A stretch of DNA of 38,529 bases from Candidatus Woesearchaeota archaeon. Lineage in GTDB: Archaea; Nanobdellota; Nanobdellia; Woesearchaeales; J110. The translations under genes were made by a program, and so were the position numbers. Location: the NCBI GenBank assembly GCA_003694805.1, contig RFJU01000121.1, forward strand, positions 1 to 38,529, read 5' to 3'. This document shows, in pieces, positions 1 to 38,529 of this stretch (its first letter is position 1; the number at the start of each line of letters is the position of its first letter). The notes below the pieces were generated by a model. The model was not told the origin of the DNA and searched no databases. It saw nothing but the letters and a program-made list of their open reading frames with translations.

Positions 1-55
1 AAAACAAAAAAAAAAAGAAAACCACCAAGACAAAAAAAAGAGAGAACACCAACAA

Positions 56-1195
56 ATGAACACGAACAAAGCAAACCTTGAAACCATCGTCCTCGAAAAA
101 CCTCAACGCTTCACCGGCCTCAACGAAGAAAGCGCCACCGCCTACCTCCTCGGCATCCAACGCGGCGCCAGAGCCCTCAAAAAAGAAATCATTGACCAAG
201 GAGACGAACAACTCAAAACCCTCGCTCGTCAAGCAACAGGCTACCACAACGACAACCTCCCCCCCACCAGCCCCTACCGAACCAGCATCAAACTCGACAA
301 CATCACCTTCCCCTACTGCATCAACATAAAAATAACAACGCCCTCGTACAGCGCTGCACTCCAACGCATCTACGGCTTCCTCGAAACAACCATAGAAGAC
401 CTGCGAGAAGGCATACGCAAAGACAACGTCCGCAAACTCGACGGAGAACCGTACATCGACACCGCCTACCTCCTCTCCCGATGCATCGGGCACATCTCCC
501 GACAGCAACACCTCGGCCTCGAAATAAAAAGAGACAAAGACTTCCCTTCAGTCACCTCACCAAACCGCCTTCTCATCCCCCTCCACTACCTCACCAACGG
601 CTTCACCATCACCACTCCAGGAGCGGCACGATTCTGGCTCACCGCTGAAGACTTCTACAACGACATCAAAAACAACACACTCCAACGCTTCGAAAAAGCA
701 GTGGAAGAACACGCCGCCCAAGCAGCAAAAGAACCGCTCCCGAACGAAACACTCCGGGGCTGGCTTCAAATCAGCAATTACGCGTTCGCCGTCACGCGCG
801 TCCCGCAACGAGTGCGAAGCATAGGAAAAACCCTCGACCAACTCTTCAAAATCCCAACGCCCCCACCAAAAGAAGAAAACGCAAGGCCCGTCATCATCAC
901 ACCGCAAAACTACGAAGACCTCCTCAAAGAACGAAGACCCTTCATAGACCAAACCATCACCCGAAGCAAAGACCTCAACGGCAAACTCGGCGAAATCATC
1001 GCTATCCACCTCGGCCTCCACCACGACGACACCTGCACCGCAAAACTCCCCTTCATCCCCCACTACGACCCCCGAGAACAAGGAAACAAAATCTACATCG
1101 CCCTCCAAACCCTCTACGATCGCCTCCGCTCCCTCGAAGAAAACCTCAAAGGCGCACGAACCCTCGACTACCACTCCGCACACCCCATCGCCTAA
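56..1195 (+). CDS. Hypothetical soluble protein, 379 aa
   Basis: I do not recognise the family. The protein has no signal peptide or clear membrane segment and is mostly charged and polar, so it is probably cytoplasmic. It alternates predicted helices (for example around residues 32-58 and 105-125) with Pro/Thr-rich stretches, and the C-terminal third contains a histidine-rich HLGLHHDD segment. Codon third positions are strongly C-biased like the neighbouring plus-strand genes, which supports real coding. The 55 bases before the start are almost all A, C and G, with only a weak purine-rich GAGAG that could bind the ribosome. The next gene is convergent, so there is no operon partner inside the window, and an upstream partner may lie off the left edge. 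Confidence 0.75.
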   Translation: MNTNKANLETIVLEKPQRFTGLNEESATAYLLGIQRGARALKKEIIDQGDEQLKTLARQATGYHNDNLPPTSPYRTSIKLDNITFPYCINIKITTPSYSAALQRIYGFLETTIEDLREGIRKDNVRKLDGEPYIDTAYLLSRCIGHISRQQHLGLEIKRDKDFPSVTSPNRLLIPLHYLTNGFTITTPGAARFWLTAEDFYNDIKNNTLQRFEKAVEEHAAQAAKEPLPNETLRGWLQISNYAFAVTRVPQRVRSIGKTLDQLFKIPTPPPKEENARPVIITPQNYEDLLKERRPFIDQTITRSKDLNGKLGEIIAIHLGLHHDDTCTAKLPFIPHYDPREQGNKIYIALQTLYDRLRSLEENLKGARTLDYHSAHPIA

Positions 1196-1240
1196 AAACC
1201 ACAACAACCAAGAGAACGCGAGAGAAGAAAAAAAGCAACC

Positions 1241-1909
1241 TCACCACACAATACCAACATCATCCAAGTTCACCACGGGCTTAGGAAACCTCGAAAAATC
1301 ATCAAAACCCAGGCGCGGACACGCCGTATTAACAAAAACTTCAACAAAGGGAAAATCTTCCAGCGATTCAGGCACTACCACATCCATCAAAAAAACAAAG
1401 AACTCCTTATCAACAAACCGCTCCCGAAGCGACAACGCCGCAGACAAGCGCTGCTGACCCGACTTCGTCGTCACCACTACGCCAACTCTCTTCGCCCCAA
1501 AAAAAGCAGCCAAGGCTCCTTTGCGTTGCCTCTTCACCCGCCGAATCCACCCTTCCTCAAACCGACACCACTTACCCGAAACAGGATTGAAACAAAACAC
1601 AGGAAGCTCGTTCCCAATCACAAGCGCCTGGGGATGAAACTCCCCATCCCCCACATACAAAAACGCATCAGCAGCAACAGCGACCGGCAACGTACTACAC
1701 CCCAAGAGCTGACCTTCCTCCCACGTGTGCCGCATACGCGTCAAAACCACTTCCTTCCCCGCCTCGCGCAACTGCTCCCCTAACAAACCCCTCACGTGCG
1801 CAAGCTGCGCCGTCGTGAACAACGCCACCTTACGCGGCAATGACGAGAGCAAACGCTGAGGAAGAACGACATCGCCCTCAAGCCGGGTCTGAATATGGAC
1901 AACACGCAT
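1241..1909 (-). CDS. dph2: Short Dph2-like diphthamide synthesis protein lacking domain 1
   Basis: Dph2 transfers the 3-amino-3-carboxypropyl group of SAM to a histidine of elongation factor 2, using a 4Fe-4S cluster held by three cysteines, one per domain. This protein (222 aa) matches domains 2 and 3 of archaeal Dph2: RKVALFTTAQ (residues 26-35), LLGC with Cys71, FLYVGDGEFHP (83-93), GVVVTTKSGQQRL (143-155) and NTACPRLGFDD with Cys197. Full-length archaeal homologues have about 340 aa. The first domain with the first cluster cysteine is absent, and no separate copy lies in the window. A TATA-like box 26 bp upstream of the expected start site supports this ATG, so the shortness is not a mis-called start. 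It is either a reduced functional Dph2, one half of a two-protein enzyme, or a diverged relative. Confidence 0.8.
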   Translation of the reverse strand: MRVVHIQTRLEGDVVLPQRLLSSLPRKVALFTTAQLAHVRGLLGEQLREAGKEVVLTRMRHTWEEGQLLGCSTLPVAVAADAFLYVGDGEFHPQALVIGNELPVFCFNPVSGKWCRFEEGWIRRVKRQRKGALAAFFGAKRVGVVVTTKSGQQRLSAALSLRERFVDKEFFVFLMDVVVPESLEDFPFVEVFVNTACPRLGFDDFSRFPKPVVNLDDVGIVW

Positions 1910-1932
1910 AGAACAAGAGCAAACCTACAACA

Positions 1933-1941
1933 TTATATAAA
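1933..1941 (-). promoter_or_regulatory. TATA box for the dph2-like gene
   Basis: TTTATATAA on the minus strand is centred about 26 bp before the predicted transcription start, which would fall one or two bases before the ATG. This implies a leaderless transcript and fixes the short N-terminus of the Dph2-like protein. Confidence 0.6.
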
Positions 1942-2018
1942 CATGTTGCCTCGCGCTTCCCAACTCCGCCGAACCACCAACAACACCCGCCGCTACGCAA
2001 AACAAAGACCCTTCCTCC

Positions 2019-2894
2019 CTATTGCTCCGAACCTTCACCATCGCCACCCATCTCCTTTTTGGCCCGCTCCCTCGCCTCTTCAATGGTGATCTGACCAAAA
2101 CACGTCTCAAAAAAATCACACTGCCCCGTCGCCCACTTGCACAACGGCCCAACATTCTTTGGATAATCACTCATAGAAATTGACTGCGTATTCACCTGAA
2201 TAGCCTGACATTCTTTTTTTGCAAACGCAATCAAATCATCATTCACATCAAGGTAGGATTCCTCTCCAAATTTCAAGAAGTGAATCCCCACCTTGTCAGG
2301 CCGCCGCCCATTATTTGCTTCCTGATACAACAACGCATAAATCGAAAGCTGCAAGCGGTACTCATCAGAAATCCTGTTTGACTTGCTCGTCTTGTAATCC
2401 AAAATCCTCACGCCTGCCTCATCCTCATAAATAGCATCAATATACCCCCTAACAAAAAAAGTCCGCGACTCTAAAAACACTTCAGTCTTCGGAACGAGAC
2501 GCCGAAACGCAGGAACCAGCCCCGCCTGAGCAACCAAGGGATGCAACCGATTCATAAAACGCGTAAACCATTTTTGCAACATCTCCTTTGACTCCATATA
2601 ATACTGGTAAAGCTCATCCCTTCCCAAACCAAGCTTATTAAACTCCTCGCGCACCTCATTCCAACGCTGCCTCAACAAATCATGCAAGAGTGTGTTGAGC
2701 TCAAACTGATAATTCTGCTCATTCACCCGCTCAATGTCAACCTTGAAAAAATCTTCAAGAGCGTTGTGCACCGCGTTTCCCCGCAAGGTATGCACACTCG
2801 GCCGTGATGGCAAATTCTCAATGTAACGGTAATAATACTTCCTCGGGCACTGCTTATACGTGTTAATCGATGAAGGACTCTGCATTCGCGACAT
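2019..2894 (-). CDS. PD-(D/E)XK nuclease, RecB/Cas4-like, with probable Fe-S cluster
   Basis: This 291-aa protein has the RecB/Cas4 nuclease layout. Near the N-terminus are Cys16 in a CPRKYYY motif and a histidine in GNAVHNALE (His43). The catalytic core is RGYIDAI (Asp153) followed by ILDYKTSK (Asp166, Lys168), and a QLSIYALLY helix follows. The C-terminus has three more cysteines (252, 259, 265), so four cysteines could bind a 4Fe-4S cluster as in AddB and Cas4. It probably cuts or resects DNA in repair. There are no cas genes or CRISPR array nearby, so a CRISPR role is not supported. An ATG 42 bases further upstream is possible, but the TATA box spacing favours this start. Confidence 0.85.
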   Translation of the reverse strand: MSRMQSPSSINTYKQCPRKYYYRYIENLPSRPSVHTLRGNAVHNALEDFFKVDIERVNEQNYQFELNTLLHDLLRQRWNEVREEFNKLGLGRDELYQYYMESKEMLQKWFTRFMNRLHPLVAQAGLVPAFRRLVPKTEVFLESRTFFVRGYIDAIYEDEAGVRILDYKTSKSNRISDEYRLQLSIYALLYQEANNGRRPDKVGIHFLKFGEESYLDVNDDLIAFAKKECQAIQVNTQSISMSDYPKNVGPLCKWATGQCDFFETCFGQITIEEARERAKKEMGGDGEGSEQ

Positions 2895-2918
2895 ACGCCA
2901 GAGACGGAACAAACCGCG

Positions 2919-2927
2919 CTTATAAAC
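2919..2927 (-). promoter_or_regulatory. TATA box for the RecB-like nuclease
   Basis: GTTTATAAG on the minus strand predicts transcription starting near 2898, four bases before the chosen ATG. This supports the internal ATG over the longer reading frame. Confidence 0.55.
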
Positions 2928-3101
2928 CTTACGCACGGTTGAACAGTGAAAAAACCCCCTTCAGAGACACTCGTGACGCCACAACACTCCTGCACACGCC
3001 CCGCACACCCTTGCACCAAAAAAAAACCAAAAACCACTTAAAACACCAACAACAAAAACAAGACAAGAAAAAAAATCTTGCTGCAAAGACCGCACAACGA
3101 A

Positions 3102-3932
3102 ATGCATTCAACCAACACCCACGTTATCAACAAAAAAGCGTTCGCACACGCCGCCAAAAGAAACCCCCGCAGCCACAAAGGTGACAACGGCACCGTCCTC
3201 GTCATAGGCGGCAGCGACACCTACACGGGCGCGCCCATCCTCGCTGCAACAGCCGCCCTTCGAGCTGGCGCCGACAAAGTCATCCTCGCCGCACCCAGAA
3301 GCGTCGCAATAGCGGCAAACACGTACACCCCCGACCTCATCACCATCAAACTCCCGGGAAACAAGCTCTCCACAACCCACCTCCCCCTCCTCAAAAAAGC
3401 AGCACAGGAAGCAGACATCGTCCTCATCGGAAACGGGGCGGGAAGCAACACGATGTCAGTCATCAAGGCCTTCCTCGCCTGGAGAAAAAAACAACTCGTC
3501 ATCGACGCGGACGCAATCCAAGCAACCAACCTCGCCACCGTGCACAACACCATCCTCACACCTCACACAAAGGAATTCAACAAACTCCTCGCAGCAAACC
3601 GCACAACAAAGGAACAACTCGCCAGCAAACTCGGAACCAACACCATTCTCCTCAAAGGCCACCACGACCTCATCATCACCGCAAAACAGACATGGAAAAA
3701 TACAAGCGGCACCGCAGCAATGACCGTTGCAGGAACAGGAGACGTCCTTGCAGGCGTTTGCGCAGGACTCTACGCTCAAATAAAAGAAAACACACTTAGC
3801 GCGCGTATCGCAGCCTACGCCACAGGCAAGGCAGGAGAGCAACTCGAAAAACACGTTGGAAACGGCCTTCTCGCAAGCGACCTCCTCCTCGCAATCCCAA
3901 AAACACTTCGCAAACTCTGCATCTGGACATAA
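3102..3932 (+). CDS. nnrD: ADP/ATP-dependent NAD(P)H-hydrate dehydratase
   Basis: This enzyme repairs NADHX and NADPHX, the damaged hydrates of NADH and NADPH, back to the normal cofactors by nucleotide-dependent dehydration. The family shares the ribokinase-like fold. Diagnostic features are NGTVLVIGGSDTYTGAP followed by LAATAALRAGAD near the N-terminus, LTPHTKEF mid-protein (about residues 152-159), and the anion-hole and catalytic segment VAGTGDVLAGV (about 209-219, Asp214). The chosen start gives 276 aa. An ATG 24 bases upstream would add eight residues. The NnrE epimerase domain that is often fused in bacteria is absent here, and no separate epimerase gene is in the window. The gene stands alone between two minus-strand genes. 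Confidence 0.9.
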   Translation: MHSTNTHVINKKAFAHAAKRNPRSHKGDNGTVLVIGGSDTYTGAPILAATAALRAGADKVILAAPRSVAIAANTYTPDLITIKLPGNKLSTTHLPLLKKAAQEADIVLIGNGAGSNTMSVIKAFLAWRKKQLVIDADAIQATNLATVHNTILTPHTKEFNKLLAANRTTKEQLASKLGTNTILLKGHHDLIITAKQTWKNTSGTAAMTVAGTGDVLAGVCAGLYAQIKENTLSARIAAYATGKAGEQLEKHVGNGLLASDLLLAIPKTLRKLCIWT

Positions 3933-4046
3933 CCAGCACGAAGAAGAAAAGAAAACTAAACCATTCTCGAGAAACAAACACAAAAAACCATTCTGCACTG
4001 CCTTGACGCCAAACCAGAAGACCAGCTCCCCCAACACGCAAATCCA

Positions 4047-4898
4047 TCACGCCAATATGTGATAAAACGTCTCGAAAATAGGCGTGTCCGTCGTGACAGA
4101 AACAAACGAAGCCCCTACGTGCTCGCACGCATCCTTAATCGCAAAAATATGCGTTTCCAACCGGTCCTGATACACTTTCTTCATCCGCTCAGAAATATAC
4201 GTGCGCAAATGCTGACGAGACTCCACATCCTCCAAGAGCACGTCACCCGACACGGCCAAGTCACGCTCGGCAGGATCAAGCACCTGCACCAGAAAAAGCT
4301 CGGACTTCCTGTATCGCTGCAACACTTCCCGAACCTCTTCAATCGGATAAAGAAAATCAGAAATAAACACTATAAGAGAACGAGAGCGAACCATTCGCCG
4401 ATACGACTCCATCGTCGAACGCAAATCAGACTGACCCACAATCTTCATCCGCGAAAGCACATCCGCCATAGCAACAATCTGGCTCGACCCCCTCGACGCA
4501 CGCAACGGATCCGCCTTCGTCGAGAACGTACTCAGATTGAACTTCTCATTATTCCGAAGCGCCATGTAAGCGAACCCCAACCCCAGCATCGCCGCATAAT
4601 CAAACTTCGGAATCGTCTTCCCATACCCCATCGAGCCACTATTATCCACCAAGATGTGCACTGTCAAATTCCGCTCCTCTTCGTACCGGCGAATGAACAA
4701 CTTGTCCGTCCTTGCAAACACCTTCCAGTCAATGTGCCGAAAATCGTCTCCGGGAACGTATTCTCGGTAATCTTGAAACGTCAAGCCAGACCCGAACGTG
4801 CGAGACTCCCTATCTCCCTGATAATCAGCATGCACCTTCTTCTTCAAAATCAACTTAAGCCGGTCCAACTGATGCAAAAACTCAAGGTCAATCGCCAT
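4047..4898 (-). CDS. DUF58 family protein with vWA-like domain
   Basis: DUF58 proteins are regularly encoded beside MoxR ATPases and are thought to work with them in assembling or activating membrane-associated complexes. The exact role is unknown. The DUF58 core is present at residues 45-76, with YVPGDDFRHIDWKVFART and IRRYEEE. A von Willebrand A fold follows with an intact MIDAS start, Asp85-Asn-Ser87-Gly-Ser89. There is no obvious membrane segment, so it is probably cytosolic and peripheral. It is the last gene of the six-gene vWA-MoxR operon and begins 71 bases after the moxR stop. Length (283 aa) is normal for the compact archaeal form. Confidence 0.92.
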   Translation of the reverse strand: MAIDLEFLHQLDRLKLILKKKVHADYQGDRESRTFGSGLTFQDYREYVPGDDFRHIDWKVFARTDKLFIRRYEEERNLTVHILVDNSGSMGYGKTIPKFDYAAMLGLGFAYMALRNNEKFNLSTFSTKADPLRASRGSSQIVAMADVLSRMKIVGQSDLRSTMESYRRMVRSRSLIVFISDFLYPIEEVREVLQRYRKSELFLVQVLDPAERDLAVSGDVLLEDVESRQHLRTYISERMKKVYQDRLETHIFAIKDACEHVGASFVSVTTDTPIFETFYHILA

Positions 4899-4969
4899 AC
4901 GCCACCTTCAAAACCCTCTTTCCAAGAGAGGAACGCCACACAACAAGATACACAAGCACGCCCGCCTCC

Positions 4970-5923
4970 CTACTTGAGCACTTCCTTAATAACGTCATCA
5001 GGCGACTTGCCGTCACGCTCTGCCTTGAAATTCAAAATAATCCTGTGCCGAAGTACCGGGTACGCCATGTCCTCAACATCCTTCACGCTCACGTACTTGC
5101 GCCCGTCCAGGAGCGCCTTCGCCTTCGCGGCCAAGACCAGCGCGAGCGACGCGCGAGGAGATGCTCCGTACTCAATAAGATCGGGAAGCTCCCTCGTCCT
5201 GCGAACAACATCCACCGCCCGCTTCTTAATATCATTCGCAATAGGAACTTGGCGCGTCAAACGCTGAAGCAACTTGACCGACTCCCCGCTCAAGAGCACT
5301 TTCAAATCACTTGGCTCCTGCGCCTTCGTATACCGATCAACAATCTCTATCTCCTCGTCCTTTTCAGGATACCCCACCAAGATCTTGAGCAAAAACCTGT
5401 CCGTTTGCGCCTCCGGCAACGGGTACGTTCCCTCCTGATCAATCGGGTTCTGCGTCGCGAGCACAAAAAACGGCTCATCAAGCTTGAACGTCTGATTCCC
5501 CACCGTGACCTGACGCTCCTGCATTGCCTCAAGAAGAGCCGACTGCGTCTTGGGCGTCGCGCGATTAATCTCATCGGCCAAGACGATATTTGCAAAAATA
5601 GGACCTCTCTGGAACCGAAACACTTTCTTCCCATCCTTCTCCTCAATCATGTACGTGCCCGTGATGTCAGAAGGCATCAAGTCGGGCGTTGACTGAATAC
5701 GGTTAAACTTCAAATTCAAGACTTCAGCAATCGCCTTGACCATGCTCGTCTTCCCAAGACCTGGATAACTCTCAAGCAACGCATTACCATTACACAAAAT
5801 AGCAACAAGAATCTGCTCAACAACGGCACGCTGCCCTACAATCTTCTTCCCGACCTCGCCGACAATATTGCTGAACGTCGCCTTCAACTTGTCAATGTTC
5901 TTCACAAAATCAATATCTCCCAT
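4970..5923 (-). CDS. moxR: MoxR family AAA+ ATPase
   Basis: MoxR proteins are AAA+ chaperone-like ATPases that act with vWA-domain partners. The 317-aa sequence carries the Walker A segment SYPGLGKTS (residues 52-60), the Walker B segment IVLADEIN (113-120), a sensor-1 LATQNP (155-160) and the EAQTDRF arginine-finger region (171-177). The C-terminal lid domain includes YGASPRASLAL. All key nucleotide-binding residues are present, so the ATPase should be active. The gene sits in a minus-strand operon downstream of two vWA membrane proteins and two small membrane proteins, and directly upstream of DUF58. This gives a complete ATPase-plus-vWA module, and its substrates are unknown. Confidence 0.96.
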   Translation of the reverse strand: MGDIDFVKNIDKLKATFSNIVGEVGKKIVGQRAVVEQILVAILCNGNALLESYPGLGKTSMVKAIAEVLNLKFNRIQSTPDLMPSDITGTYMIEEKDGKKVFRFQRGPIFANIVLADEINRATPKTQSALLEAMQERQVTVGNQTFKLDEPFFVLATQNPIDQEGTYPLPEAQTDRFLLKILVGYPEKDEEIEIVDRYTKAQEPSDLKVLLSGESVKLLQRLTRQVPIANDIKKRAVDVVRRTRELPDLIEYGASPRASLALVLAAKAKALLDGRKYVSVKDVEDMAYPVLRHRIILNFKAERDGKSPDDVIKEVLK

Positions 5924-5983
5924 TCACGTCCACCTCTCAACTCATTCGGGCCCTTCCCGCCTTGTTGCATCTCTCTTGGAGCC

Positions 5984-6742
5984 CTATTGGAGCTCCTTTA
6001 CCTTCTGCGAATACTCCGAAGCCAACGCGGCTTCACGAATCGCCTTCTGATTGCTCGGGGCGTCGGCAACAGCCTCCACACCCTCATCATAAAAAAAGTT
6101 TTCGGCCTTTTTCTTCACCTCATCCGGATCTTCCACCTCGTTGAAGTTAATCTTATTCAAATGCGGCGTGAAGACGATTTCAGTGTCAACCTTTCCAATC
6201 CTCGCGGCCAAAGGATCTTCAAGCTCCTCACTGACCTGGCCAGTCTGATTCCCTCCTTGCTGCCACCACGCAAACACCGCGTCAAACGGGTTGTCAAACA
6301 ACCCCAAGTCCACCCTGAACGAAGCAAGCAAAACAATGGCGACACTCAGGAACGTGATAATCAAAATCTTCACAACAACCACCCGCGCCTCGAGAAAACT
6401 CCCTCCAGAAACAGTCTTCATGCGCTCCATCAAATCACGAAACATCGCCCTCACCATCAAATTATCCTCGTCCATATTGTCGTTTGCAGTCCGCAAGATC
6501 TCCCGCACTTGCGGATTCTTCTCCTCAATCACGTGCAAACGCACCTTGCGCACCTGCTTATACGTTGTGTATACGAAATACGCGGTGGCGGCGTAGATCG
6601 ACCAGAGCGCCCGAATTGAAAACAACGAAAACACGAGGTGAATCACGAAGAAGAAAATCACGGTGTTGAGCATAGCATTGACAAAAACAACCTTAATGAT
6701 CTCCATCCACACTTCATCAAACAACTTCCTTATCGACCGCAT
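5984..6742 (-). CDS. Three-TM membrane protein of the MoxR-vWA operon
   Basis: I do not recognise a named family. The 252-aa protein has hydrophobic segments at about residues 16-41, 43-60 and 121-142. A charged, helical linker (62-118) lies between the second and third, and a long acidic soluble C-terminal region (about 145-252) follows. The position between the coiled-coil membrane protein and MoxR suggests it belongs to the same membrane assembly, perhaps as a platform that receives the ATPase. It has no catalytic motif. Spacing is 24 bases to the upstream gene and 60 to moxR. Confidence 0.85.
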   Translation of the reverse strand: MRSIRKLFDEVWMEIIKVVFVNAMLNTVIFFFVIHLVFSLFSIRALWSIYAATAYFVYTTYKQVRKVRLHVIEEKNPQVREILRTANDNMDEDNLMVRAMFRDLMERMKTVSGGSFLEARVVVVKILIITFLSVAIVLLASFRVDLGLFDNPFDAVFAWWQQGGNQTGQVSEELEDPLAARIGKVDTEIVFTPHLNKINFNEVEDPDEVKKKAENFFYDEGVEAVADAPSNQKAIREAALASEYSQKVKELQ

Positions 6743-6766
6743 ACGCCAACAAACCCCCGGATGCCG

Positions 6767-7264
6767 CTAGCCCGCCTGGCAAGCCGCAAGGTCATCCTCC
6801 AAATTGTCAATTTCGTCACGCAAGCTATCAACCAAATCATTCAAATCTTGAATGCGCTTCTCATACTCACGCTGATCCTTCTGCCTTGCAAGCCGCTCGT
6901 CCTCGTACAACTTCTTGAGGCGTTCCTTCTCAACATTTGCAAGTTGCAAATTCCTCTCGACCTTCTGCTTCTCCTCTTCAAGACTCGCAAGCTCCGCCAC
7001 CTTCTTGGAGTAGAGTATGTCATACTTCTCAACATCCTGCTCCGTCGTGTTCAACTCAGTCAAGACAGCCGAGAGCTGCTCACGATAACTCTCAACTTGC
7101 TCTTTGCAAACAGACAGATTCGTCAATGTCAAATCCGTCGTTGTCGCAAGTACCTTAAAATTGTCCTGAAAAAAAATAGTGACGCCTGTAAACGTCATGA
7201 TAACAAAAACTAATAGGAAGAGCAAGAACAAGTTAATATGGTTGCTCATGAACTTCGATGACAC
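6767..7264 (-). CDS. Single-TM coiled-coil protein of the MoxR-vWA operon
   Basis: This 165-aa protein has one N-terminal membrane segment (about residues 10-32) followed by a nearly uninterrupted charged coiled coil from about 50 to 160. Glu, Lys, Leu and Gln dominate and leucine/valine heptads are visible. The family is unrecognised. It could be a structural rod or oligomerisation subunit of the complex built by the neighbouring vWA and MoxR proteins. An in-frame ATG five codons in would give a start MSNHINL. Both starts follow within about 25 bases of the preceding stop, so translation is probably coupled to the upstream gene. Confidence 0.82.
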   Translation of the reverse strand: MSSKFMSNHINLFLLFLLVFVIMTFTGVTIFFQDNFKVLATTTDLTLTNLSVCKEQVESYREQLSAVLTELNTTEQDVEKYDILYSKKVAELASLEEEKQKVERNLQLANVEKERLKKLYEDERLARQKDQREYEKRIQDLNDLVDSLRDEIDNLEDDLAACQAG

Positions 7265-7273
7265 GTTTCTCCC

Positions 7274-9886
7274 TTACCTCCTCCTCTCATAACGCCTGCG
7301 AAGGACAAGCTCTACCAAGTACACAACGAGTGCCAAGGCGATGAGCGGCCAAACAATGATCGTTCGCTCCACCACCACCCGCCGGGCAGCAGTCTTCGCA
7401 CACGAGACGATACGGTCCACCTCTGCAGGTTTAAAAGGTTTACTGCACCGCACGGCAGCCTCAGCACCCCCCTGCGTCTCCACCACACTCCACGTAACCT
7501 CTGCCAAGGACTGCAGGCCCGGATCCACCCCGACCCGCTTGTACTCCCTCACGTAATTCACCGCGAACACGGCGCCAAGAAGCGAAGAAAATCCTTGATC
7601 CGGCGCGGAGAACGTCGCCGAATACGTGTTCGGCCCCTCTTTCGTGAACTCCAAGTACTCAGAAGAAGGAATTTTCTTCGAGCGAAGCACAAGCTTGGCC
7701 TCCTTTCCAACTTCCACATCAGGAACGTCAATGAAATACTCCGCCTTTCGCTCAGGATCCCCAACAGCCCAGTTCAAAATCCTCGTTACCAAAATCGAGT
7801 TTTCCTTCGTCAACAAGGGCCCGAGAGAATCACCACGAAACACCGTCAAAGCAGCAACTCTCCCATTCCCATACTTCCACACCGTCAAAGCCGGATCCCC
7901 CGCGTCCGTCGTGGCCAAGAGCTGCGCTGATGCCTTCGGCACCACTTGATTCCACCCGTTCAATGAAGGATACACGCCCAGCGCGTCCATATCCCTCGTG
8001 ATGAAATGATTCAGGCTTAAATAAAACAAGGTGAAATCATCGCCGAACTCCTTATTCTCAGGATCCCCAAACAAAATCTTCACCTTGTTCACTTCACGTG
8101 AAGGCACGTAAACGCCGTCCCCACGCTTTGCAAGGACGTCACGCAAGAACGCCTCGTCAATGTTGCGATCATCACGCCCCACCCCGATGACAAACGTCTG
8201 AATACCCAAGCGCCTCGCTGACTCCACATACTCTGCGAGCTGCTCACGCGTGCGCCCCTGAAACTTCCCATCGGTCAAGAGAATAATGCGCTTATCCCCT
8301 GTCGTTTTCGACAACAAATTCACCGCGTCCCGAAACGCAACGTCAGGAAACGAATTTCCGCCGCCGCGAAGGTTCACGACCTCGTCAATCAACTTCTTCT
8401 TAATATCATAGTACTTGTTCATCGGGGAACCCGGGGGGGGCTCAAGCCGCTTCATCGTCGCGGCAACAGCCTCCGAAGCGGAACCGAACTTGCTCCCCAC
8501 AGTACTAATACCGAACGCGTTCGCGCCCACGCGGTGAGTCGGGTCAAGCACTTCCAAAATCTCAATAACACGATTCTTAATCATCTCCACTGGAGCAACC
8601 TTGTCACGCACCTCTTCCAAAGAACCGTCAGGCTGCACGACCCAGCGAACATTCTGCACGCCACCAGAGACATCAATAACAAACATCAAATTCTGGTTCC
8701 CCTTCTTCTTCTGCGCCTTCCCAACCCGCACCGGAAGCAGAGACTCAAATGGGCTGTTCTTATACCCGCCCCGCTCAAACGAGTCGAAACCACCAAAAAC
8801 AACCAAGCCGTTCCCGTAGAAACCCCCGTTCTCATCAATGAGGTACTCCCCGAGCTTGTCGGCATTGCGAAGCTTCTCAGCAGGAACGTCATTCACCACA
8901 ACCGCATAATACGGTTCAAGATCATCAGGAAGCGAGGAGCGAACCTCCACATCAAACAGCTTGCGAAGCACCACGAGAAGAGGATCCCTCGAACTCCCCA
9001 CGTACAAAATTTTCGGCTTCTCAAGCACCTTCACCGTCATGTAATACTCGTTATTCATGGCAAAGAAGTCTTCCCCCGAAATCCTCGCGGTCAACTTATG
9101 ATACCCATCCTGAAACGACGCCTTAAACTCCTTGTACGTCGTCGCCCCGCCCGGCTCGAGCTCAACGTCTTCATCAAGAACAACCTCATCATCCACCTGC
9201 ACGGTCAACCGCACCCTATCCCGCAATACCGACGTAATCCCAACAGCGTACGTGTTCTCCACATCAGCAAGCGTCCTGCGCGGCCCGGTGATAAAAACAG
9301 ATGCTTCCCGCTCCTTCGGCGTCAACTCAATGGTGCTCACGGTCGCGTTCAAATTCGTCGCGAACAAGCCAACGTCATCAAGCGACGTCCCCCCTGTGAC
9401 ACGCCCATCTGTTACGAGCAGGACATTCGCCCCTTGCTCAAGATTCTGCAGAATACCATCACCAATAAAGGAGTCCTCCCCTAACGCAAGGGAACGAACC
9501 GAAACAGGAAGGTAGGCCTCAAGAGAGTCCTTCAACTCAGGAAGGAACGAGCGGTCAAACACCTGCATGCTGGTCGAGTTATCAACCAAGAGCAAAATCC
9601 TCGGACTCCCTTCCGTCACTCGCCTCACCTCGCCGTACGGCTCAGCCAAGGCAAGAATCAAGACCACCAGCAAAACTATCCTCGTCACGAACAGCCACGC
9701 ACGAAGCTTCCTACGCCTGCGCACGTCCTGCTTGGTCAGCTTCACTTTCGCAAGCGACTTAAAAACAAGGAATACCAAGAGCAAGACCCCAGGGACCAAT
9801 AACAAGAACGCTTCGGGCCGGAGCAACTTAACATCAAAAATCCCGAACGGAACGCTGAACGACAACCAATCAAGCCAACTCGCCAT
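7274..9886 (-). CDS. Large membrane protein with two vWA-like domains (BatA/B, COG5426-like)
   Basis: The 870-aa protein begins with two membrane segments (about residues 22-45 and 63-83). A vWA-like domain follows with an intact MIDAS motif, Asp102-Asn-Ser104-Thr-Ser106. The middle region (about 290-390) resembles the glutamine-amidotransferase-like domain found in large vWA membrane proteins, with KILYVGSSRD and LVVFGGFDSF. A second vWA domain starts at IDVSGG (Asp405, Ser407), where the third MIDAS residue is Gly409 instead of Ser. A final membrane helix (about 845-860) is followed by a basic tail. Most of the chain probably faces one side of the membrane. It is the second gene of the operon, four bases after the BatA-like gene. 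Confidence 0.88.
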   Translation of the reverse strand: MASWLDWLSFSVPFGIFDVKLLRPEAFLLLVPGVLLLVFLVFKSLAKVKLTKQDVRRRRKLRAWLFVTRIVLLVVLILALAEPYGEVRRVTEGSPRILLLVDNSTSMQVFDRSFLPELKDSLEAYLPVSVRSLALGEDSFIGDGILQNLEQGANVLLVTDGRVTGGTSLDDVGLFATNLNATVSTIELTPKEREASVFITGPRRTLADVENTYAVGITSVLRDRVRLTVQVDDEVVLDEDVELEPGGATTYKEFKASFQDGYHKLTARISGEDFFAMNNEYYMTVKVLEKPKILYVGSSRDPLLVVLRKLFDVEVRSSLPDDLEPYYAVVVNDVPAEKLRNADKLGEYLIDENGGFYGNGLVVFGGFDSFERGGYKNSPFESLLPVRVGKAQKKKGNQNLMFVIDVSGGVQNVRWVVQPDGSLEEVRDKVAPVEMIKNRVIEILEVLDPTHRVGANAFGISTVGSKFGSASEAVAATMKRLEPPPGSPMNKYYDIKKKLIDEVVNLRGGGNSFPDVAFRDAVNLLSKTTGDKRIILLTDGKFQGRTREQLAEYVESARRLGIQTFVIGVGRDDRNIDEAFLRDVLAKRGDGVYVPSREVNKVKILFGDPENKEFGDDFTLFYLSLNHFITRDMDALGVYPSLNGWNQVVPKASAQLLATTDAGDPALTVWKYGNGRVAALTVFRGDSLGPLLTKENSILVTRILNWAVGDPERKAEYFIDVPDVEVGKEAKLVLRSKKIPSSEYLEFTKEGPNTYSATFSAPDQGFSSLLGAVFAVNYVREYKRVGVDPGLQSLAEVTWSVVETQGGAEAAVRCSKPFKPAEVDRIVSCAKTAARRVVVERTIIVWPLIALALVVYLVELVLRRRYERRR

Positions 9887-9889
9887 GTT

Positions 9890-11779
9890 CTAACAATCAC
9901 CTCGAAACTTTATGTACACGAGCTCAAGGAACAAGAGCAGCAGCGCCGCCACGATAAACCACGGCGTGAGTTCGAGCGGTTGCTTCTTCACCTCTCCAGA
10001 CCCGAGCCGCTCCTTCCCTGCTTCCTCATCACGCGTAAACACGCTACTCTCCCTATCCGATCGGAGCGTTGCAGCGATGACGCGGTCAGGAAACTCGTAC
10101 AAACCCTCGTTATCTAAGGAAATAAAGTTTGTTTCAACAACCCCTCCCTTTGGTAACCGCACCCGAACAAGCTTATCAAAACTCAACTGCGTCCCTGTCG
10201 GATAATTGAGCGTGTTCACATCAGGCTTGTTCGTCAAAAAATCCACCATTCGCTTCCAAAACACCGGGTACGTATTATCCAACGGGAAGGTGCTAAAGCC
10301 ATCAAAAAAACCGTAGTAGAGCACGTAGCCCGCGCCGACCTTCTTGAGCGCAACCATGGGCGTTTGCACATCATCATCCCCCCTCGCCAATACCGTCACG
10401 CCAGGCAGCGCCGACGTCTTAAAATACTTCGATGCCTGACCGAACTCAATGTCCTCTGTGAGCAGGCTCTTTATCGGCAACTCAACATTGAGTCGCGACT
10501 CTCCCTCCGCAACGAAACGAACTGGCAAAAGATTGCCAAAATCGATTGCGAAAAGGCCTTCCTGAGGCATAACCACCAAAGCAGCACCTTCCTCTCGCAC
10601 GAGGCGACCAATCTCTTTCACCACACTGGGTAACAGCAAACTCACATCCACATCCTTAATTATGAACAACGAATACTGGGACAAGTCCGTCGTGGAGGGC
10701 GGCTCAACATAATCCAAAACAATCTTTGTGGCGGTCTTCTCCCCAATCAAGTCAAAAGCCAGCTGCAAAAAACCCTGCTTTGCTTGCGGGTTGTTCGTAA
10801 TCATCAACGCACGAACCGTTCGCTCAACCGGCGTGCTCACATACGCTTTGTTATCAACAACGAACCCGTCATCAGCCTCCAAGACAACTTCGTTCACCCC
10901 ATTCGGCGTGGGGAACTTGACCAACTCAGTCGCGTGAGGACCGAGCAAGAGCTCCTCGCTCGTGTTCGACACCCGCAGCACGACACGCTCCGGGCGGTCA
11001 TTATAATTTTTCACCCACACCGTAGACTCATCCTCGCGAACATCCAAATCAATAATGCCAACATTCTCCACAGGCTCCCACACATCAATAAGCTCAACAA
11101 CAGCGCCTTTTGAGCGAATCGCTTGCAGCGCCGTTTCAAAATTCGCCCCGCCTGCAGTGTTCACGAAATCCGACGCGACAACGACCCTGCTAGACTCCCC
11201 CACGAAGTCACCTGCAAGAATCAACGCATCATAAAGATTCGTCGTTGTTTCAACAGGCTCAAGCGACCGAATAAGCTCCTTGGCAGAGGTCTCATCACCC
11301 TCCTCCATAACCAACTCCGCAACGTTCTTGACTACAATCACCGTGTTTTCCTTCCCCAACGTATCAAGAACAGCATCCTTCGCCCGCTCAAAACGATCTC
11401 CTGCCTGCATCGAGGCAGACACGTCAAGGACAACAACTGTTTCCTGCGCAAGCGAAACCTTCGGCACTTCTACAAAAGGCTTTGCAGCAGCCAAGGCGAG
11501 CAAGAGAATAACGAAGAGCTGCAAGAAAAAGAGAATGTCACGAAGGAAATTGCGCAGAAATGCGTTCACGTTCGTCTTGCCCATGTCCTTCAGGATGAAC
11601 ATCAAAGAAGGAATCGCTTCGTGTTTAGGCCTCGGGCGGATAAGGTAAAAAATGATGAATGGAATAAGGGCTAGCAGCGCCCAGAGCCCTGCCGGAAACA
11701 AAAAATGCTCCGTTGCAAAACGGGACGGTGAAGACACAAGCTCTCCTGCACCTGCAATAACTCCCTGCCACCACACCAT
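9890..11779 (-). CDS. BatA-like vWA membrane protein
   Basis: The first gene of the MoxR-vWA operon encodes 629 aa. An N-terminal BatA-type region carries membrane helices at about residues 26-48 and 82-103, separated by the short basic segment RPRPKHEAIPSLMFIL that is typical of the BatA family. The vWA domain follows with MIDAS residues Asp119-Val-Ser121-Ala-Ser123. A long beta-rich and amidotransferase-like region then leads to a C-terminal membrane helix (about 606-624) with a short basic tail. BatA relatives act with MoxR ATPases at the membrane. A TATA box placed for a leaderless start supports this ATG and marks the promoter for all six genes. Confidence 0.9.
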   Translation of the reverse strand: MVWWQGVIAGAGELVSSPSRFATEHFLFPAGLWALLALIPFIIFYLIRPRPKHEAIPSLMFILKDMGKTNVNAFLRNFLRDILFFLQLFVILLLALAAAKPFVEVPKVSLAQETVVVLDVSASMQAGDRFERAKDAVLDTLGKENTVIVVKNVAELVMEEGDETSAKELIRSLEPVETTTNLYDALILAGDFVGESSRVVVASDFVNTAGGANFETALQAIRSKGAVVELIDVWEPVENVGIIDLDVREDESTVWVKNYNDRPERVVLRVSNTSEELLLGPHATELVKFPTPNGVNEVVLEADDGFVVDNKAYVSTPVERTVRALMITNNPQAKQGFLQLAFDLIGEKTATKIVLDYVEPPSTTDLSQYSLFIIKDVDVSLLLPSVVKEIGRLVREEGAALVVMPQEGLFAIDFGNLLPVRFVAEGESRLNVELPIKSLLTEDIEFGQASKYFKTSALPGVTVLARGDDDVQTPMVALKKVGAGYVLYYGFFDGFSTFPLDNTYPVFWKRMVDFLTNKPDVNTLNYPTGTQLSFDKLVRVRLPKGGVVETNFISLDNEGLYEFPDRVIAATLRSDRESSVFTRDEEAGKERLGSGEVKKQPLELTPWFIVAALLLLFLELVYIKFRGDC

Positions 11780-11802
11780 GCCAGAAACACAAACATCAGT
11801 GA

Positions 11803-11812
11803 TTTATAAAAA
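11803..11812 (-). promoter_or_regulatory. Promoter of the six-gene MoxR-vWA operon
   Basis: TTTTTATAAA on the minus strand is centred 26 bp from the predicted start at about 11781, two bases before the BatA-like ATG. No equally good box was seen between the six genes, which have gaps of 3 to 71 bases, so one long transcript is likely. Confidence 0.6.
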
Positions 11813-11924
11813 GTGTGGTTTTTTCCTCGTTCCTGCTCTAGCATCCACTCGCCGTCCTTTTCTTACAAGGCTTACAAGGAGCATTCTGCAAGAACCCCTC
11901 TTCGTGCAGAAGGCTAAAAATGGC

Positions 11925-11931
11925 AAAAAAA
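11925..11931 (-). terminator. Possible poly-U terminator after the ROK gene
   Basis: A run of seven T on the minus strand lies 46 bases past the ROK stop. Archaeal termination often uses U-tracts without a hairpin. The call rests on the T-run alone. Confidence 0.3.
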
Positions 11932-11976
11932 CGCATCCGGCAACCACCAACAACCCCCTTCACAACAACTCACGCT

Positions 11977-13035
11977 TCAACTCGAGCCCGAGGTCACCTT
12001 TGCATCTTCTCTCTGCACCGCTTCTTCGTGCTCAAAAAGAAGAAGCGCCGCGCCTAGTGCACCAGCAAGACCGCCAAGGCGGGACCGAACAACACGCACC
12101 TTCCTCGCTGAAGGATGAGCGTATGATCTCACACGCGCCTCCAACTCGGAAATGACCGGCAGATCACTGACGCTCCCTCCCACGACGATGAGGTCAAGGC
12201 CAAGAACGGAAGCCAACCCGCCCAGCACCCTCCCCAACGCATCAACAGCGGTAAGGACGACCTTCCGCCCTCCAGCGCCGCCACGCTCCCAGAGCGCGTC
12301 AACACGCTCAAACACTCGCTTGTCACGCTTCCTTGTGCGCCTCCCGGCGAGCGCGGCGTACCGCTTCAGCATAAACTTCCCGCCAGCGATTGACTCTACA
12401 CTTCCACGAACGCCGAGGCCTGAACGAAGCGGCCACGAAGGATCAAGAACGACATGACCAATCTCCCCAACAACACCGCTTCGCGCCCTCAACAAGTTTC
12501 CGCCAATGACGAGCCCCCCACCAACACCAGTCCCCCACGTGACGCCAAGAACGTTTTGCACACCTCTCGCAACGCCCAACCGCGCCTCTGCAAGCGTGAA
12601 GCAGTCAGCATCGTTACCAACCACCACCCGTCCCAGTGACAAGAACCTCCTGCGAACGTCAAACCCGGAAAAAGAAGGAATATTAGGCACCTCTCCCAGC
12701 GCTCCCTTCCACGGCACCACACCAGGAATACCAATACCTACACCAGCAACCTCGTCCTGCAACGCCTTGCTCTCAACCTCCCGCGCAAGAAAGCGCAAGC
12801 AATGCAACATCCTGTTCACGACGAACTCCCGCCCAAACACCGCACCCGTTTTGACCTTGCACGCGGCAACCACGTGCCCATCACGTCTCATAACCACTCC
12901 TGCAATCTTTGTCCCGCCAACGTCAAGGCCAATGCTCAAGCCCGTTTTCCGCGCGCCACCCTGCCCCTCTGCCACGCCTCTCACGCCCCCGCCCTGCGCC
13001 TTTACAACTTTGCTCGTCTTCAACTCAGACCGCAT
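11977..13035 (-). CDS. ROK family sugar kinase lacking the zinc-binding cysteines
   Basis: ROK proteins include ATP-dependent kinases for glucose, N-acetylmannosamine and related sugars. The phosphate-binding segment GLDVGGTKIAG (about residues 36-46), the catalytic GNDAD (140-144, Asp142), a GTGVGGG loop (168-174) and GEIGHVVLDP (190-199, His193) are all present. The usual zinc loop after it, CxCGxxGCxE, is replaced by a stretch with no cysteine that ends in RGSVESIAGG. The zinc site is therefore gone while the sugar-binding His and Glu remain. The N-terminal 30 residues are Gly/Lys-rich and precede the fold. The TATA box spacing favours ATG over a GTG two codons upstream. The substrate cannot be assigned. 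Glucose is the usual default for archaeal members. Confidence 0.88.
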   Translation of the reverse strand: MRSELKTSKVVKAQGGGVRGVAEGQGGARKTGLSIGLDVGGTKIAGVVMRRDGHVVAACKVKTGAVFGREFVVNRMLHCLRFLAREVESKALQDEVAGVGIGIPGVVPWKGALGEVPNIPSFSGFDVRRRFLSLGRVVVGNDADCFTLAEARLGVARGVQNVLGVTWGTGVGGGLVIGGNLLRARSGVVGEIGHVVLDPSWPLRSGLGVRGSVESIAGGKFMLKRYAALAGRRTRKRDKRVFERVDALWERGGAGGRKVVLTAVDALGRVLGGLASVLGLDLIVVGGSVSDLPVISELEARVRSYAHPSARKVRVVRSRLGGLAGALGAALLLFEHEEAVQREDAKVTSGSS

Positions 13036-13058
13036 AACCACACTCCATTCTATGATAC

Positions 13059-13067
13059 TTAATATAA
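13059..13067 (-). promoter_or_regulatory. TATA box for the ROK kinase
   Basis: TTATATTAA on the minus strand predicts a start near 13037, two bases before the ATG. A 12-bp tandem duplication lies just upstream of the box. Confidence 0.5.
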
Positions 13068-13069
13068 GT

Positions 13070-13093
13070 TTCTATGGGAGCTTCTATGGGAGC
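13070..13093 (+). repeat. Perfect 12-bp tandem duplication
   Basis: TTCTATGGGAGC occurs twice in direct contact, just upstream of the ROK TATA box and between divergent promoters. It could be a duplicated regulator site or a replication slip. Confidence 0.85.
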
Positions 13094-13235
13094 CACGTGC
13101 AGGTTTGCAAGAATCCAAAGACACGCCGTCCCTTGCGAACCCCGCATCTTGTGAAGAAAACGCAAGAAAACAAAAACCGTTCCCCGCAAACCTCACAAGC
13201 GCTTTCGCCTACCGCAAGCACCCCCCACAGCAAGG

Positions 13236-13244
13236 CTTTTAAAG
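13236..13244 (+). promoter_or_regulatory. TATA box for the MopE-like surface protein
   Basis: CTTTTAAAG is centred about 34 bp before the ATG, which predicts transcription starting close to 13266 and a leader of about 8 bases. It supports the start that begins with a signal peptide over much longer upstream reading frames. Confidence 0.5.
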
Positions 13245-13273
13245 GTGGCGCGCTCAGTACCTTCTGTTCCACG

Positions 13274-15961
13274 ATGGTCCGGCAACAAAAATCGATCCTG
13301 CACAACCGCCGCGCGTATCTTCTCCTCGCCCTCCTCGCAATGCTCATCCTCCTCACGCACACCCATCCCTCCCTCGCAGCCTGCATTCAACAAGACGACT
13401 GCGACGGGGATGGCGTCAGCACAGCACAAGACTGCAACGACAACGACCCTGACGTCGGATGGGTGAACGACGAAGCAGCCTTTGAGGACTATTGCGACGA
13501 CGGAAAAGACAACGACTGTGACGGCATCATCGACTGCACCGAACTCAACTGCAGACTCTCCTACGGCTACCCAGGCGGCGCGTGCGAAGGCTGCTTTGAC
13601 TGGGACAGCGACGGAGCCGTAACGGACCAGGCAACATCGTGCCCGACCGGCGGCGTGTACGACTGCTACGACCCCATCATGAACCCCGAGGACCCAAGCA
13701 CGCTCATCTTCCTCGCGCCACGATCCCTCTACCCTGACATCGACCCCACCTGCGACTGTGACCTAGACAACCAACCCCCTCTCGAATACGAAATCTGTGG
13801 CAACGGCATCGACGACGACTGCTTCCGGGACGACACGCTCGGCAAAGACCCTGCTTGCACCCAACCTTGTTCTGCCGTGGATCAAGACGGCGACCAATAC
13901 GGAACACCCCCCCAATGGAACTGCGAGAACAATAAACGCTACAACATCATCATTCCCGACTGCGACGACACCAACCCGAACATCTACCCACAGAATCCGA
14001 ACCCGTACTGCGACTGCGACCCCTCCAACGGCGTCAAGCAAGAAGCAGACATTTGCGGCAACGGCATCGATGAAGATTGCGACGGGCAAGACCTCTCATG
14101 CTCCCAAAGCTGCACGGACAACGACAATGACGGGTACGGCTCCCAAGCAAGCAGCCAATGCGCCCAGACAGGACTTGACTGCAACGATGCCGACGCGGCC
14201 GTCAACCCAGGGGCTACAGAGCTTTGCACAAACGGAAAAGACGACGACTGCGACGGGAGCGTTGACTGCGACGACGCAGACTGCTTCGCCGCCTGCCAAA
14301 CGTGCACGGACACCTGCACCAGCCTCGGAAAAGCCTGCGGACTTTGGACCATCTGCAACGAACTCCAAAACTGCGGAACGTGCCCGCAAGGACAAAGCTG
14401 TAATGCTAACGGGGAATGCGTCAATGAATGCGTCCCCACTCACGCTTTTGAAATATGCGGCAACAGCGTCGACGAGGACTGTGACGGCACCATTCTTGAA
14501 ACCTGCTCTTGCCAAGCGTTCGACCAAGACGCGGACGGATACAGCACCTTTGACCAAAGCAAATGCCCTGCACCTCCCGGAGGGGCGGACTGCGACGACA
14601 CCAACCCTGCCATCAACCCAGGCGCGGCCGATATTTGCGGTAATGGCATTGATGAAAACTGCCAAGGAGGAGACAGGGAATGCTCCTGCATCGACGAGGA
14701 CGGGGACGGCTACTTCGCCCAAGACCCAATCTTTTGCCCCAACCCTGCCGGAGGCGCGGACTGCGACGACACCAACCCCGCCATCAACCCCGGCGTCGCA
14801 GGACCGTACTGCAGCTGCCCTGCAAACCCTTCCGAAGAAGTCTGCGGCAACGACGTTGACGAGGACTGCAGCGGCGCAGCGGCAGGATGCACTACCTGTT
14901 CCGACGGCACCTTCGACGGAGAGTGCAACACGAAGGGGGAAGTGTGCGACGCACAAACGAACACGCTCACGTTCAACTGTGACCTGTGCCAAAACGCGTG
15001 CGGAACCGGCTTCATCTGCGAAAACAACGCCTGCGTCCCCACGACAGGGACTTGCACGGACGGCACCCCTAGCGGCGCTTGCAACGCGCAACACGAACTC
15101 TGCCAAGACACAGGAGGCGCGGGGAGCGGCTCGCCTCCTCACCAGTACCAACTCGAGTTCGACTGCGAAACGTGCGGGTGTGACGAAGGCTACGTGTGCA
15201 GCGAAAACACTTGCGTCAACCTAGCAGACATCACCCTCCTCCTCCCCCCCATCTTCTCAACCACGCCGCCTTCCCAACAAATACCCGGCCAGCCGCGGCC
15301 CCACTCGCTCACCGACCTCATCAACCAACCCGTTCACGAATGCGGAGCCCAATGGGCATGCTCGGCGTGGGGGCCGTGCACGAACAACGTTCAACAACGC
15401 ACGTGCACGGAAGTTACTGCACTCGGGTGCGGCAAGCCAGCAACAACGAGAATCTGTACTCAGCACCAAGAGAGCCAAGAAAAAACCGGCGAAACCATTC
15501 CTGGCCTGGCCAAGACTCCGGAGCAAGAAGAAACAACAAAATCAGACTCCGCAAAAGAGGACGAAAACGCAGAAACACGCGCTCGCACGTTCCTCGGCGC
15601 CCCTTCGTGGATAGGAATAACCGTCCTTGCCCTCTTTCTTATCATTATCATCAGCCTGGCTCTTCTCAAGCTCTTGGCTCCAAAACATCCCGACACGTAC
15701 TCCCCATCACCACCCCTCCAAACACAGAACAACAACTGGCAACACCCCCCCGCCACACAAGCCACGCCAGGAACACCGCCACCCACGCCAGCGCAACAAC
15801 AACCCTTCGCGACACCGCAACCTCCAGGACTGCCCCCTGTTGAGCTGCGCATCAACCAACTAAAAGCCCAAGGCCTCGGCTACCTGGCAATAAAAATACG
15901 GCTCGTCAACGAAGGCTACCCCCTCCCCGTCATTGAAGAAGCAATGCAACGCAGCAACTAA
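13274..15961 (+). CDS. Secreted, membrane-anchored MopE-like Cys/Asp repeat protein
   Basis: The 895-aa protein starts with a basic MVRQQKS segment and a signal peptide (hydrophobic about residues 16-32) ending near SLAAC. The extracellular part has at least seven CGNGIDEDCDG-type motifs and several DCDDTNPAINPG motifs. These are the paired signatures of the putative metal-binding MopE family (PF11617). Asp/Asn clusters suggest calcium binding and paired cysteines suggest disulfides. A second Cys-rich part follows, then a thrombospondin-1-like WACSAWGPC segment. A membrane helix (about 777-805) leads to a Pro/Gln-rich cytoplasmic tail with a conserved-looking terminal helix pair (RINQLKAQGLGYLAIKIRLV, VIEEAMQ). 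It is probably a surface adhesion, scaffold or metal-binding protein. Precise ligands are unknown. Confidence 0.9.
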   Translation: MVRQQKSILHNRRAYLLLALLAMLILLTHTHPSLAACIQQDDCDGDGVSTAQDCNDNDPDVGWVNDEAAFEDYCDDGKDNDCDGIIDCTELNCRLSYGYPGGACEGCFDWDSDGAVTDQATSCPTGGVYDCYDPIMNPEDPSTLIFLAPRSLYPDIDPTCDCDLDNQPPLEYEICGNGIDDDCFRDDTLGKDPACTQPCSAVDQDGDQYGTPPQWNCENNKRYNIIIPDCDDTNPNIYPQNPNPYCDCDPSNGVKQEADICGNGIDEDCDGQDLSCSQSCTDNDNDGYGSQASSQCAQTGLDCNDADAAVNPGATELCTNGKDDDCDGSVDCDDADCFAACQTCTDTCTSLGKACGLWTICNELQNCGTCPQGQSCNANGECVNECVPTHAFEICGNSVDEDCDGTILETCSCQAFDQDADGYSTFDQSKCPAPPGGADCDDTNPAINPGAADICGNGIDENCQGGDRECSCIDEDGDGYFAQDPIFCPNPAGGADCDDTNPAINPGVAGPYCSCPANPSEEVCGNDVDEDCSGAAAGCTTCSDGTFDGECNTKGEVCDAQTNTLTFNCDLCQNACGTGFICENNACVPTTGTCTDGTPSGACNAQHELCQDTGGAGSGSPPHQYQLEFDCETCGCDEGYVCSENTCVNLADITLLLPPIFSTTPPSQQIPGQPRPHSLTDLINQPVHECGAQWACSAWGPCTNNVQQRTCTEVTALGCGKPATTRICTQHQESQEKTGETIPGLAKTPEQEETTKSDSAKEDENAETRARTFLGAPSWIGITVLALFLIIIISLALLKLLAPKHPDTYSPSPPLQTQNNNWQHPPATQATPGTPPPTPAQQQPFATPQPPGLPPVELRINQLKAQGLGYLAIKIRLVNEGYPLPVIEEAMQRSN

Positions 15962-16029
15962 CCAACCACTTTTCAAGAAGGAACGTTTCTGGAGAGGCCA
16001 GAGGCGCACGTCTTCGTCACCCGCACGTG

Positions 16030-16884
16030 TCACCTATCTTTCGCGCGATTAATCGCGTCTGAGAACACTGCAAAGCTTGCCTCGCCGAGTATCGTTTCGT
16101 TATGCACAAAGAAGAACGGGACAACCTGCACACCAAAGCGCAGTCCTTCTGAGCGATCAAACAAGACTTCCCGCTCAAGCTTCCTCGAGCTCAAGCACTC
16201 ATCAAAAAGCTCGCCATCCATTCCGTCAATTTCCCTCGCCAAACGAAAAAACACTGCCGCGTCACGAGATGAACTTGCCTCTTTCTGCTTGGCAAATAGC
16301 AAGGCCAAGTACTGCTCAAACAAGCCCTGTTCTCGCGCACACTCAAGCGCTGACGACGCCTCAACTGCGAGGGGGCGTAGTTCCTGCAAAGGAAAGTCAC
16401 GAAACACCCAACGAACAACACCGCTATCAATGAACTCCTCCTTTAAACGAGGAAACTCTCGCTCATGAAACGCCTTGCAGTACGGGGAAAGCACATCGCA
16501 AAATTCGACAACAACAACCGACGCGTTCGCCTCGCCCCAAAAGAAGTCGTCATTCACGAGCTGACGCGCCAACACAACAGGCTCTTGCACGTCAACCCGC
16601 GCTTCCTCAGCGCCCTTGAACACACCAAACCCCTTCGTTCCCAAAAAACCAATCACGATCAGGATGCCAAAAAAAATCGCAAGGGCAACAAGGTTTTCCT
16701 TGCGCTCCTCGCGGCGCTCGGCGTCCTCTGCACGAGGAGACTTTCGCGCTCTTTTTTCGTTCTGGACAGGCGCCTTGACGGAGGACCTGCCTTTGGGCGA
16801 ACTCCCCCCTCGACGCTCACGACTAACCCGCACACGTCTTTCCTGACCTGCGTGCTGCCTTGCTTGATGCCTTTGACCGGCCAT
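16030..16884 (-). CDS. Membrane-anchored DsbA-type thioredoxin-fold protein with SPYC active site
   Basis: The 284-aa protein has a very basic cytoplasmic N-terminus (residues 1-62), one membrane helix (about 64-82) and an outward thioredoxin-fold domain of the DsbA/DsbG type. The redox motif, normally CPYC, reads SPYC (Ser133 to Cys136). Another cysteine lies four residues before the motif, Cys129 in EFCD. The cis-proline loop GVQVVPFFFV (Pro256) and the helical insertion (about 165-245) are kept. Cys182 and Cys230 are extra. Loss of the first CxxC cysteine means it cannot be a standard dithiol oxidase. It may work as a monothiol isomerase-like protein or use Cys129 as partner. It converges on the MopE-like gene, which has many disulfides and could be a client. 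Confidence 0.86.
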   Translation of the reverse strand: MAGQRHQARQHAGQERRVRVSRERRGGSSPKGRSSVKAPVQNEKRARKSPRAEDAERREERKENLVALAIFFGILIVIGFLGTKGFGVFKGAEEARVDVQEPVVLARQLVNDDFFWGEANASVVVVEFCDVLSPYCKAFHEREFPRLKEEFIDSGVVRWVFRDFPLQELRPLAVEASSALECAREQGLFEQYLALLFAKQKEASSSRDAAVFFRLAREIDGMDGELFDECLSSRKLEREVLFDRSEGLRFGVQVVPFFFVHNETILGEASFAVFSDAINRAKDR

Positions 16885-16911
16885 CGTGCTCTTGTGCTCA
16901 TCCGCCTCTCT

Positions 16912-16921
16912 ATTTATAATT
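16912..16921 (-). promoter_or_regulatory. TATA box for the thioredoxin-fold protein
   Basis: AATTATAAAT on the minus strand predicts a start near 16890, six bases before the ATG. Confidence 0.55.
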
Positions 16922-17172
16922 TTTGTACTTGTTAGTTTTTTTAGTCTTCTACCAGTATACTACTATTATACTATCTTATTATCTTATTTTATTATCTTAT
17001 TAACTTTATTTGTTAACTTTATACTGCCTTGCACCCTCTATTTCTACTAACCACAGCAGTTCACAGCACCTATCCCGCCCTGATTTTTTATCCATTCTGT
17101 TTTTTTCCTTTCCTAACACCTTTCTTCCTTGTTCCCCCGCACATCCCCGCCATTTAAAAACAAAGCAGAAGG
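16922..17172. other. AT-rich intergenic region between divergent genes
   Basis: This stretch is unusually T-rich on the + strand. It holds three copies of ATCTTATT (starting at 16973, 16981 and 16994) and two copies of TTAACTTTAT (17000 and 17013). No convincing gene is seen. The A/C bias of the + strand resumes on both sides with the same sign, so there is no skew reversal to suggest a replication origin. It probably holds promoter elements for both flanking genes. Confidence 0.6.
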
Positions 17173-17181
17173 AATTAAATA
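17173..17181 (+). promoter_or_regulatory. TATA box for the macrodomain gene
   Basis: AATTAAATA predicts transcription near 17203, two bases before an in-frame GTG. A weaker ATTTAAAA box lies about 20 bp upstream. Confidence 0.45.
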
Positions 17182-17204
17182 GGAGTTTTACCATAAAAGA
17201 GAAC

Positions 17205-17753
17205 GTGAAACTCTACATCTACGTTATCCAAGACGACATTACCAACGTCGCTGCAGACGCGATCGTGAACGCGGCGAACCCTTCTCTCATGGGAGGAGGA
17301 GGTGTCGACGGCGCCATCCATGAAGAAGCAGGACCTGAACTCCTTGACGCATGCAAAGAAATTCGCAGAACAAAATACCCCGACGGACTCCCTGTCGGCG
17401 AAGCCGTTGCCACTCCTGCGTTCGACCTCCCCGCCCGTATCGTAATCCACACCGTCGCCCCAAAAAAAGGAAAAGACCCCTTGGAAAAACTCCGCGACTG
17501 CTACCTCAATGCGCTACGCCTCGCAGACCGCTACCGGTGCGAAAGCATCGCCTTCCCCGCACTCGGGACCGGCGCGTACGGCATCCCCATCGACTACTCT
17601 GCCCAAACCGCCAAGGACATCCTTACCACGTACAAACCCTTTTGCGTTCGCAAAGTCTTCCTCGTTCTCCTCGGCGACGAACACTACCGCATCTACAAAA
17701 CCTTTTTCCACGAAGACAAAGAGAACACCACAGAAACAACTACGAAAACATAG
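17205..17753 (+). CDS. Macrodomain protein (ADP-ribose binding or hydrolysing)
   Basis: Macrodomains of this YmdB/MacroD-like type bind ADP-ribose and often remove it or its O-acetyl form. The 182-aa protein covers a full domain. It has DDITNVAADAIVNAANP with the Asn-Ala-Ala-Asn motif (about residues 24-27), the glycine loop GGGGVDGAIHEEAGPEL, and the second substrate loop ALGTGAYGIP. The N-terminal Asn and the loop Gly/Asp residues needed for hydrolysis are present. The start is a GTG, chosen because the conserved fold begins there and a TATA box is placed for leaderless transcription. A longer frame upstream is low-complexity and unlikely to be translated. The C-terminus is Thr/Lys-rich. 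No toxin or ADP-ribosyltransferase is adjacent. Confidence 0.9.
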   Translation: MKLYIYVIQDDITNVAADAIVNAANPSLMGGGGVDGAIHEEAGPELLDACKEIRRTKYPDGLPVGEAVATPAFDLPARIVIHTVAPKKGKDPLEKLRDCYLNALRLADRYRCESIAFPALGTGAYGIPIDYSAQTAKDILTTYKPFCVRKVFLVLLGDEHYRIYKTFFHEDKENTTETTTKT

Positions 17754-17842
17754 GAAAAAGGAAAGAAAAAAACTGAAAAAACCCCATATAAAAAAAGCGA
17801 AAAAGAAAAAGACGCAAGAAGAACGAAAAGAGGAGGCCAATC

Positions 17843-18454
17843 CTACTGAAAAAATTCTTTCGGGCGCTCCTCAATACGCCCAACATAGGACACGACAACT
17901 CGCGACTCGAGCGTTTTTGGCCGCTCCGCCCTAGCACCCTCGCCCCCTCCTGACACGCCTTTTGCATGCGGGCTTGCAACATCCTTCCTGACAAGGTAGA
18001 TGTCTAGTTTTGTATGCGCGAGCTGGCTGCGCGCCTCAAGCAAGTCGTCAGGATCTGCCACACCCTTCTCGAGGTAAAGCGTGTTCCCCTGATTCTTGCC
18101 TTCCGCTTCAACGAGCAAGCCAAACGTTCCTCCCTGGCCACCTACAGCAATGTTCCTACTCGGCGCCTGAATGCAGGCCACCCGCTCAACAGTCTGAAAA
18201 AGAATTTTCTCCACCCCTCCTCCTGCCTTCTCTCGCTCAACGTAAAAACCTACATTAATAGGCGAGTCAAACCCCTGCGGTTCCTGCCCGTACAAACTCC
18301 TATCAGCAACTTCAAGCACGCCCTCCCCATCCTCATTCGTAACGTAACGGAATGGTTGCTTCCGCAAGAAAATCTTCTCAGGAGGTCTTGAAAAAACCTC
18401 TTTCAACCTTCTCCACACGCGCATATGCAAAACCTCAACTCGGTGTTCAGCCAC
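17843..18454 (-). CDS. Hypothetical protein, 203 aa
   Basis: I do not recognise the family. The product looks soluble, with a mostly beta-rich centre (GVLEVADRSLYGQ, INVGFYVERE, GGTFGLLVEAEG) and a charged C-terminus that includes a Gly/Glu/Ala-rich linker (about residues 168-183). No signal peptide or membrane helix is seen. Two starts are possible: a GTG (used here) or an ATG ten codons later that gives MRVWRRLKEVF. No clear TATA box decides between them. It is divergent from the ribosomal operon that starts about 200 bases away, and its 3' side has T-rich tracts on the minus strand that could terminate transcription. Confidence 0.65.
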   Translation of the reverse strand: MAEHRVEVLHMRVWRRLKEVFSRPPEKIFLRKQPFRYVTNEDGEGVLEVADRSLYGQEPQGFDSPINVGFYVEREKAGGGVEKILFQTVERVACIQAPSRNIAVGGQGGTFGLLVEAEGKNQGNTLYLEKGVADPDDLLEARSQLAHTKLDIYLVRKDVASPHAKGVSGGGEGARAERPKTLESRVVVSYVGRIEERPKEFFQ

Positions 18455-18628
18455 TGCTTACAACAACCGCAGTTCAAAACAAACTACGGGCGCGGAAACA
18501 CCCTTCCATTCAAAAACTTTACCTTACGCTGCCTTCCACCCCCTCCCGCAAGAACCGCCATTAACAACACACACCACCATTAACAACACACCACCTCAAA
18601 ATCCCCCCTCTAACACCAACCCACAAGC

Positions 18629-18636
18629 TTTATAAA
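18629..18636 (+). promoter_or_regulatory. Promoter of the rps13 ribosomal/RNA polymerase operon
   Basis: TTTATAAA in the context GCTTTATAAACC is a strong archaeal TATA box. It predicts transcription near 18658, which leaves a leader of about 160 nt before the S13 ATG. That is very long compared with the leaderless genes in this window. Confidence 0.65.
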
Positions 18637-18657
18637 CCCCCTCGTGCTCCCTCCTCG

Positions 18658-18818
18658 CGTTGGATTGCCCGAGTGAGCAGCGTAGAGGGCGGCCAAAAGT
18701 GCAACTTTCTCTACGTGCAAGGCGCGAAACAAGCACCACTCACGCTTTCGTGAATGCTTTCGCCAACGCTCATCGCAACCCTGAACAAAAAAAAAGCAAA
18801 AACCAAAAACGATCAACC
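18658..18818 (+). promoter_or_regulatory. Structured 5' leader of the rps13 operon
   Basis: Two hairpins can be drawn. In the first, CGTAGAG (18681-18687) pairs with CTCTACG (18709-18715) and AAAGT pairs with ACTTT inside. The 3' strand is continuous, while the 5' strand carries an eight-base bulge (18688-18695). In the second, GGCG..AAA..AGCA (18721-18734) pairs with TGCTTTCGCC (18755-18764), and a CACG/CGTG stem (18741-18752) caps it. An A-rich linker without a clear ribosome-binding site precedes the ATG. It may bind a ribosomal protein for feedback control, as S4 does at the E. coli alpha operon. That role is inferred. Confidence 0.5.
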
Positions 18819-19295
18819 ATGACCGGAAAACCAGAAGCAAAGCCAAACACGAAATACCTCGTCCGCATTGCAAACACGGACCTGGACGGAAAAAAGCGCA
18901 TTCTCTACGCCATGAGAAAAATCAAGGGTGTCGGCATCATGTACGCCAATGCCGTACTCAAACAAGCAGGAATCTCCCCAGACACCATCACTGGAGAACT
19001 CACCGACGAAGAAGAAAAACGCCTCAACGAAATCATTAGAGAACCCCTCAAGAACGGCATCCCCTCATGGCTGGTCAATAGGAGGAAAGACTACGAAACA
19101 GGAGAAGACAAACACCTCCTCCTCGCAGACCTTGACTTCACCAAAGAAAACGACCTCAAGCGTCTCAAGAAAATAAAATCCTACCGCGGAATCCGCCACC
19201 ACCTCGGCCTCCCCGTACGAGGGCAAAGAACAAAGAGCAACTTCCGCAAAAACAAAGGAAAAGCCATGGGCGTCACGAAGAAAGGGAAGAAGTAA
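18819..19295 (+). CDS. rps13: 30S ribosomal protein S13 (uS13)
   Basis: S13 sits in the head of the small subunit and contacts the P-site tRNA and the inter-subunit bridge. The archaeal form is visible: YLVRIANTDLDGKKRI at the start, the helix-hairpin-helix GVGIMYANAVL, and the tail with SYRGIRHHLGLPVRGQRTKSN followed by a Lys-rich end. The length of 158 aa is normal for archaea. It is the first gene of the operon, and the S4 start codon follows directly after its stop. An in-frame upstream extension is rejected because it runs through the structured leader and has no homology to S13. Confidence 0.97.
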   Translation: MTGKPEAKPNTKYLVRIANTDLDGKKRILYAMRKIKGVGIMYANAVLKQAGISPDTITGELTDEEEKRLNEIIREPLKNGIPSWLVNRRKDYETGEDKHLLLADLDFTKENDLKRLKKIKSYRGIRHHLGLPVRGQRTKSNFRKNKGKAMGVTKKGKK

Positions 19296-19910
19296 ATGAA
19301 ACGCATCAGAAAACAATACCAAACACCAAGCCACCCGTGGTCAAAGACCCGAATTGAAGAAGAGCGAACCCTCATCAAAGACTTTGGCCTCCGAAACAAG
19401 CGAGAAATCTACAAGATGAACACGGTCCTCAAGCGCTACAAAGACACCGCCAAGCGCCTCCTCGCAAGAACCGACCTCCAAGCAGACATTGAGCGAAACC
19501 ACCTCCTCCAGCGCCTCACCAACCTCGGCCTCGTCAACAAAGACGCAAGCGTCGACGACATCCTCAGCCTCACCATCAGGGACCTGCTCAACAGAAGGCT
19601 TCAAACCATCCTTGTCAAGAACATGCTCGCCAGAACACCACTGCAAGCAAGACAGTTCATCACCCACCGGCACGTCACCGTTGGCGGACGCATCGTCACC
19701 AGCCCCGGCTACCTCGTCTCCCTTCACGAAGAAGGAACCATCTCCTTCACGCCAAGGAGCAGTCTGTCCAACGAAGATCACCCTGAACGCCCACGAGAAG
19801 AAGACTTACAAAAAGTGAAGGAGCAAAAGCAAAAGAAAACAGAAGAAGAAGACGCCCTGCCTGCTTTTGAAGCAGAAGAACTCGAAAAAGCCGAAGAGGA
19901 AACAACATGA
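19296..19910 (+). CDS. rps4: 30S ribosomal protein S4 (uS4)
   Basis: S4 nucleates 16S rRNA folding in the body of the small subunit. The 204-aa protein begins with the archaeal [10 protein letters not shown] region. An S4 RNA-binding domain lies in the second half ([20 protein letters not shown], then [20 protein letters not shown]). The last 45 residues are a Glu/Lys-rich extension. Translation is probably coupled at both ends: the ATG abuts the S13 stop behind a GGGAAG ribosome site, and its own TGA overlaps the S11 ATG. It is a natural candidate for autoregulating the leader of this operon. Confidence 0.97.
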
Positions 19911-20305
19911 AACACGAAAACATTCGCTGGGGAGTCGCGCACATTTACTCATCCTACAACAACACCATCATTCACGTCACCGACATGAGCGGGACCGAAA
20001 CCCTTGCTGTTTCATCAGGAGGACAAGTCGTGAAGTCAGACCGCCTCGAAAGCAGCCCAACTGCAGCGATGATCGCGGCAAAGAGAATTGGCGAAGCGTG
20101 CAGGGACAAGGGCATCCAAGGCCTCCACATCAAGATACGCGCGCCCGGCGGCCACAACGGGCCCATGAACCCAGGGCCTGGGGCGCAAGCAGCGGTCCGC
20201 GCACTCTCACGCATGGGCATTCGCATAGGACTCATTGAAGATGTCACCCCCATCCCGCATGGAGGGTGCCGAAAAAAAGGTGGAAGGCGGGGGAGGAGGG
20301 TCTAG
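19907..20305 (+). CDS. rps11: 30S ribosomal protein S11 (uS11)
   Basis: S11 forms part of the platform that holds the mRNA next to the E site. The 132-aa sequence shows typical [21 protein letters not shown], the GGQVVKSDR segment, the [19 protein letters not shown] loop, and the [18 protein letters not shown] tail. It overlaps the S4 stop by four bases (ATGA). Its last codons contain a strong Shine-Dalgarno sequence for rpoD, so that signal lies inside coding sequence. Confidence 0.98.
20290..20300 (+). promoter_or_regulatory. Strong ribosome-binding site for rpoD
   Basis: GGGAGGAGGG lies inside the final codons of S11, about ten bases before the RpoD ATG. It decides the RpoD start and shows that internal operon genes use Shine-Dalgarno initiation even though many first genes appear leaderless. 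Confidence 0.7.
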
Positions 20306-20309
20306 CGCT

Positions 20310-21092
20310 ATGAAAATTACCCGCATCAAAAAAACAAAGGACAAAGCAATCTTCCTAGTAGAAGGTGCAAGCGCAGCGTACTTGAACACGCTCAGACGCA
20401 TCATGCAATACGAAGTCCCGGTTATGGCCATCGAAACGGTCACCATAACAAAAAACACCAGCGTCCTCTACGACGAAATCATAGCCCACCGCCTCGGCCT
20501 CATCCCCCTCACCACCGACCCGGCAAGCTACCGAATGCTCAAGGAAGGAGAAGAACCCGGAAGCAAAGCAACCACGGCAACACTCACGCTCAACGTCTCT
20601 GAAGTCCCGGAGCCGACCATGGTCTACGCAAGAGACCTGAAGAGCAGCGACTCCAAAATCAAGCCTGCCTTCCCAGACATCCCCATTGTGAAACTAGCAA
20701 AAGGGCAAAGCATCATCCTCGAAGCAAAAGCAATCCTTGGCGTCGGCAAAGAGCACGCGAAATGGAACACCGGCCTCGTCTTTTACCGCCACATCCCAAC
20801 GCTCACGATCAAAAAAGAAGACGACCGCTTCAAAGAACGCTTCCCAACAAAACTCTACGAAAAAAAAGGAAAAACCCTCCACCTCAAAGACCTTAGCAAA
20901 GCAGTCACCCAACCAGGTCTTATTGACATCGAAGACGACTACATCGAACCAAGCCCAAGCGGGAACTACCTCTTCGTCGTAGAAAGCTGGGGCCAACTCA
21001 GCCCAGACGACATCATCCACCAAGGCATAACCCGGCTCAACGAAGAGCTCAAAGCGTTTGACGACGCAGTCAAAGGAGGGCTAAAAGCATGA
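20310..21092 (+). CDS. rpoD: DNA-directed RNA polymerase subunit D (Rpo3)
   Basis: Subunit D corresponds to bacterial alpha and eukaryotic Rpb3 and starts assembly of the polymerase with subunits L, N and P. The 260-aa protein has the dimerisation segment AAYLNTLRRIMQYEVPVMAIE and EIIAHRLGLIPL near the N-terminus, an inserted domain in the middle, and WGQLSPDDIIHQGI close to the end. I see no cysteine at all, so the ferredoxin-like 4Fe-4S domain of some archaeal D subunits is not present. The subunit N gene lies at the end of the same operon, so two assembly partners are made together. The gene starts five bases after the S11 stop. Confidence 0.97.
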   Translation: MKITRIKKTKDKAIFLVEGASAAYLNTLRRIMQYEVPVMAIETVTITKNTSVLYDEIIAHRLGLIPLTTDPASYRMLKEGEEPGSKATTATLTLNVSEVPEPTMVYARDLKSSDSKIKPAFPDIPIVKLAKGQSIILEAKAILGVGKEHAKWNTGLVFYRHIPTLTIKKEDDRFKERFPTKLYEKKGKTLHLKDLSKAVTQPGLIDIEDDYIEPSPSGNYLFVVESWGQLSPDDIIHQGITRLNEELKAFDDAVKGGLKA

Positions 21093-21095
21093 AAC

Positions 21096-21179
21096 GCGGG
21101 GGTGCCGGAGTGGTCAAACGGGCTAGGTTGAGGGCCTAGTGGCTTAGTGCCTGCGCGAGTTCGAACCTCGTCCCCCGCA
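21096..21179 (+). tRNA. tRNA-Leu (GAG anticodon)
   Basis: A class II tRNA of 84 nt. The acceptor stem is GCGGGGG with CCCCCGC and discriminator A. The D arm starts GCCGGAGTGG. The anticodon stem CTAGG/CCTAG encloses the loop TTGAGGG, giving anticodon GAG for CTC and CTT codons. A long variable arm (about 21140-21153) and a T arm with loop TTCGAAC complete it. No intron is seen and CCA is not encoded. Position between rpoD and rpl18e is a known archaeal arrangement, and the tRNA must be processed from the operon transcript. Confidence 0.97.
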
Positions 21180-21213
21180 TCAAAAAAAAAGGAACAAAAC
21201 AAAAGACGCAACG

Positions 21214-21573
21214 ATGCACATAACCAAGAAGACAAACACGGAACGAGCACGGCTCATTCAAGAACTCAAAAAACACGCGAGAGAGACCAAAGCCAAGCTC
21301 TGGCAACGCGTCGCGCAAGACCTCGAACGCCCAACGAGAAAGACCCGCATCGTCAACCTCTACAAAATCAACCGCTACGCCAAGGATGGAGAAACCGTTC
21401 TCGTTCCTGGAAAAGTCCTCGGCACCGGAGAGCTCAACCGATCCGTCCACGTCGCCGCGTTCGCATTCTCCGAAGAGGCAAAAAGAAAGATATCCGCAGG
21501 AGGACGCGCGCTCACTGTTGAAGAACTCATGAAAGAAAACCCTAAAGGCCAAAAAGTGAGGATACTCGGATGA
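21214..21573 (+). CDS. rpl18e: 50S ribosomal protein L18e (eL18)
   Basis: L18e belongs to the archaeal and eukaryotic large subunit and shares the L15 fold. The 119-aa protein shows LWQRVAQDLERPTRKTRIVN, the VPGKVLGTGELNR loop, and the C-terminal segment GRALTVEELMKENPKG. The gene follows the tRNA-Leu by about 35 bases, and its stop overlaps the L13 start by four bases. Codon bias matches the other ribosomal genes. Confidence 0.97.
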   Translation: MHITKKTNTERARLIQELKKHARETKAKLWQRVAQDLERPTRKTRIVNLYKINRYAKDGETVLVPGKVLGTGELNRSVHVAAFAFSEEAKRKISAGGRALTVEELMKENPKGQKVRILG

Positions 21574-21989
21574 TCATCATCAACGCAAAGAACACTATCG
21601 CAGGAAGACTCGCCGCCTTCGCAGCAAAGCAAGCCCTCCTCGGAGAAGAAGTTCGCATCATCAACGCAGAACAAGCAGTCATCAGCGGCGACCCGAAGCA
21701 CATCCTTGCACACTACCAGCAAAAAGTGAAGCGAGGAACGCCAAGCAAAGGTCCTTTCTTCTCACGGATGCCTGACCGCTTCCTCAGACGCATCATCAGA
21801 GGCATGCTCCCCTACAAGAAGCCACGCGGAAGGGAAGCATACGAACGCATCCTCTGCTACGTCGGTACGCCACCAGAATTTGAAGGCAAAGAAACTGTAA
21901 CCCTGGAACTCTCAACCGTCGACAAACTCCCCACCCTCAAGTACATCACCATCAAGGAAATCTGCAGCAAACTCGGAGGAAAAGCATGA
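21570..21989 (+). CDS. rpl13: 50S ribosomal protein L13 (uL13)
   Basis: L13 is an early-assembly protein of the large subunit. The 139-aa archaeal form shows [20 protein letters not shown] near the start, [10 protein letters not shown], then the [20 protein letters not shown] loop and [17 protein letters not shown]. It overlaps both neighbours by four bases (ATGA), which indicates coupled translation with L18e and S9. Confidence 0.97.
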
Positions 21990-22387
21990 GCAAGAACGTC
22001 ATCCATGTTTCAGGAACAAGAAAACGAGCAGTTGCGAGGGCAACACTCAAGGAAGGAAAAGGAGATGTACGCATCAACAACATCTCACTCGAACACATCA
22101 CCCCACGCATTACTCGCATGCGCATCCAAGAACCGCTCATCCTCGCAGGGAATACCGCAAAAAAAGTAGACATTCGCGTCAACGTATTCGGTGGAGGCGT
22201 AACAAGCCAAGCGGACGCAGCCAGACTCGCCATCGCACGCGCTCTTGTCAAACACACGCCTGCACTCAAGGAAACGTTCCTCAACTACGACCGAAACCTC
22301 CTCGTCGCAGACGTGCGCAGGAAAGAAGAGAGCAAACCAGGAAGACACGGCAAAGCAAGAGCCAAGCGACAAAAGTCCTACCGATAA
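21986..22387 (+). CDS. rps9: 30S ribosomal protein S9 (uS9)
   Basis: S9 extends a C-terminal tail to the P-site tRNA. The 133-aa protein begins [20 protein letters not shown] and carries the [19 protein letters not shown] segment. The tail [17 protein letters not shown] ends in the expected arginine. It overlaps L13 by four bases. The next gene, rpoN, follows after about 38 bases with its own ribosome site. Confidence 0.97.
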
Positions 22388-22425
22388 AAAAGAAAAAGAC
22401 TCAAAAAAAAGGAAGAGGTAAAACA

Positions 22426-22623
22426 ATGATCATCCCCATCAGATGCTTTAGCTGCGGCAAACCCATCGGCCACTTGTGGGAAACCTACAAAGAACGCATA
22501 GAAAAAGGAGAAGAGCGCAAAAACGTCCTTGACTCGCTCGGCCTCGAACGCTACTGCTGCAGAACCGTCTTCCTCGGCCACGTCGACCTCATCGACACCG
22601 CCGCAACATTCAAAAAATTCTAG
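22426..22623 (+). CDS. rpoN: DNA-directed RNA polymerase subunit N (Rpo10)
   Basis: Subunit N is the small zinc protein equivalent to Rpb10, which caps the D-L assembly platform of RNA polymerase. At 65 aa it has the full motif: RCFSCGKPI with Cys7 and Cys10, then YCCRT with Cys44 and Cys45. These give the atypical zinc bundle of the family. A GGAAGAGGT ribosome site lies just upstream. It is the last gene of the operon. The stop is followed by the promoter of the secreted glycoside-hydrolase-like gene. This subunit is unrelated to bacterial sigma-54, which shares the symbol. Confidence 0.97.
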   Translation: MIIPIRCFSCGKPIGHLWETYKERIEKGEERKNVLDSLGLERYCCRTVFLGHVDLIDTAATFKKF

Positions 22624-22659
22624 GAAAGAAGCAGGCTAGGCGGAGTGTTCCAACTAAAG

Positions 22660-22670
22660 TTTTTTAAATA
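22660..22670 (+). promoter_or_regulatory. TATA box for the secreted GH123/DUF4091-like gene
   Basis: TTTTTTAAATA predicts transcription at about 22690, directly at the ATG, so the mRNA is probably leaderless. Confidence 0.6.
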
Positions 22671-22690
22671 CTCATTGCGCTTGGCCCGTC

Positions 22691-25195
22691 ATGCCCAACC
22701 GCTACCTCGCGGCACTCTTCCTCCTTCTTCTCACGAGCAACGCCGCCCTTGCAACGTTCGAAACCAGCATAACCTCAGAAAACATAAAAATACGACCTTG
22801 GGACGCGGCACCACGCACGAAAACACACACCATCGATGCCGTAAAAGGCGAATGGGTAGCAACACAAATCATCACTCGCACGCAAGACAGGAGCACGAGC
22901 GGCATTGACATCACCGCAACGCCGCCGCAACGCAAGAACGACTACCTCCCAAGCCTCTCATTCTACAAGGAATACAACCACGACCTCATGTACGCGAGCA
23001 GAGTCGCAGGAGGCGCAGGAGAGTGGCCGGACGCGCTCATTCCAAAAAAAGACCCGTACTACCATGAAGAACGAAACGCATTCCCCTACGACGTAAAGCT
23101 GGTAAGCAAAGCATACAACGTTTGGGGATACAACCTCACCGGCCAATGGAAAATCAACAGAAGAAACAGCGCCCAACACCCACCACAACCGCTGGGCGAG
23201 TATACAGGAAACGAAGCCCGCGTCTACCACATCAAAATAACCCAGCCAGGCCAAGCAGGACTTGCGCAATTCGTGTGGAGCGACGACGACGGCGCCACGT
23301 GGTCACCGCCACAAACCGTCCCGGCAAGCCCCACCGAAACCATCCCCCTCTCCAACGGCATCAGCGTACAATTCCCCGTGCAAACCAAGGACTACGCAAC
23401 CGACGACGAATACGAATTCTTCGCCAACACCTACCGAAACGACGTTATCTGGGCTGAAACCTTCATCCCAGAAGACACCGCGCCAGGAACCTACACGTCA
23501 ACCATTACCGTCACCGCAGACAACCAGCCACCCCAAACACTCAACCTCACCATCATCGTCCACGACATCACCATCCCCCGAACCAGCTCCATCCCGGTAT
23601 GGTACCTTGCAAGCAGAAACAGCATCAGTGCCGGGCACGCCCAACAAATAAACCCGGGAGGAGACTGGGAAGCGCTCTTTGACGACTACCTCGAAGAAGG
23701 CCTCAAACACCGCATCACCCTTGACGGCCTCTACCCATTCCTCTCCTGGAACGGCACGGACATCACCAACTGGGACGTGTTCGCCGCAAAAGCACGCCCG
23801 TACCTGAACGGGCAGTGGAGCTACGGAGCCAAGGCCAGCTTCCTTCAACTCCCCCGCGCCCCCCCGCACGACTCCTTCTTCAACCTCATCTTCAAAGAAA
23901 CCATTAAAGAATACGACCTCAAAGAATACCGCCTCGACATCACAAGAGAAAACTACTCCCTCCCCTTCATCATGGGAGAGCGAGTCACGCTTCAAAACGG
24001 AGCCAGCTTTAGAAACCTTCACGAAAGCCAACCGTACTTCGCCGACGAAGTCGACGGGGTTCTCAAGCCCGGCACGAACATGACAGGAACGCAATCGAAC
24101 GCGACAGCAACGCTCACGGCAGCAACACCGTCAGAAACGTTCTACCTTGACAAGCTCGACAACCTCCTCGCCCAGGAAGGATGGCTGGACAAGACGTACA
24201 ACTACATGATAGAAGAGCCGACTTGGCCAAATGAGTACTCAAGCACGAACTACACGGACACGCCAGCACCGCAAACCATGACCGACGCCATTCGGCAAAC
24301 AAGCACGAGCATGAAAGCCATCAACCCCGAATTCAAAAACTTCGCTGTCGAAATCTACCAAGAAGAATGGGAAGACGCTATTGACGTCTGGGTCCCTAGC
24401 ATAGCAGGATGTGGCCGAACAGGGTACGTCGATTGTTACGCGAGCCGCGACAAGCAAGACATCGTTCAATGGAGCTACGCTGCTTGCGGCACACATCATT
24501 GCTACCGGACTGGAGACGACACCTTCACAAAACTCCCCACGCACATCATCGACGCAAATTTCACCAACCTTCGAGGCATGTACTGGCTCAAGTACAACGG
24601 CAACATCACTGGCGACCTGTACTGGCGGGTCGACTACCAATTCGTCTTCGCAGGCCACAGCACCCCTATTGACCCGTGGGAAAACATCTGGTTCGCTGGA
24701 GGAAACGGCGACGGCACGCTCTTCTACCCCGGCCGCCCAAACATCGTTGGCGGCACTCATCACATCCCCATCAGCTCCCTGCGCGTCAAAGCCATACGAG
24801 AAGGTCTTGAAGACTACGAACTCTTCGCCCTCGCAACGCAAAGGGGTCTGCGAAGCGACGTCCTTGACGCTATCAAAGACGCTGTTGGGACGGACTGGTA
24901 CGCGTACACCACCCTCCCCACCCCCGCCGCTATGGACCACGCAAGAAAAGAGGTCATCACCCTCCTCGAAGGAACCTGCTACACGCCAGCAAGGGCCGGC
25001 GACGTGGACTGCAATAGCGAGGTAAACATCTACGACCTCACCCTCGTCGGGAGCAGCTTCGGCACAACACCCCAAAGCCCGGACTGGAATAGGAAAGGCA
25101 AACGCGCAAATGCATGCAGCACGACAGAGCTCTCCCCCCGCGTCGGCGTAGAAGACCTCAACTGCGTTAGCCAAAACTTCGGCAACGCCGACTAG
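22691..25195 (+). CDS. Secreted DUF4091 (GH123-like) protein with dockerin-like C-terminus
   Basis: The 834-aa protein has a signal peptide (about residues 1-21, ending ALA). An N-terminal beta-sandwich region follows, with GEWVATQIITRTQD and a later WAETFIPEDTAPGTYTSTIT segment typical of this family. The alpha/beta-barrel-like part carries YNYMIEEPTW, where GH123/DUF4091 proteins usually show a DEP-type catalytic pair; here it is Glu508-Glu509. The family end motif is clear at about 672-720 (GDGTLFYPGRP, then SLRVKAIREGLEDYELFAL). The last 65 residues look like a dockerin or EF-hand pair (GDVDCNSEVNIYDLTLVG and GVEDLNCVSQNFG). It probably cuts or binds an external glycan, perhaps an N-acetylhexosamine polymer. 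Substrate and activity are inferred. Confidence 0.85.
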   Translation: MPNRYLAALFLLLLTSNAALATFETSITSENIKIRPWDAAPRTKTHTIDAVKGEWVATQIITRTQDRSTSGIDITATPPQRKNDYLPSLSFYKEYNHDLMYASRVAGGAGEWPDALIPKKDPYYHEERNAFPYDVKLVSKAYNVWGYNLTGQWKINRRNSAQHPPQPLGEYTGNEARVYHIKITQPGQAGLAQFVWSDDDGATWSPPQTVPASPTETIPLSNGISVQFPVQTKDYATDDEYEFFANTYRNDVIWAETFIPEDTAPGTYTSTITVTADNQPPQTLNLTIIVHDITIPRTSSIPVWYLASRNSISAGHAQQINPGGDWEALFDDYLEEGLKHRITLDGLYPFLSWNGTDITNWDVFAAKARPYLNGQWSYGAKASFLQLPRAPPHDSFFNLIFKETIKEYDLKEYRLDITRENYSLPFIMGERVTLQNGASFRNLHESQPYFADEVDGVLKPGTNMTGTQSNATATLTAATPSETFYLDKLDNLLAQEGWLDKTYNYMIEEPTWPNEYSSTNYTDTPAPQTMTDAIRQTSTSMKAINPEFKNFAVEIYQEEWEDAIDVWVPSIAGCGRTGYVDCYASRDKQDIVQWSYAACGTHHCYRTGDDTFTKLPTHIIDANFTNLRGMYWLKYNGNITGDLYWRVDYQFVFAGHSTPIDPWENIWFAGGNGDGTLFYPGRPNIVGGTHHIPISSLRVKAIREGLEDYELFALATQRGLRSDVLDAIKDAVGTDWYAYTTLPTPAAMDHARKEVITLLEGTCYTPARAGDVDCNSEVNIYDLTLVGSSFGTTPQSPDWNRKGKRANACSTTELSPRVGVEDLNCVSQNFGNAD

Positions 25196-25240
25196 ACGGC
25201 TGCGAACGCAGAGCCACCTTAGCAAATAAACCCCCCCTAA

Positions 25241-25250
25241 AATTTATAAA
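25241..25250 (+). promoter_or_regulatory. TATA box for leuS
   Basis: AATTTATAAA predicts transcription near 25271, five bases before the ATG. It supports that ATG over an in-frame TTG seven codons upstream. Confidence 0.6.
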
Positions 25251-25275
25251 CCTCTTGCCTGTTCTCACACCCATC

Positions 25276-27966
25276 ATGCCACCGTCCACAACACCACCAA
25301 TAGACTTGCGTTTGCTCCCTAAAAAATGGCAGAAGCGCTGGGAAAGAGCCGGCATCTTCAAAACCAGAGAAGACCCTGCCAAAGAAAAATACTACGTCCT
25401 AGAAATGTACCCCTACCCGAGCGGCTCCGGCCTCCACATGGGACACGCGCGCAACTACTGCATCGGCGACGCGTACGCTCGCTACCAACGCATGCGCGGC
25501 AAAAACGTCCTCTACCCAATGGGGTACGACAGCTTTGGCCTCCCCGCAGAGAACGCAGCCATTAAGGCCAAGAGCCATCCAAAAAAATTCACGGAAGCAG
25601 CCATTGAACAATTCAAACGCCAACAACGTGCTCTCGGCCTGAGCTACGACTGGGACAGACTCATCATGTCCCACGACCCCTCATTCTACCAATGGGACCA
25701 GTGGCTTTTCCTCAAACTCTACGAGAAAGGACTTGTTTACCGCAAAAAAAGCATTGTAAACTGGTGCCCGGCGTGCCAGACCGTCCTCGCCAACGAGCAA
25801 GTCCACAACGGCACGTGCTGGCGGCACGAAGACACCAACGTTGAGATCAAAGACCTCGAACAATGGTTCATCAAAACCACCGCGTACGCAGAAGAGCTTC
25901 TCAAAGGCCTCGATTCGCTTGATCACTGGCCTGACGATGTCAAAACCATGCAGCGCAACTGGATTGGCAAGAGCACCGGCACCATCATTGAATTCCCTGT
26001 TGAGGGCAGCGACAAGAAGCTTCGCGTTTTCACCACGAGACCAGACACCTTCTTTGGCATCACCTTCCTCGTCTACGCCCCCGAACACCCTGACGTCAAG
26101 GAATTCGTTAAAGGAACGCCTTATGAGAAGCAGACAAAAGCATTCATTGAAAAAGTCCTCCTCCAAGACCGCTTCCAACGAACCGCGGAGGACAAGGAAA
26201 AAGAAGGCCTCTTTATTGGAAAATATGCCATCAACCCCCTCACCAAGGAAAAAATCCCTATCTACATTGCTAACTTCGTCCTCTACGAATACGGCACCGG
26301 TGCGATCATAGCCGTCCCGGCCCACGACCAGCGCGACTTTCTCTTCGCAAAAAAATACAACATCCCCATCAAAGTCGTGATCAACCCTCCCGACTTCGAC
26401 CTCGACCCGAGCAAGATGAGCCGGGCCTACACGGGTGACGGCTACCTCGTCAACTCCGCTGAATTCAACGGCATGCACAACCGTGACGCGATGGAGGCTA
26501 TCACTGAACACCTCAAGGCAAAAAAGTGCGGCGGCCCCAGCACGCAGTACAAGCTCCGCGACTGGCTCGTCTCGCGCCAGCGCTTCTGGGGATGCCCAAT
26601 TCCCATGATACATTGCGAGGAGTGCGGCATCGTGCCCGTCCCTGAAAAAGAGCTTCCTGTCAGGCTCCCTGAAGACTTCACCTTCACCGCCACCGAAGGA
26701 AACCCTCTTGCACATTGCGAAGCATTTGTCAACACAACGTGCCCTTCATGTGGCAAGCCAGCAAAACGAGAAACGGACACTATGGACACCTTCTTTGATA
26801 GTAGCTGGTACTTCCTGCGCTACTGCGACCAGCATAACCACACACAGCCGTTCAGCCCAAAAAAAGCTGCGTACTGGATGCCCATTGACACGTACATCGG
26901 TGGCAAGGAACACGCGACAATGCACCTCATTTACTTTCGGTTCTTTACCAAATTTCTCCGAGATATTGGCTTCCTCTCCATTGACGAACCATGCATCCGC
27001 CTCTTTAACCAAGGCATGGTACACAAGGAAGGAACGGTCATGAGCAAGAGCAAAGGAAACGTTGTCACCCAAGAAGAAATTGAAAAAACATTCGGGATCG
27101 ACACTGCGCGGTTCTTCCTCCTCTTCGTCGCCTCCCCCGACAAAGACCTCGAATGGGATGACAAAGGCGTTGCGGGCGCTCACCGCTTCCTCACCAGAAT
27201 CATCGACCTCTACACGAGAAAGGAACTCACAAGCGAGCTTCCAAAGAATCAAGAGAGCAAGCTTCACCGAACCATCAGAGACGTTACAACCAGCATTGAA
27301 TCTTTCAAATTCAACAACGCGCTCGTAAGCATTATGCAGTTCGCACACTATCTCATCGAAGAAGAACGCGTCAGTACAGTCGCGCTCAAGCACCTTGCCA
27401 AGCTTCTTGCACCGTTCACACCTCACCTTGCAGAAGAGCTCTGGGAGCTTCTCGATGAACAAGCCTTTATCAGCCTCGCGCCGTGGCCAGCCTATGATGA
27501 GAGCAAGATCGACGAAGAACTGGAAAGCCATGAACGCACCCTCAAAACAACTATTGCTGACCTGCAAAACGTTAAGAAACTCTCAGGCATCGCCCGCCCA
27601 AAACAAGCAACGCTCTTCATCGCGGCCCCGTGGAAATACTCCCTCGTTCAAGCCATCAAAGAAGAACTTTCGAAAGGAAGCGACGCCAAAACACTCTTCC
27701 AAGCTGTGATGCAACGAGACGAAGTCAAACAACACGGGCAAGAGGCTGCAAAGCTCATCCCCCGCCTCGCCAAAGACCAAAGCAAACTCCCTCTCTTCGT
27801 GAGCTCCCCGGAGAACGAGCGCGCCTACCTTGAGGAAAAAAAGAACATCATCGCCAAGCGCGCACAACTCGAAGCAGAAAGCATAAAGGTTGTCCACGAA
27901 CAAGAAAGCAAAGAAGCCAAGGCACGCCAATCCCTTCCTGGCAAGCCAGCAATCCTCCTGTTATGA
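25276..27966 (+). CDS. leuS: Leucyl-tRNA synthetase, bacterial type
   Basis: Class I synthetase that charges tRNA-Leu. The 896-aa protein has the HIGH-type motif GLHMGHARNY (His54 to His57), an editing domain with TTRPDTFFGITFLVYAPEHP, zinc-like pairs in WCPACQ and CPSCGK, and the KMSKS motif as MSKSKGN (about residues 589-595). The opening YPYPSGSGLHMGH, NVLYPMGYDSFGLPAENAA and the size match bacterial LeuRS. Archaeal and eukaryotic LeuRS has a differently placed editing domain and distinct signatures. The gene was therefore probably acquired from bacteria and replaced the native one. Its stop overlaps the convergent sigma-like gene by six bases. The C-terminal anticodon-side region is intact up to a short LPGKPAILLL end. 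Confidence 0.93.
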   Translation: MPPSTTPPIDLRLLPKKWQKRWERAGIFKTREDPAKEKYYVLEMYPYPSGSGLHMGHARNYCIGDAYARYQRMRGKNVLYPMGYDSFGLPAENAAIKAKSHPKKFTEAAIEQFKRQQRALGLSYDWDRLIMSHDPSFYQWDQWLFLKLYEKGLVYRKKSIVNWCPACQTVLANEQVHNGTCWRHEDTNVEIKDLEQWFIKTTAYAEELLKGLDSLDHWPDDVKTMQRNWIGKSTGTIIEFPVEGSDKKLRVFTTRPDTFFGITFLVYAPEHPDVKEFVKGTPYEKQTKAFIEKVLLQDRFQRTAEDKEKEGLFIGKYAINPLTKEKIPIYIANFVLYEYGTGAIIAVPAHDQRDFLFAKKYNIPIKVVINPPDFDLDPSKMSRAYTGDGYLVNSAEFNGMHNRDAMEAITEHLKAKKCGGPSTQYKLRDWLVSRQRFWGCPIPMIHCEECGIVPVPEKELPVRLPEDFTFTATEGNPLAHCEAFVNTTCPSCGKPAKRETDTMDTFFDSSWYFLRYCDQHNHTQPFSPKKAAYWMPIDTYIGGKEHATMHLIYFRFFTKFLRDIGFLSIDEPCIRLFNQGMVHKEGTVMSKSKGNVVTQEEIEKTFGIDTARFFLLFVASPDKDLEWDDKGVAGAHRFLTRIIDLYTRKELTSELPKNQESKLHRTIRDVTTSIESFKFNNALVSIMQFAHYLIEEERVSTVALKHLAKLLAPFTPHLAEELWELLDEQAFISLAPWPAYDESKIDEELESHERTLKTTIADLQNVKKLSGIARPKQATLFIAAPWKYSLVQAIKEELSKGSDAKTLFQAVMQRDEVKQHGQEAAKLIPRLAKDQSKLPLFVSSPENERAYLEEKKNIIAKRAQLEAESIKVVHEQESKEAKARQSLPGKPAILLL

Positions 27967-28887
27967 ACCATTTTGCTCTTTCCAAATCTGGAGCAAGACC
28001 TCGGCCTGCAAAGCCCACTTCTTCTTTTGTCGAATCCACTCATACAGCTCAGGCTCTTCCCTCTTGAGATCTCTCAGCAAGTACCCTTCGAAAAAACGTC
28101 TGTTATCAAGCAAGACGCGTATAGGATTTTCATCTGCTTGATTTCGATCACCACCCTCCGCGGCGTATAGTCTTTCGTCAAGCACCCTCTCATTCCTTGA
28201 GCCATTCTTCCCGTTTCCTTTCTCACCTCTCCATCGTTCCGTGTATTGTACGATACTTTCGAGGCGAACTCGCAGCTCAAGAAGGCCTTCGTTCTCCAAT
28301 TGTCGAACGCGTTCGCGAGAAATTCCTAGCTCGTCTCCGATCTCCCGCAACGTACGCTCTCCTTTCGAATTTTTTCCCCTCTGCCACGATTTGCTCTCTC
28401 CATTTCCCAAATACGCCTTGACGCGCTCGTCGTCGCCGCACCCCTCTTTCTTTTCAGTATAGGTATTCTGTATGTTCTTTATCATTCCTTTCTTGAGAAG
28501 CTGATCGCGAATAATATCAAAAACAACTCCGTAGATCCCGAATCGCCTGCACAGTACATATGACCTGCGAGGATCTTTATGCTCTTCAAGATACGAGTTT
28601 TTGCGAGACGAACGAGAACGGCTCGCCTCCCCATTCCCGCGATGCTCCATACTGCCAGGCGCGTTCTTTCCCATTGATGCTTCACAACCGGCCATCTCCA
28701 GCAACAAAGTATGCACTTTTTCAGTTAAGTCGCTCACAATAGCCAACTCTTCAGGGCTTCTTTCTTCAGCTCGTAAAAAATCAAGAAGAGAAAGCCCGCT
28801 CTCTTCTTCAGTTGGCGCGTCATAGCTCACGGCCTTAAACAAGCTTGCTGCGTAATCGTCGATAGGGATTTTGCCCATTTGCTGCAC
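27961..28887 (-). CDS. Sigma-70 region 3/4-like HTH protein
   Basis: Two parts resemble bacterial housekeeping sigma factors. Residues 22-58 (YDAPTEEESGLSLLDFLRAE, then RSPEELAIVSDL) look like the sigma region 3.2 signature. Residues 107-120 (RRSYVLCRRFGIYG) and 178-206 (RTLREIGDELGIS, then RERVRQLENEGLLELR) look like the two halves of region 4, with the HTH that reads -35 elements. Hydrophilic Ser/Arg/Gly/Lys-rich inserts (66-104 and 121-177) separate them. Region 2, needed for -10 binding and core clamp contact, is missing. Archaea have no sigma factors, so it is probably a repurposed DNA-binding regulator. Start is a GTG, or an ATG three codons later. Base composition differs from neighbouring genes, which suggests transfer. 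Confidence 0.82.
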   Translation of the reverse strand: MQQMGKIPIDDYAASLFKAVSYDAPTEEESGLSLLDFLRAEERSPEELAIVSDLTEKVHTLLLEMAGCEASMGKNAPGSMEHRGNGEASRSRSSRKNSYLEEHKDPRRSYVLCRRFGIYGVVFDIIRDQLLKKGMIKNIQNTYTEKKEGCGDDERVKAYLGNGESKSWQRGKNSKGERTLREIGDELGISRERVRQLENEGLLELRVRLESIVQYTERWRGEKGNGKNGSRNERVLDERLYAAEGGDRNQADENPIRVLLDNRRFFEGYLLRDLKREEPELYEWIRQKKKWALQAEVLLQIWKEQNGS

Positions 28888-29017
28888 CTATTTTCAAGCA
28901 ACTCTTTCTTTTTCAATAATTCTTGATAGTTGTAAGCTTTGCTGTCTTTGTTTCTTTGCTTGCTGGCTTCAAAGAGCCTCCTTTGCCGAAGCAAACCTGC
29001 TCGCTATATCAAAAAAA
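28888..29017. other. Spacer between the sigma-like gene and SRP RNA
   Basis: No gene is seen. On the minus strand a weak AATTATTGA box (about 28913-28921) could serve the sigma-like gene. The 3' flank of the SRP RNA begins with its T-run. Confidence 0.4.
29011..29017 (-). terminator. Poly-U terminator of the SRP RNA
   Basis: Seven T on the minus strand follow the closing helix and a GC step. This is the usual archaeal U-tract end for a stable RNA. Confidence 0.6.
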
Positions 29018-29294
29018 GCGGCATGCGCGCCCGAGGGTGGGCTCAGACACCGGAGCGCTGGTGAACCCTTGACGCACCTCCCCTCCGCGACCCTCACAGC
29101 ACCGAACACTTGACTGAGAGCTGCTCCCGCTAAGGCCTGACTCGGTTCATCAGAGCGTCGGCCAGTGAGGACAGAGGATCGACGGCGTGCCAAGGACCAA
29201 ACACCCTAGTGCTCAACCGCCCCTCGAGCTTCGTCCGCACCGTAAAGCCCATTTGTGCCAACAGGGCAGGGCTAGCGCCCCGGACTAGCATGCC
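29018..29294 (-). ncRNA. ffs: Signal recognition particle RNA (7S RNA)
   Basis: The RNA scaffold of the signal recognition particle, which binds SRP54 and SRP19. The transcript is about 277 nt. The 5' end GGCATGC pairs with 3' GCATGCC (29294-29288 with 29026-29020), which gives the closing helix 1 found in archaea. The SRP54-binding helix 8 is clear: GAACCG upstream, then TCAGG-CCT, loop TAGC, GGG-AGCAG (29140-29121). It aligns base for base with the E. coli form TCAGG-TCC, GGAA, GGA-AGCAG. The loop TAGC fits the URRC class instead of GNRR. A TATA box 26 bp upstream and a seven-T run downstream define the ends. Confidence 0.9.
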
Positions 29295-29315
29295 AGTTGC
29301 GGGGAAGCCCGCCCT

Positions 29316-29325
29316 ATTTTAAAAT
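29316..29325 (-). promoter_or_regulatory. Promoter of the SRP RNA gene
   Basis: ATTTTAAAAT, preceded on the minus strand by the purine-rich GGAGG (a possible BRE), is centred 26 bp from the first base of helix 1. Confidence 0.65.
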
Positions 29326-29548
29326 CCTCCGTTATCAAACACCCCCAAGTTTTTTCTTTACCTGCCCTGGCGCTTCTTGGCTACCTTCTAACGGACCTCC
29401 AGATCCCAAATGCCGCTCAGACTCCTGGCTTGCTTCACCAACGCGCGCAACTTCCCCCCCAAAAAAAACACAAAAAGTTCCATATAGAAAATAATTTCTA
29501 TATTGAAACAAACAGGGTAGGCGACCACCACACACAACCACCACGCAC
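29326..29548. other. Intergenic region with no secure gene; weak minus-strand ORF
   Basis: The minus strand holds a possible 71-codon frame (29550-29335). Its second half reads like coding sequence (EVARVGEASQESE, GQVKKKLGGV). Its first half crosses an eight-T plus seven-G homopolymer and a perfect palindrome and looks non-coding. I leave it unassigned. The plus strand shows no gene. Confidence 0.35.
29482..29503. repeat. Perfect 9-bp inverted repeat, 4-base spacer
   Basis: ATATAGAAA, spacer ATAA, then TTTCTATAT. The dyad is AT-rich and lies about 60 bases upstream of the promoter of the metallo-beta-lactamase-fold gene. It could be an operator for a dimeric regulator or a hairpin in RNA from either strand. 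Confidence 0.75.
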
Positions 29549-29560
29549 ATTTAAGAAACG

Positions 29561-29569
29561 TTTATTAAT
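29561..29569 (+). promoter_or_regulatory. TATA box for the metallo-beta-lactamase-fold gene
   Basis: TTTATTAAT predicts transcription near 29591, nine bases before the ATG. A second candidate, CATTTAAG, lies about 12 bp upstream. Confidence 0.45.
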
Positions 29570-29599
29570 TTCAAGACCTTCGCCCTCAAAGAGGGGGGT

Positions 29600-30406
29600 A
29601 TGAAAAACACCATCCACTTCTTAGGAACAGGAGGCGACGCCATCACCGTCGGCAAGCAAATACTTGCTTCGGGCGGCATCATCCTCACCCTTGAAGACAA
29701 CCAATTCCACCTCGACCCCGGCCCTGGCGCCCTCGTCAAAGCCAAAGACTACGGCATCAACTTACGAGAACACATCGGCGTCTTCATCAGCCAAAACACC
29801 CTCATCCACGCCAATGACGCAAACGCCGTCGTCTTCGGCATGACCCACGGCGGGCTCGATCGCTTTGGCGTCATTGTCTGCACCCAACACGCACGCCACA
29901 AAACCAACCCGCAAGGCCTCCTCTTCGAAGAAAGCGAACGCCACGTCGAACGAGTCATCCTCCTCGATGAAGTAGACCGCATCAGCATCAACCACATCGA
30001 CATACAACCTATCCCGCTCAAACGAGAAGCAACGGGCGCAATAGGATTTCGCTTCGCAACCCAAAACAACAGCGTCGCCTACATCAGCGACACCTCCTAC
30101 TATGACGGCCTCGCCGCAGCATGCAAGAAACCCAACGTGATGATCGTGTGGTGCCGCCACCCCTCCTCCGTCACTGAAAAAGGAACGCTCAACACAGACA
30201 ACATCACCGCCCTCCTCACCAAAGTAAAGCCAAAAGCGTGCTTCCTCACCGGCTTTGGCATCAAACTCCTCGACGCTGGCCTCGTCGAACAAGCAAGAGC
30301 CATCCAACGCAAAACAAAGGTCACCGTCATTGTCGCAAAAGACGGTCTCGAAGCAGACCTTGACATCTACGCCGACAAAACAAAACAAACCAAACTCAAG
30401 CGCTAA
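29600..30406 (+). CDS. Metallo-beta-lactamase-fold protein with degraded metal site
   Basis: The 268-aa protein follows an archaeal metallo-hydrolase family: FLGTGGDAIT at residues 8-17, ILASGGIILTLEDNQFHLDP, then GPGALVKAK. The metal motif, normally SHxHxDHANDxNA, reads SQNTLIHANDANA. The first two histidines are Gln65 and Thr67, the aspartate is Ile69, and only His70 remains. Later landmarks are present, including ISDTSYYDG (an Asp ligand position) and WCRHPSS. At least three metal ligands are lost, so hydrolase activity is unlikely unless metal binding changed. It may act as a binding or regulatory protein. The gene stands alone. Confidence 0.85.
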   Translation: MKNTIHFLGTGGDAITVGKQILASGGIILTLEDNQFHLDPGPGALVKAKDYGINLREHIGVFISQNTLIHANDANAVVFGMTHGGLDRFGVIVCTQHARHKTNPQGLLFEESERHVERVILLDEVDRISINHIDIQPIPLKREATGAIGFRFATQNNSVAYISDTSYYDGLAAACKKPNVMIVWCRHPSSVTEKGTLNTDNITALLTKVKPKACFLTGFGIKLLDAGLVEQARAIQRKTKVTVIVAKDGLEADLDIYADKTKQTKLKR

Positions 30407-30502
30407 AACAAAAACCGCCTCCCCTACCGACGCGAACAACACACCCCACGTAACACCAACAGAGACAACGCAACACCACCCACGCACGCCCTTCTAAACA
30501 TA

Positions 30503-31102
30503 TCACACTAACTGATACTCCTGATTGCGCCCAGCAAAAACACCCCTCCCAAAAACGCTTTCAACAACCAACCCAACATCAGAGATAAACTCATCACGCG
30601 AAAACCCCTCCTCCAAGGCAGCACGATGCAAAGGAAAATGCAACACCTTCTTCTCGCGCTCACCGCCCTCACCAACCCAGGTGGCAACAACGTACACACA
30701 CTCAACCACCTGACCGTACAAGTCCACGCACGAGGTATGATAAAACACACGGCAATCCGCACCTGGAAAGTCACGTGCCGTTCCAACTATCCTGCTCAAG
30801 ACGCCGCTGCTCGAAAAAAGCCCTTCATACGAGTGCACCGCACTCAACGCGTGCTCCACGCGCAGCCGATCATCAATTTCACGCAATGACAAAGGCAACT
30901 GCGAGTACTCGTTCCCCCTCGCCCCCTGCAAAGCGTAGAACTTGTACCGCTCGTTCAAACGCGAGCGCAGCTCTTCTTCTCCAAGTGACGCTCTTCTTTG
31001 CAGGAGTTGAAAAATATCTTCAATCTGCAACGGCCCAACAACATCCTCAAACTCCTCACTACACAAACGCGCAACTAACTCTTCGATACTCAGCTCTGCC
31101 AT
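30503..31102 (-). CDS. Hypothetical protein, 199 aa
   Basis: I do not recognise the family. The product begins MAELSIEELVARL and is mainly helical in its first half (residues 1-100, with ERYKFYALQGARG). A beta-rich second half follows (CRVFYHTSCVDLYGQVVECV, VYVVATWVGEGG). It has no membrane segment or signal. The start was set by a TATA box. A longer frame upstream, rich in Trp, Cys and Arg, crosses that promoter and is not believed. It lies downstream of the presenilin-like gene on the same strand but has its own promoter. Confidence 0.7.
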   Translation of the reverse strand: MAELSIEELVARLCSEEFEDVVGPLQIEDIFQLLQRRASLGEEELRSRLNERYKFYALQGARGNEYSQLPLSLREIDDRLRVEHALSAVHSYEGLFSSSGVLSRIVGTARDFPGADCRVFYHTSCVDLYGQVVECVYVVATWVGEGGEREKKVLHFPLHRAALEEGFSRDEFISDVGLVVESVFGRGVFAGRNQEYQLV

Positions 31103-31126
31103 ACCACTAAGAGAAACACCCTCCCC

Positions 31127-31136
31127 TATAAAAAAA
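31127..31136 (-). promoter_or_regulatory. TATA box for the 199-aa hypothetical
   Basis: TTTTTTTATA on the minus strand predicts transcription near 31105, three bases before the ATG. Confidence 0.5.
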
Positions 31137-31268
31137 CTACTACTTTTTACAATAACCCGCCACGAGCAAGCCCGCCACCGACGAACAACCCCTAGCAAAC
31201 AAAGAACCCTTCCAAACCCTCTGCACAAAACCCCCTCCCCCAACGTCCAGCACGCAACGCTCCCGGCA

Positions 31269-32276
31269 CTACGCCAAGAGTGAAGCCCCAAGCCACCCTA
31301 CAAAACAGCCCGCCGTCAAGAACGGCATCGCAGGATAAAACCGTTCTTTCTTTGCAAACAAAAAAAGACCCAACAGTGAAAGCGCCACCACAAACGAAAC
31401 AAAAACTGCAAGAACAAACGCGGCAGAAACACTCACACCCCTCTCAATAACCAACCACTGCAGCACCGCGCCGGAAAAAAGCAAAGGAAACACGACGTCA
31501 CCGCCCCCCAACATCGCCTGCGATCTGCCAGAACCGGAACCAACCCTTCGAGGACGCTTTTTTGGAGAAGCACGCAAAGCAGAAAACGCACCGCCACCCT
31601 TCGCAACAACACCCGTCCCGGCACTCCCCTTTCTCGACACGCCCTTGCTCAAGCCGTTTTGAGCAGTGGACAGCCAGCTTCCGGACGACGGCAGCATCAA
31701 CCCCGCAAACACGCCGGATGACGCCTGAAACTTCGCCATCTTCACCATGTGCTTTGAAAACCACACTGCAAACATATCGTACCCGCTCATCACAACCAAG
31801 AGCACGCTCGCCCAAAATACATCAAATAAAGGCACCAGCAACACGGCAAGGCCAGCATACATCAACACCTCAGTCACGTTATGGACGAGAGGGGAGGGGC
31901 GAAACACTTTCCACCACGCAAGGAGAGCCGCCACGAGAAACGCAAACCACCACGGAACAACCACGCCCAACGCGACGCTCAACGTCAAGAACACCGCCAA
32001 CAAAAACCACCACTTCCAAATATCCAAACGCCGAAAACGAATGAGCAAGAGCAACAACAGCGTCCCCGCACCCACACCAACAACCAAGTACAGAAATGAA
32101 GAAGCACCCGACAATTCAGGCCGCTCCCCGATCACCGTATCATCAAACGACAAGGAAACAACACCGCCCTCCTCCACAACAACGTGCAGGTCTTCCTTAA
32201 GCAAGAAAAGCCCAACAACCTGCGCAACAAAAAAAAGCAACACCAGCGAAATCGTCACGCTCCACGAATGCTTCAT
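31269..32276 (-). CDS. Presenilin/signal-peptide-peptidase-like GxGD protease
   Basis: Intramembrane aspartyl proteases of the presenilin family cut membrane helices, such as leftover signal peptides. The 335-aa protein has about nine hydrophobic segments. It carries the two catalytic motifs: YD in SGYDMFAVWF (Asp167) and GxGD in MLGGGDVVFPLL (Asp260). The third family motif near the end reads PAMPFL (315-320), where the usual form is PAL. Between the two aspartates lies a Ser/Gly/Lys-rich loop (about 195-253), as in archaeal relatives. All key residues are present, so it is probably active. The ATG used here is set by a TATA box 26 bp upstream of the expected start. An alternative TTG five codons before it is less likely. 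Confidence 0.88.
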   Translation of the reverse strand: MKHSWSVTISLVLLFFVAQVVGLFLLKEDLHVVVEEGGVVSLSFDDTVIGERPELSGASSFLYLVVGVGAGTLLLLLLIRFRRLDIWKWWFLLAVFLTLSVALGVVVPWWFAFLVAALLAWWKVFRPSPLVHNVTEVLMYAGLAVLLVPLFDVFWASVLLVVMSGYDMFAVWFSKHMVKMAKFQASSGVFAGLMLPSSGSWLSTAQNGLSKGVSRKGSAGTGVVAKGGGAFSALRASPKKRPRRVGSGSGRSQAMLGGGDVVFPLLFSGAVLQWLVIERGVSVSAAFVLAVFVSFVVALSLLGLFLFAKKERFYPAMPFLTAGCFVGWLGASLLA

Positions 32277-32299
32277 ACCAGCAAACAACAACGAGAAAA

Positions 32300-32308
32300 G
32301 TATTTAAG
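32300..32308 (-). promoter_or_regulatory. TATA box for the presenilin-like gene
   Basis: CTTAAATAC on the minus strand predicts a start near 32278, two bases before the ATG. Confidence 0.55.
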
Positions 32309-32388
32309 CCTTTGCCCCCTCAAAAAGAACTGCAAACACCAGAAACAGCAACACAACAAGAAGCGGCACACGAACAAGGAACACCCGC

Positions 32389-32403
32389 ATAAAACAAAAT
32401 AAC
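32389..32403 (+). promoter_or_regulatory. Probable promoter of the Cys-rich/trpS pair
   Basis: An AT-rich CATAAAACAAAATAA stretch lies about 35 bp before the Cys-rich gene ATG. No better box is seen before trpS. Confidence 0.35.
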
Positions 32404-32429
32404 CAAAAAGAACTGCAGAAACAGAGCGT

Positions 32430-32813
32430 ATGAAACACAAAACAAGACGCCTCACACTCTCTGGCACCATCCGCACCTTTCTCCTCTTCACCCTCCTGGT
32501 GGCGACGGGTTTCCTGACATTCAGAGAACCAACCACCCTGACAACACCCTGCAACAACTGCACAGAAACATCTTGTCTTGACACCTGCACCACGACGTGC
32601 CACGCCAAACTCTACGACCACGTCAAAGCAGAACTCATAACAAACCCCGCACCCGAAAAAGCCACCCTCCCCCTCCAAGAGCAAGAACCCGCGGCAACCA
32701 ACACGACGTGCTCATGCACCTGCTCAAGCACACTCTCCAAGGTGAGAACAGCCCTCACAAGCTCAGAGAAGCAAAACCTATTAAATAACGAGGAACACCA
32801 AACGAACGAATGA
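32430..32813 (+). CDS. Small Cys-rich membrane-anchored protein
   Basis: The family is unrecognised. The 127-aa product has a basic start, a hydrophobic segment (about residues 11-30) and an outward part with two cysteine clusters: PCNNCTETSCLDTCTTTCHA and TCSCTCSS. The nine cysteines suggest disulfides or metal binding. The C-terminus is polar. Its stop overlaps the TrpRS start by four bases, so the two are co-transcribed and probably translationally coupled. It could be a chaperone, redox or metal-related surface protein. No function is assigned. Confidence 0.75.
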   Translation: MKHKTRRLTLSGTIRTFLLFTLLVATGFLTFREPTTLTTPCNNCTETSCLDTCTTTCHAKLYDHVKAELITNPAPEKATLPLQEQEPAATNTTCSCTCSSTLSKVRTALTSSEKQNLLNNEEHQTNE

Positions 32814-33952
32814 CAGGAAAAATCACTCCGTGGGAAGTTACCGGCAAGGTCAATTACGAAAAAATCATCAAAGAATTCGGCGTCTCACCCATCACGCCAA
32901 AACTCAAAGAGCGACTAGCCCGCCACGCAAAGAAAAAGAACAAACCACTACACCACCTCATCAGGCGCAACATCTTCTTCTGCCACCGCAACCTCGATAC
33001 CCTCCTGAACGAGTATGAAAAAGGCAAACCTTTCTTCCTCTACACAGGAAGAGCTCCTTCCGGCCACACCCACCTCGGCCATCTCATCTCATGGATACTC
33101 GCCAAGTGGCTCCAAGACGTCTTTGACGCGGAACTTTGGTTCCAATTCCCCGATGACGAGAAGTTCCTCTTCAAAGAAGACCTCACCCTTGAAGAAACCG
33201 CGACCTTCACCAAAGAAAACATGCTCGACGTCATCGCCCTCGGATTCAACCCTAAAAAAACCCACTTCCTCATCAACACCCTCCACGCAGGCATTTTATA
33301 CAAGGAAGCAATCAAAGTCGCAAAACGCATCACGTTCAGCACTGCCAAAGCAGCGTTTGGTTTTCGCAACGACACCAACATCGGCGCAATCTTCTACACA
33401 TCCATGCAAGCAGTCCCTGCTTTCCTTCCTTCCGTATTGAAAAAGAAGACGCTCAACTGCCTCATCCCGCACGGAGTCGACCAAGACCCGCATTTTCGCC
33501 TCACACGCGACGTTATTGGAAAGCTCGGCTACCCCAAGCCTGCCAGCATCCAATGCGTCTTCCTCCCTCCCCTCAGCGGAACAGGAGGGAAGATGGGAAC
33601 GAGCACGGCTGACGCCCCTTTCAACACCATCTTCACCACCGACTCGCCCTCCACCATAAAGAAAAAAATCAACAAATACGCCTTCTCAGGAGGTCAAGCA
33701 ACCGTTGAAGAACACCGCAAAAGAGGCGGCAACACCGACGTTGACGTCAGCTACCAATACCTGCGCTATTTTGAAGAAGACGACCAACAACTCGAACGCA
33801 TCAAACGCGACTACGAGAGCGGCAAGCTCCTCACCGGCGAACTCAAGGCCATCCTCATCGAAAAACTTAGTGCATTCCTCACAAAACACCAAGAAAACCG
33901 GGAAAAAGCAAGACAACTCACGAGCAAATTCCTCTTCCGACAACACACATAA
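32810..33952 (+). CDS. trpS: Tryptophanyl-tRNA synthetase, archaeal/eukaryotic type
   Basis: Class I enzyme that charges tRNA-Trp. The 380-aa protein has the HIGH-type motif APSGHTHLGH (residues 82-91) and WFQFPDDEKF. The KMSKS equivalent appears as GGKMGTS (259-265), the archaeal-eukaryotic variant. KYAFSGGQATVEEHRKRGGN and DVDVSYQYLRYFEEDD complete the family signature. Length is typical for archaea, and no N-terminal WHEP domain is present. It overlaps a small Cys-rich membrane protein gene by four bases, which is unusual for a synthetase. Confidence 0.97.
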   Translation: MTGKITPWEVTGKVNYEKIIKEFGVSPITPKLKERLARHAKKKNKPLHHLIRRNIFFCHRNLDTLLNEYEKGKPFFLYTGRAPSGHTHLGHLISWILAKWLQDVFDAELWFQFPDDEKFLFKEDLTLEETATFTKENMLDVIALGFNPKKTHFLINTLHAGILYKEAIKVAKRITFSTAKAAFGFRNDTNIGAIFYTSMQAVPAFLPSVLKKKTLNCLIPHGVDQDPHFRLTRDVIGKLGYPKPASIQCVFLPPLSGTGGKMGTSTADAPFNTIFTTDSPSTIKKKINKYAFSGGQATVEEHRKRGGNTDVDVSYQYLRYFEEDDQQLERIKRDYESGKLLTGELKAILIEKLSAFLTKHQENREKARQLTSKFLFRQHT

Positions 33953-34090
33953 CTACACAAAGCAGTTCATCCCGACCAGCACTCCTTACCAATCTCAGCA
34001 CAGCAAAAAAAACAGCACAGGATAACAACCCTTTCGCTCCTCTGACAAAGCACACCCTTCAAAACTTCGTTTTTTGCCCCCACACAAAGC

Positions 34091-34098
34091 TTTATAAA
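34091..34098 (+). promoter_or_regulatory. Promoter of the pentose phosphate operon
   Basis: TTTATAAA, after GC, predicts transcription near 34120 and a leader of about 40 bases. AGGAGC (34142-34147) could be a ribosome site. The genes downstream to the right edge have no equally clear box, so they are probably one operon. Confidence 0.55.
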
Positions 34099-34160
34099 CG
34101 TTCCGCGCAAAAAGAAGAAACAACACTAAAAAAAGGAAAACAGGAGCGCGACCACCCACC

Positions 34161-34838
34161 ATGCACATCTACCTCGACACAGGAAACGTTGAAGAAATTA
34201 AAGCCGGCGTCGCCACAGGAACCATCGACGGCGTCACCACCAACCCAACACTCATTGCAAAAGAAGGACGCGACTTCGAAACAGTCATCAAAGAAATCGC
34301 AACAATATTCTCCAAAGCCGGGAAAAAAAACTACACCGTCAGCGCAGAAGTTACCGCACAAGACGCAACAACCATGGTCAAGCAGGCACTCCCCCTCACA
34401 CGACTCGCAAAAAACATCCTCATCAAAATCCCCCTCATACCCGAAGGCCTGAAAGCAATCCACCTACTTTCCCAGCGAAACATTCGCACTAACGCAACAC
34501 TTTGCTTCTCCCTCAACCAAGCAATCCTCGCCGCCAAGGCAGGAGCATATGTGGTCAGCCCGTTCGTCGGCCGCCTTGACGACACGGGCCACGACGGCAT
34601 GCAGCTCATCCAACAAATAAGAACGGTCTACGACCGATACTCCTTCTCAACGAAAATACTCACTGCAAGCGTCAGACACCCGCTCCACGTCACTCAAGCC
34701 GCACTTGCGGGGACGGACATCATCACCCTTCCCTACGCCGTTTTCCAAAAACTCATTCGCCACCCCCTCACAGATGCAGGCAACAAACGCTTCCTTGCAG
34801 ATTGGAGCGCCTACCTCTCAGCAAAAAAACAATCGTGA
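34161..34838 (+). CDS. tal: Transaldolase (short, fructose-6-phosphate aldolase-like type)
   Basis: Transaldolase moves a dihydroxyacetone unit between fructose-6-phosphate and erythrose-4-phosphate through a lysine Schiff base. The 225-aa protein begins MHIYLDTGNVEEI, has DGVTTNPTLIAKEG (23-36), the catalytic Lys89 in ILIKIPLIPEGLKAI, ATLCFSLNQAILAA, and VSPFVGRLDD. This size fits the small subfamily that holds both transaldolases and fructose-6-phosphate aldolases, and sequence alone does not fully separate them. Presence of transketolase, RPE and RpiB in the same operon favours transaldolase. The SIS gene follows after 20 bases. Confidence 0.93.
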   Translation: MHIYLDTGNVEEIKAGVATGTIDGVTTNPTLIAKEGRDFETVIKEIATIFSKAGKKNYTVSAEVTAQDATTMVKQALPLTRLAKNILIKIPLIPEGLKAIHLLSQRNIRTNATLCFSLNQAILAAKAGAYVVSPFVGRLDDTGHDGMQLIQQIRTVYDRYSFSTKILTASVRHPLHVTQAALAGTDIITLPYAVFQKLIRHPLTDAGNKRFLADWSAYLSAKKQS

Positions 34839-34858
34839 AAAAAAGAGGAAACAACACC

Positions 34859-35740
34859 ATGACTTTAAACCTCATTGACTTGGACGAATGCGTCATTCGC
34901 GCCTTAGATCTCTTCGCAAAAAAACAACCCCCAACCATTAGCTCTCCTTACAAAAAACCCCTTGTTCTCGGAAGCGGAAACGCAGCAGTAACTGGCAGAA
35001 TCATCTTCAACAACACCCCCGCCGTCTTTGCAGACGAGAGCACTTTCGAAGCAACATACGCTTCGGCAAAGGACGTTGACGGATGCATTCTCATCTCCGC
35101 ATCAGGAGGGAAACACGCTCCCCTATTAGCAAAACGCATCAAAGAACTCGGCCTCCCCGTCACACTCTTCACCAACAACCCCCAAGCACCAGCAAGAACA
35201 ATCGCCGATACAACCTTGGTTTTCCCAAAAAACCCGGAACCATACACCTACAACACTTCAACGTACCTGGGCATGATTCTTGGCAAAACTCGTGAAGACC
35301 CAACAAGCATCTCTCAAGAGCTCGCGCGTATTAAACCAACCCTCCCCGACTTCTCAGCCTACAACGCATTTGTCATTCTCGTCCCGGACAAGTTCGACGC
35401 CGTAAGGGAGCTCTTCCTCACCAAATTCGATGAACTTTTTGGACCGGTCATAAACGGGCGCGTCTTCACCGAAGACCAAGTCAAACACGCAAAGACCGTC
35501 GTCCCTAGCGATAAAGAGCTCTTCATTGGACTGGGTGTAGAAAACACCCTCTGGGGAACCCATCGCTACAACACGCAACTCCCAAAAAACGCTGGGCCGG
35601 GGACGGCAATGGCAATAGGCTACTACATCATCGGACACATACAAAAAAGCCATCCCCCCTACTTCAAAGACAACATCGAAGCATACACCCAAAAAATCTC
35701 ACGCGTCTTCGGCGAAACCATAACCCCCATCGTAGACTAG
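34859..35740 (+). CDS. SIS-domain sugar-phosphate protein, probable isomerase
   Basis: SIS domains bind phosphosugars. The 293-aa protein has the first SIS half at residues 34-110: KPLVLGSGNAAVTGRIIF, then CILISASGGKHAPLLAKRIK, and VTLFTNNPQAPA. A second half around 165-260 contains NTLWGTHRYNTQLPKNAGPG and GTAMAIGYYIIGHI. This two-lobed layout resembles bifunctional phosphoglucose/phosphomannose isomerases. Its place between transaldolase and RpiB suggests it links fructose-6-phosphate to glucose-6-phosphate or a similar pair. The catalytic residues could not be checked, so the reaction is inferred. The ATG used follows AAGAGGAA by about ten bases. A longer frame overlapping the transaldolase end is less likely. 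Confidence 0.8.
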   Translation: MTLNLIDLDECVIRALDLFAKKQPPTISSPYKKPLVLGSGNAAVTGRIIFNNTPAVFADESTFEATYASAKDVDGCILISASGGKHAPLLAKRIKELGLPVTLFTNNPQAPARTIADTTLVFPKNPEPYTYNTSTYLGMILGKTREDPTSISQELARIKPTLPDFSAYNAFVILVPDKFDAVRELFLTKFDELFGPVINGRVFTEDQVKHAKTVVPSDKELFIGLGVENTLWGTHRYNTQLPKNAGPGTAMAIGYYIIGHIQKSHPPYFKDNIEAYTQKISRVFGETITPIVD

Positions 35741-35771
35741 CAAAAAAAAACGAAGCCGCCAACGTTTCACG

Positions 35772-36341
35772 ATGCGTACAAAAAAATCTCTGAAACAAAA
35801 CAACACGAAAAACAAAATAACACACAACAAAAAAACAAGCAAAAAAGAAAAACCACTCATCTTCATCGGCGCAGACCACGCAGGCGTCAACGCTAAGAAC
35901 TGGCTTGTTAAGGAACTCAAAGAAAAAGGCTACCGTATCAGAGACCTGGGAAGCCACAGTAGCACTGCACACGACCACTACCCCCTCTTCGCAAAGAAAG
36001 TCGGCACTAGCGTCCTCCAAGCAGAAACGAACACGACCCGGCCTCTCGGCATCCTCATCTGCGGCACGGGAACAGGCATGCAAATTGCTGCGAACAAACT
36101 CCCCGGTATCAGAGCCGCGTTCTGCTTTGACCGCTACAGTGCAAGGAAGGCACGAGAAGACAACGACGCCAACATCCTCACCCTGCGGGCCAGGAGATTC
36201 CCCCGCAAAGAACTGCTCTCCATCACCCTGACCTTCCTCACCACGAAATTCAGCAACAAACCAAGACATAAGAAGCGTATCGAACTCATCAACAACCTTG
36301 AACGAAGCATGGCAAGAAAAAAAACGATAAAAAAGCAATAA
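35772..36341 (+). CDS. rpiB: Ribose-5-phosphate isomerase B
   Basis: RpiB interconverts ribose-5-phosphate and ribulose-5-phosphate. The 189-aa protein has FIGADHAGVNAKNWL (with Asp35, His36), ICGTGTGMQIAANKLPGIRA (Cys97 is the catalytic base position), and FDRYSARKAREDNDANIL. All expected active-site residues are seen. The first 27 residues are an Asn/Lys-rich basic tail that is not part of the fold. No alternative start was found that removes it cleanly. The gene follows SIS by 31 bases and precedes the RPE-phosphatase fusion by six bases. Bacteria commonly use RpiB, while many archaea use RpiA. Confidence 0.94.
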   Translation: MRTKKSLKQNNTKNKITHNKKTSKKEKPLIFIGADHAGVNAKNWLVKELKEKGYRIRDLGSHSSTAHDHYPLFAKKVGTSVLQAETNTTRPLGILICGTGTGMQIAANKLPGIRAAFCFDRYSARKAREDNDANILTLRARRFPRKELLSITLTFLTTKFSNKPRHKKRIELINNLERSMARKKTIKKQ

Positions 36342-36347
36342 AGAACG

Positions 36348-37508
36348 ATGAAAAAACACGCTGCTCCTTCCCCACCACCCTCATCCGCCATCATCCCGAC
36401 AGTGTTCTCCCACTCAAAACAAGAATTCACCGCTCGCCTCAACAAAATCCAAGGCCTCACCCGCAACATCCAAATCGACTTTATGGACGGCACATTCGTT
36501 AAAGACAAAAGCATCGCCCTTCGAGACGTTCCCAACCTTGAAGCAAACCCTGCAACCTTCGAAGCACACCTCATGACCTCCTCGCCCAGGCGATGGCTCG
36601 CCCCCCTCCGAAAAAAAGGATTTTCCAAGGTTATTTTCCACATCGAAGCAACGCGCAACGCTGAAGAAACACTCGCCATCATACATGAGGCATGCAGCCT
36701 CAACCTCCACCCCTTCATCGCCATCAATCCGTCAACACCTATTGAGCGCGTATTTCCCTTCATCAACCACGCAGCAGGAATCCTCATCATGGGCATTCCT
36801 CCCGGAAAAGAACACCAGCGCTTCCTCACAAAGAACTACCAGCGCATACGACGACTCCGAGAGAAAAGTGCACGAACACCCATCCAAGTCGACGGCGGCG
36901 TTCTTCCATCCGTCGCCGAAAAACTCGCTCGAGTCGGGACCGACCTCATTAACAGCGGAAGCTACATCGCCACAGCAAAACAACCAGCCAAGGCGTTAGA
37001 GAAGCTCCAAGACGCCTTCACAAAAGGCGCGGCTTCCCGCACCAAAGCCAAAGAACAAAGCCAAACTTACGACCGCATCACGAAACACATCTACCTCGGG
37101 CCGAACCGGTGCTGCCTCGTCCCCGGATTTGACAAGGAACTCGTCGCCCAAGGCATCAGCGCAGATGTCAGCCTCGAAGAATTTCGCATCGACGCGCCGC
37201 ACGGCATCAAGCACTTCCTCTGGCTCCCAACACCAGACCACAAACCCCCAACACTAGACCAACTCTTCACCGGGACGGCATTCCTTCACGCCATCGAAAA
37301 AAGAAACGCAAAAGCCTACGTTCACTGCGAACTCGGAAGAACACGATCCCCAACACTCGTAGCAGCATATCTCATCAGCAAAGGCAAAACCATAGCGCAA
37401 GCAATTGACTTCATAAAGAAAAAAAGACCCTACATCCACATAACAAAGGCGCAACGAGCCGGACTGGCACGATTCGCATCGACGTGGAGGAACCATGCCC
37501 GCCGCTAA
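36348..37508 (+). CDS. Ribulose-phosphate 3-epimerase fused to a dual-specificity phosphatase domain
   Basis: The N-terminal part (about residues 13-225) is an RPE barrel: IIPTVFSHS, QIDFMDGTFV, FEAHLMTS, FHIEA, AINPSTPIERV, VDGGVLPSVAEKLA and NSGSYI. Metal ligands His74, Asp44 and Asp182 are kept, but the usual first histidine of HxDxMDG is Gln42. The C-terminal part (about 240-380) is a dual-specificity phosphatase: IYLGPNRC, LWLPTPDHKPP (Asp297 as likely acid) and the active-site loop VHCELGRTRSP (Cys327 with Arg333, the CX5R rule). The frame is continuous with no sign of a sequencing frameshift. The stop lies 14 bases inside the transketolase gene. The phosphatase might act on a sugar phosphate, a protein or a nucleotide. 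Confidence 0.9.
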   Translation: MKKHAAPSPPPSSAIIPTVFSHSKQEFTARLNKIQGLTRNIQIDFMDGTFVKDKSIALRDVPNLEANPATFEAHLMTSSPRRWLAPLRKKGFSKVIFHIEATRNAEETLAIIHEACSLNLHPFIAINPSTPIERVFPFINHAAGILIMGIPPGKEHQRFLTKNYQRIRRLREKSARTPIQVDGGVLPSVAEKLARVGTDLINSGSYIATAKQPAKALEKLQDAFTKGAASRTKAKEQSQTYDRITKHIYLGPNRCCLVPGFDKELVAQGISADVSLEEFRIDAPHGIKHFLWLPTPDHKPPTLDQLFTGTAFLHAIEKRNAKAYVHCELGRTRSPTLVAAYLISKGKTIAQAIDFIKKKRPYIHITKAQRAGLARFASTWRNHARR

Positions 37509-38346
37509 AAACATCAAAGAACTCTACCTCATGGCAAACACGCTCAGGCAAGACGTCATCACCCTCCTGGCCGCAGCACAATCAGGCCACACTGCAGGAG
37601 CCCTCGGCATGGCAGACATCTACGCAGCACTCTTCTTTAGCGCTATGCGCTACAACCCACAACGCCCAGAAAGCGAAGACCGAGACTACCTCTACCTGAG
37701 CAACGGGCACATCTGCCCCATCCACTACGCAGCCATGGCCGAAGCGGGCTTCTTCCCCCGCCAAGAACTCCTCACCTTCAGAAAACTCGGCTCGCGCCTC
37801 CAAGGCCACCCCCACAACCTTTCCCTGCCGGGCATCGAAAACAGCGGCGGCCCCCTCGCACAAGGACTGTCCCAGGCCGCAGGATGCGCCAAAGCACTCA
37901 AGATAGACAAGAAGAAAAACCGCGTCTACTGCATCTGCTCTGACGGAGAACACGACGAAGGACAAGCCTGGGAGGCGGCAATGTTTGCCGGAAACAACAA
38001 ACTCGACAACCTCACCCTCATCATGGACCGCAACAACATCCAAATCGACGGCTTCACGAACGACGTCATGGACCTTGAACCGCTCAACGAAAAATACATC
38101 GCCTTCAACTGGCACGTTATCGAAATTGACGGCCATGACATGCACGCCATCCTCGCCGCTCTCCAAGAGGCCAAGAGAACGGCCAACAAGCCAACCATTA
38201 TTATAGCAAAAACCATTCCTGGTAAAGGAGTCACCTTCATGCAAAACAAGCCAGAGTGGCATGGAAAACCCCCCACTCAAGACGAAGCAGCAGCGGCACT
38301 CCAAGAGCTCGAAGAAGAACGCGCAAGTATCGAACGCGCCACATAA
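37495..38346 (+). CDS. tktA: Transketolase, N-terminal subunit (split enzyme)
   Basis: Transketolase moves two-carbon units between sugar phosphates with thiamine diphosphate. This 283-aa subunit has the cofactor-binding half: QSGHTAGALGMADIYAALF, LSNGHICPIHYAA, ENSGGPLAQGLSQAAG, and the thiamine/metal motif SDGEHDEGQAWEAAMFAGNN (in place of GDG), then LIMDRNNIQIDG. The C-terminal half is a separate gene that starts 75 bases downstream, as in many archaea and some bacteria. It overlaps the RPE-phosphatase gene by 14 bases, which suggests coupled translation. Confidence 0.95.
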   Translation: MPAAKNIKELYLMANTLRQDVITLLAAAQSGHTAGALGMADIYAALFFSAMRYNPQRPESEDRDYLYLSNGHICPIHYAAMAEAGFFPRQELLTFRKLGSRLQGHPHNLSLPGIENSGGPLAQGLSQAAGCAKALKIDKKKNRVYCICSDGEHDEGQAWEAAMFAGNNKLDNLTLIMDRNNIQIDGFTNDVMDLEPLNEKYIAFNWHVIEIDGHDMHAILAALQEAKRTANKPTIIIAKTIPGKGVTFMQNKPEWHGKPPTQDEAAAALQELEEERASIERAT

Positions 38347-38421
38347 CATAAACGCTGCAAACAAAAACAAGCAACAAGCAGAGCAACAAAAGCAAGCAAA
38401 GCGAACAAATAACCGAACACC

Positions 38422-38529
38422 ATGATGATTGCCCGTACACAGCCAAAAAAAGCCTTGCGAGACGGATTCGGAGAAGGCATACTCCTCGCTGCAAAACGAA
38501 ACAAAAACGTCGTCGCACTCAGCGCAGAC
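38422..38529 (+). CDS. tktB: Transketolase, C-terminal subunit (partial, cut by the window edge)
   Basis: Only the first 36 codons are present. KKALRDGFGEGILLAAKRN, then KNVVALSAD, matches the start of the pyrimidine-binding half of transketolase, where acidic residues contact the thiamine ring of the partner. A second ATG follows the first directly. With the N-terminal subunit upstream it should form the full enzyme. Confidence 0.85.
   Translation, partial: MMIARTQPKKALRDGFGEGILLAAKRNKNVVALSAD

Follow-up and report, generated by a model that had tools for sequence, protein, structure and literature searches.

A GH123-superfamily protein with a Glu-Glu pair and a dockerin-like tail in a small-genome archaeon

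In GH123 enzymes, according to passages of a Nat Commun 2024 paper, PMC11087588, an Asp stabilises the 2-acetamido group; the Asp-Glu (DE) pair is retained in 94% of 734 DUF4091 sequences, and mutants in which this Asp was changed to Glu or Asn show little to no activity. Proteins of this family are already known in archaea, the case described in the same passages being NgaBa. Cohesins and dockerins are known outside cellulosomes as well: passages of PMC9012536 describe them in Archaeoglobus and ANME archaea, with archaeal pairs verified to bind, those of PMC9123182 describe a CPR bacterium expressing cohesin-type and dockerin domains, and those of PMC10066038 present dockerin domains of Omnitrophota as possible adhesins. 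In titles, abstract beginnings and passages of the literature on cohesins or dockerins in DPANN, Woesearchaeota and Nanoarchaeota, no such system is described. A cohesin-dockerin set with hydrolase-like proteins offers concrete, expressible proteins for probing an open question, namely how archaea of very small genome size engage with partner cells and polymers.

In this work, we analyzed a GH123-like gene in a window of 38,529 nucleotides (the whole stretch of DNA examined) from an archaeal genome of 1.21 Mb in 176 contigs, with an estimated completeness of 96%; because the assembly is fragmented, the assignment of contigs to the genome rests on binning and composition. The small genome sizes of its relatives suggest that the genome belongs to a DPANN-type phylum (Nanoarchaeota, Woesearchaeales-like). 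Upstream (5') of the gene lie archaeal-type genes for uS13, uS4, RpoD, L13 and uS9, which identify the contig as archaeal and support the archaeal host assumed in an earlier, sequence-only reading of this DNA. The features of the gene are the following.

22691..25195, + strand: whole gene, 834 aa, ATG start, stop codon within the coordinates
22691..22753, + strand: signal peptide, about residues 1-21 (by eye; helix 3-16 in the model)
22754..23590, + strand: N-terminal beta-sandwich, about residues 22-300, insert included (model strands and alignment to GH123 structures)
23117..23422, + strand: insert, about residues 143-244 (low model confidence; weak BNR-like match at 184-260)
24140..24832, + strand: GH123_cat match, residues 484-714 (Pfam)
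24212..24217, + strand: Glu508-Glu509, replacing the catalytic Asp-Glu pair (alignment)
24974..25192, + strand: dockerin-like tail, residues 762-834 (own-genome homologues and profile search)
25001..25036, + strand: first EF-type loop, canonical, residues 771-782 (loop pattern DVDCNSEVNIYD)

The leader, MPNRYLAALFLLLLTSNAALA, is of Sec type by eye, as expected for the secreted protein that had been proposed. Elsewhere in the window, the gene 3' of the GH123-like gene (25255-27963, +) encodes a leucyl-tRNA synthetase of bacterial type (TIGR00396, 954 bits) in this archaeal genome, a macro-domain protein (17010-17750, +) adjoins the ribosomal gene cluster, and a 386-residue frame (36348-37505, +) has a ribulose-phosphate 3-epimerase domain at residues 16-207 followed by a dual-specificity phosphatase domain at 283-373.

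The GH123/DUF4091 relationship that the sequence-only reading had suggested was confirmed by both sequence and predicted structure. PF13320 (GH123_cat) scored 38.5 bits, above its cut-off of 23.1 (E 1.2e-9), the GH123 N-terminal Pfam gave weak matches below its cut-off, NCBIfam gave no match, and the family end motif (YPG ... SLRVKAIREGLEDYE) was found as had been claimed. PDB sequence matches were to GH123-type enzymes only, and a search of the PDB with the alignment profile recovered 11 distinct sequences at E<=0.001, all of them likewise GH123-type enzymes. A structure model built with 40 relatives in the alignment (mean pLDDT 71, pTM 0.76) was mostly confident at roughly residues 21-140, 250-350 and 480-765, and poorly so at 143-244, 406-478 and in the tail. 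In this model, the N-terminal beta-sandwich and the (beta/alpha)8 barrel of GH123 are predicted. The best 22 Foldseek matches were all GH123 chains, and the VIA comparison with NgaCa (8k2f) gave Z 35.9 and an rmsd of 2.5 over 466 residues, the best other fold reaching Z 10.9.

The Glu-Glu pair that had been noted is encoded by GAA GAG in the context YNYMIEEPT and aligns with the DE of all alignable relatives: in 61 of 61, the position equivalent to 508 is Asp and that equivalent to 509 is Glu. This count covers 61 of the 64 bacterial relatives described below, L087, L102 and L116 being left out where the chosen frames misaligned. Two further GH123_cat proteins among 371 genomes of the phylum both read VDEP by eye. 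Passages of PMC11087588 name nine residues as conserved between GH123 groups. Mapped by alignment and spacing onto NgaLy numbering and not by coordinates, eight of them are kept (D114, W254, E509, Y596, G641, W645, Y679 and R698), and the only one changed is the stabilising Asp of substrate-assisted catalysis. As the consecutive catalytic Asp-Glu pair that serves as a criterion of GH123 is absent, the protein is classed as a GH123-superfamily homologue and not as an active GH123 enzyme; furthermore, given the changed stabiliser and the little or no activity of Asp-to-Glu mutants, GalNAcase activity should not be assumed.

It is very improbable that Glu508 is a one-base sequencing or assembly error in an ordinary GH123 enzyme. 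Asp and Glu codons do lie one base apart and Glu508 has been seen in a single genome, but changes are also seen at 492, 553, 572, 597, 618 and 642, positions that 19 or more of the 20 closest relatives conserve, so the site region is remodelled in several places and not at one base alone. A compensating swap between 508 and 642 was considered and dropped: by strand alternation, 642 should point away from Trp645, and it is unconserved beyond the nearest clade. A second alternative, which we regard as possible though doubtful, is that the protein has become a pseudoenzyme, its docked GH123 scaffold now binding glycans as an adhesin and tethering the archaeon to matrix or partner cells. The loss of an Asp invariant in 61 of 61 relatives, the several further changes at the site and the near-inactivity of the published Asp-to-Glu mutants (passages of PMC11087588) all fit with it, as do the long branch of the protein and the lack of a PF00528 importer permease, both reported below; against it stand the intact GH123 fold and the retention of the acid Glu509 together with seven other cross-group residues, among them Y596 and W645, which lie near the substrate. 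Glu508 may still support substrate-assisted hydrolysis in an adjusted site, or the protein may have turned into an enzyme of weak activity or a binder of glycans. With most of the GH123 site otherwise intact, the EE pair probes how far substrate-assisted catalysis depends on its Asp.

The relatives of the protein are bacterial. A profile search of the contig collection with the fragment alignment recovered 64 bacterial loci related to it; no relative was found by the whole-protein scan of the same collection, by a search of viral contigs with a five-row alignment, or at E<=1e-5 in the other 116 of 117 related genomes. In a tree built by a quick method, the protein was sister to 20 rows (SH-aLRT 99) comprising Acidobacteriota, Myxococcota, a Schekmanbacteria bin, a gammaproteobacterial bin and two unassigned bins; its end branch measured 2.39 against a median of 0.35, which makes its exact position in the tree unsure. 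Dockerin-type patterns, searched in the 64 relatives, were found in none, three of the frames being doubtful. Two acidobacterial loci, L083 and L091, have genes for heparinase II/III-like and asparagine-synthase-like proteins as neighbours, L083 also one for a glycosyltransferase, as in exopolysaccharide clusters; the archaeal gene lacks neighbours of these kinds.

The C-terminal tail had been read as a dockerin-like, calcium-binding segment. PF00404 (dockerin) gave no match to the protein at E<=1, and the tail folded alone was uninformative (pLDDT 34), but the tail has homologues in its own genome: a search with 72 residues of it recovered proteins on contigs C141 (59%), C140 (60%, cut by the contig end), C68 (46%) and C99 (42%), plus a fragment on C111, and a five-row tail profile recovered the identical set. 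Homologous tails are thus present in four other proteins of the genome, and DLTLVGS is common to all five. Searched against the PDB, the profile of these five tails found dockerins first, at E 0.001 to 0.005 (2y3n_B, 5lxv_B and 4fl4_A), and PF00404 itself was matched by proteins of C68, C99 and C72. Two dockerin matches were discounted as tails, that of C72 being internal and that of C146 sub-threshold. Judged by these sequence comparisons, the tail reads as a divergent dockerin that the family profile did not detect, and its dockerin-like character is supported. For calcium binding it is only half canonical: in the GH123-like protein the first loop keeps the canonical pattern and the second, by eye, has degenerated, while the second loop of the C68 and C99 tails is canonical.

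The carriers of these tails differ. The C141 protein is a beta-helix protein by a weak Pfam match (E 0.0037), with chance-level matches only to PDB sequences, an assignment to Chondroitinas_B (E 0.051) being discarded as too weak; that of C140 looks beta-helical by eye and has MopE motifs and a galactose-binding domain; that of C99 is a subtilase with MopE motifs; and that of C68 is unassigned, with a MopE motif. The end of C111 overlaps the start of C140 by 43 bases. In addition, L012:1-99, at the start of C141, matches L163:2104-2202, in the end region of C111, over about 99 bases at 99%, a stretch that covers the end of a dockerin tail and may represent a further tail gene, a repeat or an assembly fork.

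The sequence-only reading had proposed a genome search for cohesins, and with PF00963 this search found two cohesin domains, both on contig C130. One belongs to a protein of 184 residues, encoded at L011:1003-1554, with a hydrophobic leader and, by eye, a lipobox-like cysteine, which matches PDB cohesins at 1.2e-11; the other lies in a 950-residue frame that has MopE repeats and is truncated where the contig ends, and its cohesin scored 23.1 bits in the whole-protein scan, just below the cut-off of 24.1. A third candidate, on C163, was dropped as antisense to a longer frame. No multi-cohesin protein was found in the genome, which has two proteins with one cohesin each (one running off its contig), and the system is therefore not classed as a cellulosome. 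The tetranucleotide correlation with the window was 0.88 for C130 and 0.91 to 0.94 for C140, C68, C141, C99 and C72, as against -0.13 to 0.11 for three relatives from the phylum and 0.49 for an acidobacterial locus; C146 reached 0.76 only. MopE-type motifs recur in cohesin and dockerin proteins of the genome, and in the window a 1151-residue frame (12506-15958, +) has three matches to MopE-type metal-binding motifs.

Across the phylum, cohesins (E<=0.001) were detected in 21 of 371 genomes and dockerins (E<=0.01) in 107, and the 13 genomes with both are more than expected (one-sided Fisher p 0.0012, or 0.0020 with over-cut-off cohesins and the present genome left out, kinship being ignored in both). 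Among ten cohesin neighbourhoods, taken from nine of the 20 other cohesin genomes, dockerin genes directly precede cohesin genes in G048 (dockerin 22.7 bits, cut-off 22.9) and G267, and G014 has cohesin and dockerin in one protein, the dockerin being weak (E 0.0076). A neighbouring pair in G320 was not counted since its cohesin was not repeated by whole-protein hmmscan. Loci L167 (G267:C11) and L170 (G014:C125) show adaptor-scaffoldin-like runs of adjacent cohesin and dockerin genes, and in both a cohesin and a dockerin-like segment share one protein, by a weak Pfam call in L170 and by eye in L167. Several cohesin proteins of the phylum end in a hydrophobic segment that resembles a membrane anchor by eye.

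Dockerin matches also occur in 94 of the 350 genomes with no detected cohesin, and 8 of the 21 cohesin genomes have no dockerin match, so the tail may serve another use. It could be a general calcium-stabilised segment for sorting or cell-wall association, common in the phylum, the cohesins then being unrelated adhesion domains. The 94 genomes, the degenerate second loop and the missing Pfam call agree with such a segment, but the dockerins in 13 of 21 cohesin genomes, the adjacent genes in G048 and G267 and the profile relation to cohesin-bound PDB dockerins do not, and we consider it rather unlikely.

Regarding the role of the protein, the use of external glycans to which the sequence-only reading had pointed is putative. 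A search of the genome for PF00528 ABC importer permeases gave none at E<=0.01, while 14 of 14 control genomes have one, so that uptake by this importer class is unlikely, with the proviso that the assembly is about 96% complete. By this result, it is slightly more likely that glycans are trimmed or bound than that they are taken up through a PF00528-type importer. The sole ROK-family kinase match of the genome lies in the window (12037-12933, -).

Taken together, these results make it rather probable that a bacterial-type GH123 protein, a candidate enzyme, has been captured into an archaeal cohesin-dockerin surface system, in which its docking is putative. The small-genome archaeon would have acquired a GH123-superfamily protein of bacterial descent that came to carry the lineage's own dockerin tail. 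The Sec route would export it, and its tail would most likely plug into one of the single-cohesin proteins presumed to lie at the surface, alongside other dockerin-tailed proteins, namely the beta-helix proteins and the subtilisin-like protease. Once docked, it may act on polymers that contain hexosamine and belong to neighbouring cells or to a biofilm matrix. Its most likely role is that of a hexosaminidase-like protein, putatively docked, whose targets would be glycans of surfaces or matrix. More speculatively, and with considerably less confidence, small-genome archaea of this phylum might build miniature cellulosome-like surface complexes, in which single-cohesin lipoproteins or membrane proteins hold dockerin-tailed proteins (EE-pair GH123, beta-helix lyase-like proteins and subtilisin-like protease) that trim the glycan coat of partner cells or cling to it; the EE pair would mark a GH123 branch whose catalytic chemistry or specificity has changed.

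Among known systems, those of Archaeoglobus and ANME archaea, as presented in passages of PMC9012536, likewise have cohesins and dockerins outside cellulose degradation; here, however, they occur in a small-genome phylum, the dockerin carriers include a protease and beta-helix proteins besides the GH123-like protein, and a multi-cohesin protein was not found. The cellulosomal dockerins 2y3n_B, 5lxv_B and 4fl4_A are those that the own-genome tail profile finds first, whereas the tail of the GH123-like protein has a degenerate second loop, loop cysteines and a weak score. NgaBa, a Group 3 protein from a Bathyarchaeia archaeon, is likewise an archaeal GH123 protein; going by its description in passages of PMC11087588, it differs in having been characterised as an active enzyme and in coming from a different archaeal phylum and GH123 group. 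The closest likeness in structure is to NgaCa, the GH123 Group 1 beta-N-acetylgalactosaminidase (PDB 8k2f and 8k2g; PMC11087588): the two-domain fold is alike, with 22% identity over 466 residues, the acid Glu is alike, and 8 of the 9 cross-group positions carry identical residues. In contrast to NgaCa, the archaeal protein falls outside the clade with the Cohnella L109 and Nostoc rows in our tree, has Glu and not Asp as stabiliser, and adds an insert of about 100 residues in the N-terminal domain together with the dockerin-like tail.

Follow-up and report, generated by a model that had tools for sequence, protein, structure and literature searches.

On the evidence of its sequence, a protein of 308 amino acids (P0001) encoded in the DNA analysed here (hereafter the window; a stretch of 38,529 nucleotides from a Candidatus Woesearchaeota archaeon) is a genuine derivative of sigma-70. 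It is an unusual variant of archaeal sigma genes that had already been noticed, not a one-off. The features of P0001 and its surroundings are as follows.

28887..27961, minus strand: P0001, sigma-70-derived protein of 308 aa; the ORF starts with GTG, and the ATG at 28878 (Met4) is the probable true start
28885..28889, minus strand: AGGTG, which may be the ribosome-binding site of the ATG at 28878 (by eye)
28702..28842, minus strand: P0001 residues 16-62, comprising the end of region 3.1/3.2 together with helix 1 of region 4.1 (profile match; AF2 helix 45-65)
28576..28692, minus strand: first insert of P0001 (residues 66-104), hydrophilic and modelled with low confidence
28528..28575, minus strand: P0001 residues 105-120, second half of region 4.1 (DPRRSYVLCRRFGIYG; profile match)
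28363..28527, minus strand: second insert of P0001 (residues 121-175), modelled for the most part with low confidence
28258..28362, minus strand: P0001 region 4.2 helix-turn-helix, residues 176-210 (RTLREIGDELGISRERVRQLENEGLLELR; Pfam; pLDDT about 95)
27964..28251, minus strand: helical extension at the C-terminus of P0001 (residues 213-308), which matches no family (Pfam; AF2)
29019..29295, minus strand: archaeal SRP RNA (7S) (Rfam RF01857, 130.2 bits)
25255..27966, plus strand: leucyl-tRNA synthetase (LeuRS), which converges on P0001, the ends overlapping by 6 bp

The ATG at 28878 is probably the better start of P0001, with AGGTG just upstream; sites resembling AGGTG also precede other genes in the window. 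In the Pfam scan, Sigma70_r4 (PF04545) alone exceeded its cut-off (39.1 bits versus 24.1; E-value = 5.5e-10; residues 177-206), and its match spans only positions 20-49 of 50, so that a complete and uninterrupted region 4.1-4.2 was not found. Sigma70_r3 and region 2 (PF04542), which serves -10 recognition and core binding, were unmatched in the same scan; thus, the Pfam search proposed by the initial annotation bore out Sigma70_r4 and not Sigma70_r3. The claim that region 2 is missing stands, there being no Pfam match to it in the ORF and no concealed region 2 or 3 upstream, where the SRP RNA is located and no reading frame is open. Features of archaeal TFB (Zn ribbon, cyclin repeats) were not recognized in P0001 in the Pfam scan. 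Among the 60 matches listed in a phmmer search of the PDB only sigma factors appeared (best E-value = 4.8e-4), and region 4.2 is nearest to RpoS/RpoD models.

With P0001 left out, a profile was built from the C-halves (regions 3.1-4) of 27 sigmas of the same genome and others of the order. It finds three colinear pieces in P0001, namely residues 16-62 (3.2 to 4.1a), 99-120 (4.1b) and 171-210 (4.2), which, together with the Sigma70_r4 match, uphold the sigma ancestry first put forward in the initial annotation. The region boundaries given there were otherwise right, only the range 22-58 being slightly short of the 16-62 found here, in which the linker letters SYDAPTEEES..LLDFL..SPEEL can be read. 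The profile score rises from 38.7 bits for the whole protein to 72.2 bits once residues 66-104 and 121-175 are removed, in agreement with the earlier claim that hydrophilic inserts split region 4. The region 4.2 part by itself scores 39.8 bits against the order profile, and 1000 shuffles of the kept residues outside 4.2 gave a mean of 36.7 bits (sd 1.5) and a maximum of 47.1. Because the joined pieces, at 72.2 bits, lie above this maximum, region 3.2 and both halves of region 4.1 are real, and the region 3.2 linker (residues 16-62) is joined to region 4.

The AF2 model contains confident helices at residues 45-65, 106-116, 121-132, 180-187 and 191-222, including the helix-turn-helix, with low confidence for most of the insert sequence and a mean pLDDT of only 67.5. 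In a Foldseek search of the PDB, every one of the best matches was a sigma factor or a sigma region 4, though not one was significant (E-value = 0.1–1). The recognition helix, SRERVRQLE, retains the residues R-E-x-x-R-Q, which in bacteria are of the type that touches the -35 element. P0001 is like bacterial RpoD/RpoS-type sigma-70 in having the linker SYDAP..LLDFL..SPEE, region 4.1 and region 4.2 in equal order, whereas it lacks region 1.2, region 2 and full region 3, and carries a C-terminal extension of 96 aa and two inserts, about 39 and 55 aa long, that interrupt region 4.

Both inserts are in frame and stop-free, and lie in loops between region-4 helices. Shorter insertions occur at both of the same loops in other sigmas of the order (in G117 at the 4.1 loop, and in G142a and G012 at the 4.1/4.2 loop). 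Introns were rejected as the source of the inserts: the RNA of both regions folds no better than shuffles do (z = 0.38 and 0.83), and inspection of the predicted folds by eye revealed no bulge-helix-bulge pattern. A repeated element was likewise rejected, as the genome contains no second copy, only short chance repeats.

The SRP RNA ends 131 bp before the P0001 ORF on the same strand and is followed by a T run. The window also encodes Rpo3, uS13 and a protein with an S4 domain that was interpreted as uS4, and a TFB-like ORF was recognized by eye elsewhere in the genome, on contig C57; from these and the SRP RNA, the host is archaeal. The editing domain of LeuRS matches PF13603 (E-value = 7.2e-72) and looks bacterial-type in this archaeal host. 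A protein of 834 aa (22691-25195, plus strand) has a glycoside hydrolase 123 catalytic domain (E-value = 1.2e-9), which is unusual in an archaeal genome of 1.2 Mb. Third codon positions throughout the window (1-38529) are strongly A- and C-rich on the plus strand, whichever the gene direction. As the initial annotation had noted of its base composition, P0001 departs from its neighbours: its GC3 is 0.50, versus 0.62 ± 0.04 in the 29 other genes of the window (z = -3.0), and its third-position AT skew on the plus strand is 0.03, versus 0.53 ± 0.14 (z = -3.5). A second sigma-like ORF of the genome, on contig C16, is also weaker in AT3 skew than its neighbours, and both ORFs look recently acquired or differently constrained.

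The initial annotation regarded a sigma-derived protein in an archaeon as unusual, a view that could not be maintained for this lineage. The C16 ORF encodes 268 aa with region 2 (E-value = 5.1e-11) and region 4 (E-value = 4.1e-8), although its 4.2 helix (KSKEWARKRV) is without the canonical -35 residues. Of the 145 genomes sampled from the order, 49 encode region 2 (38 of the 102 high-quality ones), and for the phylum as a whole the figure is 100 of 279 (84 of the 220), including assemblies of one to three contigs; in one single-contig genome (G010), the sigma gene adjoins an ORF resembling uS15 (by eye). According to Castelle et al. 2021 (PMC8204110), sigma-70 factors are prevalent in Woesearchaeota, with misbinning excluded on the strength of co-encoded genes, and no anti-sigma factor was found. 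The suggestion that P0001 is part of a control switch found no support. On contig C18 of G114 (L149:6119-9464, minus strand), three divergent tandem sigma-like ORFs lie near an ORF resembling the archaeal ribosomal protein L10e (by eye). Very long ORFs with sigma regions were also seen, namely 1763 aa in G071:C5 (L051), 999 aa in G007:C18 (L150), 904 aa in G136:C34 (L152) and 889 aa in G019:C1 (L050), the sigma regions being N-terminal in that of G007 and C-terminal in the other three.

No homologue with the truncation and inserts of P0001 was found in 60 relatives, GTDB genome contigs, IMG/VR or phages, so the search for homologues in related archaea that had been proposed at the outset came out negative. 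In a tree, the sigmas of the order are not monophyletic but require 13 changes, at least three of them forced by strong branches, which suggests that sigmas were acquired several times. P0001 itself falls near Planctomycetota sigmas, on a long branch in an alignment of about 120 columns whose bacterial rows were picked by similarity to P0001. In a count of exact sites, TTGACA-N16-18-TATAAT occurs neither in the P0001 genome nor in its control. Another genome, G021, contains 12 such sites (eight of them on contig C5), versus one in the control, and no sigma was found in it; its contig C5 may be misbinned or an element with sigma-type promoters.

Three other proteins of the order are like P0001 in keeping region 4 and missing region 2. 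That of G119 (contig C29, L153:2818-3909, minus strand; 363 aa) combines sigma region 4 (E-value = 1.2e-14) with an alpha-CTD (PF03118; E-value = 7.7e-24), and its contig also encodes SRP54 and diphthamide synthase, an archaeal chromosome context like that of P0001. That of G048 (contig C17, L160:2283-3734, plus strand; 483 aa) likewise joins region 4 to an RNA polymerase alpha-CTD, its N-terminus aligning poorly with the G119 protein; these two archaeal genomes are from different families, and the alpha-CTD is of the bacterial RNA polymerase type. In G046 (contig C103), an XRE-like helix-turn-helix is fused to region 4. Thus, within the order, region 4 has been put to new use without region 2 on more than one occasion. 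In each of these three proteins, a second DNA-binding domain can be recognised next to region 4, to which it is fused, whereas the extra parts of P0001 match no family. The sigmas of Woesearchaeota and other DPANN in Castelle et al. 2021 (PMC8204110, fam00359) resemble P0001 as bacterial-type sigma-70 in TBP/TFB-bearing archaeal genomes, but the available part of that paper treats sigma-70 in general, with no account of forms that lack region 2, of inserts in region 4 or of fusions between sigma-4 and alpha-CTD; a literature search of partial coverage also found no description of region-2-less sigma-4 proteins of the order.

P0001 has no domain with which to recognise and melt a -10 element and therefore cannot be a complete sigma alone; since its recognition helix keeps the -35-contacting residues, binding of -35-like DNA is plausible. 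We lean towards regarding P0001 as a sigma that was obtained by horizontal transfer and pared down to a DNA-binding regulator of the -35 type that perhaps binds the polymerase. On this view, a bacterial-type sigma-70 would have entered the DPANN archaeon from outside; region 2 and the greater part of region 3 would then have disappeared, and the two loop inserts and the helical C-terminal extension would have been added, while region 3.2 and region 4 with the canonical -35-reading helix were kept. Region 4.2 would then bind sites resembling TTGACA, and the inserts or the tail might contact other proteins, possibly the flap of the archaeal RNA polymerase. The probable ribosome-binding site and the compact fit between the SRP RNA and LeuRS favour such a regulator, as do the three colinear sigma matches, the in-frame inserts in loops, the confident helix-turn-helix and the other region-2-less proteins of the order. 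Against it are the lack of a homologue with the same architecture in the genomes searched, the absence of exact TTGACA-N16-18-TATAAT sites and the modest mean pLDDT, and the unameliorated composition also fits a recently acquired gene in decay.

Decay is the main rival, though on balance rather unlikely: P0001 would be a functionless remnant of an acquired sigma gene, its 5' part lost and the rest open by chance. The loss of region 2, the two large inserts, the foreign composition and the want of a conserved homologue all agree with this, but 308 codons are free of stops, the inserts are in frame and exactly in loops, region 4.2 is intact and a ribosome-binding site is probable; any decay would be recent, since the third-position skew has not drifted to the value of the neighbours. 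In a two-part sigma such as SigO/RsoA of Bacillus, by analogy, P0001 could be the region-4 half and another protein, perhaps that of C16, with its region 2 and noncanonical 4.2 helix, could complement the canonical -35 residues of P0001. This is highly improbable, as the C16 protein has a region 4 of its own, the genes are on different contigs, and no -35/-10 sites were found in the genome by the exact count.

Being adjacent to the SRP RNA in the same orientation, P0001 recalls SRP-associated helix-turn-helix proteins like bacterial YlxM, but it has no YlxM/UPF0122 match in the Pfam scan, its region 3.2 linker and 4.1b mark it as the descendant of a sigma of primary type, and the SRP RNA has a T-run end of its own, so that it can hardly be such a protein. 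A chimeric contig, against which the initial annotation had cautioned, or bacterial contamination would account for the deviating base composition of P0001, but no sign of a chimeric contig was seen: the third-position strand bias is equal on both flanks, which speaks against a chimera, the SRP RNA is only 131 bp away, the end of LeuRS overlaps P0001, and sigma genes occur also in genomes of one to three contigs in the order and phylum. We consider this explanation extremely unlikely.

Archaeal and bacterial polymerases have a common core and different initiation factors (TBP/TFB versus sigma). It is conceivable, though we hold it doubtful, that the acquired sigmas of the phylum have been dismantled and rebuilt as region-4-based regulators that read -35-like sites and act on the archaeal polymerase alongside TBP/TFB. 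If true, P0001, the sigma-4/alpha-CTD proteins and the XRE/sigma-4 protein would represent a new class of archaeal regulators. Sigma genes exist in about one third of the sampled species of the phylum, some of them without region 2 and with region 4 fused to the bacterial alpha-CTD, and such genes allow a direct test of whether sigma domains work on the archaeal polymerase or act as ordinary DNA-binding regulators.
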